A stretch of 64,000 nt of DNA, taken from the NCBI RefSeq assembly GCF_030846775.1, contig NZ_CP132910.1, positions 4,033,001 to 4,097,000 of the forward strand. Direction: 5' to 3'. Within the stretch, counting starts at the first letter, position 1, and each line of letters opens with the position of its first letter. The stretch comes from Geothrix sp. 21YS21S-2. Lineage in GTDB: Bacteria > Acidobacteriota > Holophagae > Holophagales > Holophagaceae. The notes below the pieces were generated by a model that had not been told where the DNA came from, made no database searches, and saw only the letters and a list, made by a program, of their open reading frames with translations. A program made the translations under genes and the position numbers. Positions 1 through 64,000 of this stretch are shown one piece after another.

Positions 1-2
1 AC

Positions 3-401
3 CTGGGCATCGACACTCACCTCATCGACCCCGGCAAGCCCTGGCAGAACGGCTACGCCGAGAGCTTCAACGCCAGGTTCCGGGACGAATGCCTTAACCA
101 GGAAACCTTCCACGGCGTGCGGGAGGCCGCCGTCATCATCAAGGCCTTCAGCAAGCGATACAACGAGTGCCACCCGCATTCCAGCCTCGGATTCTATACG
201 CCCAGGGAGTTTGCCCGGCTTTCCAAGTCGGGGGCTCTGCCCCCGGACCCCCGGGATTTACCGCCTTGGGGCCTACCCGCGGTCAGCAAGAGGACCGCAC
301 GCGGCCCCCTTGCTCCTGCAGTGCAGGCCCCTGGGATGGCGCTCGAGTCGGATCCCTCCGGCGCTCTATCCTCCACCCAGGCAGCGGAGAAGGTATCATG
401 A
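3..401 (+). CDS. IS3-family transposase (OrfB), C-terminal part
   Basis: This is the 3' end of a DDE integrase-core transposase; the 5' part lies outside the window. The frame is open from the first base and reads a typical IS3 end: WQNGYAESFNARFRDECLN carries the catalytic Glu of the DDE triad, followed by a YNECHPHSSLGFYTPREF motif. The protein normally ends soon after that motif, but here the frame runs about 60 further residues that are Pro/Ala-rich and do not look conserved, so the native stop may be lost. The gene sits at the far end of the integron cassette array and may have truncated the last cassette. The family is confident; activity is not. Confidence 0.85.
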   Translation: MGIDTHLIDPGKPWQNGYAESFNARFRDECLNQETFHGVREAAVIIKAFSKRYNECHPHSSLGFYTPREFARLSKSGALPPDPRDLPPWGLPAVSKRTARGPLAPAVQAPGMALESDPSGALSSTQAAEKVS

Positions 402-407
402 ACCCGA

Positions 408-434
408 CCAAGCCTGCGGCTTGGCGGTCTTTTT
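408..434 (+). terminator. Rho-independent terminator after the transposase
   Basis: A perfect 7-bp stem CCAAGCC / GGCTTGG with a three-base loop (TGC) starts a few bases after the transposase stop and is followed by a T-rich run (TCTTTTT). It would end transcription leaving the insertion sequence toward the integron array. Confidence 0.7.
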
Positions 435-587
435 GCCCCCAATTTAACCGAGGACTAACCTTCCACTTGGTTCTCAATTTGGGGAAAGGCCAACAGGGCG
501 GCTTTGGTGACCAGTTGCGGCAATGGCAATGCAGCATGCACCAAGGTGCCACCGCTTGGAATTCTTGCAACTACGGCGCCTCGATGG
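435..587 (-). other. Probable truncated distal cassette, no recognisable gene
   Basis: Read on the minus strand, this stretch follows the GTTAGGC core of the last attC (588-594), so it should be the start of the distal cassette. No convincing ORF with a start near the core was found and no closing attC follows before the IS3 transposase. It is best read as a cassette cut by the insertion sequence, or as the ancestral end of the array. Confidence 0.4.
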
Positions 588-712
588 GCCTAACGCCGAA
601 GTTGAGTCGGCCCCAACCTGGCGGCACGAACGGGGGAGAAGGGAGGTTGGAAAGATGTGACCTCAAAGGGAGAAGGTCAGGTTGGGGTCCGACCTCGAAC
701 GCTGGGTTAGGT
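588..712 (-). repeat. attC site 1 (distal)
   Basis: On the minus strand it runs from the ACCTAAC box (706-712) to the GTTAGGC core (588-594). The two arms are inverted repeats of each other: CGGCCCCAACCTG on one side and CAGGTTGGGGTCCG on the other, with the extra unpaired base expected of attC hairpins. It ends the cassette that carries the 748-1275 gene. Confidence 0.85.
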
Positions 713-747
713 CCGGCGCGTGTGTTACTGCCGATCTCGGTGCTGCC

Positions 748-1275
748 CTAACGAGTGGCGCTACCCGGCCGCGCCTTCGCTGAGACGAAGGACGAAGCCG
801 AGCCTGTGAGATTAGAGAGAGCGGAAGATAATGCTGGCGGGGTCCGATTTGGCCATTGGGTTGGACCGCAGGATCCTCGCGAATGAGGTAAAGGAGATTT
901 TGGTAGAATAGCCACTACTAGCCAAACGATGACAATTGGAACTGCGTAAAGAAGCCGCTGGAGAGTTACGAAAGCAAAAATTCCGACAACAATAATAGGG
1001 CCCTTCCAAATGATGGAGCATCCGGAAGTGTTCCGGAGCCTGGAGTAGTAGTATTCAGCCTTCGAGTTCTCTTTAGGGATCTTAGAGATCCTTTCCGCAA
1101 TCAAATAGCGGCCTAAGGTCCAAACGTAGCTTGTTACAAATGCAATTATTGGGACAAGGTACCAATCCTTAATGGATTCATTGCTTGTGATCAGGGTAGA
1201 AAGCAGGGTGTAACCCAGCGCCCACAGCACCGATTTGAAGTGGATATCCGAATTGTCTGTTTCAGGATGGAGCAT
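748..1275 (-). CDS. Integron cassette protein, three-helix membrane protein of unknown function
   Basis: The gene gives a 175-residue protein with hydrophobic segments at about residues 15-31, 38-58 and 92-124. The frame stays open upstream through attC 2, but the chosen ATG at 1275 lies 10 bases after the GTTAGGC core, as is usual for cassette genes; the longer reading would translate a recombination site. There is no clear Shine-Dalgarno sequence. The last 50 residues are Ser/Pro/Arg-rich and unlike the rest, so an old frameshift near residue 125 is possible. The stop codon lies inside a second GTTAGGG core-like motif (745-751). Base composition is visibly AT-richer than the host genes. No family was recognised. 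Confidence 0.6.
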   Translation of the reverse strand: MLHPETDNSDIHFKSVLWALGYTLLSTLITSNESIKDWYLVPIIAFVTSYVWTLGRYLIAERISKIPKENSKAEYYYSRLRNTSGCSIIWKGPIIVVGIFAFVTLQRLLYAVPIVIVWLVVAILPKSPLPHSRGSCGPTQWPNRTPPALSSALSNLTGSASSFVSAKARPGSATR

Positions 1276-1284
1276 ATCGATGCG

Positions 1285-1411
1285 GCCTAACGCCGAAGTT
1301 GAGTCGGCCCCAACCTGGCGGCGCGAACGGGGGAGAAGGAGGATTGGAAAGACGATACCACCAAGGGGAGAAGTGCAGGTTGGGGTCCGACCTCGAACTG
1401 GGGGGATTAAG
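1285..1411 (-). repeat. attC site 2, outer arm damaged
   Basis: The GTTAGGC core (1285-1291) and inner arms match the other attC sites. The opposite end, which should read CGAACGCTGGGTTAGG, instead reads CGAACTGGGGGGATTAAG. The outer box is therefore degraded and the site may recombine poorly. Confidence 0.75.
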
Positions 1412-1509
1412 CGAGGATTGGCGTTCAGTTGAAGCGCTGGGAGGGGAAGATCGGGCTGCGGCTTGCCCGATAGCTCTGGGCTTTTCCTCACTGAGGCCGG
1501 GGAGAAGCA
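1412..1509 (-). other. ORF-less cassette, shortened copy
   Basis: This stretch repeats the middle of the two cassettes to its right (1601-1833 and 1960-2192). It keeps blocks such as GGCGTTCAGTTGAA and CGGGCTGCGGCTTGCC but has lost both flanks. No gene with a plausible start was found. It looks like the most decayed member of a tandem duplication. Confidence 0.6.
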
Positions 1510-1600
1510 CGCCTAGAAGTGCAGGTTGAGGGATTGGAAAGACGATACCACCAAGGGGAGAAGTGCAGGTTGGGGTCCGACCTCGAACGCTGGGTTAGGA
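1510..1600 (-). repeat. attC site 3, half deleted
   Basis: The right half matches the other sites through the box at 1594-1600. The left half has lost the GCCTAACGCCGAAGTTGAGT arm and joins directly to cassette sequence at about 1510. With no core on that side the site should be inactive. Confidence 0.7.
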
Positions 1601-1833
1601 CCGGCGCGTGAATATTACCTCGTTGGGACGGCGCGACGGGATTGGCGTTCAGTTGAAGCGCTGGGAGGGGAAGGGCGCTGATTGCCCATCGGGCTGCGGC
1701 TTGCCCTGGTGATGTAGCTCTGGGCTTTTCGCTCACTGAGGCCGGCGCAGAGAAGCACGCCTACCGTGACCTTCGAGGGAGCCGCAGCAGGGCGCGGCGC
1801 GATGCTGGGCCCTGGGGTTCTGCGCGCCCCATG
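1601..1833 (-). other. ORF-less cassette, second copy
   Basis: This cassette is about 230 bp and nearly identical in layout to 1960-2192, with scattered substitutions. Minus-strand frames starting at GTG (for example near 1736, reading MSEKPRATSP) run on into the attC and are not convincing as genes. Such cassettes may carry promoters or RNAs, or may simply be filler. Confidence 0.6.
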
Positions 1834-1959
1834 CCCTAACGCCGAAGTTGAGTCGGCCCCAACCTGGCGGCGCGAACGGGGGAGAAGGGGGATTGGAAAG
1901 ACGATACCACCAAGGGGAGAAGGACAGGTTGGGGTCCGACCTCGAACGCTGGGTTAGGA
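1834..1959 (-). repeat. attC site 4
   Basis: Full-length site. The GTTAGGG core is at 1834-1840 and the opposite TCCTAAC box at 1953-1959 on the minus strand. The arms match site 1. It closes the ORF-less cassette at 1960-2192. Confidence 0.85.
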
Positions 1960-2192
1960 CCGGCGCGCGAATATTACCTCGTTGGGACGGCGTGGTGGGA
2001 TGGGCGTTCAGTTGAAACGCCCGAGGGGGAAGGGCGCTGATTGCCCATCGGGCTGCGGCTTGCCCTGGTGATGTAGCTTTGGGCTTTTCGGCCACTGAGG
2101 CCGGCGCGGAGAAACCCGCCTACCGGAGCTTTCGGGGGAGCCGCAGTAGGACGCGGCGCGATGCTGGGCCCCGGGGTTCTTCGCGCCCCATG
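1960..2192 (-). other. ORF-less cassette, least decayed copy
   Basis: This cassette is about 230 bp between two intact attC sites, so it is probably the parent of the copies to its left. A possible minus-strand ATG at 2191 gives only about 23 codons, and a GTG frame at 2095 (MAEKPKATSP) runs through the attC. I see no supportable gene. Confidence 0.6.
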
Positions 2193-2318
2193 CCCTAACG
2201 CACAAGTTGAGTCGGCCCCAACCTGGCGGCGCGAACGAAGGAGAAGGAGGATTGGAAAGACGATACCACCAAGGGGAGAAGTGCAGGTTGGGGTCCGACC
2301 TCGAACGCTGGGTTAGGA
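2193..2318 (-). repeat. attC site 5
   Basis: Full-length site with the GTTAGGG core at 2193-2199 and the opposite box at 2312-2318. It differs from sites 1-4 at a few bases next to the core (CACAAG in place of CCGAAG), a variant shared with site 6. It closes the cassette that carries the 2417-2734 gene. Confidence 0.85.
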
Positions 2319-2416
2319 CCGGAGCGTGAATATTACCTCGTTGGGACGGCGCGGTGGGGCCTGGTTCAAGTGGTGCGAAAGGATGAGCAGGGCGAGTATT
2401 CGAGACCGAGGTTCTG

Positions 2417-2734
2417 CTATTGCCGGGTAAAGAGAATCTTATCATTTGTGGCGAACGGTGGCTGGACGACAGTCTCTTGCCAGTCCGCGGGGAATGCAAA
2501 TCGCGATGCCAAGGACTCGGTGAGATTGGCGAACCCAAGCCATTCTTCGCTGATTTGGAAGTAGCGCGGCTCGCTTCCGAATTCGATCTGCAGACAGACA
2601 AGATCGGTGGTGATCAGATCGCGTTTGTACGCTGTGATCGAGCGGATTGAGGCCCATTCAATGGACAAATCGCCCACCGCAAACCCCTCCGGGGCAATTC
2701 GAATTTCTGGAATGGGTTTCTTTCGGCAGAACAT
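2417..2734 (-). CDS. Integron cassette protein, small soluble protein of unknown function
   Basis: The gene gives 105 residues without a signal peptide or membrane helix. The central part reads IEWASIRSITAYKRDLITTD and CLQIEFGSEPRYFQI, then a Trp/Gly segment (EEWLGFANL) and PPFATNDKILF. This pattern suggests a single compact beta-rich domain like those of small immunity-type or PH-like proteins, which is an impression rather than a match. The ATG lies about 30 bases inside the cassette, after a weak GAAGG. The stop lies about 100 bases before attC 5. The complete reading frame between two attC sites makes it a real cassette gene. Confidence 0.7.
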   Translation of the reverse strand: MFCRKKPIPEIRIAPEGFAVGDLSIEWASIRSITAYKRDLITTDLVCLQIEFGSEPRYFQISEEWLGFANLTESLASRFAFPADWQETVVQPPFATNDKILFTRQ

Positions 2735-2762
2735 CGTAGCCTTCGTGATTGCTCCCTGGGAT

Positions 2763-2887
2763 CCCTAACGCACAAGTTGAGTCGGCCCCAACCTGGCGGC
2801 GCGAACGGAGGAGAAGGGAGATTGGAAAGATGTTACCTCAAAGGGAGAAGGTTAGGTTGGGGTCCGACCTCGAACGCTGGGTTAGGA
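2763..2887 (-). repeat. attC site 6
   Basis: Full-length site with the GTTAGGG core at 2763-2769 and the opposite box at 2881-2887. It ends the cassette that carries the 3120-3431 gene. Confidence 0.85.
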
Positions 2888-3119
2888 CCGGCGCGCCAAT
2901 CAAGCCGCACTGGGGCGGCGCCTTTGGATCGGGCCGGACGTTTGAGTTTCATTAAGAAAGATACGCTGCTCTCCTACCGTCAGTCGCTTGGACAAATGGG
3001 TGATGATGAAGGTTCAGTGGCGCTATATGGCGTAGTTAATTCTTGAACTCAGCGTTAGCACACAATTGTTTGTTTGAATTGATATCGATCTATAAGCTGG
3101 TGCAGAATCGTGGTCAACA
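2888..3119 (-). other. Non-coding 3' part of the second cassette
   Basis: Between the stop of the 3120-3431 gene and attC 6 lie about 230 bases with no convincing frame on either strand. A GTTAGCA motif near 3055 resembles a core but has no partner arm. Confidence 0.4.
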
Positions 3120-3431
3120 TCATTGTCGGAAAATGTAGAAAGGAACCCAAACAAGAACAAAAAGTACCATGAACCCAATGACCCTGATTGTTCTAAGCCA
3201 CAACGGGTCGGTGGCTTTATCGTGTTTGAAGAAGATGAGGAGCCCGGCGTAGACCACGATCATTAGGACAGCAACCGGAATCAACCCCCTTCCAAGGGAG
3301 TACAGCACCTCCTTTAGTGAGGCCTTTGGCCCGTTTCTCCATTCCTTTATGGCTGAGTAAAGAACTAATCCGCCCCATGCCAGGATTAAACAGTTGAGGA
3401 GATATCGAAGAATTTTAAGATGCCGCTGCAT
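3120..3431 (-). CDS. Integron cassette protein, small three-helix membrane protein
   Basis: The gene gives 103 residues with hydrophobic stretches at about 9-28, 50-68 and 82-101 and basic loops between them. The ATG lies about 6 bases after the GTTAGGC core of attC 7, so the start is nearly leaderless within the cassette and there is no Shine-Dalgarno sequence; this is common for cassette genes, which rely on upstream translation or the Pc transcript. Codon use is clearly AT-richer than the host genes. No family was recognised. A small stress-response or toxin-partner membrane protein is possible but unsupported. Confidence 0.7.
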   Translation of the reverse strand: MQRHLKILRYLLNCLILAWGGLVLYSAIKEWRNGPKASLKEVLYSLGRGLIPVAVLMIVVYAGLLIFFKHDKATDPLWLRTIRVIGFMVLFVLVWVPFYIFRQ

Positions 3432-3436
3432 GGGAT

Positions 3437-3561
3437 GCCTAACGCCGAAGTTGAGTCGGCCCCAACCTGGCGGCGCGAACGGAGGAGAAGGAGGATTGGA
3501 TAGATGCTACCTCAAAGGGAGAAGGTCAGGTTGGGGTCCGACCTCGAACGCTGGGTTAGGA
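3437..3561 (-). repeat. attC site 7 (proximal)
   Basis: Full-length site with the GTTAGGC core at 3437-3443 and the opposite box at 3555-3561. It is followed outward by the conserved tail ending TCGTTGGGACGGCGCGG that is also seen next to sites 3, 4 and 5. It ends the first cassette after attI. Confidence 0.85.
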
Positions 3562-3636
3562 CCGGCGCGTAAATATTTCCTCGTTGGGACGGCGCGGTGG
3601 TGTGAGCGATGTTGAGGTAAGGGGTCGAGTGCAAGG

Positions 3637-4233
3637 TTATGCAGGCGAGGGATCAACGGTGTGACTCGGTGCAACGGCGCGGTGTAGATTGTGGACCGCT
3701 AATATAGAAATGGGTAGGCAGATGGCAGTGGAGACTGCGAGGGCAACCATGAAATCCTGAGCGGAAAGGGCGGTTAAAGAATTCGGGAGAGACTCATAGG
3801 AAGGGGGATAAAAACCTTCGGCCTGAATTATTGGTTTGGAGAAATGGTTGAATAGGTATCGCTCGATAAAAACTAGGGTTAGATAAACCGTTGTGGCCAT
3901 GGTCGTAGCCCAGCCAGTTCCGAAAAGTATCGAAGGAAGAACCCATGCCCTTGTGAACCAATCATCCTTTTTGCTGAGCGCGATGAACGCTGCGAGTAGG
4001 CAAGGAACTTCAATGGCCAGGGCCAGGAACATTAACCGAAAGATATCAACCGGCTTTGTTAAAGCCTCTAAGCAATCACCAGAAGCTGAGATGAGGGTGA
4101 GTGTGATGTAGAGCGTGCCGAAAAGATAGATTGGCAAGGAGAAGGTGAAAATGGTCCTTCTCCTTAATCTCTGGTCGTACCAGGCTTTGGAGAAAATCGG
4201 AGAAGTAGAATCTTGGATTTGGGGGTCGAGCAT
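3637..4233 (-). CDS. First-cassette protein, four-helix membrane protein of unknown function
   Basis: The gene gives 198 residues with four hydrophobic segments, at about 28-50, 66-86, 98-123 and 160-181. The frame is open up to an ATG at 4326, but that reading would cross the attI-cassette junction (GTTAGGA at 4273-4279). The ATG at 4233 lies inside the cassette, with a weak AGG about 9 bases upstream, and is preferred. As first cassette it would be the one best expressed from the integron promoter. Codon use is AT-rich compared with the host. No family was recognised. Confidence 0.65.
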   Translation of the reverse strand: MLDPQIQDSTSPIFSKAWYDQRLRRRTIFTFSLPIYLFGTLYITLTLISASGDCLEALTKPVDIFRLMFLALAIEVPCLLAAFIALSKKDDWFTRAWVLPSILFGTGWATTMATTVYLTLVFIERYLFNHFSKPIIQAEGFYPPSYESLPNSLTALSAQDFMVALAVSTAICLPISILAVHNLHRAVAPSHTVDPSPA

Positions 4234-4272
4234 CGGGAGACCTAGCGCAATATCTATGCTGGTGTGGGTGAT

Positions 4273-4345
4273 TCCTAACGTGAATTGGGCCAACCCAGAA
4301 AAGGCGGCCCGGGTTGGGCTAACCATGATGGGAGTTGAGTAGGCG
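4273..4345 (-). other. Candidate attI integration site
   Basis: On the minus strand a GTTAGGA core (4273-4279) marks where the first cassette joins. Just outside it is an imperfect inverted repeat, GGCCAACCC / GGGTTGGGC (about 4289-4319), followed by CTAACC, plausible integrase-binding boxes. The sequence differs from the attC family, as expected for attI. The outer border is a guess. Confidence 0.6.
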
Positions 4346-4570
4346 CTGATATGCCTTGGATTCTACTCCGGGGTGGCGGCTTTGGCGTACCAATCACGGC
4401 CGGATCGGGATTATCTCCGGGCGGTCTTCCGGGGGGGTATGGGGCGCCCCGGGGAAGGTCGAAACGGGCGCGCCGGGGATGCGGGTAATGAAATCAAAGT
4501 TGCTATATATCTAATTCAATATAAAGACTTAAATATTCTGTTTCGGGGGTTCATCCCATAGAATCCCGGG
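4346..4570. promoter_or_regulatory. intI / cassette promoter region
   Basis: This gene-free gap between attI and intI holds a sharply AT-rich block (about 4494-4540) inside GC-rich DNA, where promoters for intI (plus) and the cassettes (Pc, minus) would be expected. On the minus strand TTAAGT and TATATA are 17 bases apart and could be a weak Pc. On the plus strand TTGCTA (4500-4505) and TATAAA (4520-4525) are only 14 apart. No LexA box of the CTG-N10-CAG type was seen. Confidence 0.4.
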
Positions 4571-5554
4571 ATGGATAATTCCCAGGCCCCAGGCAAGCCA
4601 CCCAAACTGCTGGACCGGATGCGGGCGGAGATCCGGGTGCGGCGCTACAGCGTGCGGACGGAGGAAACCTACGTCGCATGGGCGCGGAGGTTCATCCTCT
4701 TTCATGGGAAGCGGCACCCGGCGGAGATGGGGGCGGTGGAGGTGGAGGCGTTCCTTTCCTACCTCGCGAGCGGAAGGGGGGTGGCGGCGGCCACGCAGAA
4801 CCAGGCGAAGGCCTCCCTGCTGTTCCTCTACAAGCATGTTCTGGGCGTGGACCTGCCCTGGCTTGCGGGGGTGGTGCAGGCGAAGGTGCCGCGGCGGCTT
4901 CCCGTCGTGCTGACGCCGGGGGAGGTCAGGGTGCTCCTGGGGAACCTGGACGGGATCGCGGGGCTGGTGGGGCGCCTCCTGTACGGGACCGGGATGCGGC
5001 TGATGGAGGGGCTCCGGTTGCGGGTGAAGGATCTGGAGTTCGAGCGTGGGGAGATCGTCGTGCGGGAGGGGAAGGGGGGCAAGGATCGCGTAACCATGCT
5101 GCCGGAATCCCTCAAGGGAGCCCTCCGGCGGCAGCTGATGGTCGCGGAGGGGCTCCATGCCCTGGACCTGGAGGAGGGGATCGCTGGGGTCTGGCTTCCG
5201 GATGCGCTGGCGGAGAAATGCCCCATGGCGGGGAACTCCTGGGGGTGGCAGTGGGTGTTCCCTTCGCCGGTGCGCTCCCGGGATCCGCGGGGGGAGGCCC
5301 TCCGGCGGCACCACATCCACCCCGAGAGCGTCCAGAAGGCCTTCCGCATCGCGGGGCAGCGGGCGGGGATCGCCAAGCCGGTGACGCCCCATACGCTGCG
5401 GCATTCCTTCGCCACCCACCTGCTCCACGCGGGGCAGGACATCCGCACCATCCAGGAGCTCCTGGGGCACAAGGACGTGGAGACGACGATGATCTACACC
5501 CACGTCCTGAACCGCGGGGGGCGGGGCGTGACGAGTCCGCTGGACGGAATCTAG
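4571..5554 (+). CDS. intI: Integron integrase (tyrosine recombinase IntI)
   Basis: The enzyme recombines attI with attC to insert or shuffle cassettes. The protein has 327 residues: an N-terminal core-binding domain (about 12-100) and a catalytic domain. The active-site residues are Arg143 (GTGMRLMEG), Lys171 (GKGGKDR), His274 and Arg277 (HTLRH), His300 (LGHKD) and Tyr309. The stretch at about 210-246 (ALAEKCPMAGNSWGWQWVF) is the extra IntI-specific segment needed to bind folded attC hairpins, which separates it from XerC/D. An in-frame TAG ends just before the ATG at 4571, so the start is fixed. The Shine-Dalgarno is poor. The 3' end overlaps the gpmI stop by four bases in the convergent direction. 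Confidence 0.93.
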   Translation: MDNSQAPGKPPKLLDRMRAEIRVRRYSVRTEETYVAWARRFILFHGKRHPAEMGAVEVEAFLSYLASGRGVAAATQNQAKASLLFLYKHVLGVDLPWLAGVVQAKVPRRLPVVLTPGEVRVLLGNLDGIAGLVGRLLYGTGMRLMEGLRLRVKDLEFERGEIVVREGKGGKDRVTMLPESLKGALRRQLMVAEGLHALDLEEGIAGVWLPDALAEKCPMAGNSWGWQWVFPSPVRSRDPRGEALRRHHIHPESVQKAFRIAGQRAGIAKPVTPHTLRHSFATHLLHAGQDIRTIQELLGHKDVETTMIYTHVLNRGGRGVTSPLDGI

Positions 5555-7074
5555 AAGAGGCTGACGCCGTCCATCTCCGCGGGCTGCTCCATGCCCAGGA
5601 GCTTGAGCAGGGTGGGGGCCACGTCGGACAGGGCGCCGCCGGCGCGGAGCTGCCTGGCCTCGAAGCCCTTCGCCACGAGGACGGCGGGAACGGGGTTGGT
5701 GGTGTGGGCGGTGTGGGGATTGCCCTTCTCGTCGCGCATGCACTCGCAGTTGCCGTGGTCGGCGGTGATGAGGAGGGCGCCGTCCTGGGCGAGGGTGGCG
5801 GCCGCGATCTGGCGGATGGCGTCGTCCACCACGGCGCAGGCGGCGCTGGTGGCGTTGAGGTCGCCGGTGTGGCCCACCATGTCGGGGTTGGCCAGGTTGC
5901 ACACCAGGAGGCGGTGCTGGCCGGCCCCGATGGCCTGCACGAGGCCGCGCACCACCTCGTGGGCGCTCATCTCGGGCTGCAGCTCGTAGGTGGCCACCTT
6001 CGGGGAGGGGACCAGGACCCGCTCCTCGCCGGGGAAGGGCTCCTCGCGGCCGCCGTTGAAGAAGTAGGTCACGTGGGCGTACTTCTCGGTCTCGGCGGTG
6101 CGCAGCTGCTTCCAGCCGCGCTCGGAGACCAGTTCCCCGAGGATGCGGGTGAGGTTCTGGGGGGGGTAGGCGACGGCGACATGGGGCTCGAGGTCGGTCT
6201 CGTAGGCGGTGAAGGTGACGAGGCTGATCTTCGGCCAGGTGGGGCGGGGGAAGCCGTCGAAGGCGGGGTCCACGAGGGCGTGGCTGAGCTCCCGGGCGCG
6301 GTCGGCGCGGAAGTTGAAGAAGATGGCGCCGTCGCCGTCCTGCAGGGGGTGGAAGCCGGCCAGGCGCGTGGGGCTGACGAACTCGTCGGTCTCGCCGCGG
6401 TCGTAGGCGGCCCTGATGGCCTCCTGGGCATCCCCGCACGTGAACTCGCCCACGCCCTCGGCCAGGAGCCTCCATGCGCGCACGACGCGCTCCCAGCGCC
6501 TGTCGCGGTCCATGACGACGTAGCGGCCCATGATGGAGCCGAGCTGGACCAGGGGGCAGTTGCGCAGCTGGAAGGCCAGCCACTGGAGGTAGCCGTCGGC
6601 GCTCTTCTGCTCCGTGTCGCGGCCGTCCAGGAACGCGTGGATGACGGTGGGGACGCCCTCGGCCTGGGCCCACTGGGCCAGGGCCACCAGGTGGTTCTGG
6701 TGGCTGTGCACGCCGCCGTCGGACACCAGGCCCAGGAGGTGGAGCCGCCTGCCGGAGGCCTTGAGGGCCTTCAGGAGGTTGCCCATGGCGGGGTTCTCGC
6801 GGAAGGTCCCCTTGCGGATGGCGGCGTCGATGCGGGTGAGCTCCTGCCACACCACGCGGCCGGCGCCCAGGTTCATGTGGCCCACCTCGGAGTTCCCGAA
6901 CTGGCCCTCGGGAAGGCCCACGGCCTCGCCGCCGGCGTTGAGCTGGGTGGAGGCGAAGCGGCGGCGCAGGTCGGACATGTGGGCCATGCCGGCCACGAAG
7001 GTGGCATCGAAGGCGTTGCGGGGACCATCCCCGAACCCGTCGAGGATTAGGAGCGTGACGGGACCTTGGATCAT
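5551..7074 (-). CDS. gpmI: 2,3-bisphosphoglycerate-independent phosphoglycerate mutase
   Basis: The enzyme interconverts 3- and 2-phosphoglycerate in glycolysis and gluconeogenesis using Mn in the cytoplasm. The protein has 507 residues, full length for the family. The metal-binding start LLILDGFGDG is present, the phospho-acceptor Ser62 lies in GQFGNSEVGHMNLG, and further family motifs are FLDGRDT, FNFRADRAREL, NLANPDMVGHTG and ITADHGNCE. It starts 12 bases after pyrB and is probably the last gene of a pyrR-pyrB-gpmI operon; that link to pyrimidine synthesis is unusual and may be only a shared transcript. Confidence 0.96.
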   Translation of the reverse strand: MIQGPVTLLILDGFGDGPRNAFDATFVAGMAHMSDLRRRFASTQLNAGGEAVGLPEGQFGNSEVGHMNLGAGRVVWQELTRIDAAIRKGTFRENPAMGNLLKALKASGRRLHLLGLVSDGGVHSHQNHLVALAQWAQAEGVPTVIHAFLDGRDTEQKSADGYLQWLAFQLRNCPLVQLGSIMGRYVVMDRDRRWERVVRAWRLLAEGVGEFTCGDAQEAIRAAYDRGETDEFVSPTRLAGFHPLQDGDGAIFFNFRADRARELSHALVDPAFDGFPRPTWPKISLVTFTAYETDLEPHVAVAYPPQNLTRILGELVSERGWKQLRTAETEKYAHVTYFFNGGREEPFPGEERVLVPSPKVATYELQPEMSAHEVVRGLVQAIGAGQHRLLVCNLANPDMVGHTGDLNATSAACAVVDDAIRQIAAATLAQDGALLITADHGNCECMRDEKGNPHTAHTTNPVPAVLVAKGFEARQLRAGGALSDVAPTLLKLLGMEQPAEMDGVSLF

Positions 7075-7086
7075 TCGGCGTCCTTG

Positions 7087-8043
<957 letters not shown>

Positions 8044-8045
8044 GG

Positions 8046-8591
8046 CTAGTTCCGGCTCTCGAGGAGGACGGCGTCCTCGCCGTCCACGTCCTTCATGTGG
8101 ACCGATACCCGGTTGGTCATGGCCACGTCCATCTTGATGCCCACGAACTCGGCCTGGATGGGCAGTTCGCGGCCGCCGCGGTCCACCAGCACCGCCAGCC
8201 ACACCCGCTTGGGGCGGCCGTGGTCCAGCAGGGCGTCCAGCGCGGCCCGGATGGTGCGCCCGGTGAAGAGCACGTCGTCCACCAGGATCACGGAGCGGTC
8301 CTTGAGGCTGAAGGGGATCTCGGTGGGGCGGACGATGGGGCTTCCCGCCAGCTCCGAGAGGTCGTCCCGGTACAGGGCGATGTCCAGGACGCCCAGGGGG
8401 ATCTCCTTCTGGAGGTTGGACTCCAGCATGGTCTTGAGGCGCTCGGCCAGGTACAGGCCCCGGGTGCGGATGCCCAGGAGGGCGATGGAGGCGTCGCTGC
8501 CGAACACGGCGGAGATCTCGCGGCACAGGCGCTGGAGATGGACCTCCATCTGCTTGGCGTCCAGCAGGCATGGGGCGTTCGCTTGGGGCAT
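8046..8591 (-). CDS. pyrR: Bifunctional pyrimidine operon regulator / uracil phosphoribosyltransferase
   Basis: PyrR proteins bind pyr mRNA in response to UMP and can also make UMP from uracil and PRPP. The protein has 181 residues. The PRPP-binding loop is at 102-114 ([12 protein letters not shown]), with GIRTRG near residue 40 and [15 protein letters not shown] in the C-terminal part. An upstream start at 8690 is open, but the ATG at 8591 has AGGAG seven bases before it and matches the family length. It is first gene of the pyr cluster. I could not identify a clear attenuator in the short leader. Confidence 0.95.
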
Positions 8592-8774
8592 CGGGGGCTC
8601 CTGGGTGGTAGCTCGGGTTCCAGTGTATCGGAACTGCGGGGGGGCTCCGGTCCCGGGGAGGCGAAAAGGCGACGAAATGAGCTTGGTCACCGCCTTTGTT
8701 TGCTACCCTTTGGGGGAAATCGAATCAGCGGCGGACCGAAGGTCCCCAACGGACGCAACCCACGGAGGCAAGTC

Positions 8775-10253
8775 ATGGAAAATGTCATGGAATCCAAGGC
8801 CCAGACGGACCTTGGCACCCTCGAACCCGCCGGCCTCTGGAAGTACTTCCTGGCCCTGTCGAAGATCCCCCGCGGCTCCAAGAACGAGGCCGCCGCCGCC
8901 CAGTGGGTGGCCGACCAGGCCCAGGCCCTGGGCTGCACCGTGGTCCGCGACGCCGTGGGCAACGTCATCATCAGCAAGAAGGCCGCCCCCGGACGCGAGG
9001 GCGCGCCCATGACGGCCCTCCAGGCCCACGTGGACATGGTCTGCGAGAAGAACGAGGCCACGAAGCACGACTTCCTCAAGGACCCCATCGCCCTGCGGCG
9101 GGACGGCGACCGCCTCCTGGCCACGGGCACCACCCTGGGCGCGGACAACGGCATCGGCGTGGCCGCCGCCCTGGCGGTGCTGGAATCGACCACCATCAAG
9201 CACGGCCCCCTGGAAGTGCTCGTGACCATCGACGAGGAGACCGGCCTCACCGGCGCCGGCGGCCTCGCGGAGGGGATCCTCAAGGCCCAGTACCTCCTGA
9301 ACCTCGACAGCGAGGAGGAGGGGGACCTCACCATCGGCTGCGCCGGCGGCATCGACACCATGGCCACGAAGAAGGTCGCGCTGCGCCCCGCCACAGCGGG
9401 CAAGGCCCCCTTCCGCCTGAAGGTCCTCGGCCTCAAGGGCGGCCACTCCGGCGTGGAGATCCACCAGGGCCGCGGCAACGCGCTGCGCATCCTGGCCGGC
9501 GTCCTGTGGAGCCTGGCGCCCCGCTTCGGCCTGGAGCTGGCGTCGCTGGCCGGCGGCAACAAGCGCAACGCCATCCCCCGCGAGGCTTCCGCCGTCTTCT
9601 TCCTGGACCCGGCCCGCCTCGAGGAGTTCCAGGTGGCGGTCAAGGGGCTGGAGCAGGACTACCGCTCGGCCCTGGGCGCCTTCGATCCGGGCCTCGCCAT
9701 GGCGGTGGAGCCCAGGGCCGACGCCCCGGCCCAGGTCATGGAGGACCGCGACGCCCGCGCTGTCGTGAACTTCCTCTACACCGTCGCCCACGGCGTCGAG
9801 TCCAACAGCCCCGACATCGAGGGCCTGGTGCAGACCTCCACGAACCTCGCCATCATCTCCACCACGGGCGACACCATCGAGATCTCCACCAGCCAGCGCA
9901 GCTCGATCGCCAGCGCCAAGATCGACATGGCCAACCGCATCTCGGCCTCCTGCGAGCTCGCGGGCTTCACCGCCAAGCGCGGCGACGGCTACCCGGGCTG
10001 GAAGCCCGATCCCAAGGCCGCCCTGGTCAAGGTGGTCAACGCCGTGCACGAGAAGACCTTCGGCAGGCCCATGGCCATCAAGGCCATCCACGCGGGCCTG
10101 GAGTGCGGCCTCATCGGCGAGAAGTACCCCGGCATGCAGATGGTCTCCTTCGGCCCCAGCATGTGGGACGTGCACACCCCCGACGAGAACGTGAGCATCG
10201 CCTCCGTGGGCAACTTCTGGACCCTGCTCGTGGCCGTGCTGGAAAACGTCTAG
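8775..10253 (+). CDS. pepD: Aminoacyl-histidine dipeptidase (PepD, M20 family)
   Basis: This zinc metallopeptidase splits dipeptides such as Xaa-His in the cytoplasm. The protein has 492 residues. Metal and catalytic residues expected of M20 are visible: His85 and Asp87 in QAHVDMVCEK, Asp124 in GTTLGADNGIGVA, and the Glu154/155 pair in DEETGLTG. LDSEEEGDLTIGCAGG and the lid-domain motif GGHSGVEIHQGRGNA follow. The start at 8775 has GGAGG (8764-8768) at good spacing; the frame is open far upstream but overlaps pyrR. It is divergent from pyrR and is closed by a strong terminator. Confidence 0.95.
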   Translation: MENVMESKAQTDLGTLEPAGLWKYFLALSKIPRGSKNEAAAAQWVADQAQALGCTVVRDAVGNVIISKKAAPGREGAPMTALQAHVDMVCEKNEATKHDFLKDPIALRRDGDRLLATGTTLGADNGIGVAAALAVLESTTIKHGPLEVLVTIDEETGLTGAGGLAEGILKAQYLLNLDSEEEGDLTIGCAGGIDTMATKKVALRPATAGKAPFRLKVLGLKGGHSGVEIHQGRGNALRILAGVLWSLAPRFGLELASLAGGNKRNAIPREASAVFFLDPARLEEFQVAVKGLEQDYRSALGAFDPGLAMAVEPRADAPAQVMEDRDARAVVNFLYTVAHGVESNSPDIEGLVQTSTNLAIISTTGDTIEISTSQRSSIASAKIDMANRISASCELAGFTAKRGDGYPGWKPDPKAALVKVVNAVHEKTFGRPMAIKAIHAGLECGLIGEKYPGMQMVSFGPSMWDVHTPDENVSIASVGNFWTLLVAVLENV

Positions 10254-10270
10254 GACCGTCGGACCTGGAG

Positions 10271-10297
10271 AAAGGGCCGCCTCCGGGCGGCCCTTTT
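10271..10297. terminator. Bidirectional terminator between convergent genes
   Basis: An 11-bp perfect stem AAAGGGCCGCC / GGCGGCCCTTT with a four-base loop has T or A runs on both sides. It lies between the end of pepD and the end of the minus-strand gene at 10299, so it can serve both. Confidence 0.85.
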
Positions 10298-10298
10298 C

Positions 10299-10946
10299 CT
10301 AGGCGGTGATCAGCGCCCGGATCTCGTCGTTGCCGAACTCCGACGTGCACGCGATCAGCACGGCGCAGTGGCCGGGCTGGCTCGGGGGGAGCTCCACCTT
10401 GGTGAGGAACTGGCCTTCGGAGTCGGTGCGGCCGGTGGTGAGGGTGGTGGCCTTCTTGAGGCTGGAGATGAGGCGGATCGTCACGTCGGCGCCGGGCACG
10501 GGGTTCTGGCTCACGCAGAGACGGGCCCGGATGCGGATCTGGAACAGCTCCCCGAACTTCGGGAGCATGGGCTCGTCCAGCACCATCTCGAGGGTGTCGG
10601 TGTCGCCCTCCTGCTGGAGGTACTCCAGGATGGCCTGGTCCAGGGGCTTGTCGTTGAAGACGCTGCGCTCGGCGAGGAGGGGGTCGTTGGGCGTGGCGTC
10701 GTACTTGCCGTTCTTGATGTCCCGGATCACGGACTTGTGCTGGTCGTCCATGCGGGCCTGGATGCTGCTCTCCTGCAGGGGGAACTCGGCCAGCAGGTCC
10801 TCGTAGGTGCCCCGGTAGCTGTCCAGGATCTCGCCGCCCACGTAGATGAGGGTTTCGATCTTGGGGTTGGCCAGGCCCTTGTCCTCGGTCTGCACGTGGA
10901 AGATCCGGTTGCCGTGGCGGACGTCGGTGTTGTAGCCGGTGATCAT
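10299..10946 (-). CDS. Conserved protein of unknown function, partner of the receiver protein
   Basis: The gene gives 215 residues and was not recognised as a named family. The N-terminal half (GYNTDVRHGNRIFHVQTEDKG, residues 4-24, then ETLIYVGGEILDS) is a compact charged domain. The middle is acidic and helical. The C-terminal third (ADVTIRLISSLKK to PGHCAVLIACTSE) has alternating hydrophobic strands like a carboxypeptidase-regulatory or Ig-like fold. There is no signal peptide. It begins four bases after the receiver gene stop, so the two are almost certainly co-expressed and may work together in signalling. Confidence 0.75.
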   Translation of the reverse strand: MITGYNTDVRHGNRIFHVQTEDKGLANPKIETLIYVGGEILDSYRGTYEDLLAEFPLQESSIQARMDDQHKSVIRDIKNGKYDATPNDPLLAERSVFNDKPLDQAILEYLQQEGDTDTLEMVLDEPMLPKFGELFQIRIRARLCVSQNPVPGADVTIRLISSLKKATTLTTGRTDSEGQFLTKVELPPSQPGHCAVLIACTSEFGNDEIRALITA

Positions 10947-10950
10947 CGGG

Positions 10951-12435
10951 TCAGTTCCGGTGGAGCCGGTCGGCCAGTTCGGGCATGACCTCCCAGGCGA
11001 TCTCCCGGAGGGCCTGGTCGCCCAGCCTGGCGACGACGGCCTTGGCGAGGCGGTCCATCAGCACGGGGTCGGCGAGGAGGGCCGCGAGGGGATCGGCGGC
11101 TCCGGGCACGCCCGCTGCCGCCGGCTCGGGGGCCGCCATCACCGCGGGAGGGATGGGTTCGGGCGCGGGCTCAGGCATGGGCTCGGAGATGGGCTCGGGC
11201 TCGGGGATGGGCGCGGGCTCGGAGATGGGTTCGGGCTCGGGGATGGGTTCGGGCAGGGACGCCGGGGTCGCCTGAACCCGGTCCAGGAGGCTGACGGTGG
11301 AGGCCCAGGGGGGCACGGTGGCCCTGCCCGCGGACTGGACGGTGTCGTCCAGGGCGGAGAGGTCCTCCAGTTCGGGGATGTCGCCGATGTCGCCCAGCAC
11401 GTCGGCCTCGGAGACCTGGGTGAGGCGCACGGGGGTGACGTTTTCGGGGGCCTCGGGGAGGAAGGCGGGGGTCGGCGCGGGGCCGGCGTCCTGCTCCAGG
11501 AAGCTGTCGGGATCGAAATCGCTGTGCTCCTCCATGGCCGCGGCGGCCATGGAGTGGATGGCGGTGGTGGTCTCGTCGGGGCGGGCCGGCTGGCGTGTGA
11601 ACTCCAGGAGGGTCTCGCTCTCGTCGGACCAGTCCACGGGCAGGGACGGGGTGGGCGACAGGAGATGGTCCGGCAGGGGGGCGGGTTCTTCGAGTTCCTG
11701 CGAGGGGCCCAGGTCGGGCAGCTCGTCGGTGATCACGCCCAGCTCGAGGATGCCGCTCTGGTAGGCGTCCTCCGGGGCGAGTTCGGGGACCTCGGCGGCG
11801 TCCGCGGAGGCGGCTTCCGCGGTCTCCTGGACGGCCGGAGGGGCGCTCAGGCCCTTGAGGCTCTCAAGGTCCAGCTCCTCCAGTTCCAGGGACTCCAGGG
11901 GGGCGTCGGGGGCAGGGGCCTCCTCCACGAAGAGGTCGGAGGGTTCCAGCAGGAGCAGGTCGGCGTCGGGCAGGGGGTGGTCCGAGAGCTTGAGGTAGGG
12001 AAGGGTCTCGAAGTTCCCGGTGGCCGCCGAGGGGGCCGGCTCGGGCTCGGGCGCGGGGGGCTCGACGGGGGTGGCCAGGAGGGTCCGGACCCGGTCGGCC
12101 AGGTCGCGGAGCTCCACGGGCTTCTTGAGGAAGCCCTGGATGGGGGCCTTGCGGACGGTCTCGGGGTCCACGACGTCCAGGACCCCGGCCATCATGGCGA
12201 TGGGCATCATGGCGGTGGCGCCGTTCCTGCGCATGCGGTCCAGGAGCTCCCAGCCGTCCATGCCCTGCATGGTGGTGTCCAGGAGGGCCACGTCGAAGGG
12301 TCCGACGGTGGCCACCAGGTCCAGGGCCTCGGCGCCTGAGGAGGCGCAGGTCAGCTCGATGTCCGTGGCGGTCAGGAGCGTCTCGACGATCTGGTGGATT
12401 CGCTGATTGTCGTCCACGAGGAGAAGACGGGGCAT
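10951..12435 (-). CDS. Response regulator with receiver domain and long acidic linker
   Basis: The gene gives 494 residues. Residues 1-117 form a CheY-like receiver with phospho-acceptor Asp53 (VALLDTTMQGMDG) and conserved Lys104 (GFLKKP). There is no DNA-binding domain. Instead a low-complexity acidic and Pro-rich stretch follows (about 120-430), with a repeated PEPEPISEP-like motif encoded by tandem repeats near 11150-11260. A short helical tail ends the protein (about 447-494, DPVLMDRLAKAVVARLGDQ). The start has GAGG seven bases upstream. The design suggests a phosphorylation-controlled scaffold or interaction protein. No kinase gene is adjacent. Confidence 0.85.
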   Translation of the reverse strand: MPRLLLVDDNQRIHQIVETLLTATDIELTCASSGAEALDLVATVGPFDVALLDTTMQGMDGWELLDRMRRNGATAMMPIAMMAGVLDVVDPETVRKAPIQGFLKKPVELRDLADRVRTLLATPVEPPAPEPEPAPSAATGNFETLPYLKLSDHPLPDADLLLLEPSDLFVEEAPAPDAPLESLELEELDLESLKGLSAPPAVQETAEAASADAAEVPELAPEDAYQSGILELGVITDELPDLGPSQELEEPAPLPDHLLSPTPSLPVDWSDESETLLEFTRQPARPDETTTAIHSMAAAAMEEHSDFDPDSFLEQDAGPAPTPAFLPEAPENVTPVRLTQVSEADVLGDIGDIPELEDLSALDDTVQSAGRATVPPWASTVSLLDRVQATPASLPEPIPEPEPISEPAPIPEPEPISEPMPEPAPEPIPPAVMAAPEPAAAGVPGAADPLAALLADPVLMDRLAKAVVARLGDQALREIAWEVMPELADRLHRN

Positions 12436-12490
12436 AGGGAACCTCGGGATGCCGGATTACGGGGAAGTGGCTGCGCTAACACTAACAGAG

Positions 12491-12505
12491 ACCATGGAAC
12501 ATGGT
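12491..12505. promoter_or_regulatory. Short perfect palindrome between two minus-strand genes
   Basis: ACCATG-GAA-CATGGT is a perfect 6-bp inverted repeat just after the stop of the 12508 gene and upstream of the receiver gene. It could be an operator or a weak hairpin. It is not followed by a T run, so it is not a typical terminator. Confidence 0.3.
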
Positions 12506-12507
12506 AT

Positions 12508-13818
12508 CTAACGTTTCAATGCCGTCTTCACGGACTTCAGCCTCAACGTGGGCTGCAGCCGCACGAGGATGGCCCGTTCGCCGACCCAGACCCAGGCGGA
12601 TTCGGTGGCCTCGCGCAGGGCGATCTCCGGGCCGTCGGGGATCCAGCCCTTCACCGAGGCGCGCAGGCCCCGGGCCGTCCTCCACTCGGGGCGGAAGGTG
12701 CGCAGGAGGGCCTGCCTCTGGCGCTCCGGGGGCAGGGTCGGAGCACCCTTTCCCCAGCGCTGGTCCCAGGTGGTGGCGGCCAGGTCCTCCCGCCACCAGG
12801 CCCAGGCGGGGTCGTAGGCCGGCCAGGCCTCCGCGGCCGCGGGCACCTCGGTCCACTCGGCCCGGTCGAGGCGGGACGTCGACCGGGTGGCGGGCTCGCC
12901 TTTGCGCCCGGGGACTTCCAGGGCCATGCGCAGGGGGGGCTGGGCCTGGAGCTGTCCCGCGCCGGTGGCCTCCCGTCGCCAGGTTCCTTCCGCCAGGGTC
13001 CAGAAGGTCCATTGGCCGCCGCTGGAGATCCAGAGCCGGTCCCAGGCGGGGAACCACATGCGGGAGCCGGGCTGCCAGGGGATGAGGAGCCGCGCCCCGG
13101 GCAGATCCTGGCCGTCGTCCCAGAGCTGCTCCTGGCGGGTGGCCCACCCCCGGGGCGGCGCAGGCAGGGCCTTCTCGTCCCAGGGCGCCAGGGTGCCCAC
13201 GGGGCGCTCGGCCTCCACGGGCAGGGTGGTCAGCAGCAGCGCGGCCTCGGGCTGGGGAGGGCGCAGGCCCAGGAGCACGGCGCGGCCGTCCCAGCTGAAC
13301 CGGCTCCAGGGGCCGCTGTCGGTGGCCCAGAGCACCCGCCCCTCGGGGATCTCCATCAGCCGCGTTTCGAAGCGGCCCTGGCCCAGGGTGAGGGTCACCA
13401 GGAGCCGGGTCCCCTTGGCGGGATCCAGGCGCGCGCTGGCGATGGGGGCGTCGAACCGGTAGTGGCGCCATTCCAGGCCTCGCCACAGCATCACCTCGCT
13501 GTGGCCGCCGGGCCCGTTGAGGGCGAGGCCCTGGTCGGCCAGGTAGGCCGAGGCGGGCTCCCAGGGCGTCCCGAACCCGCCGCCGTAGGGCCAGGGCTGC
13601 TCCTGGTCGGGGTCCTGGGCACCCTGGAAGCGCGGCGTCCAGCCGTCCCGGAGGCGGCACTCGGCCAGCGTCTCGAAGGTGTCCAGGGTCTGCTCCACCG
13701 CCCCGGTCGCCACCACGGCGCCGCCCTCGCGCGTCGAGCGCGGAGCCTGCACAATGGCCAGCAGCATGAGCATCGCAGCGATGAACATGCTGGCGAAAAG
13801 GTACCGTTTCGGGATCAA
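12508..13818 (-). CDS. Membrane-anchored protein of unknown function
   Basis: The gene gives about 436 residues: a single N-terminal hydrophobic anchor (FASMFIAAMLMLLAIVQ), then a Trp-rich extracytoplasmic region with many short beta-like segments, as in beta-propeller or sugar-binding-like domains. No family was recognised. The frame is open to 13914. I prefer the TTG at 13818, because AGGAGG lies 12 bases upstream and this start leaves room for the divergent CYTH gene. The ATG at 13854 lacks a ribosome site, so the start is uncertain by a dozen residues. Confidence 0.65.
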   Translation of the reverse strand: MIPKRYLFASMFIAAMLMLLAIVQAPRSTREGGAVVATGAVEQTLDTFETLAECRLRDGWTPRFQGAQDPDQEQPWPYGGGFGTPWEPASAYLADQGLALNGPGGHSEVMLWRGLEWRHYRFDAPIASARLDPAKGTRLLVTLTLGQGRFETRLMEIPEGRVLWATDSGPWSRFSWDGRAVLLGLRPPQPEAALLLTTLPVEAERPVGTLAPWDEKALPAPPRGWATRQEQLWDDGQDLPGARLLIPWQPGSRMWFPAWDRLWISSGGQWTFWTLAEGTWRREATGAGQLQAQPPLRMALEVPGRKGEPATRSTSRLDRAEWTEVPAAAEAWPAYDPAWAWWREDLAATTWDQRWGKGAPTLPPERQRQALLRTFRPEWRTARGLRASVKGWIPDGPEIALREATESAWVWVGERAILVRLQPTLRLKSVKTALKR

Positions 13819-13870
13819 AGCTAGGTCAAACCTCCTTGCACATGATGCAATCATTTGAGGATGGCCCGCC

Positions 13871-14389
13871 ATGAAACATGCCGACCACGTTGAAATCGAG
13901 ATGAAGTTCCGCATCCCCGCCCTCGGGCCCGCGCGGCTCCGGCTGGAGGCCTGCGGCTTCGCCCTGGCCCACGGCCCGTGCGGGGAAGTGAGCGTCCTGT
14001 GGGACCGGGACGGGGAGCTGCGCTCGCAGGGCTGCGCGCTGCGCCTGCGGCGCTACGACGGGCAGGCCACGCTCACCTGGAAGGGGGCCCGGGTGCCGGA
14101 CCCGCTCCTGAAGATCCGGCCCGAGCTGGAGACGTCGGTGGGCGACCCCCTGGCGGTGGAGGGGATCCTCGGGCAGCTGGGGTTCAGCCCGGCCTTCGAG
14201 ATGCGCAAGAGCCGCTCGGTGTGGCGCCGGGGGCCGCTGGAGGCCTGCCTCGACGAGGCGCCCTTCGGGTGCTACCTGGAGCTGGAGGGGACGCCGGAGG
14301 AGATCCGCGAGGCCATGGGCCAGCTGGGCCTGGACGAGGCCCAGGTGGAGCCCCGAAGCTACGTGACGCTCTTCCAGGAGCTGGCGTGA
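13871..14389 (+). CDS. CYTH-domain protein (class IV adenylate cyclase / triphosphatase-like)
   Basis: CYTH proteins form a tunnel barrel that hydrolyses or cyclises triphosphates (thiamine triphosphatase, inorganic triphosphatase, CyaB cyclase). The protein has 172 residues. The signature EIEMKF (residues 8-13) matches ExExK. Further charged barrel strands are visible: LRLRRYDG, TLTWKGAR and YLELEG. The substrate cannot be told from sequence. GAGG lies 10 bases before the ATG. The stop overlaps the start of the next gene. Confidence 0.85.
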   Translation: MKHADHVEIEMKFRIPALGPARLRLEACGFALAHGPCGEVSVLWDRDGELRSQGCALRLRRYDGQATLTWKGARVPDPLLKIRPELETSVGDPLAVEGILGQLGFSPAFEMRKSRSVWRRGPLEACLDEAPFGCYLELEGTPEEIREAMGQLGLDEAQVEPRSYVTLFQELA

Positions 14390-14799
14390 AGCCCCTGGCC
14401 GCCGTCCTCCTCGCGGTCCTCGCGGGCTGTTCCCGGGAGGGGCCCGAGGGGAGGATCCGCAAGGCTTTCGAGGGCGCCCGGGGAGCCGTGGAGGCCGGGG
14501 ACGCCGCCGGCGCGGCCGCGGTCCTCTCGCCGAAGTTCACGGGGCCCGAGGGCCTGGACCGCGCCGGGGCGCGGCTCCTCCTGGGAAGCGTGCTGGGCCG
14601 GGAGAAGGTCGGGGTGACCGTCCTGTCCCAGAAGGTGGACGTGGACGGCGTTCGCGCCGTGCAGACCCTGGAACTGGTCCTCACGGGCCGGGCGGGGGGG
14701 GAGCTGCTGCCCGGGGACCGCGCCCGCAAGAGCCTCACCCTGCGCTGGGAGCTCAGGGACGGGGCGTGGCTGATCCGGGAAGCCCAGTGGGACTACTGA
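14386..14799 (+). CDS. Small lipoprotein, possibly NTF2-like
   Basis: The gene gives 137 residues starting at a GTG that overlaps the CYTH stop, with GGAG at the right distance. The signal sequence ends in the lipobox LAGC, giving a lipidated Cys. The mature part has a helix-rich N-terminus (RIRKAFEGARGAVEAGDAAG) and a strand-rich C-terminus ending LREAQWDY-like (LIREAQWDY), a pattern seen in NTF2/SnoaL-type folds; this is a suggestion only. Its last seven bases overlap the end of the convergent kinase gene. Confidence 0.75.
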   Translation: MKPLAAVLLAVLAGCSREGPEGRIRKAFEGARGAVEAGDAAGAAAVLSPKFTGPEGLDRAGARLLLGSVLGREKVGVTVLSQKVDVDGVRAVQTLELVLTGRAGGELLPGDRARKSLTLRWELRDGAWLIREAQWDY

Positions 14800-16304
14800 A
14801 CGGCCTTGCGCCGGGGTAGGCGCGGGTCCGCCTTCTCCTGCTCGAGCACCTTGCGCAGGCGGGGATACTTCAGCGCCATGGGCCACAGGAGGTGCCCGGC
14901 CTGCCGGGAATCCCGGATGGCGATGGCGCAGCCCCGGTAGTCGGCGGCCTCGTAGAGCGCCGCGATGCGAAGGGCGATGGCGCGCTCGTTTTCCGGCTCC
15001 TGCTTGACCAGGTTGTCCAGGAAGGCCAGCGCGCCCCTGGGGTCGGTGTCCAGGGCCCGGGCGGCCTGGTCGAGGGTGGCGTAGGCGCCGGCCTTGGCGG
15101 GGGGGGTGGGTTCGGGCCGGGTCTCGGCCTTCACGGGCGGGGGCGCCGGCTTCGCGGGTTCGGTCCTGGGAGGTTCAGGCTTGGGTTCCTCGGCCGGGGG
15201 CGGGGCCTGGACCACGGGCGGGGGCGCCACGGGCTGCTGCACCACGGGCTGCTGCACCACGGGCTGGACCGCCGCGGGGGCGGGGCGGTGGCGGTGGCGG
15301 CGGAGCCAGAGCCAGCCTCCCCCGGCGGCGAGGGCCGCCATGACCACGGCCGTGCCGAGGTAGAGCCAGGCGCGGGAGGCGGGGGCGTCGGCGTGCGGGG
15401 CGGGCTTCCGGCCCCGTTCGGGCATTTCGAAGAGGCGGGAGCTGCTCACGGTGGCGGCCTTGTCGGACGCGGGGTCCCACCAGGGGTCCCGGGCGGCGCG
15501 CAGGGCCTCGGCCAGGGCCTCGGCGCTGGGGAAGCGCGCGGCGGGGTCCTTGGCCAGGGCCCGGGCCGTCACGCCCTGGATGGCGGGGCTGATGCCGGTG
15601 AGCTGGGCCAGGTCCAGGGGGGCCGGGTCCTCGTTGACGATGCGGTGGAGCACGGTGGCCGTGGACTCGCCGCCGAAGGGGGGGAAGCCCGCCAGGGCCT
15701 CGTAGAGGATCACGCCCACGGCGAAGAGGTCCGCCCTGGCGTCGGGCTTGCCGGACTGGATGTACTCGGGGGCCATGTAGCCGAACGTGCCCAGCAGGGC
15801 GCCGGTGGCGGTGAGGTCGCTCCCCGCCAGGCGCGCGATGCCGAAATCCAGGATCTTGGCGGCGAGGCGCCCGGAGACCCGGGTCACCCGGATGTTGGTG
15901 GGCTTGATGTCCCGGTGCAGCACGCCCCGCTGGTGGGCGAAGGCCAGGCCGTCGCACACCTGGGCCAGGAGCTCGAGCATCTCCCGGTGGGGCAGTTCGC
16001 GCGAGGCCAGCAGCTTGCCCAGGTCGTCGCCGGGGACGTACTCCATGACCATGAAGAGCGTGCCCTGCTCCTCGCCGAACTCGTGGATGGTGACGAGGTT
16101 GGGGTGGTTGAGCCGGCCTGCGGCCTGGGCCTCCCGGAAGAACCGGTCCCGCGCGTCGGGCGAGGTGAGGGCGGCGCGGATGGTCTTGATGGCCACTTCC
16201 CGCCCGAGGAGGCTGTCCCGGGCCAGGAAGACCTCGCCCATGGCCCCCTCGCCCAGGCGTTCCAGGATTTCGAATTTGCCGATCCGGCGGGGGGTGTTCG
16301 TCAT
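14793..16304 (-). CDS. Membrane-bound serine/threonine protein kinase
   Basis: This is an Hanks-type kinase of 503 residues. Residues 10-275 carry the glycine loop GEGAMGEV, Lys40 (VAIK), the catalytic HRDIKPTN (130-137), DFG (153-155) and GYMAPE. A juxtamembrane linker leads to one transmembrane helix (about 315-336), then a Pro/Gln/Val-rich stretch with repeated QPVVQQPVV, and a C-terminal helical, TPR-like region (about 410-500). It is last in the mre-mrd-rodA-ligA gene string, so it may phosphorylate cell-wall or division proteins. The N-terminal kinase is cytoplasmic and the tail lies outside. Confidence 0.93.
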   Translation of the reverse strand: MTNTPRRIGKFEILERLGEGAMGEVFLARDSLLGREVAIKTIRAALTSPDARDRFFREAQAAGRLNHPNLVTIHEFGEEQGTLFMVMEYVPGDDLGKLLASRELPHREMLELLAQVCDGLAFAHQRGVLHRDIKPTNIRVTRVSGRLAAKILDFGIARLAGSDLTATGALLGTFGYMAPEYIQSGKPDARADLFAVGVILYEALAGFPPFGGESTATVLHRIVNEDPAPLDLAQLTGISPAIQGVTARALAKDPAARFPSAEALAEALRAARDPWWDPASDKAATVSSSRLFEMPERGRKPAPHADAPASRAWLYLGTAVVMAALAAGGGWLWLRRHRHRPAPAAVQPVVQQPVVQQPVAPPPVVQAPPPAEEPKPEPPRTEPAKPAPPPVKAETRPEPTPPAKAGAYATLDQAARALDTDPRGALAFLDNLVKQEPENERAIALRIAALYEAADYRGCAIAIRDSRQAGHLLWPMALKYPRLRKVLEQEKADPRLPRRKAVQ

Positions 16305-16313
16305 GGCGCTGCC

Positions 16314-18320
<2,007 letters not shown>

Positions 18321-18325
18321 CTAGG

Positions 18326-19411
18326 CTATTTCACCTGGGCCCGGTGCCGGACCGCCATCACCACGCCCAGCCCCAGGAAATAGCTGAGCGTGCTGCTCCC
18401 CCCGGCGCTGAAGAACGGCAGCACGATGCCCTTGTTGGGCAGCACCCCGATGACCATGCCCACGTTCACCAGGAGGTGCAGGGCGATGATGCCCGCGGCG
18501 CCCACGCAGAAGTAGGTCTCGGAGGCGCTCTTCGCCGCCACGGCGGTGTCGAGGATGCGGCTCAGGACGACGCCGAAAAGGCCCAGGGCCAGCAGGACCC
18601 CCAGGAAGCCGCGCTCCTCGGCCCACACCGAGAAGACGAAATCGGTGGTCTTCACCGGCAGGAAGTTGAGCTGGGTCTGGCTGCCGGAGGTGAAGCCCTG
18701 CCCGGTGAGGCCGCCGGCGCCGATGGCGATGCGGCTCTGGTTGATCTGGTAGCCCTTGCCCTTGAGGTCGGCCCCCGGGTCCAGGAAGGTCAGGACCCGC
18801 TGCTTCTGGTAGGGCTTGAGCACCTTCTGCCAGGCCCCGACGCCGCCCAGGGAGACCAGCAGCACCGTCAGGAGGACCCACTTGGCCCTGACCCCCTTGA
18901 GGACCGGGATCAGCACCAGGATGGGCAGGAAGCTCACGGCCATGCCCAGGTCGGGCTGCTTGAGCACCAGGAGCATGGGGAAGAACACCAGGGCCGAGGT
19001 CCCGGCCAGGTCCCAGGCTGTGAGGTCCTGGGGCTGGCGGGTGCCGAGGCGGTGCGCCACGAAGAGCAGGGTCAGCCACTTCATGAGCTCGCTGGGCTGG
19101 AAGGTGAGGCCGGCCAGCACGATCCACCGCTGGGAGCCGCCGATGCGGTGGCCGGCGACGAGCACCAGGGCCAGGGACAGGATGCCCAGGACGTAGAGCG
19201 CGAACCCGCTGCGGAAGATGCGCTTGGGATTGGCGCCGGCCAGGAAGGCCATGACCCCGAAGCCCATGAGGTTCCAGAGGCTCTGCTTGGCCCAGAGGCC
19301 GGCCTGGCCCGTGCCGCGGCCCGCGGAGTAGACCGTGAGCGTGCCCATGACCACGAGCAGGACCATGGGCCACAGGAGGGCCGTGTCCAGGGCGCGCAGA
19401 CGCTCCTTCAC
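18326..19411 (-). CDS. rodA: Peptidoglycan glycosyltransferase RodA
   Basis: RodA is the SEDS-family polymerase of the elongasome in the inner membrane. The protein has 361 residues and about ten hydrophobic segments. Typical SEDS features are the loop GSQRWIVLAGLTFQPSELMK and the C-terminal GVLPNKGIVLPFFSAGGSS. The start is GTG, overlapping the mrdA stop as GTGA with GAGGAG upstream, so it is coupled to its partner PBP2. Confidence 0.96.
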   Translation of the reverse strand: MKERLRALDTALLWPMVLLVVMGTLTVYSAGRGTGQAGLWAKQSLWNLMGFGVMAFLAGANPKRIFRSGFALYVLGILSLALVLVAGHRIGGSQRWIVLAGLTFQPSELMKWLTLLFVAHRLGTRQPQDLTAWDLAGTSALVFFPMLLVLKQPDLGMAVSFLPILVLIPVLKGVRAKWVLLTVLLVSLGGVGAWQKVLKPYQKQRVLTFLDPGADLKGKGYQINQSRIAIGAGGLTGQGFTSGSQTQLNFLPVKTTDFVFSVWAEERGFLGVLLALGLFGVVLSRILDTAVAAKSASETYFCVGAAGIIALHLLVNVGMVIGVLPNKGIVLPFFSAGGSSTLSYFLGLGVVMAVRHRAQVK

Positions 19412-21279
19412 GGCTCCTCGCCGCCTTCCTGGGCCGGGGGCGGGGCGAACTCGTCCGGGATCTTCGCGCTGGGGGGCGGCAGGGGCTTCTTGAGGCGGTC
19501 GATGAACCAGTACTGCACGAGCTTCTTGGCCACGGGGGCCGCGCTGGAGGCGCCGAAGCCCGCGTTCTCGGCCACCACCACGAAGGCGATCTGGGGGTTC
19601 TCCCGGGGCGCGTAGCCCGCGAAGAGCGCGTTGTCCTTGAGCTTCTTGGCGAGCTTGGCGTAGTGGCTCTTGTCCACGAAGGTGGTGACCTGGCTGGTGC
19701 CGGTCTTGCCCACCATCGTGACGCCCTGCAGGGCTGAGGCCGCGGCGGTGCCCGAGTGGACCACTTCGTAGAGCCCCTCCTCCAGCACGGCCTGAATCTT
19801 AGGGTCCAGGCCGGTGTCCTTGGGCGGGGGCGGAGTGAAGAGCTCCATGGGCCGGTTGTCCTCGGGGCGGATGCCGTAGAGGAGGTGGGGGGTCAGCAGC
19901 TTGCCCCGGGTGGCCAGCATGGCGTAGAACCGCGCCAGGCCGATGGGGGTGAGGCTGTTGGCGCCCTGGCCGATGGCCACGCTGACGGTCTCGCCGGGCC
20001 ACCACTTCTCCTTCTTCACCCGCTTCTTCCACTCCCGGCTGGGCACGCGCGAGGTGGCCTCGTGGGGCAGGTCCACGCCGGTGGGCACGGTGAGGCCGTA
20101 CTTGGCCGCGGTGTTGTAGATGTCGTCGATGTCCAGGCGCATGCCCAGCTCGTAGAAGTAGATGTCGCAGCTGCGGGCGATGGCGGCGATGAGGTTCACG
20201 GTCCCGTGGGTGGCGTCGCAGCGGAAGTCGCGGTTGTAGAAGACCTTGTGCCCGGCGCAGTGGAAGGCCGTCTCGGGGGTGATGATGCCCTTCTCCAGGG
20301 CGGCAAGGGCCACCAGGAGCTTGAAGGTTGAGCCGGGGGCGTAGCGCCCCTGGGTGACCCGGTCCAGCATGGGGCGCTCGGGGTTGTTCCAGTACTTGTC
20401 GACCTGCTCCTGGGTGAGCCGGTTGAGGAAGATGTTGGGGTCGTACGAGGGGCTGGAATACATCGCCAGGATGCCGCCGTCACGCAGGTCCAGCACCACG
20501 CCCGCGCCGTTCTCCGTGCCCAGGGCCTCCTTGAGGGTCTGCTGGAGGCCCGCGTCGATGGTGAGGAAGACGCTGCGGCCGGGCTTGGCTTCGTTCTGGC
20601 CGAACACGGCCACTTCCCGGCCCAGGTAGTCCACCAGGATCTTCCGCTGGCCGTCCACGCCCCGCAGGCGGTCGTTGCGCGAGCTCTCGAACCCGGTGCG
20701 GCCGATGATCTCGCCCAGCTGGTAGCGGTCCGGGTTCTTCTCCAGCTCCGCGGGGGTGACCTCCCCCACGTAGCCCAGGGCGTGGCCGGCCAGGTCCTGG
20801 CCCAGGTACACGCGCCGGGGGGCGACTTCGATGCTGAGGAAGGGGAACCGCGCGCGCAGCACCTCGGCCCGGGCCAGCGCCGAATCGTCCAGGTTGTCCA
20901 GGAGCGTGAGCATGCGGTTGCCCGCGGCCTGCCGGATGGCCTGGATCCGGCGCCGCAGCTGCTCGGGCTCCAGCTGGAGGCTCTGGGCCAGGGCGTCGAT
21001 CTGGGCGGGGTCCGAGGGCAGGTCCTCGTTCTGGATGACCAGGTGCAGGGCCCGGCGGTTGTCCACGATCTTGTTGCCGTTGCGGTCGAAGATGATGCCG
21101 CGGGGGGCCGGGGTGGTGCGGGTCTTCACGGCCTGGGAGAAGGCCAGGCGCTGCATCTCCCGGCGCATGCCCAGCTGCACCCAGCCGTAGGCCAGCACCA
21201 GGCCCAGGATCATGGAAAGGGTGACGGTGCGCATCACGGAGATGCGGCGGTGGATGAGGCTGCGGTTCAGGATCTCCAC
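19408..21279 (-). CDS. mrdA: Penicillin-binding protein 2 (elongation transpeptidase)
   Basis: This class B PBP crosslinks peptidoglycan during rod elongation. The protein has 623 residues. There is one N-terminal membrane anchor (about 17-38), then a pedestal domain and a transpeptidase domain with Ser317-x-x-Lys320 (PGSTFK) and the KTGTS box. The start is GTG with GGAGGTGA seven bases upstream; the mreD stop overlaps that ribosome site. A Pro-rich tail ends the protein. Confidence 0.96.
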   Translation of the reverse strand: MEILNRSLIHRRISVMRTVTLSMILGLVLAYGWVQLGMRREMQRLAFSQAVKTRTTPAPRGIIFDRNGNKIVDNRRALHLVIQNEDLPSDPAQIDALAQSLQLEPEQLRRRIQAIRQAAGNRMLTLLDNLDDSALARAEVLRARFPFLSIEVAPRRVYLGQDLAGHALGYVGEVTPAELEKNPDRYQLGEIIGRTGFESSRNDRLRGVDGQRKILVDYLGREVAVFGQNEAKPGRSVFLTIDAGLQQTLKEALGTENGAGVVLDLRDGGILAMYSSPSYDPNIFLNRLTQEQVDKYWNNPERPMLDRVTQGRYAPGSTFKLLVALAALEKGIITPETAFHCAGHKVFYNRDFRCDATHGTVNLIAAIARSCDIYFYELGMRLDIDDIYNTAAKYGLTVPTGVDLPHEATSRVPSREWKKRVKKEKWWPGETVSVAIGQGANSLTPIGLARFYAMLATRGKLLTPHLLYGIRPEDNRPMELFTPPPPKDTGLDPKIQAVLEEGLYEVVHSGTAAASALQGVTMVGKTGTSQVTTFVDKSHYAKLAKKLKDNALFAGYAPRENPQIAFVVVAENAGFGASSAAPVAKKLVQYWFIDRLKKPLPPPSAKIPDEFAPPPAQEGGEEP

Positions 21280-21282
21280 CGG

Positions 21283-21762
21283 TCACCTCCGGTGGATCGG
21301 GGGATGGAGCCTCAGGGCCAGGGTCGCCCAAAGGGGGATGGCCACGACGGCCCAGATCCAACCGTAGCCCCACGCGTGGGGGCCCGCGGCGAAGCGCACG
21401 AGGAGGTTCGCCAGGAACCAGTGGAGCACGGCCAGGGCCGCGCAGCGGCCCCAGAAGGGGTTGCGCGAATGCGGCGGCCACTGCAGGACGAGCCAGTAGG
21501 CCAGGAGGCACATCAGCAAGTTGGCCAGGGGGGTGCCGCCCAGGTGCGGGTAGAGGCGCTGCGTTCCCTCGAGGACCCACCCGCCCGCGAGGGCCCAGAG
21601 GAGGCCCTGGATGGGGGTGGTGAACCCGGGCGCCAGGCCCAGCACGAGGAACACGTGGAAGACCGTCTGGATGCCGGGCCAGGGCGCGGTGAAGTGGATT
21701 CCGGCCAGGGCGGCCAGGGCGATGGCGTGCCTGCGCAGCATGGGGGCGGCCTGGCCGGTCAT
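21283..21762 (-). CDS. mreD: Rod shape-determining protein MreD
   Basis: This inner-membrane protein of the elongasome has 159 residues and about five hydrophobic segments. It overlaps the mreC stop as ATGA. Identification rests on size, hydropathy and the invariant position between mreC and mrdA more than on sequence, since MreD is poorly conserved. The LPHLGGTPLANLL-like segment (near residue 75) fits. Confidence 0.85.
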   Translation of the reverse strand: MTGQAAPMLRRHAIALAALAGIHFTAPWPGIQTVFHVFLVLGLAPGFTTPIQGLLWALAGGWVLEGTQRLYPHLGGTPLANLLMCLLAYWLVLQWPPHSRNPFWGRCAALAVLHWFLANLLVRFAAGPHAWGYGWIWAVVAIPLWATLALRLHPPIHRR

Positions 21763-22646
21763 TTCGCCCCCTTCGCCTTCCGGCCGGGCTTGGCGGCCTG
21801 GGGCTGGGGCGCGGGCGCCTGGAGCTCCAGCTGCGGGCGCGGGGGCAGGACCAGCACGAGCGAGACCCGGTCCAGGGGGGCCGAAAGGGCCACTTCCACC
21901 TGCAGTTCCGTGTCCCGGGGCCGCACGGAGGTCACGTAGCCCACCAGGAGCCCCCGGGGGAAATTGCGGTCGAGACCCGACGTGTACACGGGCTCACCCA
22001 CCTGGACGACCTCCTGGCTACCAATGTAGCGCAGGGCCGCCTTGCCGGGCCCCAGGCCCTGCAGGACGCCAGTGGCTCGGCTGCGGGCCAGCATGACCCC
22101 CGTGGAGGCGTTGTAGGCGTCCAGGGGCAGGAGGCTGGCCTGGGTGGGGCCCACGTCCCATACGCGGCCCACCACCCCTTCCGGGCAGATCACGCCCTGG
22201 TCGGGCTGGAGCCCGCCGTCCTCCCCCAGGTCCAGGATCATGCCCCCGAAGGGGGCCCGGCGGACGTTGGAGATGATGCGGGCGGTCCGGAAGGTCAGGG
22301 GCAGCAGCTTCTTGAGGCCCAGCAGGCGGGTCGCCTCCTCCGCTTCGGCCAGGCGCGGGGCGGCGGCGTCCCGCGCGGCCTGGAAGGCGGCCACCTGGGC
22401 CCGCAGGCGCTCCACCTCGGCCACGGCCTCGCGGTACGTGGACACCTTCTGCCGGCGGTTGTCCTTCCATATTTCCAGGCGCGCGGACACCGCCCGGGAG
22501 GGTGTGGACACCAGATCCAGCAGATGGCGCCAGCGGTTGGAGGTCCCCCGGCCCAGGAGGATCCAGAGGAGGTGCCCCAGCAGGAGGACCACGATGGCCC
22601 AGCGCCTGCGTCCGGTCGGGTTCCAGCCCCAGGCGCTGCGACGCAT
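21759..22646 (-). CDS. mreC: Rod shape-determining protein MreC
   Basis: MreC is the periplasmic scaffold that activates PBP2/RodA. The protein has 295 residues: a basic N-terminus, one membrane helix (about 15-34), a coiled-coil helix (about 60-110) and a beta-rich domain with QGVICPEGVVGRV and GEPVYTSGLDRNFPRGLLVG. A Lys/Ala/Pro-rich tail ends it. It starts one base after mreB. Confidence 0.94.
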   Translation of the reverse strand: MRRSAWGWNPTGRRRWAIVVLLLGHLLWILLGRGTSNRWRHLLDLVSTPSRAVSARLEIWKDNRRQKVSTYREAVAEVERLRAQVAAFQAARDAAAPRLAEAEEATRLLGLKKLLPLTFRTARIISNVRRAPFGGMILDLGEDGGLQPDQGVICPEGVVGRVWDVGPTQASLLPLDAYNASTGVMLARSRATGVLQGLGPGKAALRYIGSQEVVQVGEPVYTSGLDRNFPRGLLVGYVTSVRPRDTELQVEVALSAPLDRVSLVLVLPPRPQLELQAPAPQPQAAKPGRKAKGAK

Positions 22647-22647
22647 G

Positions 22648-23691
<1,044 letters not shown>

Positions 23692-23729
23692 TGATCACTC
23701 CAACATAATCCCCTAGGTTGCCATGATTT

Positions 23730-24026
23730 TCAGCCTTCCGCCGCCCCCAATAGCTCCCGGACCAGAAGATCGGGGTCCAGGCGCTGGGGAAGTTCCCGGT
23801 GGTAGCCGCGGACCCAGGCCGTGCCCCCCACCCGGATGTAGGGGATGGCCCGCTTGCCGGTTTCCCGCTCAAGCAGTTCGGCGGCCCCGGGCACGGCTTC
23901 GATGTCCACGGTGGTGTGGGCCACCCCGGCCTCCTCCAGCCACCGGTCCAGGCGGCGGCAGTCCGGACACCATGTGGCGGTATATACCTCGAGATTCAAA
24001 TCTTTGAGTAATTCCTTCGGAGACAT
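23730..24026 (-). CDS. Glutaredoxin-like protein
   Basis: This 98-residue thioredoxin-fold protein carries the redox motif CPDC (ATWCPDCRRLDRWLEE), the cis-Pro AIPYI and GTAWVRGYH. It probably reduces disulfides or acts in electron transfer in the cytoplasm. It precedes mreB by 38 bases on the same strand and may share its transcript. Confidence 0.88.
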   Translation of the reverse strand: MSPKELLKDLNLEVYTATWCPDCRRLDRWLEEAGVAHTTVDIEAVPGAAELLERETGKRAIPYIRVGGTAWVRGYHRELPQRLDPDLLVRELLGAAEG

Positions 24027-24094
24027 GGAGCATCCTCGCTAGGCAGGGTATGCCTTCGATGTCATTCTGGGACTGAAATGTTTAGGAGAAAAGC

Positions 24095-24697
24095 ATGGAT
24101 ATGCGCTGCGCGCGATTGATCGGAATGTGCGGCCTGGTGGTCGTGGCCCTGGGCTGCTCCAAGGTCTCCAAGGACACCTCCAAGGTCCTGGCCAACGTCG
24201 GCGGCGAGAAGGTCACCGAGAAGGCCTTTTCCGACGCCGTGCGCACCCTCGTGGGCGACGATGCCAAGGCCAACGAGCTCCTCACCAGCCCCGCGCTGAG
24301 GGAACAGCGGAACCGCTTCCTGGCCGAGTTCGTGGACCAGAAGGTCATGGTCAAGTTCGGCGACAAGCAGGGCCTGGACAAGGATGCCAAGGCCAGGCTC
24401 CTCCTGGAGGCCGCCAGGTCCAACGCCTACGGCCAGGTCCTCATGGAGAAGGCCATCTCCAAGATCGAGCCCACCGAGGCCCAGCTCAAGGCCTTCTACG
24501 ACAAGGTGGCCGCCAGCGCCAAGGCCGCCGGCCAGGACAAGGGCTTCCCCACCTTCGAGCAGGCCAAGCCCCAGCTGCCCAACGCCTGGAAGCGGGAGCA
24601 GCTCAAGGACGCCAGCCAGAACCTCCTGAAGGACGCCAAGGCCCAGGTCCCCACCACCATCGACCCCGCCTGGCGCGCCGCCGAAGGCCCGCAGTAG
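24095..24697 (+). CDS. Lipoprotein with a SurA-type N-terminal chaperone domain
   Basis: The gene gives 200 residues. A signal sequence ends in a lipobox (VVALGCSK). The mature part starts LANVGGEKVTEKAFSDAV, typical of the SurA/PpiC N-terminal helical chaperone domain, and stays helical to the end. The parvulin isomerase domain is missing. It probably holds unfolded outer-membrane proteins or anchors to such a complex. TAGGAG stands before the ATG and a strong terminator follows. Confidence 0.75.
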   Translation: MDMRCARLIGMCGLVVVALGCSKVSKDTSKVLANVGGEKVTEKAFSDAVRTLVGDDAKANELLTSPALREQRNRFLAEFVDQKVMVKFGDKQGLDKDAKARLLLEAARSNAYGQVLMEKAISKIEPTEAQLKAFYDKVAASAKAAGQDKGFPTFEQAKPQLPNAWKREQLKDASQNLLKDAKAQVPTTIDPAWRAAEGPQ

Positions 24698-24726
24698 TCC
24701 GACCAGCTAAAAAATAGATATTTCCG

Positions 24727-24755
24727 AAGGCCCGCCTATGCGGGCCTTTGTTTTT
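24727..24755 (+). terminator. Terminator after the SurA-like lipoprotein gene
   Basis: A 9-bp stem AAGGCCCGC / GCGGGCCTT with a four-base loop is followed by TGTTTTT. It is the end of a one-gene transcript. Confidence 0.85.
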
Positions 24756-24830
24756 CAGGCTATCCTGGGGCATCCAATAACATACCGGACGTTCGGTCTT
24801 AACTTGAGCCCTTTTCCAGGAGTGGTCCCC

Positions 24831-25244
24831 ATGCGTTTCACCCGATTCGCCCTCCCGTGCCTTCTCTCGGTCCTGCCCCTCGCCGGCGGCGAACTCCCGG
24901 TGGAGGCCCAGGCCAAGTTCATCAAGATCCTGGCCATCAGCGCGGGCTCCCCCAGCCGGATCGCCTGCCATGATCCCGCCGTGATGGCGCAGCTCACGAA
25001 GATGGGCTTCACCCACGACCCTGCCGCGAAGGTGGCCTGGGCGGCCAACGAGAACGAGGTGCGCACCCTGAAGGCCGCCGGCCGCCTCATCATCTGCGGG
25101 AAGCTTGAACTACTCATGGCCGGAGGCTCCGCCGCCATCGTGGACGAATCGGGGAAGCCCTCGATCTATCTTTCCATGCTCAACCTCTCCAACACCGGAG
25201 TCACCCTTTCCGACGCCGTGCTGAAGATCGCCAAGCGGCTCTGA
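24831..25244 (+). CDS. Small exported protein, YfiR/DUF4154-like
   Basis: The gene gives 137 residues with a signal peptide (about 1-20, LPCLLSVLPLAGG). The body, KFIKILAISAG, then RLIICGKLELLMAGG, SAAIVDESGKPSIYLSML and ASLSDAVLKIAKRL-like end, follows the pattern of periplasmic YfiR/DUF4154 proteins, which can modulate membrane signalling enzymes. The match is by eye and weak in the first half. AGGAGTGG stands before the chosen ATG; upstream starts lack one. It is convergent with gatD, with three bases between. Confidence 0.6.
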   Translation: MRFTRFALPCLLSVLPLAGGELPVEAQAKFIKILAISAGSPSRIACHDPAVMAQLTKMGFTHDPAAKVAWAANENEVRTLKAAGRLIICGKLELLMAGGSAAIVDESGKPSIYLSMLNLSNTGVTLSDAVLKIAKRL

Positions 25245-25247
25245 TCC

Positions 25248-26666
25248 CTACTTCCAGTGCTGGCCGATGAAGGCCTCCACCTCGGGGAGGCCGCCCTGGA
25301 GGACCAGGTAGCCGTTGTGGGGCTCCCGCGGCGTGATCTCGTGGTTCACGGGGGCCAGCAGCATGCGCCGGATCTCCGCGGGGTCGTCGGTCTGGCCCAG
25401 CACCCAGGCCAGCTTCATGTAGGCGGTCTCCGGAAGCATGTTGTCCATGGGGATGATGCCCAGGTTCAGGAGGTCCCGGCCGGTGTCGTAGACGTACATC
25501 TGGGCGTAGCCCCAGATGGTCTGCACGGTCATGACCACGGTCATGCCCTTCTCGATGGCGCGCCTGACGGCGGGGTAGAGGGGCTTGTTGATGTGGCCCA
25601 GGCCGGTGCCGGCGATGACCATGCCGCGGTAGCCCATGCTGGACAGGCCGTCGATGATGTCGGGGTTGAAGTTGGGGTAGTAGTACTGGATGGTGACCTT
25701 CTCCTCGAAGCTCGGGTTGATGACGGGGACCCGCTTCTTGTCGCGCTTGAGGAAGTCGTCGGTGAGGTAGGTGAAGTACTGCCCGTTCCCGCCGCGCTCC
25801 CGGGCCACGGTGGCCAGGGGGGTGGCGCCGATGGTGCGGAAGGTGCTGCGGTAGCTGGAGTGCATCTTGCGGCAGCGGGTGCCGCGGTGCAGGAGGTCGT
25901 AGTTGTCCGAGGTGGGGCCGAACATGCAGAGCATCACTTCCGCGATGTCGCACTCGGCGGCGGTGCGCACGGCGTTCATGAGGTTGAGCGCGGCGTCCGA
26001 CGAGGGCCGGTCCGAGCTGCGCTGGCTTCCCACCAGGACGATGGGAACGGGGGAGTTCTGGACCATGAAGCTCAGGATGGCGCCGGTGTGGCTCATGGTG
26101 TCGGTGCCGTGGCCGATGACGATGCCGTCGACCCCGCGCGCGATCTCCTCGCCGATGGCCTTGGCCAGGGCGATGTACTGCTCGGGACCCATGTTCTCGC
26201 TGAAGACCCCGAAGAGCTTCTTGGTGTCCATGTTGGCGATGTCGGCCAGCTCGGGCACGGCGCCGTACAGCTCGCCGGGGGTGAAGGCGGGGATCACGGC
26301 GCCGGTGCGGTAGTCCAGGCGGGAGGCGATGGTGCCGCCGGTGCCCAGGAGCGTGACGTTCTTCTTGCGGGAATCCACCGGGAAGGCTTTCTCGGGGATC
26401 CTGTAGACGGCCTTCTTGTACCCCAGTTCCCGGGCGGAGGCGATGCGGGAGGCCACCACGCCCACGTTGTAGCCGTTGACCAGCTTGATGACGATGTGGA
26501 GATCGTCGAAGGTCTCGCTGCGGGGCAGGATCACGCCCTTGAACACCGAGCCCCGGTCGTTGACGACCTCCACTTCGCTCCACACGCCGATGCCGTACTG
26601 TTCGAGGGCGGCGCGGGCGGTGCCGCGGTAGCCCTGGTAGCGGTCGTCCCGTTCGATTTCGCTCAT
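25248..26666 (-). CDS. gatD: Glu-tRNA(Gln) amidotransferase subunit D (archaeal type)
   Basis: GatD is the asparaginase-like subunit that releases ammonia from glutamine for GatE. The protein has 472 residues. An N-terminal extension with a beta barrel (about 25-95, including VFKGVILPR) precedes the asparaginase fold, which carries GTGGTIAS (Thr112) and GHGTDTMSHTG (Thr188, Asp189), then SQRSSDRPSSDAALN. The N-terminal domain and the RSSDRPSSD motif separate it from plain asparaginases. The start overlaps the gatE stop as ATGA, with GGAGG upstream, so the two subunits are made together. Confidence 0.92.
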   Translation of the reverse strand: MSEIERDDRYQGYRGTARAALEQYGIGVWSEVEVVNDRGSVFKGVILPRSETFDDLHIVIKLVNGYNVGVVASRIASARELGYKKAVYRIPEKAFPVDSRKKNVTLLGTGGTIASRLDYRTGAVIPAFTPGELYGAVPELADIANMDTKKLFGVFSENMGPEQYIALAKAIGEEIARGVDGIVIGHGTDTMSHTGAILSFMVQNSPVPIVLVGSQRSSDRPSSDAALNLMNAVRTAAECDIAEVMLCMFGPTSDNYDLLHRGTRCRKMHSSYRSTFRTIGATPLATVARERGGNGQYFTYLTDDFLKRDKKRVPVINPSFEEKVTIQYYYPNFNPDIIDGLSSMGYRGMVIAGTGLGHINKPLYPAVRRAIEKGMTVVMTVQTIWGYAQMYVYDTGRDLLNLGIIPMDNMLPETAYMKLAWVLGQTDDPAEIRRMLLAPVNHEITPREPHNGYLVLQGGLPEVEAFIGQHWK

Positions 26667-28585
26667 CGGGAGGCCTCCTGGGTGAGTCGGGTCCTCAGGT
26701 AGTCGGCCACGTCCCGGGCCGGGGCCTTGCCCAGCAGGTCCTTCATGGCTCGCCCGGCAAGGAATCGCAGGCGCTTGGCGTCCGAGTCGCCCAGATCGAT
26801 CCGGTAGTCCTCCATGGACAGGAAGGAGAGCTGCCGGCTCCACACGTCCCGGGGCTGGATGCCGAAGCCCAGGGCGGACATGGCGGTCTCGGCGCCCGTG
26901 CCGGGGTGCTCGGCCATGTGGGTGGCCAGGGCCGGGATGGCCTCCCGCGCGATCTGGCCCCCGGTGAGGAGGTCGAAGATCTGCACCCACTCGTTCACGC
27001 CCAGGCGCTCCATGGGGATGCCGCGGCGCTTGAGGGCCTTGGCCCGCTGCCCGATCTCCACGGCGGCCACCAGGCCGTCCACGCCGGTGAGCTGCACCAC
27101 GGCGTCGACGATGGCCACGCCGCCCCTGCGGATGAGGAACTCGGTGGTCTCCGGGGGCACGCCCCAGGCGCCGAACTGGTGGAAGCGCTCCCAGGGGGTG
27201 GGCTTCATGCGGGCGCGGGCGGCCTCGACGCGTTCGGCGGTGATGCGGGTGGGCGGGGAGTCCGTGTCGGGATACATGCGGTCGGGTCCGGGCAGGATCC
27301 GCTCGAAGGTGGTGAAGCCGCCCACCATGGCCTGGCGGGTCTCCTGGGGGACCCCCTTGAGGGCGTCGACGTAGCGCAGCCGGATCTCCTCGGCGGCGGT
27401 GCGGCAGTCGGCCTCCGGGCCGCAGACGATGTAGTAGTCGTCGTTCTCCGCCACCCGCAGCTTGCGGCGGAGGCGGTCCAGGACCCGGTGCTTGGCCGGG
27501 AACTCGGGCAGGTGCTGGCCGCTGAGGACCACGGGAGCCTCGTCCAGGCACGCGATGACCCGGATGCGCCCGCTCAGTTCGTCCAGGAAGGTGGTGTCGG
27601 GCTGGGTGGGGAACTGGGCCAGGCCCATGCCGCCCTCGAGCTTGACGGCGAAGATCCTGCCCCCGCCCCGGATGGCGCGCTGCATGAACCCCAGGTCCAC
27701 GCCCTGGAAGATGTCGGTGACGTCGAAGGCGGTGGTGCGGATGTCCGAGGGCTCGCGCATGCCGCGGCGGTTCAGCTCCTCCCTGAAGCGCAGGAGGTTC
27801 ACCTGGCGGACCCCCTCGTTGTGCACGAGCTTGACGGCGTAGCCCGCCTTGGGCACGCCCTTGATCTCCACGCGGCTGCCGCCCCTGACGCTGACGTTCA
27901 CGTCCTGCCGGCTCGCGCCCAGCCCCGTGCGCACCCGGCCCGTGCTGCGCGCCACCAGGCCGCAGAGGGTGATGGCGTCGCGCACCTCCTCGGGCGTGCG
28001 CAGGTCCGGGCCCGTGACGGTCTCGGTGAGCGGCATGCCCAGCCGGTCCGTGCGCCACACGATGCGGTGCCCCTTGTCGCTCACTTCGCGGCAGGAGTCC
28101 TCCTCGATGGAGAGGTGGGTCACCGTGAGGTTCCGGCCCTTGAAGGGGAGCCCGCCGTTCATGCCCACGATGGCCGTGCGCTGGAAGCCCGTGGGGATGG
28201 AGCCGTCCAGGTACTGCTTACGCGCGATGTGCACCTCGTCGATGATGTCCATGCCCATGGCCAGGCAGAGCTCGATGGCCACGTCGATGGCCTCCTGGTT
28301 CACCAGGAAAGGCGGCGTGTCGTCCATCTCGTAGGTGCAGACGTTGAGGTGGTTCAGGAGGTAGATGATCTCCTTCTTCGTCTTGAACTCCATGAGGGCC
28401 GTGCCGTCGTACTCGCCCAGCTCGCTCAGGGTGGGGCGCATGTGCCGCAGCACCTCGCCGTCGTGGGAGTCGGTGTAGAGGCCGGCGGGGCAGCGGCAGA
28501 ACAGCTTGTGGGCCGTCAGGAGCTGCTGATGCACCTCCAGGCCCGAAATCAATCCTGCCGATTGATAGTCCAGCTTCTCGATCAT
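26663..28585 (-). CDS. gatE: Glu-tRNA(Gln) amidotransferase subunit E (archaeal type)
   Basis: GatE phosphorylates Glu-tRNA(Gln) and converts it to Gln-tRNA(Gln) with ammonia from GatD. The protein has 640 residues. It has the GatB/E opening GLISGLEVHQQLLT, the Cys pair in LFCRCPAGL, the cradle motif HLSIEEDSCREVSDKG, DVNVSVRGGSRVEIKGVP, and an internal AspRS-like insertion (about 260-420) that bacterial GatB lacks. A helical and YqeY-like tail follows. The frame runs upstream to 28759, but the ATG at 28585 matches family starts. Finding GatDE in a bacterial context is unusual. Confidence 0.92.
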   Translation of the reverse strand: MIEKLDYQSAGLISGLEVHQQLLTAHKLFCRCPAGLYTDSHDGEVLRHMRPTLSELGEYDGTALMEFKTKKEIIYLLNHLNVCTYEMDDTPPFLVNQEAIDVAIELCLAMGMDIIDEVHIARKQYLDGSIPTGFQRTAIVGMNGGLPFKGRNLTVTHLSIEEDSCREVSDKGHRIVWRTDRLGMPLTETVTGPDLRTPEEVRDAITLCGLVARSTGRVRTGLGASRQDVNVSVRGGSRVEIKGVPKAGYAVKLVHNEGVRQVNLLRFREELNRRGMREPSDIRTTAFDVTDIFQGVDLGFMQRAIRGGGRIFAVKLEGGMGLAQFPTQPDTTFLDELSGRIRVIACLDEAPVVLSGQHLPEFPAKHRVLDRLRRKLRVAENDDYYIVCGPEADCRTAAEEIRLRYVDALKGVPQETRQAMVGGFTTFERILPGPDRMYPDTDSPPTRITAERVEAARARMKPTPWERFHQFGAWGVPPETTEFLIRRGGVAIVDAVVQLTGVDGLVAAVEIGQRAKALKRRGIPMERLGVNEWVQIFDLLTGGQIAREAIPALATHMAEHPGTGAETAMSALGFGIQPRDVWSRQLSFLSMEDYRIDLGDSDAKRLRFLAGRAMKDLLGKAPARDVADYLRTRLTQEASR

Positions 28586-28795
28586 TCCGCACCTATAAGG
28601 GTAAGGGCTTCTTGAGGGATGGTCGCCCTTGGGCGAGCGCTCCGTCAAGGCTGGGACCGCGTGGAGCGCGGGATTGATGATCCCCGTCACATCCCGATGA
28701 ATGCGAAGTGCCGCGCATTCATCCCTTGGAAAGCGGGAATAAAACGGGGCCGTGCCCATCTAACTCGCATGGCCTGAAGGCCCTTAGGAGCAACG

Positions 28796-28999
28796 ATGAC
28801 AAAACTACTCATATCCCTGGTTCTGGGTTCCTTAACCCTGGCGGCCGCCGGCGTTTCCGACACCCCGAAGAAGGCCTGTTGTCCGGCCACCTGCTGCAAG
28901 GCCGACAAGGCCTGCGACCGCCACTGCGACAAGGCCTGCGAAAAGGCCGGCTGCAGGACCTGCTGCGACAAGCCGAAGGCGGAGCGGGACGAGCATTGA
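28796..28999 (+). CDS. Tiny exported cysteine-rich peptide
   Basis: The gene gives 67 residues with a signal peptide of about 20 residues (LLISLVLGSLTLAAAG). The mature part of about 47 residues has ten cysteines, with pairs at CC, CC and CC and single ones in AC, HC, AC and GC, mixed with Lys and Asp. This is a metal-binding or disulfide-rich layout, metallothionein-like in density. TAGGAG lies at good distance from the ATG. It stands alone between gatE (divergent) and glmS. No named family was recognised. Confidence 0.75.
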   Translation: MTKLLISLVLGSLTLAAAGVSDTPKKACCPATCCKADKACDRHCDKACEKAGCRTCCDKPKAERDEH

Positions 29000-29020
29000 G
29001 AACCTGATTCCCAAATTCGT

Positions 29021-29168
29021 TTCTCAGCGACCCTCTGCGAGCCCTCAGCGCCTCCGCGTTTGGTTTTTTCCTCGACGGGTTCTCGAGGCTGGCCCATTGA
29101 CCAAACGTTCGTTATGTCGTTAAGAAAGGGACCAAACGCGCTGAGGACTCGCAGAGGACCGCTGAGAA
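29021..29168. repeat. Long imperfect inverted repeat after the Cys-rich gene
   Basis: The left arm (29021-29064) and right arm (29131-29168) are reverse complements apart from a six-base insertion and a few changes; both read CTCTGCGAG-CCTCAGCG style words. The unit resembles the widespread intergenic repeat whose translation gives SASPRLCV-like peptides. The left arm runs into TTTTTTC, so the hairpin may also end transcription from both sides. Confidence 0.65.
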
Positions 29169-29172
29169 TAGA

Positions 29173-31593
29173 TCAATCAACAGTAATTGATTTGGATACG
29201 TTCTTCGGGCTGTCGGGATGGACGCCGTGGTCGACCACCTTCAGTTCGTCCAGGTATTCCATCTTCAGCACCGACATGCGGAAAGCGAGCCGCTGCAGGA
29301 TGATCGACGCGGCGAACACGAAGAGGTTCGAGTCCGAGGACGCGGGCACTTCCAGGTACTTGGACCAGTAGCGGTCCTGTCCCGAAGGCTTGCCGGCCAC
29401 GGCCATGGCAACTTCAGGGTTCTTCTCGGCGATCAGCAGGATGTCGGCGCCCCGGATCTTGTGGGTGTGGATCTGGCTGATGGTGATGCGAACGTCCCGC
29501 TCGTCCGAGGGACACACGAACAGCAGGGGGTAGTTGGAGAAGTGGGCCTCCACCAGTTCGGGCCAGGTGCGCAGGGCCGCCATGCCGCCGGCGAAGGGGC
29601 GGCCGTCCCGCTTGGCCTCGTAGCCTTCCAGGAGGCCGGCCAGGTCGCCGATGGAGAAGAGGGTGTTCTTGCCCAGGATCGTGTTGGGGCCGTGCTTGAA
29701 CTCGGCGGCGTCGTAGCCCTCGGCGTGGTTGAGGACCACTTCGCGGATCTTGAGGGCGCCCTCCCGGGCCAGCCCGATGAGGCCGGTGCCCAGGATGTGC
29801 AGGGAGGGCTCCAGGTGCAGGCGCCGGGCGGCCTCCTCCACGTCGGGGCCGCAGGTCTCCAGGGTGCGGGTCACCAGGTCGGCCGCGGCCTTGAGCTTGG
29901 CGGCGATCTTGCGGTCCGTGAGGGAGAAGGAGGCGGCGATCACGTAGAGGACGGCGATCTGGTTGAGGAAGCTCTTGGTGGCGGCCACGGCGATCTCGGG
30001 GCCGCAGAGGATGGGCAGGTAGAACTCCACCAGCTCCTGGGGGATCCGGCTGTTCTCGTTGTTCACCAGGGCGATGCGGCGCAGGGAGGGGATGCGGGCC
30101 TGCACGTCCTGGAAGATGTCCACCAGGTCCTTGGTCTCGCCGGACTGGGTGATGCCGATGAGCAGGTCCCCGGGGGCCAGGGTGTTCAGGTACATCGACC
30201 GGAAGGTGCCGGGGTTCACGGGGAACACGCCGATGCCGGAGAGGTTGTTGAAGAAGTAGGCCGCCACCAGCGAGGCGTGGTGGGAGGTGCCCGAAGCCAC
30301 CAGGAAGACGCGGCCGGGGGCGGTGCGGATGGCGTGGACCAGGTCCTGCAGGTGGCGGGTCACCCGGCGCTGCTTCTTCCACACCACGAGGTGGTCGTAG
30401 AGGGTCAGGTCCATGCCCGCTCCGGGCTCCAGGCGCAGGAGGTCCGCCAGAAGGGCGCGCTCGTCGGAAACCGGGTCGGCCGGGGCGAGGGTGGCCATGT
30501 GGGGCCGGACCCAGGCCGCGAGCTCCAGGTGCACGGGGTCGGCGCGCAGGCGCCGGAATGCCTCCACGAGGGCGGGCTCGTCCGCGGCCTCGTGCAGGGC
30601 GGCCACCTTGGCCAGCAGGGCCTTGCCCAGGTCCAGGCGCTCCTCGAAGGCGTGGAAGAGGCCCTCGGTGGCGGGGTCGGTGAAGTAGTACCGGAGGATC
30701 CCCTCCAGGTTCTCCGGGGAGGAGGCGATCTCCTGGTCCATGAAGTAGCGGAAGGGGGCGCGCAGGCCCGTGTCCCGCACGTTGAGCTTGGACCGCTTGG
30801 GCCGCGGGGTGGAGAAGGCCAGCGCCCCCGCCAGGGGGAAGACCGCGTACTCCCGCTCCGTGAACCAGAGGCCCTCCCCTTCGGAAAGGGGAATGAGCAT
30901 GCGGGTCTTGCTGAGGACGGAGGTGAGGTCGCTGGAGACCACCACGAATTCCCCGAAGGCGTCCGTGCCCAGGCCCGCGTAGAGGGACGACCCGGACTTC
31001 ACGGCGACCACGCCGGGAACCCGGGGATCGCAGAAGGCCGCGGCGTAGGAACCCTCGCACGTGGCGTCGGCCTTGCGCACGGCGTCGATGAAGAGGACCG
31101 CGGCGTCCGGGACTCCGCCGCCGCGGGGACCTTCGGGCGCCTGCGCGGGCCCGGCCAGGCCGGCCGCGTAGAACTCCTCCACCACGTGGGTGATCATCTC
31201 GCCGTCGTTGTCCGAGACCACCCGGTGGCCGCGCTCGGCGAGCCAGGTCTTCAGGGCGTCCGTATTGGAGATGTTCCCGTTGTGGGCGCCCACCATCTCC
31301 ACCTTGCACCGCACGTGGTGGGGCTGGCTGTTGACGTCGGTGACCGCGCCGTAGGTGGCCCAGCGCACCTGGCCGATGAAACGCTGCCCCTTCTCCTGGT
31401 CCATGGCCAGGTCCACCACGACCCGGCTGGGGGCGCCGACCTTCTTGAGGAGGCGGATGTGGCCGTCCGCGCCCACGAAGGCGCCTCCGGTGGAGTCGTA
31501 GCCGCGGTATTCCAGGCGCTTGAGGAGCTCTCCGCCCTCGAAGCCCAGGCACGGGCTCTCCGCGCCATAACAGATGGAAACGATTCCACACAT
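29173..31593 (-). CDS. glmS: Glutamine-fructose-6-phosphate aminotransferase, enlarged form
   Basis: The enzyme makes glucosamine-6-phosphate, the first step toward UDP-GlcNAc for wall and LPS. The protein has 806 residues against about 610 in most bacteria. The nucleophile Cys2 (MCGIV), RLEYRGYDS, GQVRWATYG and GAHNGNISN show a complete glutaminase domain; VASGTSHHASLVAAY and TQSGETKDLVDIF show the sugar isomerase domain; the C-terminus has the second SIS domain. The extra length is mainly a segment at about 280-400 between the domains. The start has GGGAG upstream. A glmS ribozyme was not seen. Confidence 0.9.
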   Translation of the reverse strand: MCGIVSICYGAESPCLGFEGGELLKRLEYRGYDSTGGAFVGADGHIRLLKKVGAPSRVVVDLAMDQEKGQRFIGQVRWATYGAVTDVNSQPHHVRCKVEMVGAHNGNISNTDALKTWLAERGHRVVSDNDGEMITHVVEEFYAAGLAGPAQAPEGPRGGGVPDAAVLFIDAVRKADATCEGSYAAAFCDPRVPGVVAVKSGSSLYAGLGTDAFGEFVVVSSDLTSVLSKTRMLIPLSEGEGLWFTEREYAVFPLAGALAFSTPRPKRSKLNVRDTGLRAPFRYFMDQEIASSPENLEGILRYYFTDPATEGLFHAFEERLDLGKALLAKVAALHEAADEPALVEAFRRLRADPVHLELAAWVRPHMATLAPADPVSDERALLADLLRLEPGAGMDLTLYDHLVVWKKQRRVTRHLQDLVHAIRTAPGRVFLVASGTSHHASLVAAYFFNNLSGIGVFPVNPGTFRSMYLNTLAPGDLLIGITQSGETKDLVDIFQDVQARIPSLRRIALVNNENSRIPQELVEFYLPILCGPEIAVAATKSFLNQIAVLYVIAASFSLTDRKIAAKLKAAADLVTRTLETCGPDVEEAARRLHLEPSLHILGTGLIGLAREGALKIREVVLNHAEGYDAAEFKHGPNTILGKNTLFSIGDLAGLLEGYEAKRDGRPFAGGMAALRTWPELVEAHFSNYPLLFVCPSDERDVRITISQIHTHKIRGADILLIAEKNPEVAMAVAGKPSGQDRYWSKYLEVPASSDSNLFVFAASIILQRLAFRMSVLKMEYLDELKVVDHGVHPDSPKNVSKSITVD

Positions 31594-31612
31594 GGCGGGT
31601 CTCCCTAAGTCT

Positions 31613-33223
31613 TCAGCTGTGCTTGGCCTGGAACTCTGCGTAGGTGCCCTGGAAGTCCTCGATGCCGTCGTCGGTGACGTTCCAGATGCGGGTGGCCACC
31701 TCGTCGATGAGGTCCTCGTCGTGCGTGACCAGGATGACGGTGCCCTCGTAGCGCTGCAGGGCGGTGTTCAGGGCGATGACGGCTTCCAGGTCCAGGTGGT
31801 TGGTGGGCTCGTCCAGCACCAGGAAGTTGGGCTTCTGGAGCATGAGCTTGCAGAACATGAGGCGGCAGCCTTCGCCGCCGGAGAGGACCTCGGTGCGCTT
31901 CATCCCCTCCTCGCCCCGGAAGAGCATCTGGCCCAGGACGCCCCGGATCTGCTCCACGAGGGCATCGGGGTCGAACTGCCGGAGCCAGTCCACCAGGGCG
32001 TAGCCCCCGGGGATGGACTCGCGGAAGTCCTGGGCGAAGTAGCCCACGTTCACCTCGTGGCCCCACTTCACGGTGCCCGAGTCGATGGCGCGGTCCAGCT
32101 CGGTGACCTGGGGGGCGTTGGCGAGGAGCGCCTTGAGGAGCGTGGATTTGCCGGCGCCGTTGCGGCCCACCAGGGCGATCTTCTCGCCCCGGGCGACGTT
32201 GGCGGTGAAGTTGCGGATCACCTCCTGCCGTCCATCCTCCTGGTCGTAGCCCTTGCACACGTCCTCGAATTCCAGGGCGTGCCTCCCGCCGGGCTTGTTC
32301 TGGCCGAACATGATGTAGGGGCGCTGGATGTTGCTGCGGGCCAGGTCGTTGGGGGTGAGCCGCTCCACCTCCTTGCGCCGGGAGTTCACCTGGCTGCTGC
32401 GGGTGCCCGCGGCGAAGCGCTGGATGAAGTCCTGCAGCTGGGCGATCTTCTTCTCCCGCACGCTGTTCTCGGACTCCAGGCGGGAGCGGATCTGCATCTT
32501 CTGCATGACCATGTCGTCGTAGCCGCCGGTGTACTGGATGATGGTCTGGTAGTCGATGTCGGCGATGTGGGTGCAGATGGCGTTGAGGAAGTGGCGGTCG
32601 TGGGAGATGACCACGAGCGATCCCTTGTAGCGCGCCAGGAAGTTCTCCAGCCAGTGGATGGAGTCCAGGTCCAGGTGGTTGGTGGGCTCGTCCAGGAGCA
32701 GGGCCTCGGGGTTCCCGAACAGGCTCTGGGCCAGCAGCACCCGCACCTTCTGGCCGCCCTGGATCTCGCCCATGGTGCGTTCGTGGAATTCCTCGGGGAC
32801 GCCCAGGCCGTCCAGGAGGATGGCGGCGTCGGCCTCGGCGGTGTAGCCGTCCTCGTCGGCCACGATTCCCTCGAGTTCGCCCAGGCGCATGCCGTCGGCG
32901 TCGGTCATCTCGGCCTTCTCGTAGATGCGGTCGCGCTCCTGCAGGGCGTCCCAAAGGGGCTTGTTGCCCATGATGACGGTGTCGACGACGCGGAAGGCAT
33001 CGAAGGCGAACTGGTCCTGGGCCAGCACGCCCATCTTGCGGGGGCGGTGGATGGTGCCGGTGGTGGGCTCCATCTCCCCGGTGAACAGCTTGATGAAGGT
33101 GGACTTGCCGCTTCCGTTGGGTCCCGTGAGGCCGTAGCGGCGCCCCGGCTGGAACGTCGTGGTCACGTCTTCGAACAGGATCCTCGCGCCGAAGCGCATG
33201 GTCACGTTTTGGGCACCGAGCAT
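31613..33223 (-). CDS. ABC-F family ATPase (YbiT-like)
   Basis: This soluble protein carries two ABC domains and no membrane part; ABC-F proteins act on the ribosome. The protein has 536 residues. Walker A motifs are GPNGSGKST (34-42) and GRNGAGKST in the second half. The signature motifs deviate, IQGGQKVR and LSGGEGCR. Each half has LLDEPTNHLDL or LVLDEPTNHLDL. The helical linker between them lies at about 240-310. A resistance role cannot be told from sequence. Confidence 0.92.
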   Translation of the reverse strand: MLGAQNVTMRFGARILFEDVTTTFQPGRRYGLTGPNGSGKSTFIKLFTGEMEPTTGTIHRPRKMGVLAQDQFAFDAFRVVDTVIMGNKPLWDALQERDRIYEKAEMTDADGMRLGELEGIVADEDGYTAEADAAILLDGLGVPEEFHERTMGEIQGGQKVRVLLAQSLFGNPEALLLDEPTNHLDLDSIHWLENFLARYKGSLVVISHDRHFLNAICTHIADIDYQTIIQYTGGYDDMVMQKMQIRSRLESENSVREKKIAQLQDFIQRFAAGTRSSQVNSRRKEVERLTPNDLARSNIQRPYIMFGQNKPGGRHALEFEDVCKGYDQEDGRQEVIRNFTANVARGEKIALVGRNGAGKSTLLKALLANAPQVTELDRAIDSGTVKWGHEVNVGYFAQDFRESIPGGYALVDWLRQFDPDALVEQIRGVLGQMLFRGEEGMKRTEVLSGGEGCRLMFCKLMLQKPNFLVLDEPTNHLDLEAVIALNTALQRYEGTVILVTHDEDLIDEVATRIWNVTDDGIEDFQGTYAEFQAKHS

Positions 33224-33242
33224 GTTTCCCCCAGAACCCTAT

Positions 33243-33271
33243 ATTCTATCAGGGTTTTCCCATATTCACGA
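33243..33271 (-). promoter_or_regulatory. Possible promoter of the ABC-F gene
   Basis: On the minus strand TCGTGA and TAGAAT stand 17 bases apart, about 20 bases before the ABC-F start. The -10 box is good, the -35 box is weak. It overlaps the end of the upstream gene. Confidence 0.35.
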
Positions 33272-33724
33272 GCTTTGGTTGCGGCGGCCCGCCGCGACCA
33301 GCACCTGCGCGGCCAGCAGCAGGAGTCCGAGGTCCCGCAGGATCGCCCACCGCATGTCGGCCACGCGCTCGTCCACGGACCGGGCCGTGGCCTGGGTGGA
33401 GAAGCACCCGCAGTCCACCGGGTGGCGCCGGGCCAGGTTGATGGACAGGGCCACCAGGAAGGCCAGGAGCAGGGCCCCGAGCCAGGCCGCCGCGGCCCGG
33501 GTCCACAGCCCCAGGCACAGGGCCAGGCCGCACAGGAGCTCCAGCCAGGGAAGCACCAGGGCCGTGGGGTGCACGCTCCAGGCGGGGAAGAGCTGGTAGT
33601 TCCAGATGGCCTTGGCGAAGCCGGGCGCGTCGGCGATCTTGGGCAGGGCCGCCACGATGAAGACCGCCCCCAGGGCGATCTGGGCCCTCACCGTGATCCA
33701 GGGGTGCGTGAGCCTTCGCATCAT
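33266..33724 (-). CDS. MauE/DoxX-like membrane protein
   Basis: The gene gives 152 residues with four hydrophobic segments. QIALGAVFIVAALPKIADAP and the LPWLELLCGLALCLGLWTR stretch are typical of the MauE/DoxX group, and HPVDCGCF adds a Cys pair that several MauE-like proteins carry for thiol-disulfide chemistry. The start (ATGATG at 33724) overlaps the rhodanese stop, so the two are coupled. It may pass electrons or sulfur-linked substrates with its partner. Confidence 0.8.
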   Translation of the reverse strand: MMRRLTHPWITVRAQIALGAVFIVAALPKIADAPGFAKAIWNYQLFPAWSVHPTALVLPWLELLCGLALCLGLWTRAAAAWLGALLLAFLVALSINLARRHPVDCGCFSTQATARSVDERVADMRWAILRDLGLLLLAAQVLVAAGRRNQSS

Positions 33725-34314
33725 GGGCGGGGCCCCTTCGCCACGGGGCGGGCCTTGGCGGTCCAGTCCGGGAAGCCGTCGGTGTACACCAGCAGGTTCC
33801 GGTAGCCCAGGCCCTGGAGCTTGGCCGCCAGGAGCTTGGAGTCCTCGCAGCCGCCGGTGCAGTAGATCACGACGGGGTCCTTCATGCCGGGGTTGGCCCG
33901 GGCTTCGAACTCGGTGATGCGCCGGTCGCAGTCGGACTCCCATACCGGGGCGCTCCAGGCCCCGGCCACGTGGCCCTCTTCGAAATCGGAGGTGCGCCGC
34001 GCGTCCAGGAAGGGAATGCGGCGGCCGAAGGCGGACCATGCGACCTCGGAGCTGATTTCGCGCACCGCCTGGGTGGAGGAGGGATGGAAGGGATCCGCGG
34101 CCCGGGGTGCGGTCCGCACGGGCCCGGGGGCCGGTTCAGGGGCGGGCGGGTCCGCGGGCGGGTCCGCGGGCGGAGCCGCGGGCTCGGTGGGCGTCCGGCC
34201 CAGCCAGGCCAGCTTCCGGCTGGGGGCGGCGAAGTGGTTGGCGGCCACCCCGAGGAGCACCGCCGCGGCCAGGAAGGCCAGGGCGCGGGCGAGGTGGTGG
34301 GCGAGGCGGGACAT
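33721..34314 (-). CDS. Exported or membrane-anchored rhodanese-domain protein
   Basis: The gene gives 197 residues. An N-terminal hydrophobic anchor (ALAFLAAAVLLGVAANHF) is followed by a Pro/Ala-rich linker and a rhodanese domain (about 85-195) with FLDARRTSDFEEGHVAGA and the catalytic loop YCTGGCEDSK, where the Cys should carry persulfide. The domain faces the periplasm. No clear Shine-Dalgarno stands before the ATG. It is paired with the MauE-like gene. Confidence 0.82.
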   Translation of the reverse strand: MSRLAHHLARALAFLAAAVLLGVAANHFAAPSRKLAWLGRTPTEPAAPPADPPADPPAPEPAPGPVRTAPRAADPFHPSSTQAVREISSEVAWSAFGRRIPFLDARRTSDFEEGHVAGAWSAPVWESDCDRRITEFEARANPGMKDPVVIYCTGGCEDSKLLAAKLQGLGYRNLLVYTDGFPDWTAKARPVAKGPRP

Positions 34315-34433
34315 GGGCAGCGTCAATTCTCGGGGAGCCTGGTTTTCCGAATCAAGGACATCTTCTCCTCGATGGCCGGGTTGGATTTCTCCGCCCTGGC
34401 ACGCTCCGGGCGGCGGGGCCAGTCTACTACGCA

Positions 34434-35417
34434 TCACAGGGCGACCTTCCTCCGTGCCCCCGCCGGCGGGCGTTCCAGGACCCGCAATTGCCGGTTCCAA
34501 GCCGAACGGTCCAGCTCCAGGCCGATCACCACGGCGGCCATGGGGGCCAGGGCGCCGCCGGCCAGGGCGGGCAGGGGCGTGATCTCGAGCCGGCCGTCCG
34601 CCAGCTGAAAGGCCCAGCGGTCGCTGCCGTCGTTGCGCGCCGGCCACCCCTGGAAGGCGCACACCCCCTTCGCCCGCAGCACCTCCCCCCGGTCCGGACG
34701 GCGCAGGAGGAGGGCCTCCAGGCCTTCGGGGTCCACCGGGTGGTCCCACCGCAGGGTGAGGGCCCGGGCCTGGGCGAAGCTCGGGGCGCCCGCCGGGGCC
34801 GGGGCCGGCGGGATCACGCCCTCCCAGGGATCGGGGCAGCCCTCCGGGGCCGCGCCCATGCGGGTCCGCCAGATGGCGTGGCGGGGGAAGGCGGCGCGCA
34901 GCTGGCTCTCCCAGGCCAGGGCCATGCTGGGGTCCGCGTCGGCCTTGCTCACGTACACCAGGCTCGCCAGCGCCGCCTGGCGGCGGAGGAGGGCCTTCTG
35001 CTCCAGATGCCCGAGCGGGGCCAGGGCCGAGACGACCGTGAGGCAGCCCGCGAGGCGGATGTCCCCCAGGGCCGGGTCCTCCTCCAGGTCCACCAGGTCC
35101 GTGGGGTCGGCCAGGCCCGTGGTCTCCAGCACCACCCGCCCGGGGCGGCGCCCGTCGGGCAGGGCCGCCCAGTCCGCCAGCACCTTGACCACGTCGGCCT
35201 TCAGGCTGCAGCAGGCGCAGCCGTCCACCAGGTTGGCGATGCCGGCCAGCTCGGGGCGCTCCGCATCCACCAGGATGCCGTCCACGCTCACCGAGCCGAA
35301 TTCGTTGATGAGCACCGCGACCCTGCCGCCGCGCGCGAGCTCGGCCTTGAGGAGCCGGTTCACGACGGTGGTCTTTCCCGAACCGAGGGGGCCTGTGACC
35401 AGTAGGACTTCGAGCAT
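34434..35417 (-). CDS. G3E-family GTPase (CobW/COG0523), putative metal chaperone
   Basis: The protein has 327 residues. The P loop is GPLGSGKTT (about 9-17), with INEFGSVSVDG, the metal-binding CxCC in DGCACCSLK, the Walker B-like VLETTGLADP and the guanine motif SKAD. A CobW C-terminal domain follows. Members insert or store Zn, Co or Fe. The ATG at 35417 has AAGG nearby and puts the P loop at the usual distance; an upstream start at 35444 is open. It is divergent from kdtA with 45 bases between. Confidence 0.9.
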   Translation of the reverse strand: MLEVLLVTGPLGSGKTTVVNRLLKAELARGGRVAVLINEFGSVSVDGILVDAERPELAGIANLVDGCACCSLKADVVKVLADWAALPDGRRPGRVVLETTGLADPTDLVDLEEDPALGDIRLAGCLTVVSALAPLGHLEQKALLRRQAALASLVYVSKADADPSMALAWESQLRAAFPRHAIWRTRMGAAPEGCPDPWEGVIPPAPAPAGAPSFAQARALTLRWDHPVDPEGLEALLLRRPDRGEVLRAKGVCAFQGWPARNDGSDRWAFQLADGRLEITPLPALAGGALAPMAAVVIGLELDRSAWNRQLRVLERPPAGARRKVAL

Positions 35418-35462
35418 CTGCGACCTTTTCGTTGGCGACCTCAATCATGGCAGACTGGAGCC

Positions 35463-36719
35463 ATGGACCTGGTGGACAGCAGCTATCTGGGGGCCGTCGC
35501 CCTCGCGGGCGCCGTGGCCCGGGCCCTCTCCCGGGGGCTGCCCCCGGACTGGCGCCTGCGCCTGGAGGCCGCGGCCCCGGCGGACCTTCCGGAAGGCTGG
35601 CTGTGGCTCCACGCCGTGAGCGTGGGCGAGCTGGTGCTGGCCGAGGGGATCCTCGCGGTGCTGCGGGACCGCGGGCATCACGTGCACGTGACCACCGGCA
35701 CCGCCAACGGCATGGCACTCCTGGCCCGGCGGCTGCCGGGGTGGGACGGGGGCACGGGCCGGGTCACCGGGGGCGCCTTCCCCCTGGACGACCCGGAAGG
35801 GCTGGCGTCCTTCCTGAAGGTGCCGCCCGGGGCCTTCGTGAGCCTGGAGACTGAGATCTGGCCCAACCTGCTGCGGGAGCTGGAGGCGCTGGGCGTGCCG
35901 CGGTGCGTGGTCAACGGCAGGCTGACCCGGCGCAGCCTCGGCCGGGGCGGGCCCTGGATGGCCCGGGCCGCCTCGCGCCTGACCCTGGTGGCAGCCCGGG
36001 ATGCGGCGAGCGCCGCGCTGTTCCGTGAACTGGGGGCGCCGCGGGTGGAACTGGGCGGCAACCTCAAGGCCGACCTTCCGCCGCCGCGCTCCCTGCACGC
36101 GGGCTGGGCGCACCTGCGCCGGGCCTGGGCGGCCAGCCCCGTCCTGGTGGCCGGCAACACCGTGGAAGGCGAGGAGGAGGTGGTCCTGGGTGCCTGGGAG
36201 GCCGCGAGGGCGCGGCATCCGGACCTGCGCCTCATCCTGGCCCCGCGCCAGCCCAGGCGCTTCCCGGAGGCCGCGGCCCTGCTGGCGGGCCGGGCCTTCC
36301 GCCGGGCTTCCGAGGTCTGGCCCCAGAAGGCCGAGGCCTGGGAGGCCTGCGACATCCTCCTGCTGGACACCCTGGGCGACCTGGCCTCGGCCTACCGGGA
36401 AGGCACGCTGGCCCTGGTGGCCGGGGGCTGGGCCTGGCACGGCGGCCACAATCCCCTGGAACCGGTCCGGTGGGGCCTGCCGACGCTGGTGGGGCCGGGC
36501 TTCACCAACTTCGAGGACCTGGTGGTCCCCCTGCTGGAGGCCGGGCTCGTGGAGGTCGTCCCGCTTGAGCGGCTGAGCGAACGGACAACCGAACTGTTGG
36601 ATGGCGCTTCTTTGCGTCCCGCCCAGGCCGGGAAGCCGGTACCCTATCCGGAGGGTCTCGCCGGTTCTTTAGAAAAAACCGTAACGATTCTCAAGAACTG
36701 CCTACCCCCTCCCCGATAA
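35463..36719 (+). CDS. waaA: 3-deoxy-D-manno-octulosonic acid transferase
   Basis: The enzyme (also called KdtA) adds Kdo to lipid A precursor at the inner membrane. The protein has 418 residues. Typical parts are WLWLHAVSVGE, TTGTANG, ETEIWPNLLRE, NGRLTRRS, and in the second GT-B half VAGNTVEGEEE, LAPRQPRRF and GGGWAWHGGHNPLEP-like (GGWAWHGGHNPLEPVRWG). The N-terminal anchor is short. It shows that the cell makes LPS. Confidence 0.93.
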   Translation: MDLVDSSYLGAVALAGAVARALSRGLPPDWRLRLEAAAPADLPEGWLWLHAVSVGELVLAEGILAVLRDRGHHVHVTTGTANGMALLARRLPGWDGGTGRVTGGAFPLDDPEGLASFLKVPPGAFVSLETEIWPNLLRELEALGVPRCVVNGRLTRRSLGRGGPWMARAASRLTLVAARDAASAALFRELGAPRVELGGNLKADLPPPRSLHAGWAHLRRAWAASPVLVAGNTVEGEEEVVLGAWEAARARHPDLRLILAPRQPRRFPEAAALLAGRAFRRASEVWPQKAEAWEACDILLLDTLGDLASAYREGTLALVAGGWAWHGGHNPLEPVRWGLPTLVGPGFTNFEDLVVPLLEAGLVEVVPLERLSERTTELLDGASLRPAQAGKPVPYPEGLAGSLEKTVTILKNCLPPPR

Positions 36720-36749
36720 GGTATCGTCGGCCATCCCGGAGTCCCGCCC

Positions 36750-37667
36750 ATGACCACGCTTCCCCCCAATGTGCTCCTGATCGACGACGATGTGGCCGTT
36801 CTGGGGATGGTGGGCGACGCCCTGACGCACTTCGGGATGAAGGTCCACGCCTTCTCCGAGGGGGACCGCGCGCTGCACCTGCTGGAGGACCCGGCCTCGC
36901 CCCTGTTCGACCTGGTCATCTCCGACATCAACATGGAGGGGATGGACGGCTTCGACGTCATCAACCGCGTGAAGGCCACCCGGCCCGGCCTGCCGGTGGT
37001 GCTCATGACGGGCCAGGCCAGCCTGGACTACGCCATCCGGGCCATGCGCATGGGCGCCTCCAACCTGTTCCAGAAGCCCCTGACGATCCGCGAGCTGGTC
37101 AACAGCGTCTTCCATCTGGTGGACCTCCACCGGGAGATCCGCCTGGCCGAGACGGGCCTCCGGGGCATGACCGAGGAGCGCCGCTCCTTCCAGACCCTGG
37201 CCGGGGAACTGGACATTCCCAGCCTCGTCTCCCACCTCACGGACCGCCTCGTGCCCATGGGCTTCGCCAAGGCCTCCAACGTGGACGTCATCGCCATGGC
37301 CTTCCATGAGGCGCTGGTGAACGCCCTGGAGCACGGCTGCCTCGAGCTGGACTCCAGCCTGAAGGGCGACATCTTCGCGGAGACCGACGCCTACGCGACC
37401 CAGCTCCAGCAGCGCCTCGCCGACCCCCGCTACGCCCACCGCCTCATCGAGGTGGAGAGCGTCCTCTCCCCCGAGAGCTTCACGGTGACCGTGCGCGACG
37501 GCGGCCCGGGCTTCGACACGACGACCGTCTCCACCCTCTCCGACGTGGACCTGAACAAGCAGTGCGGCCGGGGCCTTCCGCTGATCCTCCTGGTCATGGA
37601 CCAGGTGGTGCACAACGCCAGGGGCAACGAGATCAGGCTCGTCCTCAACAAGAAGGACCCGCGCTGA
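36750..37667 (+). CDS. Response regulator fused to an anti-sigma-type histidine kinase ATPase domain
   Basis: The gene gives 305 residues. The receiver (6-122) has Asp59 and Lys109. After a short helix comes an ATPase domain of the RsbW/SpoIIAB type (about 150-303) with N box FHEALVNALEHG, DGGPGFD and CGRGLPLI. There is no dimerisation-phosphotransfer histidine, so it is not a classical kinase. It may phosphorylate an anti-anti-sigma protein or bind a sigma factor under control of its receiver. It follows waaA by 30 bases. Confidence 0.88.
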   Translation: MTTLPPNVLLIDDDVAVLGMVGDALTHFGMKVHAFSEGDRALHLLEDPASPLFDLVISDINMEGMDGFDVINRVKATRPGLPVVLMTGQASLDYAIRAMRMGASNLFQKPLTIRELVNSVFHLVDLHREIRLAETGLRGMTEERRSFQTLAGELDIPSLVSHLTDRLVPMGFAKASNVDVIAMAFHEALVNALEHGCLELDSSLKGDIFAETDAYATQLQQRLADPRYAHRLIEVESVLSPESFTVTVRDGGPGFDTTTVSTLSDVDLNKQCGRGLPLILLVMDQVVHNARGNEIRLVLNKKDPR

Positions 37668-37687
37668 CGGGGTTTCCCCGCCAGCGC
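37661..37687. terminator. Hairpin at the convergent ends of the regulator and trxA
   Basis: GCGCTG-ACGGGG and CCCCG-CCAGCGC form an almost perfect stem around a TTT loop, overlapping the last codons of the regulator and just before the trxA stop. There is no T run, so its strength is uncertain. Confidence 0.55.
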
Positions 37688-37696
37688 GGAGGCGTC

Positions 37697-38017
37697 CTAC
37701 AGGGCCTGCTGGATGAAGGCCTTCAGGGCGGGCTTGGCCTGGCCGCCGACCTTCTGGTCGACCTTCTTGCCGTCCTTGAAGAGCAGGAGGGTGGGGATGG
37801 ACATGACCCCGAACTGGCCGGCGACGACGGGGTTCTCGTCGACGTTGATCTTGACGATCTGGGCCTGGGACTGGAGTTCGCCCGCCAGCTCATCCAGGAT
37901 GGGAGCGATCATGCGGCAGGGGCCGCACCAGGGGGCCCAGAAGTCCACGAGGGTGACGCCCGTGGCGACGGTCTGCTGGAAGTCGGCGTCGGTGATGTGC
38001 TTGACTAGATCTGACAT
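37697..38017 (-). CDS. trxA: Thioredoxin
   Basis: Thioredoxin reduces protein disulfides in the cytoplasm. The protein has 106 residues. The active site is WAPWCGPC, with cis-Pro in SIPTLLLF and the expected length. GGAG stands at good distance from the ATG. It follows the cyclic-nucleotide-binding gene by about 40 bases. Confidence 0.97.
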   Translation of the reverse strand: MSDLVKHITDADFQQTVATGVTLVDFWAPWCGPCRMIAPILDELAGELQSQAQIVKINVDENPVVAGQFGVMSIPTLLLFKDGKKVDQKVGGQAKPALKAFIQQAL

Positions 38018-38059
38018 GGATCTCCTTCATGGTTCGTGAAGCGGCCGGCTGGGTCCGGC

Positions 38060-38557
38060 TCAGGGAATGGGGAACAGGTTGTCCTGGGTCATGCCTCCCC
38101 CCCATTGGGCAAGCGTGAACACGGTCATGTACCGCTCGTTGGTGTCGCGCAGGCGCTGGGTGAGCACCTCGCAGAGGGCGTAGAGCACCTTCAGGGCGAT
38201 GCCGTGGTTGGCTTCGATGAGGGTGCGCAACTCCCGGAGCGGGATGAAGAAGGCCTCGCTGGGGACGTTGGCCACGGCGTCGGCGGCGCGGGTGGAGAAG
38301 TCCACCAGGGCCATCTCGCCGAAGAAGGCGTTGGGCTCGAGGATGGCCAGGGCCTCCTCGCCGGTGGCCGTGTGCTTGGAGATGCGCACGGTGCCGTCGA
38401 TCACGATGTACAGTCCGTCCCCCGCGTCGCCTTCCCGGAAGATGACCTCCTCCGCCCGGTAGCTTCGCACCTGGCCGATGATGAGCACCTGGGCGCGCTC
38501 CGTCTCGTCCAGGTCCCTGAACAACGGAGAGTCTCGGAGGAATTGTGTACTAATCAA
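38060..38557 (-). CDS. Cyclic nucleotide-binding domain protein without DNA-binding domain
   Basis: The gene gives 165 residues. A cAMP/CRP-type barrel spans about 10-130, with FREGDAGDGLYIVIDGTV, EPNAFFGEMALVDFSTRAADA as the phosphate-binding region, and a following helix. No helix-turn-helix follows. The start is TTG and overlaps the ribB stop (TTGA), so its translation is coupled to ribB. The ligand is unknown. Confidence 0.88.
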   Translation of the reverse strand: MISTQFLRDSPLFRDLDETERAQVLIIGQVRSYRAEEVIFREGDAGDGLYIVIDGTVRISKHTATGEEALAILEPNAFFGEMALVDFSTRAADAVANVPSEAFFIPLRELRTLIEANHGIALKVLYALCEVLTQRLRDTNERYMTVFTLAQWGGGMTQDNLFPIP

Positions 38558-39627
38558 TGGGCGTCCAGATGAACGTGTCCGACGATGTCGAGGCCGAAGC
38601 CCCGGAGACCAATATACTTCTTTTCCGCCCTGCTCAGGAGCCGCATTTCTTTAACTCCAAGGGATACAAGGATATGAGCGCCTACTCCCACATCCCGGTC
38701 GCTCAGGGGGGCCTGGGGCGGGATCTCGGGGTCGGTGCCGGGGCGGCGGAGGTAGACCAGCACGCCCCGGCCTTCGGAGCGGATGGCGTCCATGGCCTCG
38801 TGGAAAGGCGTGGGCGTGAGCTTGCCGAAGCCGTCCAGGTCGTCCGGGAGGGTCTCCTGGTGCACCCGCACCAGGGGCGCCGGACCGCCCTCGACCTCGC
38901 CCAGCACGTAGGCGAAGTGCTGGCTGCCGTCCAGGAGGCTCTCGAACCGGTGCACCTTCAGGGTGCCCCAGGCGGTCTCGCGCACCGTGGTGCCCACGCG
39001 CCGGATGATGGGGTCCACGCGCAGCCGGTGGGCCACCAGGGCGGCCACGGTCACCAGGGGCAGGTTGAACTTCTCGCAGAAGGGCACCAGGTCGGGCACC
39101 CGGGCCATGGTGCCGTCGTCCTTCATGATCTCGCAGATGACGCCGGAGGGGTGCAGGCCCGCCAGGCGCGCCAGGTCCACGGAGGCCTCGGTCTGGCCGG
39201 TGCGGGCGAGGACGCCCCCCGGCTTGGCCCGGAGGGGGAACACGTGGCCGGGCTTGACGAAGTCCGAGGGCTTGGCGCCCGGGGCGACCAGCGCCTTGAT
39301 GGTGCGCGAGCGGTCGTGGGCGGAGATCCCGGTGGAGGTGCCCTCCCGGGCCTCCACGCTCACGCAGAAGGCGGTCTCGAAGGGGCTGGTGTTGTCCTGG
39401 ACCATCTGGGGGATGTGGAGGTGGTCCAGGAGCGGGCCCTCCAGGGTGGCGCAGATGAGCCCCCTGCCGTGGGTGGCCATGAACGCGATGATCTCGGGGG
39501 TGACGTGCTCGGCCGCGAGGGTGAGGTCGCCCTCGTTCTCCCGGTCCTCGTCGTCCACGACAACCACCATCCGGCCCTGGCGTATGGCCTCGATGGCCGT
39601 TTCGATCGATGAAAAAGGTGTGGTCAC
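38554..39627 (-). CDS. ribB: 3,4-dihydroxy-2-butanone-4-phosphate synthase with degenerate GTP cyclohydrolase II domain
   Basis: The N-terminal part (1-205) makes the four-carbon unit of riboflavin: DDEDRENEGDLTLAAEHVTP, FMATHGRGLIC, AHDRSRTIKAL and GHVFPLRA are present. The C-terminal part aligns with GTP cyclohydrolase II by position, but the zinc cysteines are missing; the place where HSECLTGD and the CDC pair belong reads HQETLPDD. The domain is probably inactive. The protein has 357 residues with a GTG start. RibE is at 45870-46502. Confidence 0.9.
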   Translation of the reverse strand: MTTPFSSIETAIEAIRQGRMVVVVDDEDRENEGDLTLAAEHVTPEIIAFMATHGRGLICATLEGPLLDHLHIPQMVQDNTSPFETAFCVSVEAREGTSTGISAHDRSRTIKALVAPGAKPSDFVKPGHVFPLRAKPGGVLARTGQTEASVDLARLAGLHPSGVICEIMKDDGTMARVPDLVPFCEKFNLPLVTVAALVAHRLRVDPIIRRVGTTVRETAWGTLKVHRFESLLDGSQHFAYVLGEVEGGPAPLVRVHQETLPDDLDGFGKLTPTPFHEAMDAIRSEGRGVLVYLRRPGTDPEIPPQAPLSDRDVGVGAHILVSLGVKEMRLLSRAEKKYIGLRGFGLDIVGHVHLDAH

Positions 39628-39780
39628 GGCAGATCCCGAAAAGATGATTGTATTTCAGAAGTGTCCCCCCGCCCCCGGGGAACCTGCGGAAGGCTCGCGG
39701 CATCCAAGCACCGGGAGCACCCAGCGGGGGATCATGCTAGGATTTTGTCCAAGCATACACTTATGAGAGAGGGGATCTCC

Positions 39781-40812
39781 ATGTCCCAGGGTCTTATCCA
39801 AGGTTCAATGCGCGAGGCGCCCCTGCCGGATATCATCCAGCTGGTGAGCCAGGGTGGGAAGACCGGCTGCTTCCATGTCTCCGAGGAGTTCCACAAGGCG
39901 CGCATCTACCTGAAGGACGGTCGCATCGTCCACGCCGTCTCCAACGACTGCGAGGGTCTGGACGCCATCTACGAGGTGGCGCTCTGGCTGGACGGGCACT
40001 ACCACTTCGAGGAGAACGACGGCGGCGTCGAGGTGACCATCACCAAGCCGAACCCTTCCATCCTCATGGAGATGCACCGCCGCATGGACGAATGGCGGGT
40101 CATCAGCCAGAAGATCCCCTCCCTGGACCTGCACCCCCACACCACGCTGCTCCCCGGCGAGACGCCCTCGGGCGTGAACCCCCGGGAGGCCCGGCTCCTG
40201 ACCCTGGCCACGGGCTACTACACCGTCGCCGAGCTGGCCGAGGTGCTGGAGAAGCCCGTCCTCAACATCGCCAAGGACCTCTACGGGCTCGTCATGGGCG
40301 GCCACGTGGTGCTCAGGGGCGTGCGCAGCGGCAAGCGCCCCGAGGTGCCCGGCAAGCCCGCGCCCGTGGCGGAAAAGCCCCTCCCGGCCCCCCTCCCGCC
40401 CCCGCCGCCCCCCCCGGAGCCGGAGGTCCACCCGGTCACCGAGCCCATGGGCCTCGCCCCGGAGCCCCCGCAGCTGCCGGCGGAGCCCGAGATGCCCGTG
40501 CGGGTCGAGCTGCGGCCGCCCCCGGCCGCGCCCAAGCCCATGGTCCCCGCCCAGGATCCGGTCCGGCTGGCCAAGCTCACCAACTTCACCCAGCGCATCG
40601 TCCAGACCGCCAAGGGCGCCCTGCCGCCGGAGCACCACGAGATGGTGCACCGCCTCCAGGCCAAGGCCAACCAGCAGCTCGTCGCCGGCGAAGGCCCGGA
40701 GGCGGTCAAGAACCTGGCCCTGGCCGTTTCGCGGGGAGCCGTGGACGCCGGGTGCGACGGTGATACCGTCAAGAACCTCAACGCCCACCTGAAGGCCCTG
40801 TTCGCCAAGTAG
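39781..40812 (+). CDS. DUF4388 (PATAN-like) domain protein
   Basis: The gene gives 343 residues. The first 100 or so (MREAPLPDIIQLVSQGGKTG, then GRIVHAV and the helical DAIYEVALWLDG) match the DUF4388 pattern, which is linked to signalling and gliding proteins in delta-type bacteria and Acidobacteriota. A winged-helix-like segment (about 140-175), a long Pro-rich linker (about 185-265) and a C-terminal helical domain follow. AGAGGGG stands before the chosen ATG; an in-frame ATG at 39763 overlaps that site and is less likely. Confidence 0.85.
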   Translation: MSQGLIQGSMREAPLPDIIQLVSQGGKTGCFHVSEEFHKARIYLKDGRIVHAVSNDCEGLDAIYEVALWLDGHYHFEENDGGVEVTITKPNPSILMEMHRRMDEWRVISQKIPSLDLHPHTTLLPGETPSGVNPREARLLTLATGYYTVAELAEVLEKPVLNIAKDLYGLVMGGHVVLRGVRSGKRPEVPGKPAPVAEKPLPAPLPPPPPPPEPEVHPVTEPMGLAPEPPQLPAEPEMPVRVELRPPPAAPKPMVPAQDPVRLAKLTNFTQRIVQTAKGALPPEHHEMVHRLQAKANQQLVAGEGPEAVKNLALAVSRGAVDAGCDGDTVKNLNAHLKALFAK

Positions 40813-40828
40813 CGCCCCGGAAGCCCGC

Positions 40829-41971
40829 ATGACACGATCCCGCCTGACCTCAGCCCTCCTCGCCATCCTCGCGCTCCTGGGCACCCTGGCGTGCGTGGAT
40901 CCCAAGCCCGGCGACACCGGAACCACGCCTCTCTACGTCTACGACAACGCCAGCCACCAGGTGCTGGCGTGGGACGACGTCAACACCATCGCCAACCTGG
41001 CGGCGGACAGCACCGCCCCCGCCGCGGCCCGGGTCATCAAGGCCGACGTCATCACCAACCTGGGCACCCTGGCCTGGGGCGGGATGGTCCTGAACCCCAG
41101 CACCAACAGCCTGTACCTCGTCTCCGAGACCGGCAGCGTCGTGCGGGTCAACAACGCCAGCACCCAGAACGGCACCCTCAGCTCCACCACGGACATCGTC
41201 ACCTTCACCCTGGGCAACACCAGCTCCGACCGGCTCTCGTCGAGCGTGTTCTCCCAGGCCGCCGTCGACACCTCCACCGGCACCCTCTACGTGCTGGAGA
41301 CCGGCTCGAGCAACGCCTGGCGCATCTGGATCGTCAACAGCCCCGGCGCCATCGGCTCGGGCGGCGTGGCCGGCGCGGGCAGCTACCTGGACAGCACCGT
41401 CTCCCAGGACACCGGGGGCGCGGCCATCGCCGCGGCGGGCTCGGGCAACCTGATCGGGTTCTTCCGCAGCGGGGCGACGGTGCCCGACACCCTGGGCGTG
41501 CTCAACTCCGGGCCGCGTCTCCGGCTCTCCTCGGGGTCCTCGTTCCAGTACAACACCCAGGTGCTCGTGGGCGGCAGCACCCTCCTGTGGGACGGTTCCA
41601 CCACGCCGGCCTACGCCTCCCTGGCCTACGACACGACCTTCAACCGGCTCTACGTGGCCCGCCCCATCGCCTCCGGCAGCGCGGTGCTGGCCGTCAACCA
41701 GGGCCAGTTCTCCGTCGGCAACATGAACCAGGCCCCCTTCGCCGTGATGCCGGACACCGCCGCCGCCCTGGCCGGCCTGCGCCTCATCGCGCATGCCAGG
41801 GTCAAGGACTGGATGGTGGGGGCCGACTTCACCTCCTCCGCCACCACCACGGGCACCGGCGCCAACCTCCTGCGCGTCTGGAAGGGCCCCTCGTCGAAGG
41901 CGGCCTCCGTGCGCTACTACCTGGCCGCCGGCGTGGAGATCCGGGGCCTGGCCCTGGACGGGAGCAAGTAG
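40829..41971 (+). CDS. Lipoprotein, beta-propeller-like, unknown function
   Basis: The gene gives 380 residues. The signal sequence ends in the lipobox LGTLAC. The body is Ser/Thr/Gly/Ala-rich and made of repeating strand pairs with landmarks such as YVYDNASHQVLAWD, NSLYLVSETG, GTLYVLETG and NRLYVARPIAS, as in beta-propellers. It probably sits in the outer membrane facing the periplasm. The solitary ftsX follows by one base, so the two are co-expressed. Confidence 0.75.
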   Translation: MTRSRLTSALLAILALLGTLACVDPKPGDTGTTPLYVYDNASHQVLAWDDVNTIANLAADSTAPAAARVIKADVITNLGTLAWGGMVLNPSTNSLYLVSETGSVVRVNNASTQNGTLSSTTDIVTFTLGNTSSDRLSSSVFSQAAVDTSTGTLYVLETGSSNAWRIWIVNSPGAIGSGGVAGAGSYLDSTVSQDTGGAAIAAAGSGNLIGFFRSGATVPDTLGVLNSGPRLRLSSGSSFQYNTQVLVGGSTLLWDGSTTPAYASLAYDTTFNRLYVARPIASGSAVLAVNQGQFSVGNMNQAPFAVMPDTAAALAGLRLIAHARVKDWMVGADFTSSATTTGTGANLLRVWKGPSSKAASVRYYLAAGVEIRGLALDGSK

Positions 41972-41972
41972 C

Positions 41973-42902
41973 ATGGTCTTCTTCCGGCTCCTCGGGCTGC
42001 TGGTCCGCGATGTGGTCAACGATCTGTTCCGGCACCGGGGCCAGCACTTCCTGGCCGTGCTCACCCTGGCCTCGGGCCTGCTCCTGGCCGGCGGGGGCCT
42101 GCTGGTGGTGCAGGGACTGGACCGGTGGGTCTCGCGCATGGAGGGCCTGGCCCGCATCACGGTCTTCGCCAACGAGGGCGGCGGGCTGGACCAGGCCGAG
42201 GGCCAGCTTCGCCGGGACCCGCGCTTCGCGGCCGTGCGGCGCATCTCCTCCCAGGAGACGACCCGGCGATTCATGGAGACGACCCGCGACGCCGGCCTCA
42301 TGCTCAAGAGCCTGGGCGAGCCCATCCCCGAGACCCTGGAGCTGAGCCTGCGCCCCGACCTGCTGGCCGCGCGCAAGGCCATCGAGGTGGGCGAGAGCCT
42401 GCGTTCCCTGCCCGGCGTGGGCGACGTGGTGGTGGACCAGGAGCGCCTGGAGGGCCTCCAGAAGACGGCCCGCCTCATGCGCTCGGCCCTGAGCTCCTTC
42501 GGCGTCCTGCTGCTGGTGGCCGCGGGCTTCGCCACCGGCAACGTCATCCGCATGTGCGTCATGACCCGCGAGGAGGAGATCACCATCATGCGGCTGGTGG
42601 GGGCCACCGAGGGTTTCATCCGCACCCCCCTCCTGGTGGAGGGCGGCGTGCTGGGCCTCCTGGCCAGCATGGTGGCCGTCCTGGGCCTTCTGGGCCTCTG
42701 GTGGCCCGTGGCCCACGGCATGGGCCGCCTGTCGCCGCTCCTGGTGGAGCTGGCCAGGCTCGGCTTCTTCTCCGCGGGCAACCTCGCCCTGATCGCCTTC
42801 ATCGGCACCGCCACCGGCGCCCTCGGCGCCCTGTGGGGCTTCTGGAGCACCCAGAGGGCGCTGCGGAAGTCCGAAGCCCTGATGGAGCAGCGCGGCGCTT
42901 AG
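41973..42902 (+). CDS. ftsX: FtsX-like permease
   Basis: The gene gives 309 residues in the usual FtsX layout: helix 1 at about 28-48, an extracytoplasmic domain (50-165), and three more helices (about 173-192, 220-245, 265-290). The motif TREEEITIMRLVGATEGFIRTPLLVEG is the typical cytoplasmic coupling loop (written in two parts: TREEEITIMRLVGAT then EGFIRTPLL). FtsX normally pairs with the ATPase FtsE to activate wall hydrolases; no ftsE is adjacent here. GGGAG precedes the ATG. Confidence 0.88.
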   Translation: MVFFRLLGLLVRDVVNDLFRHRGQHFLAVLTLASGLLLAGGGLLVVQGLDRWVSRMEGLARITVFANEGGGLDQAEGQLRRDPRFAAVRRISSQETTRRFMETTRDAGLMLKSLGEPIPETLELSLRPDLLAARKAIEVGESLRSLPGVGDVVVDQERLEGLQKTARLMRSALSSFGVLLLVAAGFATGNVIRMCVMTREEEITIMRLVGATEGFIRTPLLVEGGVLGLLASMVAVLGLLGLWWPVAHGMGRLSPLLVELARLGFFSAGNLALIAFIGTATGALGALWGFWSTQRALRKSEALMEQRGA

Positions 42903-42903
42903 T

Positions 42904-42946
42904 TTGACTGGGTGGGCTCATCCGCAGGGTCGGCCCACCCAGTCAA
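42904..42946. terminator. Long inverted repeat between convergent ftsX and antiporter genes
   Basis: Two perfect 14-bp arms, TTGACTGGGTGGGC (42904-42917) and its complement (42933-42946), enclose a 15-base loop. It lies exactly between two converging genes. There is no long T run, so it may be a terminator-like hairpin or an RNA 3' end shield. Confidence 0.65.
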
Positions 42947-42947
42947 G

Positions 42948-44825
42948 CTAGCCCCGCAAGAGACCTTCCGCGGCGCCCAGGGCCGAGGGCGTGCCGTTCA
43001 GGGCGACCCTGTCCCCCGCCTGGAGCCGCAGCCCCGGAGAGGCCGGGAGCCACTGCCCGGCGCGCTCGACGGCCACGATCGCGGGGCTTTGGGCCTCCTC
43101 CAGGGCCAGCTCCAGGTCGCCCAGGGGACGGCCCGCGAAGGGGGACTCCGGGGCGAGGGGCAGCGCGGCCAGGACGTGTTCCGCTTCGGGGGCGCCCTCC
43201 CGCCAGGGACGCCGCACGCTCTCCAGCAGCCACTGGGAGCCGAGGGTGGAGCTGCGCCGGGGGATCCGCCTGAGGATCCCCACGCACACCAGGATGCCCG
43301 CCGCCAGCGCCAGGGCGGGTCCCCGGGGCAGCAGGGGCTGGACCACCGCGAGGCTCGGGGCGGCCAGGGCCAGGAGCAGGGCGGCCTGCAGCCCGGGGGT
43401 GCCGGCGAGCTGGCCCGTCCTGCGGTACAGCGCCCAGCCCAGGAAGACCAGGCCCGCCGCCACCAGCACCCCTGCGGCGAGCGGATGGGCGATTGCCAGG
43501 GGGTGGTGCCGGGTCTGGATGGCGCCGATGGCGAGGAGGTTGAAGAGAAGGGCGTCCACGAAGAGGTAGCCGATGGGGGTGCCGGCGGCCCCGCCGGAAC
43601 CCCTCCCGCGCAGGCCGGTGGTCCAGCCGTGGATACGGGCGAGTGAGCGGTGGACCGGGGCCGGAATGGCACGGTCGAAGAAGCGGGCGATGGCTTCCCC
43701 CCGGCGGAAGAAGAAGGGCCCCGCCACGGCCGTCACGAGGGCGACCCCCACCACCACGGGCAGGGCCTGGGGAAACCGCATGCCCGCGGCGGCGCCCACG
43801 CCCACCAGGACGAAGGAGAGTTCGCCGGGTTGGGCCAGGGTCAGCCCCACCCGCAGGCCGGAGGGCGCCGGGATGCCCGCCGCGGCCGCCCCGAGGGCGC
43901 CGCCGGCGGCGCTGCCCAGGAGCACCACGGCCGAGAGGAGCAGGATGGGGCCGGCCTGGCCCGCCAGGACCCGCGGGTCCATGAGCATGCCCACGGCCAC
44001 GAAGAAGATGGCGCCGAAAAGGTCCCGCACGGGGAGCACCAGGCGCTCGATGGGGCGCACTCGCCGGCTCCCGGCGGCCAGCATCCCGGCGGCGAAGGCC
44101 CCCAAGGCGGGGGAACACCCGAACTTGGCGGCCAGCACGGCGCAGGTGAAGCAGGCCCCCACTGAGGCCACCAGCAGGGTCTCGTCCCGGCCGTGGTCGG
44201 CGGCCCAGCGCAGCAGGCGGGGCAGGAGCAGCCCGCCCAGCCCCAGGAGGCCTGCCAGGAAGAGTCCCACCCGGGCCAGGGCCCAGCCCACGCCGCCGGC
44301 CGCGGCCGACGAGGTGTCCAGTCCGGCCAGGAGGAGGATGGCGAACAGGTCCTGCACCACCAGCACCGAGAACACCAGGTCCCGGAAGGGGCCCTTGGCG
44401 CCGTGCTCCTCGAAGAGCTTGGCGATGATCATGGTGCTCGACACCGCCAGGGCCGCGGCCATGAGGGTGCTCTCCCGCGGGCCCCAGCCCAGTCCGCGCC
44501 CGGCCAGGTAGCCCAGCCAGGTGGTGAGGCCCACCTGGACCACCCCCAGGAACACCGCGGGGACCCCCTCCCGGGCCAGCTTGCGGAAATCGAATTCCAG
44601 CCCCACGGAGAACATCAGCAGGATCACGCCCAGCTCGGCCAGGGTCTGGACGTTCTGGAGATGGGCCACCAGGGGCACCGGCACGTGGGGCCCCACGATG
44701 AGGCCCGCGAGGAGGTAGCCCAGCACCGCGGGCTGGCGCAGCCGGCGGAACAGCAGGGTGGTCAGCGCCGCCACGCCCAGGACGGTGGCGAGATCAACGA
44801 TCAGCAGGTGCGAATTGGACTCCAT
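42948..44825 (-). CDS. CPA2-family cation:proton antiporter
   Basis: The protein has 625 residues. Residues 1-380 hold 12 or so helices of the Na+/K+:H+ exchanger fold, with LAELGVILLMFSVGLEFD and SSTMIIAKLFEE typical of KefB/RosB-type members and the ion-site VVQDLFAILLL. A linker, a second membrane region of four to five helices (about 425-520), and a C-terminal TrkA-C-like domain (about 555-625, LALEEAQSPAIVAV) follow. The nearby K+ channel gene, co-directional, suggests a role in K+ balance. Confidence 0.9.
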   Translation of the reverse strand: MESNSHLLIVDLATVLGVAALTTLLFRRLRQPAVLGYLLAGLIVGPHVPVPLVAHLQNVQTLAELGVILLMFSVGLEFDFRKLAREGVPAVFLGVVQVGLTTWLGYLAGRGLGWGPRESTLMAAALAVSSTMIIAKLFEEHGAKGPFRDLVFSVLVVQDLFAILLLAGLDTSSAAAGGVGWALARVGLFLAGLLGLGGLLLPRLLRWAADHGRDETLLVASVGACFTCAVLAAKFGCSPALGAFAAGMLAAGSRRVRPIERLVLPVRDLFGAIFFVAVGMLMDPRVLAGQAGPILLLSAVVLLGSAAGGALGAAAAGIPAPSGLRVGLTLAQPGELSFVLVGVGAAAGMRFPQALPVVVGVALVTAVAGPFFFRRGEAIARFFDRAIPAPVHRSLARIHGWTTGLRGRGSGGAAGTPIGYLFVDALLFNLLAIGAIQTRHHPLAIAHPLAAGVLVAAGLVFLGWALYRRTGQLAGTPGLQAALLLALAAPSLAVVQPLLPRGPALALAAGILVCVGILRRIPRRSSTLGSQWLLESVRRPWREGAPEAEHVLAALPLAPESPFAGRPLGDLELALEEAQSPAIVAVERAGQWLPASPGLRLQAGDRVALNGTPSALGAAEGLLRG

Positions 44826-44857
44826 GGCCTTGAGATGCGTCCAGGGCCGGGTACGTT

Positions 44858-45862
44858 TCAGGCCCCCCGGGAAACCTTCACCAGGGCGTCCAGGGCCTCA
44901 TGGCTGCCCATGGCCAGCAGCACGTCCCCGGCCTCGAACACCTCGGCGCCGGTGGGGTTGAAGCGCAGGCCCTCCATGGGCCGGTTGATGCCCACGATCA
45001 GGGCCCCGGTGCGGTCCCGCAGCCGGACTTCGCGCATGCTCTTTCCCACCAGGAAGGACTCGGGCCGCACGAGGATGTGCTCGATGGCCATCTCCATCTG
45101 CTTCTTGTCGAGGATGACGTCCACGTAGTTCAGGAGGTCCGGCGTCAGCAGGAGCGAGGCCATGCGCCGGCCGCCGATCTCGTAGGGGCTGACGATGTGG
45201 TCGGCGCCGGCGGCCTTGAGCTTGTTCTCGGTGCCCAGCTTGGTGGAGCGGGCCACGATGGAGAGCGCCGGATTCATCTGCCGGGCCGTGAGGGTCACCA
45301 GCACGTTGTCGGCGTCGGTCTGGAGGGTGGTGATCAGGCCCTTGGCCCGGGCGATGCCGGCCCGCTCCAGCATCGCCTCGTCCATGGCGTTGCCCACCAG
45401 GAACAGCTCGCCCTCGAACCGGGCGTTGTGGCTCTTGCTCTCGTCCTTCTCGATGAGGACGAAGGGCACGCCCACCTGCTTGAGCTCCCAGGCGGCCTGG
45501 AACCCCGTCTTGCCGAACCCGCACACGATGATGTGGTCCTTGAGGGCGTTGAGGCGTTTCTGCATGCGTCGCTCCAGGAAGTAGCCCTTGAGGTCCCCCT
45601 CCAGCAGGAGGGCCAGGAGATTGGAAAAGGCCATGCCCACCACCACGATGCCGGTGATGATGTAGGCCATCGTGAAGATCTTGAGGCCCGGGCTGGCCGG
45701 GTGCGAGTCCCGGAAGCCCACCAGGGTGGTGACGGCGTAGTAGAACCCGTCCAGCCACCTCGCATGGTCCAGGACCCGGAAGCCCACGGCCCCGGCCACG
45801 GCCACGATGGTGAGGAGCCACAGGGACTGCGCCAGGCGCCGGATGGGCGGGAGCTCCTTCAT
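44858..45862 (-). CDS. K+ channel with RCK domains and unusual filter
   Basis: The gene gives 334 residues: two membrane helices (about 12-30 and 62-88), a pore loop, then an RCK/TrkA-N domain (about 108-230, HIIVCGFGKTGFQAAWELK) and a TrkA-C domain (250-334). The pore loop reads YAVTTLVGFRD in place of the canonical TVGYGD, so the second filter Gly is Arg. Selectivity is therefore doubtful. It lies 32 bases before the antiporter gene, which is probably in the same operon. Confidence 0.85.
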   Translation of the reverse strand: MKELPPIRRLAQSLWLLTIVAVAGAVGFRVLDHARWLDGFYYAVTTLVGFRDSHPASPGLKIFTMAYIITGIVVVGMAFSNLLALLLEGDLKGYFLERRMQKRLNALKDHIIVCGFGKTGFQAAWELKQVGVPFVLIEKDESKSHNARFEGELFLVGNAMDEAMLERAGIARAKGLITTLQTDADNVLVTLTARQMNPALSIVARSTKLGTENKLKAAGADHIVSPYEIGGRRMASLLLTPDLLNYVDVILDKKQMEMAIEHILVRPESFLVGKSMREVRLRDRTGALIVGINRPMEGLRFNPTGAEVFEAGDVLLAMGSHEALDALVKVSRGA

Positions 45863-45869
45863 CGGAGCC

Positions 45870-46502
45870 CTAGCCCCATCCGCCCTGGGCGAAGCGCTGG
45901 AGCTTCCCGTCGGCGTCCCGCACGGCCAGGGCCCTCGCCACGAACCGGCCCACGGGGTCGGCCTCGAGGTTGACCTCGGCGCCCGCGGCCATCCCCTCCA
46001 GGCGCGTGCGGCGCACGGTCTCGGGAATCAGGGCCACGGTGAACCAGTCCGAGCCGCAGTCCACCACGGTCAGCGACAGCCCGTCCACGGCGATCGAGCC
46101 CTTGGGCGCGGTCATGGGGGCCAGGTCCGCGGGCATGGAGAAGCGCCACAGCCCCTCCCCCCGGGTGCGCTCCAGGAGCCGCCCCACGCCGTCCACGTGG
46201 CCCGCGACCAGGTGCCCGTCCAGGGGGTCCCCCACGCGCAGGCTGGGCTCCAGGTGCAGCAGGTCCCCCGGCGCCAGACGCCCCAGGGTGGTCTTGAGGA
46301 GGGTCTCGTCGGAGAGGTCGGCCTGCCAGGTGCGCAGGTCCCGGCTCACGGCCGTGAGGCAGGCGCCGTTGGTGCAGATGCTGGCGCCCTCCTCGGCCCT
46401 CTCCAGGAGCTCGGGGGGCGCGGCGATGACGAGGCGGGCCCCCCCGGCGCGGGGCTGGCGGGCTTGAAGGGTTCCGAGATGGCGTACGAGACCGGTGAAC
46501 AT
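45870..46502 (-). CDS. ribE: Riboflavin synthase alpha chain
   Basis: The enzyme joins two lumazines to riboflavin. The protein has 210 residues. It has the N-terminal MFTGLV, two lumazine-binding barrels (1-90 and 95-190), each with GxSL/CLT-type centres (ICTNGACLTA and IAVDGLSLTVV) and VGDPLDGHLVAGHVDGVG. The ATG at 46502 lies two bases after the permease stop. It is seven bases upstream of the K+ channel gene start. Confidence 0.95.
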   Translation of the reverse strand: MFTGLVRHLGTLQARQPRAGGARLVIAAPPELLERAEEGASICTNGACLTAVSRDLRTWQADLSDETLLKTTLGRLAPGDLLHLEPSLRVGDPLDGHLVAGHVDGVGRLLERTRGEGLWRFSMPADLAPMTAPKGSIAVDGLSLTVVDCGSDWFTVALIPETVRRTRLEGMAAGAEVNLEADPVGRFVARALAVRDADGKLQRFAQGGWG

Positions 46503-46504
46503 GA

Positions 46505-48082
46505 CTAGGCTTCCTCGGCTCCAGTGTGCAGCACGCTGTTGCGCTGGCCATAGGCAAAATAGATCACGAGGCCGATGGCGAGCCAGACCACGAACCGGAC
46601 CCAGGTCACCCAGGGCAGGCCCCAGGCGACCCACACGCAGGCCAGGATGCCCGCCGGGGCCAGAACGAAGATCCAGGGCATGCGGAAGCGCCGCGGGGCC
46701 TCGGGCCGGCGCAGGCGCAGGATCATGACCGCCCCGCACACGATGGAGAACGCGAACAGCGTGCCGATGTTGGTGAGCTCGACCACCTCGTCGATGTTGA
46801 GCAGGGCCGCGGGAACGGCCACCAGGACCCCGGTGAGGAAGGTGGCGTTGGAGGGGGTGCGGTGCCTGGGACTGAGCTTGCCGAACCAGGGGCCCAGGAG
46901 CCCGTCCCGGCTCATGGCCATGAAGATGCGGGGCTGGCCCACCTGGTACACCAGGAGCGCCGCGGTGGTGGCGATGACCGCCCCGAAGGAGATCACCCCG
47001 GCCACGCCGGCCATGTGGTTCTGGGTGAAGATGTAGGCCAGCGGGTCGGCCTTGCCGGCCAGCTGGGTGTACTTCAGCATGCCCGTGACCACCAGGGCCA
47101 CCAGGGCGTAGATGACCGTGCAGATGCCCAGGGAGAAAAGGATGCCCCGGGGCAGGTTGCGGCCGGGATCCCTGCATTCCTCCGCCGTGGTGCTCACGGC
47201 GTCGAAGCCGATGAAGGCGAAGAAGATGATCGCGGCTCCCGCCTGGATCCCCTTGAATCCGTGGGGTGCGAAGGGGTGCCAGTTCTCCGGGTGCACGAAG
47301 CGGAAGCCGATGGCCACCACCGCCATGAGGATGGCCACCTTCACCACCACCATGACGGCGTTGGCGCGGGCGCTCTCCTTGATGCCCAGGTAGACCAGGT
47401 AGGTGACGAGCACCGTGATGACCACCGCCAGCAGGTTCATGGTGAAGGGGAAGCCGTGGACCAGGGGCGCCTCCCGGAGGACGTCCCAGTTGGCGAAGAA
47501 GGAGGCCCCGTCCAGGTGCCCCGCCCGGGCCTGGGCCAGGACCTCGAGTTTCCGGGACAGCGAAGCCGGCGGCGTCCCCTGGACCAGCGCCAGGGCGCTC
47601 CGGGGGTCCATGGCGAGCCAGCCCGGGATGCGGATGTGCAGGACGTTGGCCAGGAAGCTGCGCGCGTAGTCGCCCCAGGAGATGGCCACGGCCACGTTGC
47701 TGACGGCGTATTCGAGCAGGAGGTCCCAGCCGATGATCCAGGCCATGAGCTCGCCCATGGTGGCGAAGGCGTAGGTGTAGGCCGAGCCCGACACCGGGAT
47801 CATGGACGCCAGCTCCGCGTAGGCCAGGGCCGTGAAACCGCAGCCCACGGCCACCAGGAGGATGCTGATGACCAGGGCGGGGCCCGCGGGCCAGCGCCCG
47901 TCGGCCAGGTTCCCGGCGGCGGCGGTGCCGATGCTGGAGAAGATGCCGGCGCCGATGATGGCGCCGATGCCGAACATGGTCAGGTCGAAGGTGCCGAGGT
48001 TCTTCTTGAGCTGGTGTTCCGGTTCATCCGCCTGGGCCCGGAGGGATTCGAGGGACTTCGAGCGGAAAAGTTTTTTCAGCAT
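46505..48082 (-). CDS. Amino acid permease (APC superfamily)
   Basis: The gene gives 525 residues and about 12 membrane helices. FGIGAIIGAGIFSSIGTAAAG is the substrate-binding first helix (written in two parts: FGIGAIIGAGIF, SSIGTAAAG). FIGFDAVSTTAEECRDPGRN is typical of the cationic amino-acid transporter group (YhdG/CAT-like). The extra soluble loop at about 165-220 is longer than usual. The ATG at 48082 has AGGA nine bases before it; the frame runs far upstream, overlapping the DUF58 gene. Confidence 0.92.
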   Translation of the reverse strand: MLKKLFRSKSLESLRAQADEPEHQLKKNLGTFDLTMFGIGAIIGAGIFSSIGTAAAGNLADGRWPAGPALVISILLVAVGCGFTALAYAELASMIPVSGSAYTYAFATMGELMAWIIGWDLLLEYAVSNVAVAISWGDYARSFLANVLHIRIPGWLAMDPRSALALVQGTPPASLSRKLEVLAQARAGHLDGASFFANWDVLREAPLVHGFPFTMNLLAVVITVLVTYLVYLGIKESARANAVMVVVKVAILMAVVAIGFRFVHPENWHPFAPHGFKGIQAGAAIIFFAFIGFDAVSTTAEECRDPGRNLPRGILFSLGICTVIYALVALVVTGMLKYTQLAGKADPLAYIFTQNHMAGVAGVISFGAVIATTAALLVYQVGQPRIFMAMSRDGLLGPWFGKLSPRHRTPSNATFLTGVLVAVPAALLNIDEVVELTNIGTLFAFSIVCGAVMILRLRRPEAPRRFRMPWIFVLAPAGILACVWVAWGLPWVTWVRFVVWLAIGLVIYFAYGQRNSVLHTGAEEA

Positions 48083-48167
48083 GGGGGGATATCCTGACGT
48101 CATTCTTGGATTGGGGTGGGCTGTGTTCATGGTAATGGGAAAGCGCTGCACTTGGGGACATACCTGA

Positions 48168-49094
48168 ATGGACCTCTGGCGGGACAGGCGTCTGCGGCTC
48201 ACCGTGACCCGGCTGGGCATCCAGTACCTCGTCGCCATGCTGGCCATGGGCGCGGCGGCGGTGAACACCGGCAACAACCTCCTGTACCTGGTCTTCTCGC
48301 TGATGCTGGGACTGTTCCTGGCCTCGGGCTGGGTGAGCCGCCGCGCCATCCAGGGGCTCCACCTGCGGTCCGTGGAGGAGGGCAACATCTTCGCCCGCGT
48401 GCGGGGCGGGATCCGGGTGCGGTTCCGGAACGACGCGCCCGCCCGCATGCGGGGCGTCGAGATCCACCTGGACATGGAGGACGCCCGGGTGGAACCGGGG
48501 TTCCTGGCCGGGGGCGAAGGGCAGGGAGATGCCGTGGCCACCCTCCACGTCAAGCCCGCCCGCCGGGGCTGGGCCGGGCTGCGCTCCGTGGAGTTCCGCA
48601 CGGGCTTTCCCTTCGGGTTCCTGGAGAAGGCCTGGCGCTTCCCCCTGGAGCAGCGGATCCTCATCCTCCCCCACCCCCGCTCCCTGCCCCCGCGCCAGGA
48701 CGCGGAAGGGGACCGGTCGCGGCCCCGGACCCGGCCGGGCTCGGCGAGCCCCGACGGGGCCAGGCCCTTCCGGGACCGGGATCCCCTGAGCCGGGTGCAC
48801 TGGAAGCGAACCGCCCAGCGCGGGTCGCCCTGGGTGCGCACCTTCGAGGACGAGGAGTCCGCCGGGGTGCGGCTCCGGCTGGACCTGGGGGCCTGGGAGC
48901 CCGGCGGCGCCTTCGAAAGGGAGCTGGAAGTGCTCTCGGGCAGCATCCTCCAGGCCCGCCTGCAGCGGCGCCAGGTCCTGCTGGACCTCTCGGGCCTGGA
49001 CGGGCGGGTGGAGCTGGAGGGCTACACCCGCTGCTGGCGGGCCCTGGCCCGGGCCCAGGCCGGAGGCCTGTGCAGGGGGCCGGAATCTGACTAG
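48168..49094 (+). CDS. DUF58-domain protein
   Basis: The gene gives 308 residues. Two membrane segments (about 18-55) are followed by a soluble part with the DUF58 core FRDRDPLSRVHWKRTAQRG (about 199-217) and FEDEESAGVRLRLDL. DUF58 proteins usually sit beside a MoxR ATPase and von Willebrand proteins; here neither is adjacent. The ribosome site is weak. It is divergent from the permease. Confidence 0.88.
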   Translation: MDLWRDRRLRLTVTRLGIQYLVAMLAMGAAAVNTGNNLLYLVFSLMLGLFLASGWVSRRAIQGLHLRSVEEGNIFARVRGGIRVRFRNDAPARMRGVEIHLDMEDARVEPGFLAGGEGQGDAVATLHVKPARRGWAGLRSVEFRTGFPFGFLEKAWRFPLEQRILILPHPRSLPPRQDAEGDRSRPRTRPGSASPDGARPFRDRDPLSRVHWKRTAQRGSPWVRTFEDEESAGVRLRLDLGAWEPGGAFERELEVLSGSILQARLQRRQVLLDLSGLDGRVELEGYTRCWRALARAQAGGLCRGPESD

Positions 49095-49124
49095 GATGAA
49101 TTGACTATTCGCTTCGAGGTGGAC

Positions 49125-49547
49125 ATGTACTTCAACGACCCCCAGTCCCACGCGTGGGACGCCCTGGTGGAGGCGGCATGGAAGGCCTGGGAACATGCCC
49201 ACGCCCCCTATTCCAGCTTCCACGTGGGCGCCGCGCTCCTCCGCGCCGGGGGCGGCATCGTCGCCGGCTGCAACGTGGAGAACGCGGCCTACCCGTCCTC
49301 GCTCTGCGCCGAGCGCACCGCCATCTGCGCCGCGGTCTCCCAGGGGATGAAGCCCGGGGAGATGTCGGCCCTGGTGGTGGTCACCGAGGCCTCCACCCTC
49401 ACGCCGCCCTGCGGCGCCTGCCGCCAGGTGCTGGCCGAGTTCGCGGACGACCTGCCCATCCTGCTGGTGAACCGGCATCACCGGACCCTCCACAGCCTGG
49501 CCGACCTCCTTCCCCACGCTTTCACGGTGCGGAACCTCAACGCTTGA
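49125..49547 (+). CDS. cdd: Cytidine deaminase
   Basis: The enzyme deaminates cytidine and deoxycytidine in pyrimidine salvage. The protein has 140 residues. The zinc site is Cys61 with Glu63 (SLCAERT) and Cys96/Cys99 (PPCGACRQ); substrate residues NVENAAYPS are present. The ATG at 49125 has GAGGTGG five bases upstream and is preferred over a TTG at 49101. Confidence 0.95.
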   Translation: MYFNDPQSHAWDALVEAAWKAWEHAHAPYSSFHVGAALLRAGGGIVAGCNVENAAYPSSLCAERTAICAAVSQGMKPGEMSALVVVTEASTLTPPCGACRQVLAEFADDLPILLVNRHHRTLHSLADLLPHAFTVRNLNA

Positions 49548-49600
49548 TCCATCCTTGAGCCACCGGGAGTCCCTTCCGGTTCGAAATCCAGAGGCGCGCA

Positions 49601-52264
49601 ATGGCCATTGACCGAGCCAAGATCCAGAAGCAGGCCGAGACCTTCATGGGCCAGGGCCGGCTCGATCGCGCCATTGATGAGTTCCTCAAGCTCATTGATG
49701 ACAAGCCCGACGACTTCAACCTCATGAACCGGGTGGGGGACGCCTACCTGCAGGCCGGCAAGCTCCCCGAAGCCATCGAGATGTTCAAGCGGGCCGGCAT
49801 GGGCTTCGAGCGGGGCGGCTTCAACGCCAAGGCCAGCGCCGTGTTCAAGAAGGCCCACCGCACGCAGCCCGACGACCTGGACATCTGCGAGCGCCTGGCC
49901 GAGCTCTACCGCCAGACCAACATGATCAAGGACGCCATCCAGATCCACATCGAGGTGGCGGAGTCCTTTACCAAGAAGGGCCTGCTCAAGCGCGCCCTGG
50001 AGGAATTCGCCAAGGTCGTGGACCTGGATCCCAAGAACCTGAAGAACAAGGTCAAGCTGGCCGATCTCTACAACAAGGAGGGCATGCGGGAGAAGGCCGC
50101 GGCCATCTACCTGGAGGTGGCCGAGGCCCTGGCCCTGGAGCAGATGCACGTGGAGGCCAGCCAGATCCTGGAGCGGGCCAAGACCATGGTCTCCACCCCC
50201 CAGGTGTTCCTCACCCAGTCCCGCCTCGCCGTCATCCAGAAGGACCTGCCCGCCGCCGCCGCCCACCTGCGGGAGGGCCTCGCCGCCAACCCCCGTTCCG
50301 CGGAACTCCTGGATGCGCTGGCCGAGGTGGAGCTGCAGTCCAAGGCCCCGGACCGGGCCCTGGAGGCCCTGTGCGAGGTGCCCCAGCTGCCCGAGAAGTC
50401 CCTGGCCCTGGCCGAGCGCGCCCTCCGGGAGATGGTGCGCGGCGGGAACGTGGTCGAGGCCCTGAAGCTCTTCAAGCCCATCGGGCGCGAATTCGGCCGC
50501 CGCGGCCTGGGCGAGGCCGCCGCCAAGGCGCTGCGGGGGGGCCTGCACGGCGCATTCAACGCCGAGGCCTGGATCCAGCTCGCCGACATCGCCCACCAGT
50601 CCGGGAACCGCGTCGAGCAGGTGGAGCACCTGCGCCGGGCCTACGCCTTCGCCCTGTCCAAGGAGGACGAGGAGGTGGCGGGCCAGCTCCGCGCCCAGCT
50701 CAACGGAATGGGCATCAAGGACCTGGACGAGACGCCGGCGGTGATGGCCTCCACCGCCCCGCCCTCGGCCACCTACGGCCCCGGCTCCGAAGCGCCCGCG
50801 GAGCACTCGGACGTGGACGTGGCCCGGCGCATGCAGATCCAGCAGCTGGAGCGGGATGCCGAGCACGCCCTGAAGAACCGCTTCATGGACCGGGCCCAGG
50901 AGACCTACAACCGGATCCTCGATCTGGACCCCGCCAACTACAACGCCATCGTGCGCATCGCCGAGATCCACCGGGGCACCGGCGTCCTGAGCAAGGTCCA
51001 GATGCACTACGTCAAGCAGGCCGAGAAGCTCGCGGAGCTGGGCCACAAGGCCCTGGCCGTGGAGCTGCTGGACCTGGCCGAGGCCATCTTCCCCGGCTCC
51101 ACGCGGCTCTACAGGCGCAACCTCGGCCTCATGGAGGCCCAGCCCCGCCAGGCCGCGGCGCCCCCGCCCATCGCCCTGCCGGCCCCCGTGGAGGAGCTGC
51201 CGGTGCTGCCGATGGAGCTGGAGCCGATCCAGGAGCTCCCCGCCATCTCCCTGGACCTGGACCGGAGCCGCCCCGGCGTGCCCATGGTCCCCGAGCCCCT
51301 GCAGTCCATCGAGGCCCTGGAACTGCCGCCAGCCCCCGAGCCTTTCATGGAGGGCTTCGACATTCCCGCCTGGGAGGTCCTGGAACCGCCGCCCCAGGCT
51401 GTCGCCGCCACCACCGGGGCCTACCCCAGCCAGCCCGAGTACGAGTGGTCCGAGATCACCGCCGCCGGCGCCGAGGAGCTTCCGCCGCTGGAGCTGGAAC
51501 CCCTGCCGTTCCCCACGGACCAGCCCGCCGCGGGTCCCGTGGAGGTGAGCGCGGACCTGGCCTCGACCCTCTCCGACATCGACTTCCAGCTGGACTACGG
51601 CAGCCCGGAGGAAGCCAAGATCGAGGTCGAGTGCGCCCTCCAGATCTACCCCAGGCACCCCGAACTGCTGTCCCGCCTGGACCAGGCCGAGACCGCCCTG
51701 CAGCGCCTGGGCAAGAAGCCCGGCGCGGGAAAGCTGTCCGAGGCCGATTTCGAGCACTCCTTCTTCGACCTCTCCGACGTGCTGGGCGACGCCCTCCTGG
51801 AATCCGGCGAAGGCGAGGAGATGCACGACGCCACCAACGTGGTGGAGAAGATCCAGAGCGTGGACGAACTGTTCAACGCCTTCCGGGAAGGCGTGGAGCA
51901 GCAGGTCAAGGGCGACGACTACGACACCCACTACAACCTGGGCATCGCCTACAAGGAGATGCTCCTCCTGGACCCCGCCATCGAGGAGTTCAAGAAGGCC
52001 ATGCGCGACCCCGAGCGCACCCTGGAGTGCTGCTCGATGCTCTCCATCTGCGAGCAGGCCCAGAACAACCCCGAAGCCGCCGTGGCCTGGCTGCGCCAGG
52101 GCATCGAGGCCCCGGGCTTCCCGCCCGAGGACGCCATGGGGCTCCACTACGACCTGGGCCTGATCCTGCTGGAGCAGGGGCGCCGGGACGAGGCGCTGGA
52201 AGAGTTCCGCATCGTGGCCGGACAGGATCCCGACTACCGGGACGTGGCGAGGATGATGCAGTAA
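49601..52264 (+). CDS. Large TPR-repeat protein
   Basis: The gene gives 887 residues. Helix pairs of the tetratricopeptide type fill about 1-300 (GRLDRAIDEFLKLIDDKPDD and similar) and return at about 410-500 and 760-885. Between them lies an acidic, Pro/Glu-rich region (about 505-655). There is no signal peptide or membrane anchor. It should act as a cytoplasmic scaffold; the acidic middle resembles that of the receiver protein at 10951. No enzyme domain was seen. Confidence 0.88.
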   Translation: MAIDRAKIQKQAETFMGQGRLDRAIDEFLKLIDDKPDDFNLMNRVGDAYLQAGKLPEAIEMFKRAGMGFERGGFNAKASAVFKKAHRTQPDDLDICERLAELYRQTNMIKDAIQIHIEVAESFTKKGLLKRALEEFAKVVDLDPKNLKNKVKLADLYNKEGMREKAAAIYLEVAEALALEQMHVEASQILERAKTMVSTPQVFLTQSRLAVIQKDLPAAAAHLREGLAANPRSAELLDALAEVELQSKAPDRALEALCEVPQLPEKSLALAERALREMVRGGNVVEALKLFKPIGREFGRRGLGEAAAKALRGGLHGAFNAEAWIQLADIAHQSGNRVEQVEHLRRAYAFALSKEDEEVAGQLRAQLNGMGIKDLDETPAVMASTAPPSATYGPGSEAPAEHSDVDVARRMQIQQLERDAEHALKNRFMDRAQETYNRILDLDPANYNAIVRIAEIHRGTGVLSKVQMHYVKQAEKLAELGHKALAVELLDLAEAIFPGSTRLYRRNLGLMEAQPRQAAAPPPIALPAPVEELPVLPMELEPIQELPAISLDLDRSRPGVPMVPEPLQSIEALELPPAPEPFMEGFDIPAWEVLEPPPQAVAATTGAYPSQPEYEWSEITAAGAEELPPLELEPLPFPTDQPAAGPVEVSADLASTLSDIDFQLDYGSPEEAKIEVECALQIYPRHPELLSRLDQAETALQRLGKKPGAGKLSEADFEHSFFDLSDVLGDALLESGEGEEMHDATNVVEKIQSVDELFNAFREGVEQQVKGDDYDTHYNLGIAYKEMLLLDPAIEEFKKAMRDPERTLECCSMLSICEQAQNNPEAAVAWLRQGIEAPGFPPEDAMGLHYDLGLILLEQGRRDEALEEFRIVAGQDPDYRDVARMMQ

Positions 52265-52320
52265 AAAATCCGGCGCCTTTCTGAGCCTGAGACTCTATCT
52301 TTAGTGGGTCCGAGGCTGCC

Positions 52321-53871
52321 ATGCCCACCCCCGAAACCATCCTGCCCCCCCACCTGGCGCGCTACGTCGTGCCCCAGGACTACGGGGACTACACCCCCCG
52401 GGATCAGGCCGTGTGGCGGCACATCCTCACCCGGCTCACGGCCCACCTGAAGGACCGCGCCCATCCCAGCTACCTGGAGGGCCTGGCGGCCGCGGGCATC
52501 GGGGTGGAGGCGATCCCCAGCCTGGAGGAGATGGATGCGCGCCTGGCGACGATCGGATGGCGGGCGGTGGGGGTGCGGGGCTTCATCCCCCCGGCGGTCT
52601 TCACGGAGATGCAGAGCCTGGGCGTGCTGGCCATCGCCGCCGACATCCGCTCCGCCGACCACATCGGCTACACGCCGGCGCCCGACATCGTCCACGAGAG
52701 CGCGGGCCACGCGCCCATCCTCGCGGACCCGCACTACGCCCAATACGTGAAACGCTGCGGGGTCGCGGGCTTCAAGGCCATCGCCAGCCGGGAGGACCAG
52801 GCGGTGTACGAGGCGGTGCGTCACCTGAGCGTCGTGAAGGAGGACCCCGCCAGCTCCCCGGAGGACGCGGCCCTCGCCCAGGCGCGGCTCGCGGCGGCCC
52901 AGGCCAGCCGGACCTACGTGAGCGAGAGCACCCGGGCCAGCCGCCTCTACTGGTGGACCGCGGAGTACGGCCTCGTGGGGAGCCTGGACGACCCGCGCAT
53001 CTACGGCGCCGGCATCCTCAGCTCCCTGGGCGAGGCCGCGCACTGCCTCACGCCGGAGGTGGAGAGGGTCCCCCTCTCCTTGGACTGCGTGGACCGGGAC
53101 TTCGACATCACCACCATGCAGCCCCGGCTCTACGTCGCCCGGGACTTCGGGCATCTCTTCGAGGTGCTGGACGCGTTCGAGGCCACCCTCAGCTGGAAGC
53201 GGGGCGGCCTCCACGGGCTCCGGGAGGCCCTGCGCTCGGGTACCGTCAACCACCTCGTGCTGGACACGGGCCTGGAGGTCACGGGACGGGTGGCGCGCCG
53301 GGTGGCGGGCATCGTGGCCCTGGACGGGCCGGTCCAGGTATCGAGGGGCGGGCGGGCCCTGGGTCCGCCGTGGCTGGGGCAGGCCCTGGTGGCCTTCGGC
53401 TCGGGCGCGCTGCCGGAGACGGGGGCCTTCGCCCTGGAGCTGCCCGGCGGGGTGCGGGTGTCCGGGTTCCGGCTGGGCGGGGGCGAGGTCATCGACCTCA
53501 AGGGCGCCTCCGGGACCGGGCCCCTGGACCTGCCCTCCCGGGCGCTGCTCTTCCTGGCGGGAAAGCTGCCCAGCGTGGCAGGCGGTCCGGCCGATGCCGA
53601 GGCCTGGGACCGCCACTTCGGGGGCGGACCCCCGGGCGACGCCGAGCGTCTGGCGCGCCAGCGCAAGGCCGGGTCCCTGCCGCCGGACCTGGCGGCCCTC
53701 TACGAGGAGGTGGCAACCCTGCGCAGGCGCGGGGAGGCCGCCCCGGAGCGCCTGCGGGAGATCCGGGCCGCGCTGGCGGCCTTCCCCGGGGACTGGCTCC
53801 TGGCCCAGGAGATCGAGGAACTTCTCACCCCCGCCGCCTCACATGAACTCGACGACCCGGAGGATCCATGA
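52321..53871 (+). CDS. phhA: Phenylalanine 4-monooxygenase, long form
   Basis: The enzyme hydroxylates phenylalanine to tyrosine with tetrahydropterin, iron and oxygen. The protein has 516 residues, longer than the 260-300 of many bacterial forms. The iron ligands are His125 and His130 (PDIVHESAGHAP) and Glu215 (YWWTAEYGLVG). The catalytic domain ends near 310; the remaining 200 residues (LVLDTGLEVTGRVARRVAG onward) are a separate strand-rich then helical region of unknown role. Its stop overlaps phhB. Confidence 0.93.
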   Translation: MPTPETILPPHLARYVVPQDYGDYTPRDQAVWRHILTRLTAHLKDRAHPSYLEGLAAAGIGVEAIPSLEEMDARLATIGWRAVGVRGFIPPAVFTEMQSLGVLAIAADIRSADHIGYTPAPDIVHESAGHAPILADPHYAQYVKRCGVAGFKAIASREDQAVYEAVRHLSVVKEDPASSPEDAALAQARLAAAQASRTYVSESTRASRLYWWTAEYGLVGSLDDPRIYGAGILSSLGEAAHCLTPEVERVPLSLDCVDRDFDITTMQPRLYVARDFGHLFEVLDAFEATLSWKRGGLHGLREALRSGTVNHLVLDTGLEVTGRVARRVAGIVALDGPVQVSRGGRALGPPWLGQALVAFGSGALPETGAFALELPGGVRVSGFRLGGGEVIDLKGASGTGPLDLPSRALLFLAGKLPSVAGGPADAEAWDRHFGGGPPGDAERLARQRKAGSLPPDLAALYEEVATLRRRGEAAPERLREIRAALAAFPGDWLLAQEIEELLTPAASHELDDPEDP

Positions 53872-54113
53872 CCTGGACCGAGAAGGACAACAGGCTCGTG
53901 CGGGAGATCCGCACACCCGATTTCATGACGTCGTTCAACATCGTGAGCCGTCTGGTGGCGCCCGCCGAGGCCATGAACCACCATCCGGACGTCGCCTTTG
54001 GGTGGGGCTACGTGCGCATCACCCTCACCACCCACGACGCCGGGCACGTGACGGACAAGGACCGCACCCTGGCGGCCCGCTTCGACGAGGCGGTCAAGCC
54101 GTTCGGAGTGTAG
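53868..54113 (+). CDS. phhB: Pterin-4a-carbinolamine dehydratase
   Basis: The enzyme recycles the pterin product of PhhA. The protein has 81 residues, slightly short. Active-site motifs are MNHHPDV (His38, His39) and TTHDAGHVTDKD (His56). It overlaps phhA as ATGA, so enzyme and recycling partner are made together. Its last 20 bases overlap the convergent fmt gene. Confidence 0.93.
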   Translation: MTWTEKDNRLVREIRTPDFMTSFNIVSRLVAPAEAMNHHPDVAFGWGYVRITLTTHDAGHVTDKDRTLAARFDEAVKPFGV

Positions 54114-55026
54114 AGCCCGATCCCGAGGCGCCCCAGGGCTGCAGGGCCTGGGCCGCGGGCTGCACCGGCTTGCCGGGGCGCTGCAGGAGGGTCAGCTCCA
54201 GGGCGGTGCCGTCCCCGGCCGTGAGCCAGGCGCCCTCCCGGTTCCAGGCCAGGGTGCCCGCCGGGGCCCCGTCCGGCCGCAGGCCCCCCACGGCGCAGAC
54301 CTTGAGGGTCGTGTCCCGGAAGGGCAGTTCCGCCCCGGGCCAGGGATGGAGGCCGCGCACCTGCCGGTGCAGGGTCAGGGCGGGCAGCCGCGGATCCAGG
54401 AGGGCCATGGCCTTGTTCAGCTTGGAGGCCACCGTGGCGCCGGCGCCGTCCTGGGGGACGGGGGCGGCGGTGCCCGCCTCCAGGGCGGGGAGGTGCTCCA
54501 GGAGGAGGTCCGCCGCGTCCGCGGCCAGGGCCTCCAGGAGGGTGTCGGCGGTGTCGCCCAGGCCGATGGGGCGCCGGGTCTGGGCCAGCACGGGACCCTC
54601 GTCCAGGCCGGGGGTGATGCGCATGAGGCCCACGCCCGTCTCCGGATCGCCGGCGAGGATGGCGTGGTTCACCGGGGCGGCCCCCCGCCAGCGGGGCAGG
54701 AGGGAGAAGTGGAGGTTCCACGCCCCCAGCCGGCAGCCGTCCAGCATCCACCGGGGCAGGATGTGCCCGTAGGCCACCACCACCGCCAGGTCGACGCCCA
54801 GCGCCTCCCAGGCCTCCCGGGTGGCGGGATCCTTCCAGGAGAGGGGCTGGTGGACCGGAAGGCCCAGCTCCAGCGCCGCGCGCTTGACGGGCGGGGCCTC
54901 CAGGTGGCGGCCGCGCCCCTGGGGCCTGTCCGGGTTGCAGAAGACCGCCGCCACGTCCCTGGCGCCCGCCAGGGCCCGCAGGACCGGGACGGCCGCCGCC
55001 GGGGTTCCCAGGAAGGCCGCGCGCAC
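54094..55026 (-). CDS. fmt: Methionyl-tRNA formyltransferase
   Basis: The enzyme formylates initiator Met-tRNA. The protein has 310 residues. The formyl-THF site is NLHFSLLPRWRGAAPVNHAI, followed by GVGLMRITPGLDEGPVLAQ; the C-terminal barrel has LPALTLHRQVRGLHPWPGA. Def precedes it by three bases, the usual pairing. Confidence 0.95.
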   Translation of the reverse strand: MRAAFLGTPAAAVPVLRALAGARDVAAVFCNPDRPQGRGRHLEAPPVKRAALELGLPVHQPLSWKDPATREAWEALGVDLAVVVAYGHILPRWMLDGCRLGAWNLHFSLLPRWRGAAPVNHAILAGDPETGVGLMRITPGLDEGPVLAQTRRPIGLGDTADTLLEALAADAADLLLEHLPALEAGTAAPVPQDGAGATVASKLNKAMALLDPRLPALTLHRQVRGLHPWPGAELPFRDTTLKVCAVGGLRPDGAPAGTLAWNREGAWLTAGDGTALELTLLQRPGKPVQPAAQALQPWGASGSGSTLRTA

Positions 55027-55029
55027 GGG

Positions 55030-55530
55030 TCAGGCCCTCGACTTCGCGTACTTCCGCTGGATGATCTGGCGCTTGACGGGTCCGAAGTACTCCACGAAGA
55101 GCCGGCCCCGCAGGTGGTCGATCTCGTGGCAGAAGGCCCGGGCCAGCAGCTCCTCGCCCTGCAGCTCCACCCAGTCGCCCTGGGCGGTGCGGGTCTTCAC
55201 CCACACCTTCATGGGCCGTTCCAGGACCTCGTGGATGCCGGGGATGGACAGGCAGCCCTCGGGCCCGACCTGGGAGCCCTCCTCCTTCACCACTTCCGGA
55301 TTGATCAGGACGATCCGGGCGGAGGGGTCCGCGCCGCAGGACGTGTCGATGACGGCGATATTGAGATTCACGCCGACCTGGGGAGCGGCGATGCCCAGCC
55401 CCTCCTCGGCGTACGTCGTCTCGAAGAGATCGGCCACCAGCTGATCCAGCTCGGGCGTCCAATCCCCCACATCACTTGAATTTATCTTCAACCTGGGATC
55501 GCCCCAGGTGAGCACTGGTCGTACGGCCAT
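55030..55530 (-). CDS. def: Peptide deformylase
   Basis: The enzyme removes the N-formyl group from new proteins. The protein has 166 residues. The three motifs are GIAAPQVG, EGCLSIPG and HEIDHLRG, with Cys and the two His binding the metal. The ATG at 55530 follows GAGGGTG; the TTG at 55545 overlaps that ribosome site. It is divergent from the PpiD-like gene. Confidence 0.96.
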   Translation of the reverse strand: MAVRPVLTWGDPRLKINSSDVGDWTPELDQLVADLFETTYAEEGLGIAAPQVGVNLNIAVIDTSCGADPSARIVLINPEVVKEEGSQVGPEGCLSIPGIHEVLERPMKVWVKTRTAQGDWVELQGEELLARAFCHEIDHLRGRLFVEYFGPVKRQIIQRKYAKSRA

Positions 55531-55552
55531 GACACCCTCGGTCAATCAGTTT

Positions 55553-55580
55553 AGGACAAACGGCATTCCTTTGATAACCT
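55553..55580 (+). promoter_or_regulatory. Possible promoter of the PpiD-like gene
   Basis: AGGACA and TAACCT stand 16 bases apart, about 38 bases before the start codon, in the gap between the divergent def and ppiD-like genes. Both boxes are only partial matches to a housekeeping promoter. Confidence 0.3.
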
Positions 55581-55617
55581 AGAAGATCCTGGCCAATGGC
55601 CTGCCCGTGGAGAACCC

Positions 55618-57543
55618 ATGCTTCGCAATTTCCGCCAAGTGTTCAAAGGCAACCAGACCCCCATGGCCGTGGTCATGATGGTGGTGCTGCTAGGCCTTGT
55701 GGCCTACCTCGCGCCGAGCGGGGCCAGCTCGGCCGCTCCGGACAACGTCCTGGCGCGGGTCTATGGACGGGACGTGCTGAAGCGGGACGTGGACTCCATG
55801 ATCGGGCAGTACCTCAAGCGCATGGGCAAGCAGGCCAACATCGAGACCCTCATGCCCATGCTGCAGAACCAGGCCCTGGACAGCCTCATCAGCAACCAGC
55901 TCCGGCTGGAGCTGGCCGAGCGCCACGACATCGTCGTCACCGACGCCGAGGTGCGCGCGGCCCTGGAGGCCCGGCTCCGCAGCATCCCCCTCTTCCTGAA
56001 CGACAACGGCCAGCTCAAGGACTCCGCGGACATCAACTCCGTCCTGCGCGAGAACGGCACCTCCCTCAAGCAGTGGGAGATCGAACTGTCGAGTGAGCTC
56101 AGCCTGCGCAAGCTGGTGGGCCAGGCCGCCTCCCGCGTGCCCGTCGACCAGGCGTGGGTGGACCTCGAGAACCGCGTCCGCAACGAGAAGATCAGCTACG
56201 AGTTCGTCACCGCCGCTCCCGATCCCTCCGGGATCGCGGATCCCGGGGAGGCCAAGCTGCAGGCCTTCCTCAAGGACTCCGGCGCCCGCTTCCAGGAGGG
56301 CCCCCGCAGGATCCTCGCCTACGTGGCCGTGGACCAGGCCTCCCTGGGCCTCGCGCCCGTGGACGACGCCAAGGTCAAGGCCCTGTACGACGGCCGCAAG
56401 GCGCAGTACACCGAGCTCAAGGCCAGCCACATCCTCTTCAAGGCCGAGAATGAATCCCAGGTCGGTGAGGCCTTCAAGAAGGCCGCCGAGCTGCGCGTCA
56501 AGCTCCTGGCCGGCCAGGACTTCGCCAAGGCCGCCGAGGCCTTCAGCGAGGATCCCAGCGCCAAGGGCAAGGGCGGCGACCTGGGGTGGTTCGCCCCCGG
56601 CCAGATGGTCAAGCCCTTCACCGACGCCGCGGCGGCCCTGAAGACCGGCGAGATCAGCCAGCCCGTGAAGACCCAGTTCGGCGTCCACCTCATCCGCCTG
56701 GAAGGCCGGCGCGAGAAGCCCTTCGAGTCCGTCAAGGAGGAGCTGCGCGCCCAGATCACCCGCGACACCTTCGCCGCCAAGGCCAAGGACAAGCTGGAGC
56801 AGCTCCGTAAGCGCGCCGGCGAACGCGGCGACCTCGCCGCCCCCGCCCGGAACCTGGGCCTCAAGATCGCCACCAGCAAGCCCCTCACCGCCAACGACGC
56901 CGCGGGCCTGGAAGGGCTGCCCGGCAGCCAGGGCCTGGCCGGGGAGGCCTTCCGCCTCGAGGTGGGCCAGGTCTCCAAGGTGCGCATGGCCGGCGGCTCC
57001 TACGTGGTCTTCCGCGTGCAGGAGGAGCTCCCCGTCGCCGTTCCCCCCCTCGCCGACATCAAGGCCAAGGTCCTGGAGGCCTGGAAGCTCGAGGAGGCCC
57101 GCACCGCCCTCAAGGCCAAGGCCGCCCAGGCCGCTGGCGACCTGAAGGCCCTGGGCACCCCCGAAAGCAAGGACGGCGTCACCATCCAGAGCCTGGCCGA
57201 ACTGGGCCAGCACCCCGCCATCCGCAAGGCCCTCCTGGAGACCCCCGCCGGCAAGGCCACGCCCGCCTGCTGGACCCCCGACGGCAAGCTCTGGGTCGCC
57301 CGCATCAAGGAGCGCACCCCCGCGGCATCCCTCACCTTCGAGACCCGCCGCACCCTGGTGGAGGCCCTCCAGACCGGCGTGGCCGAGAAGCTGCTCACCG
57401 CCGAGCTGGTGACCCTGGCCGAGCAGGGCCGCAAGCGCCCCGGCTTCAGCTCCCTCTACGGCCGCTTCGGCGGCATCTGGAGGAACGAGGAAGCCCTCAA
57501 GCGCATGGGCAGCGACGTTCCGGACGCCCCCGACTTCGAATAG
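55618..57543 (+). CDS. PpiD-like peptidyl-prolyl isomerase, membrane anchored
   Basis: The gene gives 641 residues. One N-terminal helix (about 15-34) anchors it to the inner membrane. SurA/PpiD-type chaperone helices (about 40-250) precede a parvulin domain (about 260-370) with ASHILFKAE, FSEDPSAKGKGGDLGWF and FGVHLIRLEG. A long helical C-terminal region follows. It should help fold exported and outer-membrane proteins. GGAG stands before the ATG. Confidence 0.92.
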   Translation: MLRNFRQVFKGNQTPMAVVMMVVLLGLVAYLAPSGASSAAPDNVLARVYGRDVLKRDVDSMIGQYLKRMGKQANIETLMPMLQNQALDSLISNQLRLELAERHDIVVTDAEVRAALEARLRSIPLFLNDNGQLKDSADINSVLRENGTSLKQWEIELSSELSLRKLVGQAASRVPVDQAWVDLENRVRNEKISYEFVTAAPDPSGIADPGEAKLQAFLKDSGARFQEGPRRILAYVAVDQASLGLAPVDDAKVKALYDGRKAQYTELKASHILFKAENESQVGEAFKKAAELRVKLLAGQDFAKAAEAFSEDPSAKGKGGDLGWFAPGQMVKPFTDAAAALKTGEISQPVKTQFGVHLIRLEGRREKPFESVKEELRAQITRDTFAAKAKDKLEQLRKRAGERGDLAAPARNLGLKIATSKPLTANDAAGLEGLPGSQGLAGEAFRLEVGQVSKVRMAGGSYVVFRVQEELPVAVPPLADIKAKVLEAWKLEEARTALKAKAAQAAGDLKALGTPESKDGVTIQSLAELGQHPAIRKALLETPAGKATPACWTPDGKLWVARIKERTPAASLTFETRRTLVEALQTGVAEKLLTAELVTLAEQGRKRPGFSSLYGRFGGIWRNEEALKRMGSDVPDAPDFE

Positions 57544-57595
57544 AAATTCCGGCCCGCGCGGGGCATACTCGGGGCTCCACCCACCGGAGCCCCCC

Positions 57596-58462
57596 ATGAG
57601 CCTGTCCGGAAAGACCCTCTTCATCACCGGCGCCACCCGGGGCATCGGCCTCGCCATCGCCCTGCGGGCGGCCCGGGAGGGCGCCCGGGTGGCGATCTTC
57701 GGCAAGACCGCCGAGGCCCATCCCAGGCTCCCCGGCACGGTGTATTCCGCCGCCGACGCGGTGCGGGCCGCCGGCGGCGAGGCGCTGCCCCTGGTGGGCG
57801 ACGTGCGCAGCGAGGAGCAGGTGCTGGCCGCCGTGGCCCGCACCGTGGAGGCCTTCGGGACGCTCGACATCCTGGTGAACAACGCCAGCGCCATCTCCCT
57901 GACGGGCACGGCGGCCACGGAGATGAAGCGCTGGGACCTCATGCACCAGGTGAACGCCCGGGGCACCTTCCTGTGCTCCAAGGCCTGCCTGCCCCACCTG
58001 GAGAAGGCCGGAAACCCCCACATCCTGAACCTCTCGCCGCCGCTGGACATGCGGGCCAAGTGGTTCGCCCCGCACGTGGCCTACACCATGGCCAAGTACG
58101 GCATGAGCCTGTGCACCCTGGGCATGGCCGGGGAACTGGCCAAGGACGGCATCGCCGTGAACTCCCTGTGGCCGCTCACCACCATCGATACCGCCGCCGT
58201 CCGCAACCTCCTGGGCGGGGAGAGCCTGGCCAACGCGAGCCGCAAACCCGAGATCATGGGGGACGCCGCGGCCGTGATCTTCCAGCGCCCCTCGCGCGCC
58301 TGCACGGGAAACTTCTTCATCGATGAGGAGGTCCTGAGGGCGGAAGGGAAGACCGACTTCTCCGAGTACGCCGTAGTGCCCGGAGCGCCGCTGGTGGCGG
58401 ACTTCTTCCTTCCGGATGCAGTCAGGGAAGCCACAGACACGGCGCTCATCGTCATAGGCTGA
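57596..58462 (+). CDS. Short-chain dehydrogenase/reductase (HSDL2-like)
   Basis: The gene gives 288 residues. The NAD(P) site is ITGATRGIGLAIALRAA, with ILVNNASAISL and the catalytic pair in YTMAKYGMS, Ser in NLSPPLDM. The motifs SAISLTGT and KWFAPHVAYTMAKYG resemble the hydroxysteroid dehydrogenase-like 2 group, which often acts near lipid metabolism. The substrate is unknown. CGGAG precedes the ATG. Confidence 0.9.
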   Translation: MSLSGKTLFITGATRGIGLAIALRAAREGARVAIFGKTAEAHPRLPGTVYSAADAVRAAGGEALPLVGDVRSEEQVLAAVARTVEAFGTLDILVNNASAISLTGTAATEMKRWDLMHQVNARGTFLCSKACLPHLEKAGNPHILNLSPPLDMRAKWFAPHVAYTMAKYGMSLCTLGMAGELAKDGIAVNSLWPLTTIDTAAVRNLLGGESLANASRKPEIMGDAAAVIFQRPSRACTGNFFIDEEVLRAEGKTDFSEYAVVPGAPLVADFFLPDAVREATDTALIVIG

Positions 58463-58470
58463 GGCCATCT

Positions 58471-58519
58471 TCTCTCGGCGATCCTCGGCCTCCTCGGCGC
58501 CTCGGCGTTGGTTTTTTTC
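58471..58519. repeat. Intergenic repeat of the CTCGGCG type
   Basis: Tandem words CTCGGCG-ATCCTCGGC-CTCCTCGGCG-CCTCGGCG end in GGTTTTTTTC. The layout matches the left arm of the repeat at 29021-29064, though the base words differ. A short reverse-complement word (CGCCGAGG) occurs at 58573-58581. It lies between two convergent genes and could end transcription. Confidence 0.55.
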
Positions 58520-58586
58520 TGGGATGGGCCGGCGCATTTGATAGAAGCGCCGAAACAACCTTGAACAATCCAGCGCCGAGGAAGGA

Positions 58587-59852
58587 CTACCTGATGACGT
58601 CGCAGCCCATGAAGGCCTGCAGCACCTTGGGGATCTTCACGCTGCCGTCGGGCTGCTGGTAGTTCTCCAGGATGGCGACCCAGGTGCGGCCCACGGCCAG
58701 GCCGCTGCCGTTGAGCGTGTGCAGGGGCTGCGGCTTGCCGTTGGCCCCGCGGTAGCGGATGTTGGCGCGCCTTGCCTGGAAGTCCCCGAACCAGCTGCAG
58801 GAGCTGATCTCCCGGTAGGTGTTCTGGCTGGGCAGCCACACCTCCAGATCGAAGGTCTTGCGGCTGGAGAAGCCCATGTCGCCGCTGCAGAGCAGTACGC
58901 GGCGGTAGGGGAGCTCCAGCGCCTCCAGGATGCGCTCGGCCTGCGAGGTGAGGTTCTCCAGCTCCTCCAGGGCCTGCTCCGGCGTCGCGAAGGCCACCAG
59001 CTCCACCTTGTGGAACTGGTGCTGGCGGATGATGCCCTTGGTGTCCTTGCCGTAGCTGCCGGCCTCGCTGCGGAAGCAGGGGGTGAAGGCGAAGTGGCGC
59101 AGGGGGAGCTGCTCGGCGGGGAGGATCTCCTCCCGGTACATGTTGGTGACGGGCACCTCGGCGGTGGGGATGAGGTACAGCGGATCCTCGCCCCGGAACG
59201 TCTTGAAGAGGTCCTGCTCGAACTTGGGCAGCTGGCCGGTGCCGTACATGCACTCCGGCAGCACCAGGTAGGGCGGGAGCACCTCGGTCCAGCCGCGATC
59301 ACCGTGCTGGTCGGCCATGAAGGTGATGAGGGCGCGGTCCAGCTTGGCGCCCAGGCCCTTGAGGATGGAGAAGCGCGCCCCGCTGAGCTTGGCGGCCCGG
59401 TCCAGGTCCAGGATGCCGAGCTTCGTGCCCAGGTCCACGTGGTCCAGGGGCTTCTCGATGACGGCGGGGGTGCCCCAGCGCTTGATCTCGACGTTGGCGT
59501 GCTCGTCCCTGCCCACGGGGACGCTCTCGTGGGGCAGGTTGGGCAGCGTGGCCATGAAGGCCCTGAACGCGGCCTCGGCCTCCTTCTCGGCGGCCTCCAG
59601 GGCCTTGAGGCGGTTGCCCACCTCCCCCTGGGCGGCGATGAGGTGGCTGGCGTCCTCCTTGGCGCGCTTCAGGCGGGCCACCTCCTCGGACACCTTGTTG
59701 CGCTCGGCCTTGAGGGCCTCGGCCTCCTGGATGATCCGGCGGCGCGCCGCGTCCAGCTCCTGGTAGGTCTCCTGGTCGAAGACCACGCTGCGCTTGGCCA
59801 GGCCCTGCACCACTTGATCCAGGTCGTTGCGGAGAAGGGCGGCGTCGAGCAT
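58587..59852 (-). CDS. serS: Seryl-tRNA synthetase
   Basis: The enzyme charges tRNA(Ser). The protein has 421 residues. The N-terminal coiled-coil arm (about 30-105) is followed by the class II core: motif 2 region [21 protein letters not shown] (read as [14 protein letters not shown] and [11 protein letters not shown]), [19 protein letters not shown], and the motif 3 [23 protein letters not shown] precedes the ATG. Confidence 0.97.
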
Positions 59853-59884
59853 GGCGGTTCCTCAATGGGTAGAGGACCAGTGTA

Positions 59885-60871
59885 TCAGACGGGCTCTCCG
59901 GCCCAGGAGACCTCGAAGGCGCGCCGGATCTCGTCCGTCCCGAAACCCGCGCCCAGCGCCAGCGAGAGCTTGGCCAGCGCGGCCCAGGGCGTGTGCCGGC
60001 CCCCGGAGATGGCCCCCTGGGCCCGGGCCTGGCGGCCCAGGTCGTAGGTGGCGAGGTCCACGCCCCCCGAGATGCACTGGCTGATGATGACCACCGGCAG
60101 GTCCTGCGCCCGGCAGTGCTGCAGGAGCGCCCGCAGGTCGCCGCGGTCCATGGGGAGGTTGCCGGCCCCGTAGGCCCGGATGAGCACGCCGCGGCAGCCC
60201 GGGTCCGGAAGGCGCCAGGGCATGCCCGGGAAGGGGGCGTACACCTCGATGGCAGGCTCCAGCGCCAGGCCGATGCGGGGCGGCACCTGGCGGGGGAAGG
60301 CGCCCGCATGGGGGTGGATCTGGACGTGGAGGCCCAGCTCCGCCAGGGGAGGCAGGTTGGGGGACTCGAAGGCCTCGTAGCGGTGCACGCTCACCTTGTC
60401 CGCGGCGACCCCGCGCAGCCAGTGGTCCCCGAAGCAGATGCCCACTTCCGGGACGCCCCTCGCCGCGAGGGTCACGGCGTCCACCAGGTTGCCCCGGGCG
60501 TCGCTGCGCACGTAGGCCAGGGGCCGCTGGCTGCCGGTGATCACCACCGGCTTGTCCAGGCCGGCCAGGAGGAAGCCCAGCACCGAGGCCGTGTAGGCCA
60601 TGGTGTCGGTGCCGTGGATGAGGACGATGCCGTCGCTTTGCGCAGCCGCCTCGACGATGAGCCGGGCCAGGACGAGGATGTCCCCGGGCTCCGTGGTGGC
60701 CGAGTCCTGGTTGAAGGCCACGACCATGCGCAGATCCGCCAATTCGCGCAATTCGGGCACCTGGTCCAGGATGCGGTCCAGGGAGGGGCCCGGGGCGAGG
60801 CTGGCGTCCTCCCCGGGCCCCATGCCCAGGGTGCCGCCCGTGTGGATGAGGGTAACGGTGCGCATCGTCAT
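59885..60871 (-). CDS. ansA: Type I L-asparaginase
   Basis: The enzyme hydrolyses asparagine to aspartate in the cytoplasm. The protein has 328 residues. The two catalytic Thr regions are IHTGGTLGM and LIHGTDTMAYTAS, with TGSQRPLAYVRSDARGN. There is no signal peptide or GatD-type N-terminal domain, so it is a free asparaginase distinct from gatD. ATGs at 60871 and 60865 are both possible. Confidence 0.94.
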   Translation of the reverse strand: MTMRTVTLIHTGGTLGMGPGEDASLAPGPSLDRILDQVPELRELADLRMVVAFNQDSATTEPGDILVLARLIVEAAAQSDGIVLIHGTDTMAYTASVLGFLLAGLDKPVVITGSQRPLAYVRSDARGNLVDAVTLAARGVPEVGICFGDHWLRGVAADKVSVHRYEAFESPNLPPLAELGLHVQIHPHAGAFPRQVPPRIGLALEPAIEVYAPFPGMPWRLPDPGCRGVLIRAYGAGNLPMDRGDLRALLQHCRAQDLPVVIISQCISGGVDLATYDLGRQARAQGAISGGRHTPWAALAKLSLALGAGFGTDEIRRAFEVSWAGEPV

Positions 60872-60889
60872 GCCATCAGTCTAATTGAA

Positions 60890-60917
60890 AAGGGCGCCCG
60901 GTTTCCCGGGCGCCCTT
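60890..60917 (-). terminator. Terminator of the TonB receptor gene
   Basis: A perfect 12-bp stem AAGGGCGCCCGG / CCGGGCGCCCTT with a four-base loop lies 25 bases after the receptor stop. Read on the minus strand it runs into TTTTCAATT, typical of a rho-independent terminator. Confidence 0.9.
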
Positions 60918-60942
60918 CAGGTACTACGCGGTTCCGTCTGAA

Positions 60943-63855
60943 CTAGAAGCGGAAGCCGGTGGAAACGGCCAGGGTGCGGCCGGTGCCGTAGTCGGCGGAC
61001 TGACGGGGCTTGCCGAAGGTCGAGGGATTGGCCTTGACCCAGGCGTCCGTCATGGAAGAGGCGGTGTTGTAGTTGGTGTCCCAGCTGATGATCTGCTGGT
61101 GGTTCAGGACGTTGCCGATGTTGGCCTTGAAGAAGCCGGTGACGGCCTTGGAGGCCACCTTGAAGATGGTGAACTCGTGGGTCAGGGCCAGATCGAGGTA
61201 GACGGCGGTGGGGAAGACGCCTTCCATGCGGCGGCCGCCCTCGTACTGGGTGAAGCTGCTGCCGAACTGGTCGCTGAGGTTGGGGTTCAGGGCCGCGATG
61301 TTGTCGATGGTGCGGCTCTTGCTGTAGTGCAGGCCCGAATCCTGGCGGTAGACGAGACCGATGGTGGTCTTGCCGTACTTGTTGGCCATGGCGCGGGACG
61401 CGGTGGCGCGGATGCGGAGGGGCACGTGGCCCTGGAGGTAGCCGTAGGGGGTGGTGATGGAGGGGTCATACATCTGCACCCCGTCCTGAACCGTGAAGTT
61501 CTTGAGGCCGCCGCCGGCGGCGGGGCTGTTGGTGGCCTCGCCCTCGTAGTTGCCCTTCAGGCTGCTCCAGGTGGCGGTGCCGACGAGCTGCCACTCATCG
61601 CGCTGCAGGGTGGTCTCCAGTTCCATGCCCTTGTACTCGCGGCGGGCGGCGTCGCTGTTTTCCCAGACGCGCATGTAGAGATCGCTGCCGTCGGGAGCGA
61701 GCACGTGACCCTGGTTGCCGATCTTGTAGTCGAACAGGTTCTTCCACTTCTTGTTGACGAAGGTGACCTTCACGGAACCGGCGCCAATGGCGGGCGTGTT
61801 GAAGAAGTACTGGCCGGCGACCTGGGTCTCATCCACGGTGGGGTTCTTCAGGTCCGTGGAAAGGGAGACGTTCAGGGTGGGGTCGTTGTAGTAGGCGAAC
61901 TTGGTGAAGTCATAGTTGGTGCGGACCGTCGCCAGGTTGGTGATGTAGGCGAAGGTCTGGTAGGTGGTGAGGCCGCCGGGGCCAACGTAGGGGTGGTCGA
62001 TCTCGGTGGGGTTGCCCTGCTTGGTCACGGAGTTGGTGATGCCCTCGAGGACCTTGGAGTTGTAGCGGGCCCAGGCGGCGCTGACGAGCCAGTTGCCGTC
62101 GCCGAGGATGTCGTACTTCGTGCCGAAACGGGGGGAGAAGCCGCTGGCGGAAGCCGTGGACTTGCCGGTCTCGTTCTCGGCCTTGAATTTGTCGAAGCGC
62201 AGGCCGATGTTGAAGCTCAGGTGCTTGTTGACGGTCCACTTGTCGTTGACATAGAGGGCCTCGGAGAAGTTGTGGGCCTCGCCGTCGCCGCTGATCCATT
62301 CCCAGACGTCGCGGGGGCGGGCTTCCCAGATTCCGGCGACCTGGCCGTTGAGGGAGGGCCGGGTGACGCCGAAGGTGAAGCCGGTGGGGGACTGCTCGTT
62401 GCGGGCCTTGGAGATGCCCTTGTAGTAGTCGACGCCGACGTCGGTGGTGTGGCTGCCGGCGCCGTCCCAGAACATGCTGACCTTCGCGTTGAAGGTCTGG
62501 TTGTTGCGGTTGTCGCCGCCGTCGTTCTGGTTGAAGATGCCGTTGTTCAGATAGCCGCCCGTGGCGGAGCTGTAGTTGTACATCGGGCTGCCACCGGCCA
62601 CGTTGGCGCCGGCGGAGAGCTTCTGCTTCTTGCGGCCGACCTTCATCTCCGACGTGATGGTGTTGGACCAGATGGCGCGCCACTGGAGGTTCAGGAACTC
62701 GGAGGTGCTCACCTGCGGAACCAGCGCCGTGGTCATGGCCGCGCTGTAGTTGCGGTTGACGTCGTCGATGCGGGCGTTGTTGAAGGAGGTGACCAGGGTG
62801 TGGTTCTGGTTGACGGCCCAGGTCAACTTGATCTGGCGGCGGATTTCCTTGGTCTGGGTGATATAGGGGGCGTTGAAGCCCACGAGGCCCGTCTGGTCGT
62901 TGTTGGAGATGACCGGGTTGGAGCCGACGCGGTTGCCGAGGTCAAAGGTGATGGTGCCGGCGCCGGTCTGGTTGGTGGAGAAGAAGCTGCCAGAGAACCA
63001 GAGCTTGTCCTTGATGATGAAGCCGGAGAGGGAGATCGTCTTCTCCTCGTTCATCGTGTTGGGGAAGGAGCCGCGGGTGTCCTTCGGATTGTAGGCGTTC
63101 CAGGCGGCGTCCTTCAGCTCCCAGCGCAGCTGGCCGGCGAACTCGTTGCCGCCGGAACGGGTGATGGCGTTCAGCACGCCGCCGTCCACGTCGCCGTATT
63201 CGGCGGAGATGGCGCCGGTGATGACCTGGATCTCTTCGATCGAGTCGTCGATCAGGCGGACGCCGCGGTTGTTGTAGGCGTTGTCGGAGATGTTCTGGCC
63301 GTCCAGCAGGTAGAGGTTGCCGGAGGTCATGGCGCCGCGGATCTGGACGCGGTTGCCGACGCCGGTGGTGACGCCGGGGGTCAGCAGGGCGACGCCTTCC
63401 ATCGTGCGGGCGTTGGGCAGGGCGTCGACGGCGTCCAGGGAGTAGTTGGAGGCGGTCTTGACGTCGGTGCGGTCAACGGCGGCGGCGGTTCCGACCACTT
63501 CCACGACCGCGTAGGCGGTCTTGGCCATGGTGAAACGGGGCTGGTAGGTCTGGTCGATGCCGATCTTCTCAGTGGTCTTGATGGTCTGGAAGCCGGTCTT
63601 CGAGATGGTGATGGTGTAGTTGCCGGGAGGCAGCAGGCGGGTGATGAACCGGCCCTTGTCGTCCGTCTGCAGGACGCGGGGGCCCTGGAGGCTGGTGGAA
63701 ACCAGGTTGACGGTGGCGCCGGCGACCGCAGCGCCGTTCTGGTCGACGAGGCTGCCGCTGATGCTGGACGTCTGCGTGCCCTGGGCGGCGAGGGTCACGG
63801 AACCCACGACGATCAGCGCGGCGATCCGGCCGAAGTTTTCGAGTCTACGATGCAT
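60943..63855 (-). CDS. TonB-dependent receptor, Oar-like
   Basis: This outer-membrane protein probably imports oligosaccharide, peptide or metal ligands. The protein has 970 residues: a signal peptide (about 1-26), a carboxypeptidase-regulatory domain (about 30-115, GSLVDQNGAAVAGATVNLV), a plug (about 125-250, with IRGAMTSGNLYLLDGQNI) and a long beta barrel ending in F-R-F for barrel assembly. This domain order is typical of Acidobacteriota. The second ATG (63855) is six bases after GGAGG; the first (63861) touches it. The ligand is unknown. No TonB or regulator gene is adjacent. Confidence 0.93.
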   Translation of the reverse strand: MHRRLENFGRIAALIVVGSVTLAAQGTQTSSISGSLVDQNGAAVAGATVNLVSTSLQGPRVLQTDDKGRFITRLLPPGNYTITISKTGFQTIKTTEKIGIDQTYQPRFTMAKTAYAVVEVVGTAAAVDRTDVKTASNYSLDAVDALPNARTMEGVALLTPGVTTGVGNRVQIRGAMTSGNLYLLDGQNISDNAYNNRGVRLIDDSIEEIQVITGAISAEYGDVDGGVLNAITRSGGNEFAGQLRWELKDAAWNAYNPKDTRGSFPNTMNEEKTISLSGFIIKDKLWFSGSFFSTNQTGAGTITFDLGNRVGSNPVISNNDQTGLVGFNAPYITQTKEIRRQIKLTWAVNQNHTLVTSFNNARIDDVNRNYSAAMTTALVPQVSTSEFLNLQWRAIWSNTITSEMKVGRKKQKLSAGANVAGGSPMYNYSSATGGYLNNGIFNQNDGGDNRNNQTFNAKVSMFWDGAGSHTTDVGVDYYKGISKARNEQSPTGFTFGVTRPSLNGQVAGIWEARPRDVWEWISGDGEAHNFSEALYVNDKWTVNKHLSFNIGLRFDKFKAENETGKSTASASGFSPRFGTKYDILGDGNWLVSAAWARYNSKVLEGITNSVTKQGNPTEIDHPYVGPGGLTTYQTFAYITNLATVRTNYDFTKFAYYNDPTLNVSLSTDLKNPTVDETQVAGQYFFNTPAIGAGSVKVTFVNKKWKNLFDYKIGNQGHVLAPDGSDLYMRVWENSDAARREYKGMELETTLQRDEWQLVGTATWSSLKGNYEGEATNSPAAGGGLKNFTVQDGVQMYDPSITTPYGYLQGHVPLRIRATASRAMANKYGKTTIGLVYRQDSGLHYSKSRTIDNIAALNPNLSDQFGSSFTQYEGGRRMEGVFPTAVYLDLALTHEFTIFKVASKAVTGFFKANIGNVLNHQQIISWDTNYNTASSMTDAWVKANPSTFGKPRQSADYGTGRTLAVSTGFRF

Positions 63856-64000
63856 GTGCATCCTCCTGTTTGGGGTTAGCGTTAGCGATAATTGGTTATA
63901 TCACTTCGCTTAGGGGTTAATTCCGGGGGTTCAAAGACATCAAGGCCTTTCCCCGGCCCATTATTGGAAAATATCAGGTGACCTAAGTAGGGTGACCCAT
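63856..64000 (-). promoter_or_regulatory. Leader of the TonB receptor gene
   Basis: AGGAGG stands just before the start. Upstream is an AT-rich block with GATATAAC (minus strand, around 63897-63904), a plausible -10, but no well-spaced -35 was found. No gene is seen in the remaining bases to the window edge. Confidence 0.3.

Follow-up and report, generated by a model that had tools for sequence, protein, structure and literature searches.

A GlnRS-associated variant of the GatDE amidotransferase in Holophagaceae and other bacteria, possibly accessory to glutamine tRNA charging

What would a bacterium do with GatDE, an amidotransferase known from archaea? In their GatDE passages, reviews from 2021-2022 confine the enzyme to archaea and describe archaeal Gln-tRNA formation as always indirect (PMC8007984, PMC9499178, PMC8762117). 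Bacterial GatDE is mentioned neither in these passages nor in those of PMC9976931, mostly open-access texts, and an earlier mention elsewhere is possible. The window analysed here is a stretch of 64,000 nucleotides (C1:4033001-4097000 in a 5.25-Mb genome assembled as one contig, most likely from a member of the Holophagaceae, Acidobacteriota). The original prediction read two of its genes as archaeal-type GatDE, explained by transfer from archaea or by old retention in one bacterial lineage, and asked how Asn-tRNA is made in such a cell.

The two genes encode a true and complete GatDE, with a match far beyond chance. They lie on the minus strand in the order gatE, gatD (Table 1), both subunits being complete as predicted, and their ATGA overlap suggests translational coupling. 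GatE reaches 419.7 bits with TIGR00134 (cut-off 319.6) and 481 bits with PRK04028 (cut-off 456), and GatD 478.7 bits with TIGR02153 (cut-off 324) and 479.4 bits with PRK04183 (cut-off 310), all above the curated equivalog thresholds of these NCBIfam models. In Pfam, GatE matches GatB_N and GatB_Yqey only, and GatD matches Asparaginase, Asparaginase_C and GatD_N (PF18195, 45.7 bits), the last being the N-terminal barrel already attributed to it. With phmmer, GatE aligned over its full length with GatE of P. abyssi (E 5e-94) and M. thermautotrophicus (E 6e-87), and this alignment with 1zq1 and 2d6f spans the AspRS-like insertion that is missing from bacterial GatB, in agreement with the prediction. 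GatD matched its counterparts in the same two archaea at E 2e-111 and E 1e-108, and its motifs TGGTIAS, GTDTM and RKMH align with archaeal GatD. The AlphaFold model of GatE (pLDDT 81.6) retrieved 1zq1_C (E 1.9e-43) and 2d6f (E 1.1e-41) as its top Foldseek matches, archaeal GatE ranking first, GatB second and AspRS chains weakly thereafter, which suggests that the protein folds like archaeal GatE.

Table 1. Features of the window and related genes elsewhere in the same genome (contig C1 positions where so marked)
Feature	Position	Strand	Description	Basis
gatE	26663..28585	(-)	640 aa, Glu-tRNA(Gln) amidotransferase subunit E (kinase/amidotransferase), type-2 subfamily	NCBIfam equivalogs, phmmer, AlphaFold/Foldseek, tree
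gatD	25248..26666	(-)	472 aa, asparaginase-like glutaminase subunit with GatD_N barrel	NCBIfam equivalogs, Pfam, phmmer, tree
ATGA overlap	26663..26666	(-)	gatE stop / gatD start	sequence
Promoter-like pair	28619..28648	(-)	TTGACG (28643-28648) and GACCAT (28619-28624), genus-conserved	alignment of five gatE upstream regions
Imperfect inverted repeat	28675..28691	(-)	TGTGACNGGNNTCATCA, conserved, upstream of the -35-like hexamer	same alignment as for the promoter-like pair
GlmS-like protein	29173-31593	(-)	806 aa, upstream of gatE	291 bits against GlmS cut-off of 418
L-asparaginase-family gene	59885-60871	(-)	separate from gatD	far outgroup to GatD in tree
GlnRS	C1:3555408			716 bits (cut-off 426)
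AsnRS	C1:3207902			434 bits (cut-off 343)
GatA	C1:1468981			506 bits (cut-off 481)
GatB	C1:3312021			groups with GatB in tree

The system thus shares with archaeal GatDE (P. abyssi 1zq1, M. thermautotrophicus 2d6f) both subunits, the domain order, the insertion domain, the active-site motifs and the predicted fold, but GatE identity is only about 32-33%. With bacterial GatCAB it has in common a homologous kinase subunit (GatB), the same chemistry and tRNA-dependent amidation; it differs by the insertion of GatE and by its asparaginase-type partner GatD in place of GatA and GatC, and GatB is a far outgroup to GatE. L-asparaginases of type I/II resemble GatD in catalytic fold and in the TGGT and GTDT motifs, whereas GatD possesses the additional barrel and the partner GatE.

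The question of Asn-tRNA does not arise in this organism, because its genome encodes AsnRS as well as GlnRS and GatCAB, that is, both direct routes and the bacterial amidotransferase (Table 1). GatDE is therefore not the sole route here and is dispensable for basic Gln-tRNA or Asn-tRNA synthesis. Its presence is patchy among the genera of Holophagaceae. In three relatives (G019, G025, G027) GatDE is kept and matches to GatA and GatB are absent; AsnRS is over the cut-off in all three, as is GlnRS in G019 and G025, with a partial match in G027. In G019 and G025 (L161-L164), two GluRS genes each were observed, of which only one has the discriminating Arg, GatDE being the only amidotransferase found.

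A scan of a collection of genome contigs returned at least 585 candidate stretches, of which 564 were confirmed, and the best 80 loci were examined. Among these best 80 of at least 585 stretches, this GatDE spans over 10 bacterial phyla (Acidobacteriota, Myxococcota, Planctomycetota, Bacteroidota, Ignavibacteriota, Aminicenantes, Latescibacterota, Krumholzibacteriota, Cloacimonadota, Caldisericota and others); some Thermoplasmatota carry it too. Thus, the expectation of a true GatDE in a bacterium held, but its restriction to one lineage did not. One named isolate, Perlabentimonas gracilis, provides a cultured carrier; in its phylum, the Bacteroidota, gatE was found in 13 of 158 sampled genomes. 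The GatE motifs are invariant throughout this type, hereafter type 2, and in 86 of 111 type-2 loci no more than 1.5 kb separates gatD from gatE. In most Thermoplasmatota type-2 loci (L238, L240-L245), the stretch read showed no gatD next to gatE.

Trees of both subunits were built with GatB as outgroup for GatE and the window's own asparaginase for GatD, archaea being represented by Thermoplasmatota, P. abyssi and M. thermautotrophicus. Neither protein shows the clustering with its outgroup that had been named as fatal to the prediction. The GatE tree separates a canonical archaeal clade (UFBoot/SH-aLRT 100/97) from a second one, type 2 (99/98), which holds all bacterial GatE, as one group within it (84/84), and copies from Thermoplasmatota. 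The GatD tree gives the same two clades, with a separate type-2 clade at SH-aLRT 100. Thermoplasmatota type-2 copies stand outside the bacteria in the GatE tree, and three of them fall among the bacteria in the GatD tree. The window proteins lie outside the canonical clade of these sampled archaea in both cases, and type 2 forms a subfamily of its own in both trees, sister to sampled canonical archaeal GatDE. This deep sister position of the bacterial proteins, shared only with the Thermoplasmatota type-2 copies, does not support a transfer out of the canonical archaeal GatDE sampled here. The locus is a GlnRS-associated GatDE variant and not a lone archaeal import. Type 2 may have links to archaeal phyla beyond the Thermoplasmatota and the two other species. 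In both trees the two families of Holophagae stand apart from each other, which implies at least two gains in the class or widespread loss.

Type 2 also differs from archaeal GatDE in its company. Archaeal GatDE is the sole route to Gln-tRNA where GlnRS is absent, according to the relevant passage of PMC9499178, whereas type 2 accompanies GlnRS, which was found in 44 of 50 bacterial carriers (43 above the cut-off; the 50 include G048, a Thermoplasmata genome also counted in the Thermoplasmatota set). Neither GlnRS nor GatA was found in 4 of the 50, in assemblies that are possibly incomplete. Among 60 Thermoplasmatota, GlnRS was over the cut-off in 9 of 10 genomes with type-2 GatE versus 2 of 43 with canonical GatE only (Fisher p 1e-7, kinship not corrected for). 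In total, a quarter of these genomes, 15 of 60, hold a GlnRS-family gene above the curated cut-off (G048, G085, G086, G089, G094, G097, G098, G100, G107, G109, G116, G122, G124, G136, G139). Contamination was considered as its origin and rejected for G085 and G094: the contigs inspected there also bear archaeal-type genes that pass their cut-offs, namely archaeal LysRS or archaeal NucS, so that mis-binning is unlikely in these two cases.

Moreover, gatDE has tRNA-Gln genes as neighbours in some relatives. In about 111 type-2 loci, 10 tRNA genes lie within 500 nt of gatE or gatD: six are Gln-type, one is Glu(CUC) and three are other tRNAs. The Gln-type genes carry CUG in five loci (L181, L182, L041, L236, L239) and a CUA derivative in L035, and this adjacency exceeds chance (binomial 1.4e-6, or 1.9e-5 with two same-genus loci counted once). 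Most type-2 loci, including the window, have no adjacent tRNA. In L013 and L014, both from Holophagaceae, a terminator-like hairpin and a T run separate the tRNA from gatE, which makes co-transcription doubtful. The Bacteroidota show the tRNA-Gln(CUG) pattern in 12 of 13 GatE-positive versus 79 of 145 GatE-negative genomes, a difference confounded by phylogeny; we therefore discarded the idea that GatDE requires this tRNA, and its link to the CUG isoacceptor is only suggestive.

The CUA tRNA itself, seen in a relative of the same genus (L035 4188-4263 (+), equal to L013 3471-3546 (-)), is a tRNA-Gln body about 70 nt upstream of gatE, with stems preserved through paired changes and C at position 37. 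Reassignment of UAG to Gln was rejected for the genome concerned (G004), where TAG is still the stop at 28 of 113 genes versus 29 of 74 in G000. A tRNA-Gln(CUG) at L131 1501-1582 (G005) has 7 nt of its anticodon arm duplicated, which could be an assembly error.

Taken together with the chemistry of the known family, these data suggest the following role. GluRS would load some Glu onto tRNA-Gln, most plausibly the CUG isoacceptor; position 36 is the only anticodon position at which this tRNA departs from tRNA-Glu(CUC). GatD would hydrolyse glutamine to supply ammonia, and GatE would amidate the Glu carried by tRNA-Gln to Gln after activating its gamma-carboxyl, so that Glu-tRNA-Gln would become Gln-tRNA-Gln before Gln-to-Glu errors arise. 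Because GlnRS already charges tRNA-Gln, GatDE would most likely act as accessory clean-up and as a parallel route. We give a probability of about one half to this reading of type-2 GatDE as an accessory Glu-tRNA(Gln) amidotransferase beside GlnRS that clears mischarged Glu, perhaps mainly from the CUG isoacceptor. Its wider form is more tentative, namely that an unrecognised GlnRS-associated subfamily proofreads glutamine decoding at tRNA-Gln(CUG) in many bacterial phyla and in Thermoplasmatota with bacterial-type GlnRS. GatCAB of the same genome could do the same clean-up.

The behaviour of GluRS bears on the source of mischarging. In Holophagaceae its discriminating Arg is replaced or shifted, which counts in favour of the clean-up reading, as does A73 in the tRNA-Gln of the family, but GatDE-negative genera of the family share this change, and the residue does not track GatDE. 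Elsewhere, 38 of 46 GluRS of carriers retain Arg at the Tth R358 position. A non-discriminating GluRS was consequently dropped as a general reason for GatDE, and mischarging is not predictable from that residue alone. GluRS1 of A. ferrooxidans is reported to charge tRNA-Gln(CUG) and not (UUG) (PMC3927822), which fits the CUG tRNAs neighbouring gatDE.

Other explanations of these observations were weighed. It seems unlikely that labour is divided such that GlnRS serves tRNA-Gln(UUG) whereas tRNA-Gln(CUG), or a dedicated extra tRNA-Gln, depends mainly on GluRS and GatDE, the latter being a main producer for CAG codons. Such a division would agree with the absence of UUG among the Gln-type neighbours and with an extra tRNA-Gln copy beside gatDE in two genomes of one genus (G007, G017); however, these copies are near-identical to the other tRNA-Gln(CUG) there, and thus without special features, and most carriers lack a tRNA-Gln neighbour. 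Somewhat less likely again is a change of substrate, with type-2 GatDE amidating a different aminoacyl-tRNA or a substrate outside translation, and the presence of GlnRS reflecting its freed old role. The classical role is indeed rendered dispensable by GlnRS, and two Thermoplasmatota genomes hold canonical and type-2 GatE together. Nevertheless, the core motifs are still invariant, the predicted fold matches that of tRNA-bound GatE, tRNA-Gln is the commonest tRNA neighbour, and no third gene is widely conserved next to gatDE among the loci compared.

The patchy occurrence and the split placement of Holophagae show gain and loss, as might be expected of a harmless, redundant relic of transfer with no distinct job next to GlnRS and GatCAB, but we consider this improbable. 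Simple pairwise estimates within the genus gave dN/dS of 0.09-0.19 for gatD and 0.10-0.29 for gatE, compared with 0.18-0.31 for GlnRS (the fragmentary G003 gene excluded) and 0.17-0.43 for GluRS, figures that indicate purifying selection as tight as on the two synthetases or tighter. Two-gene operons are also kept across many phyla, and the three relatives without a GatA or GatB match retain GatDE. A shade more improbable still is that GatDE is the essential route to Gln-tRNA-Gln and GlnRS is inactive or otherwise used. The tRNA-Gln genes of Holophagaceae have a U1-A72 pair with A73 in place of G73, on which bacterial GlnRS identity relies according to a passage of PMC9976931, and the four carriers lacking both GlnRS and GatA in possibly incomplete assemblies would fit as well; yet the GlnRS of this genome scores 716 bits over a cut-off of 426 and is itself under purifying selection. 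The U1-A72 pair had been proposed as a feature recognised by GatDE. It is present in the family, but the pair read by the archaeal enzyme is A1:U72, together with the D-loop, as described in part of PMC9499178.

A GatDE subfamily in bacteria owning GlnRS, together with the GlnRS-family genes of Thermoplasmatota, contradicts both review statements cited at the outset. If type-2 GatDE does act on Glu-tRNA-Gln beside GlnRS, error correction for glutamine codons would be widespread, and the finding would bear on the spread of GlnRS and on the proposal that LUCA already had GatDE. The pairing of GatDE with GlnRS points to a backup or proofreading step that has been overlooked in the reading of these codons.

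Phage or plasmid carriage of gatDE was set aside, the search having given no full-length match. Upstream of gatE, a cloverleaf-like region had been considered as a tRNA-like leader, but it gave no Rfam match even at E 5; its conserved part is better read, from the alignment within the genus, as a putative promoter formed by the TTGACG/GACCAT pair and an inverted repeat that is possibly a regulator site. Further upstream lies the GlmS-like protein, whose C-terminus is also recognisable upstream of gatE in the relative L008.
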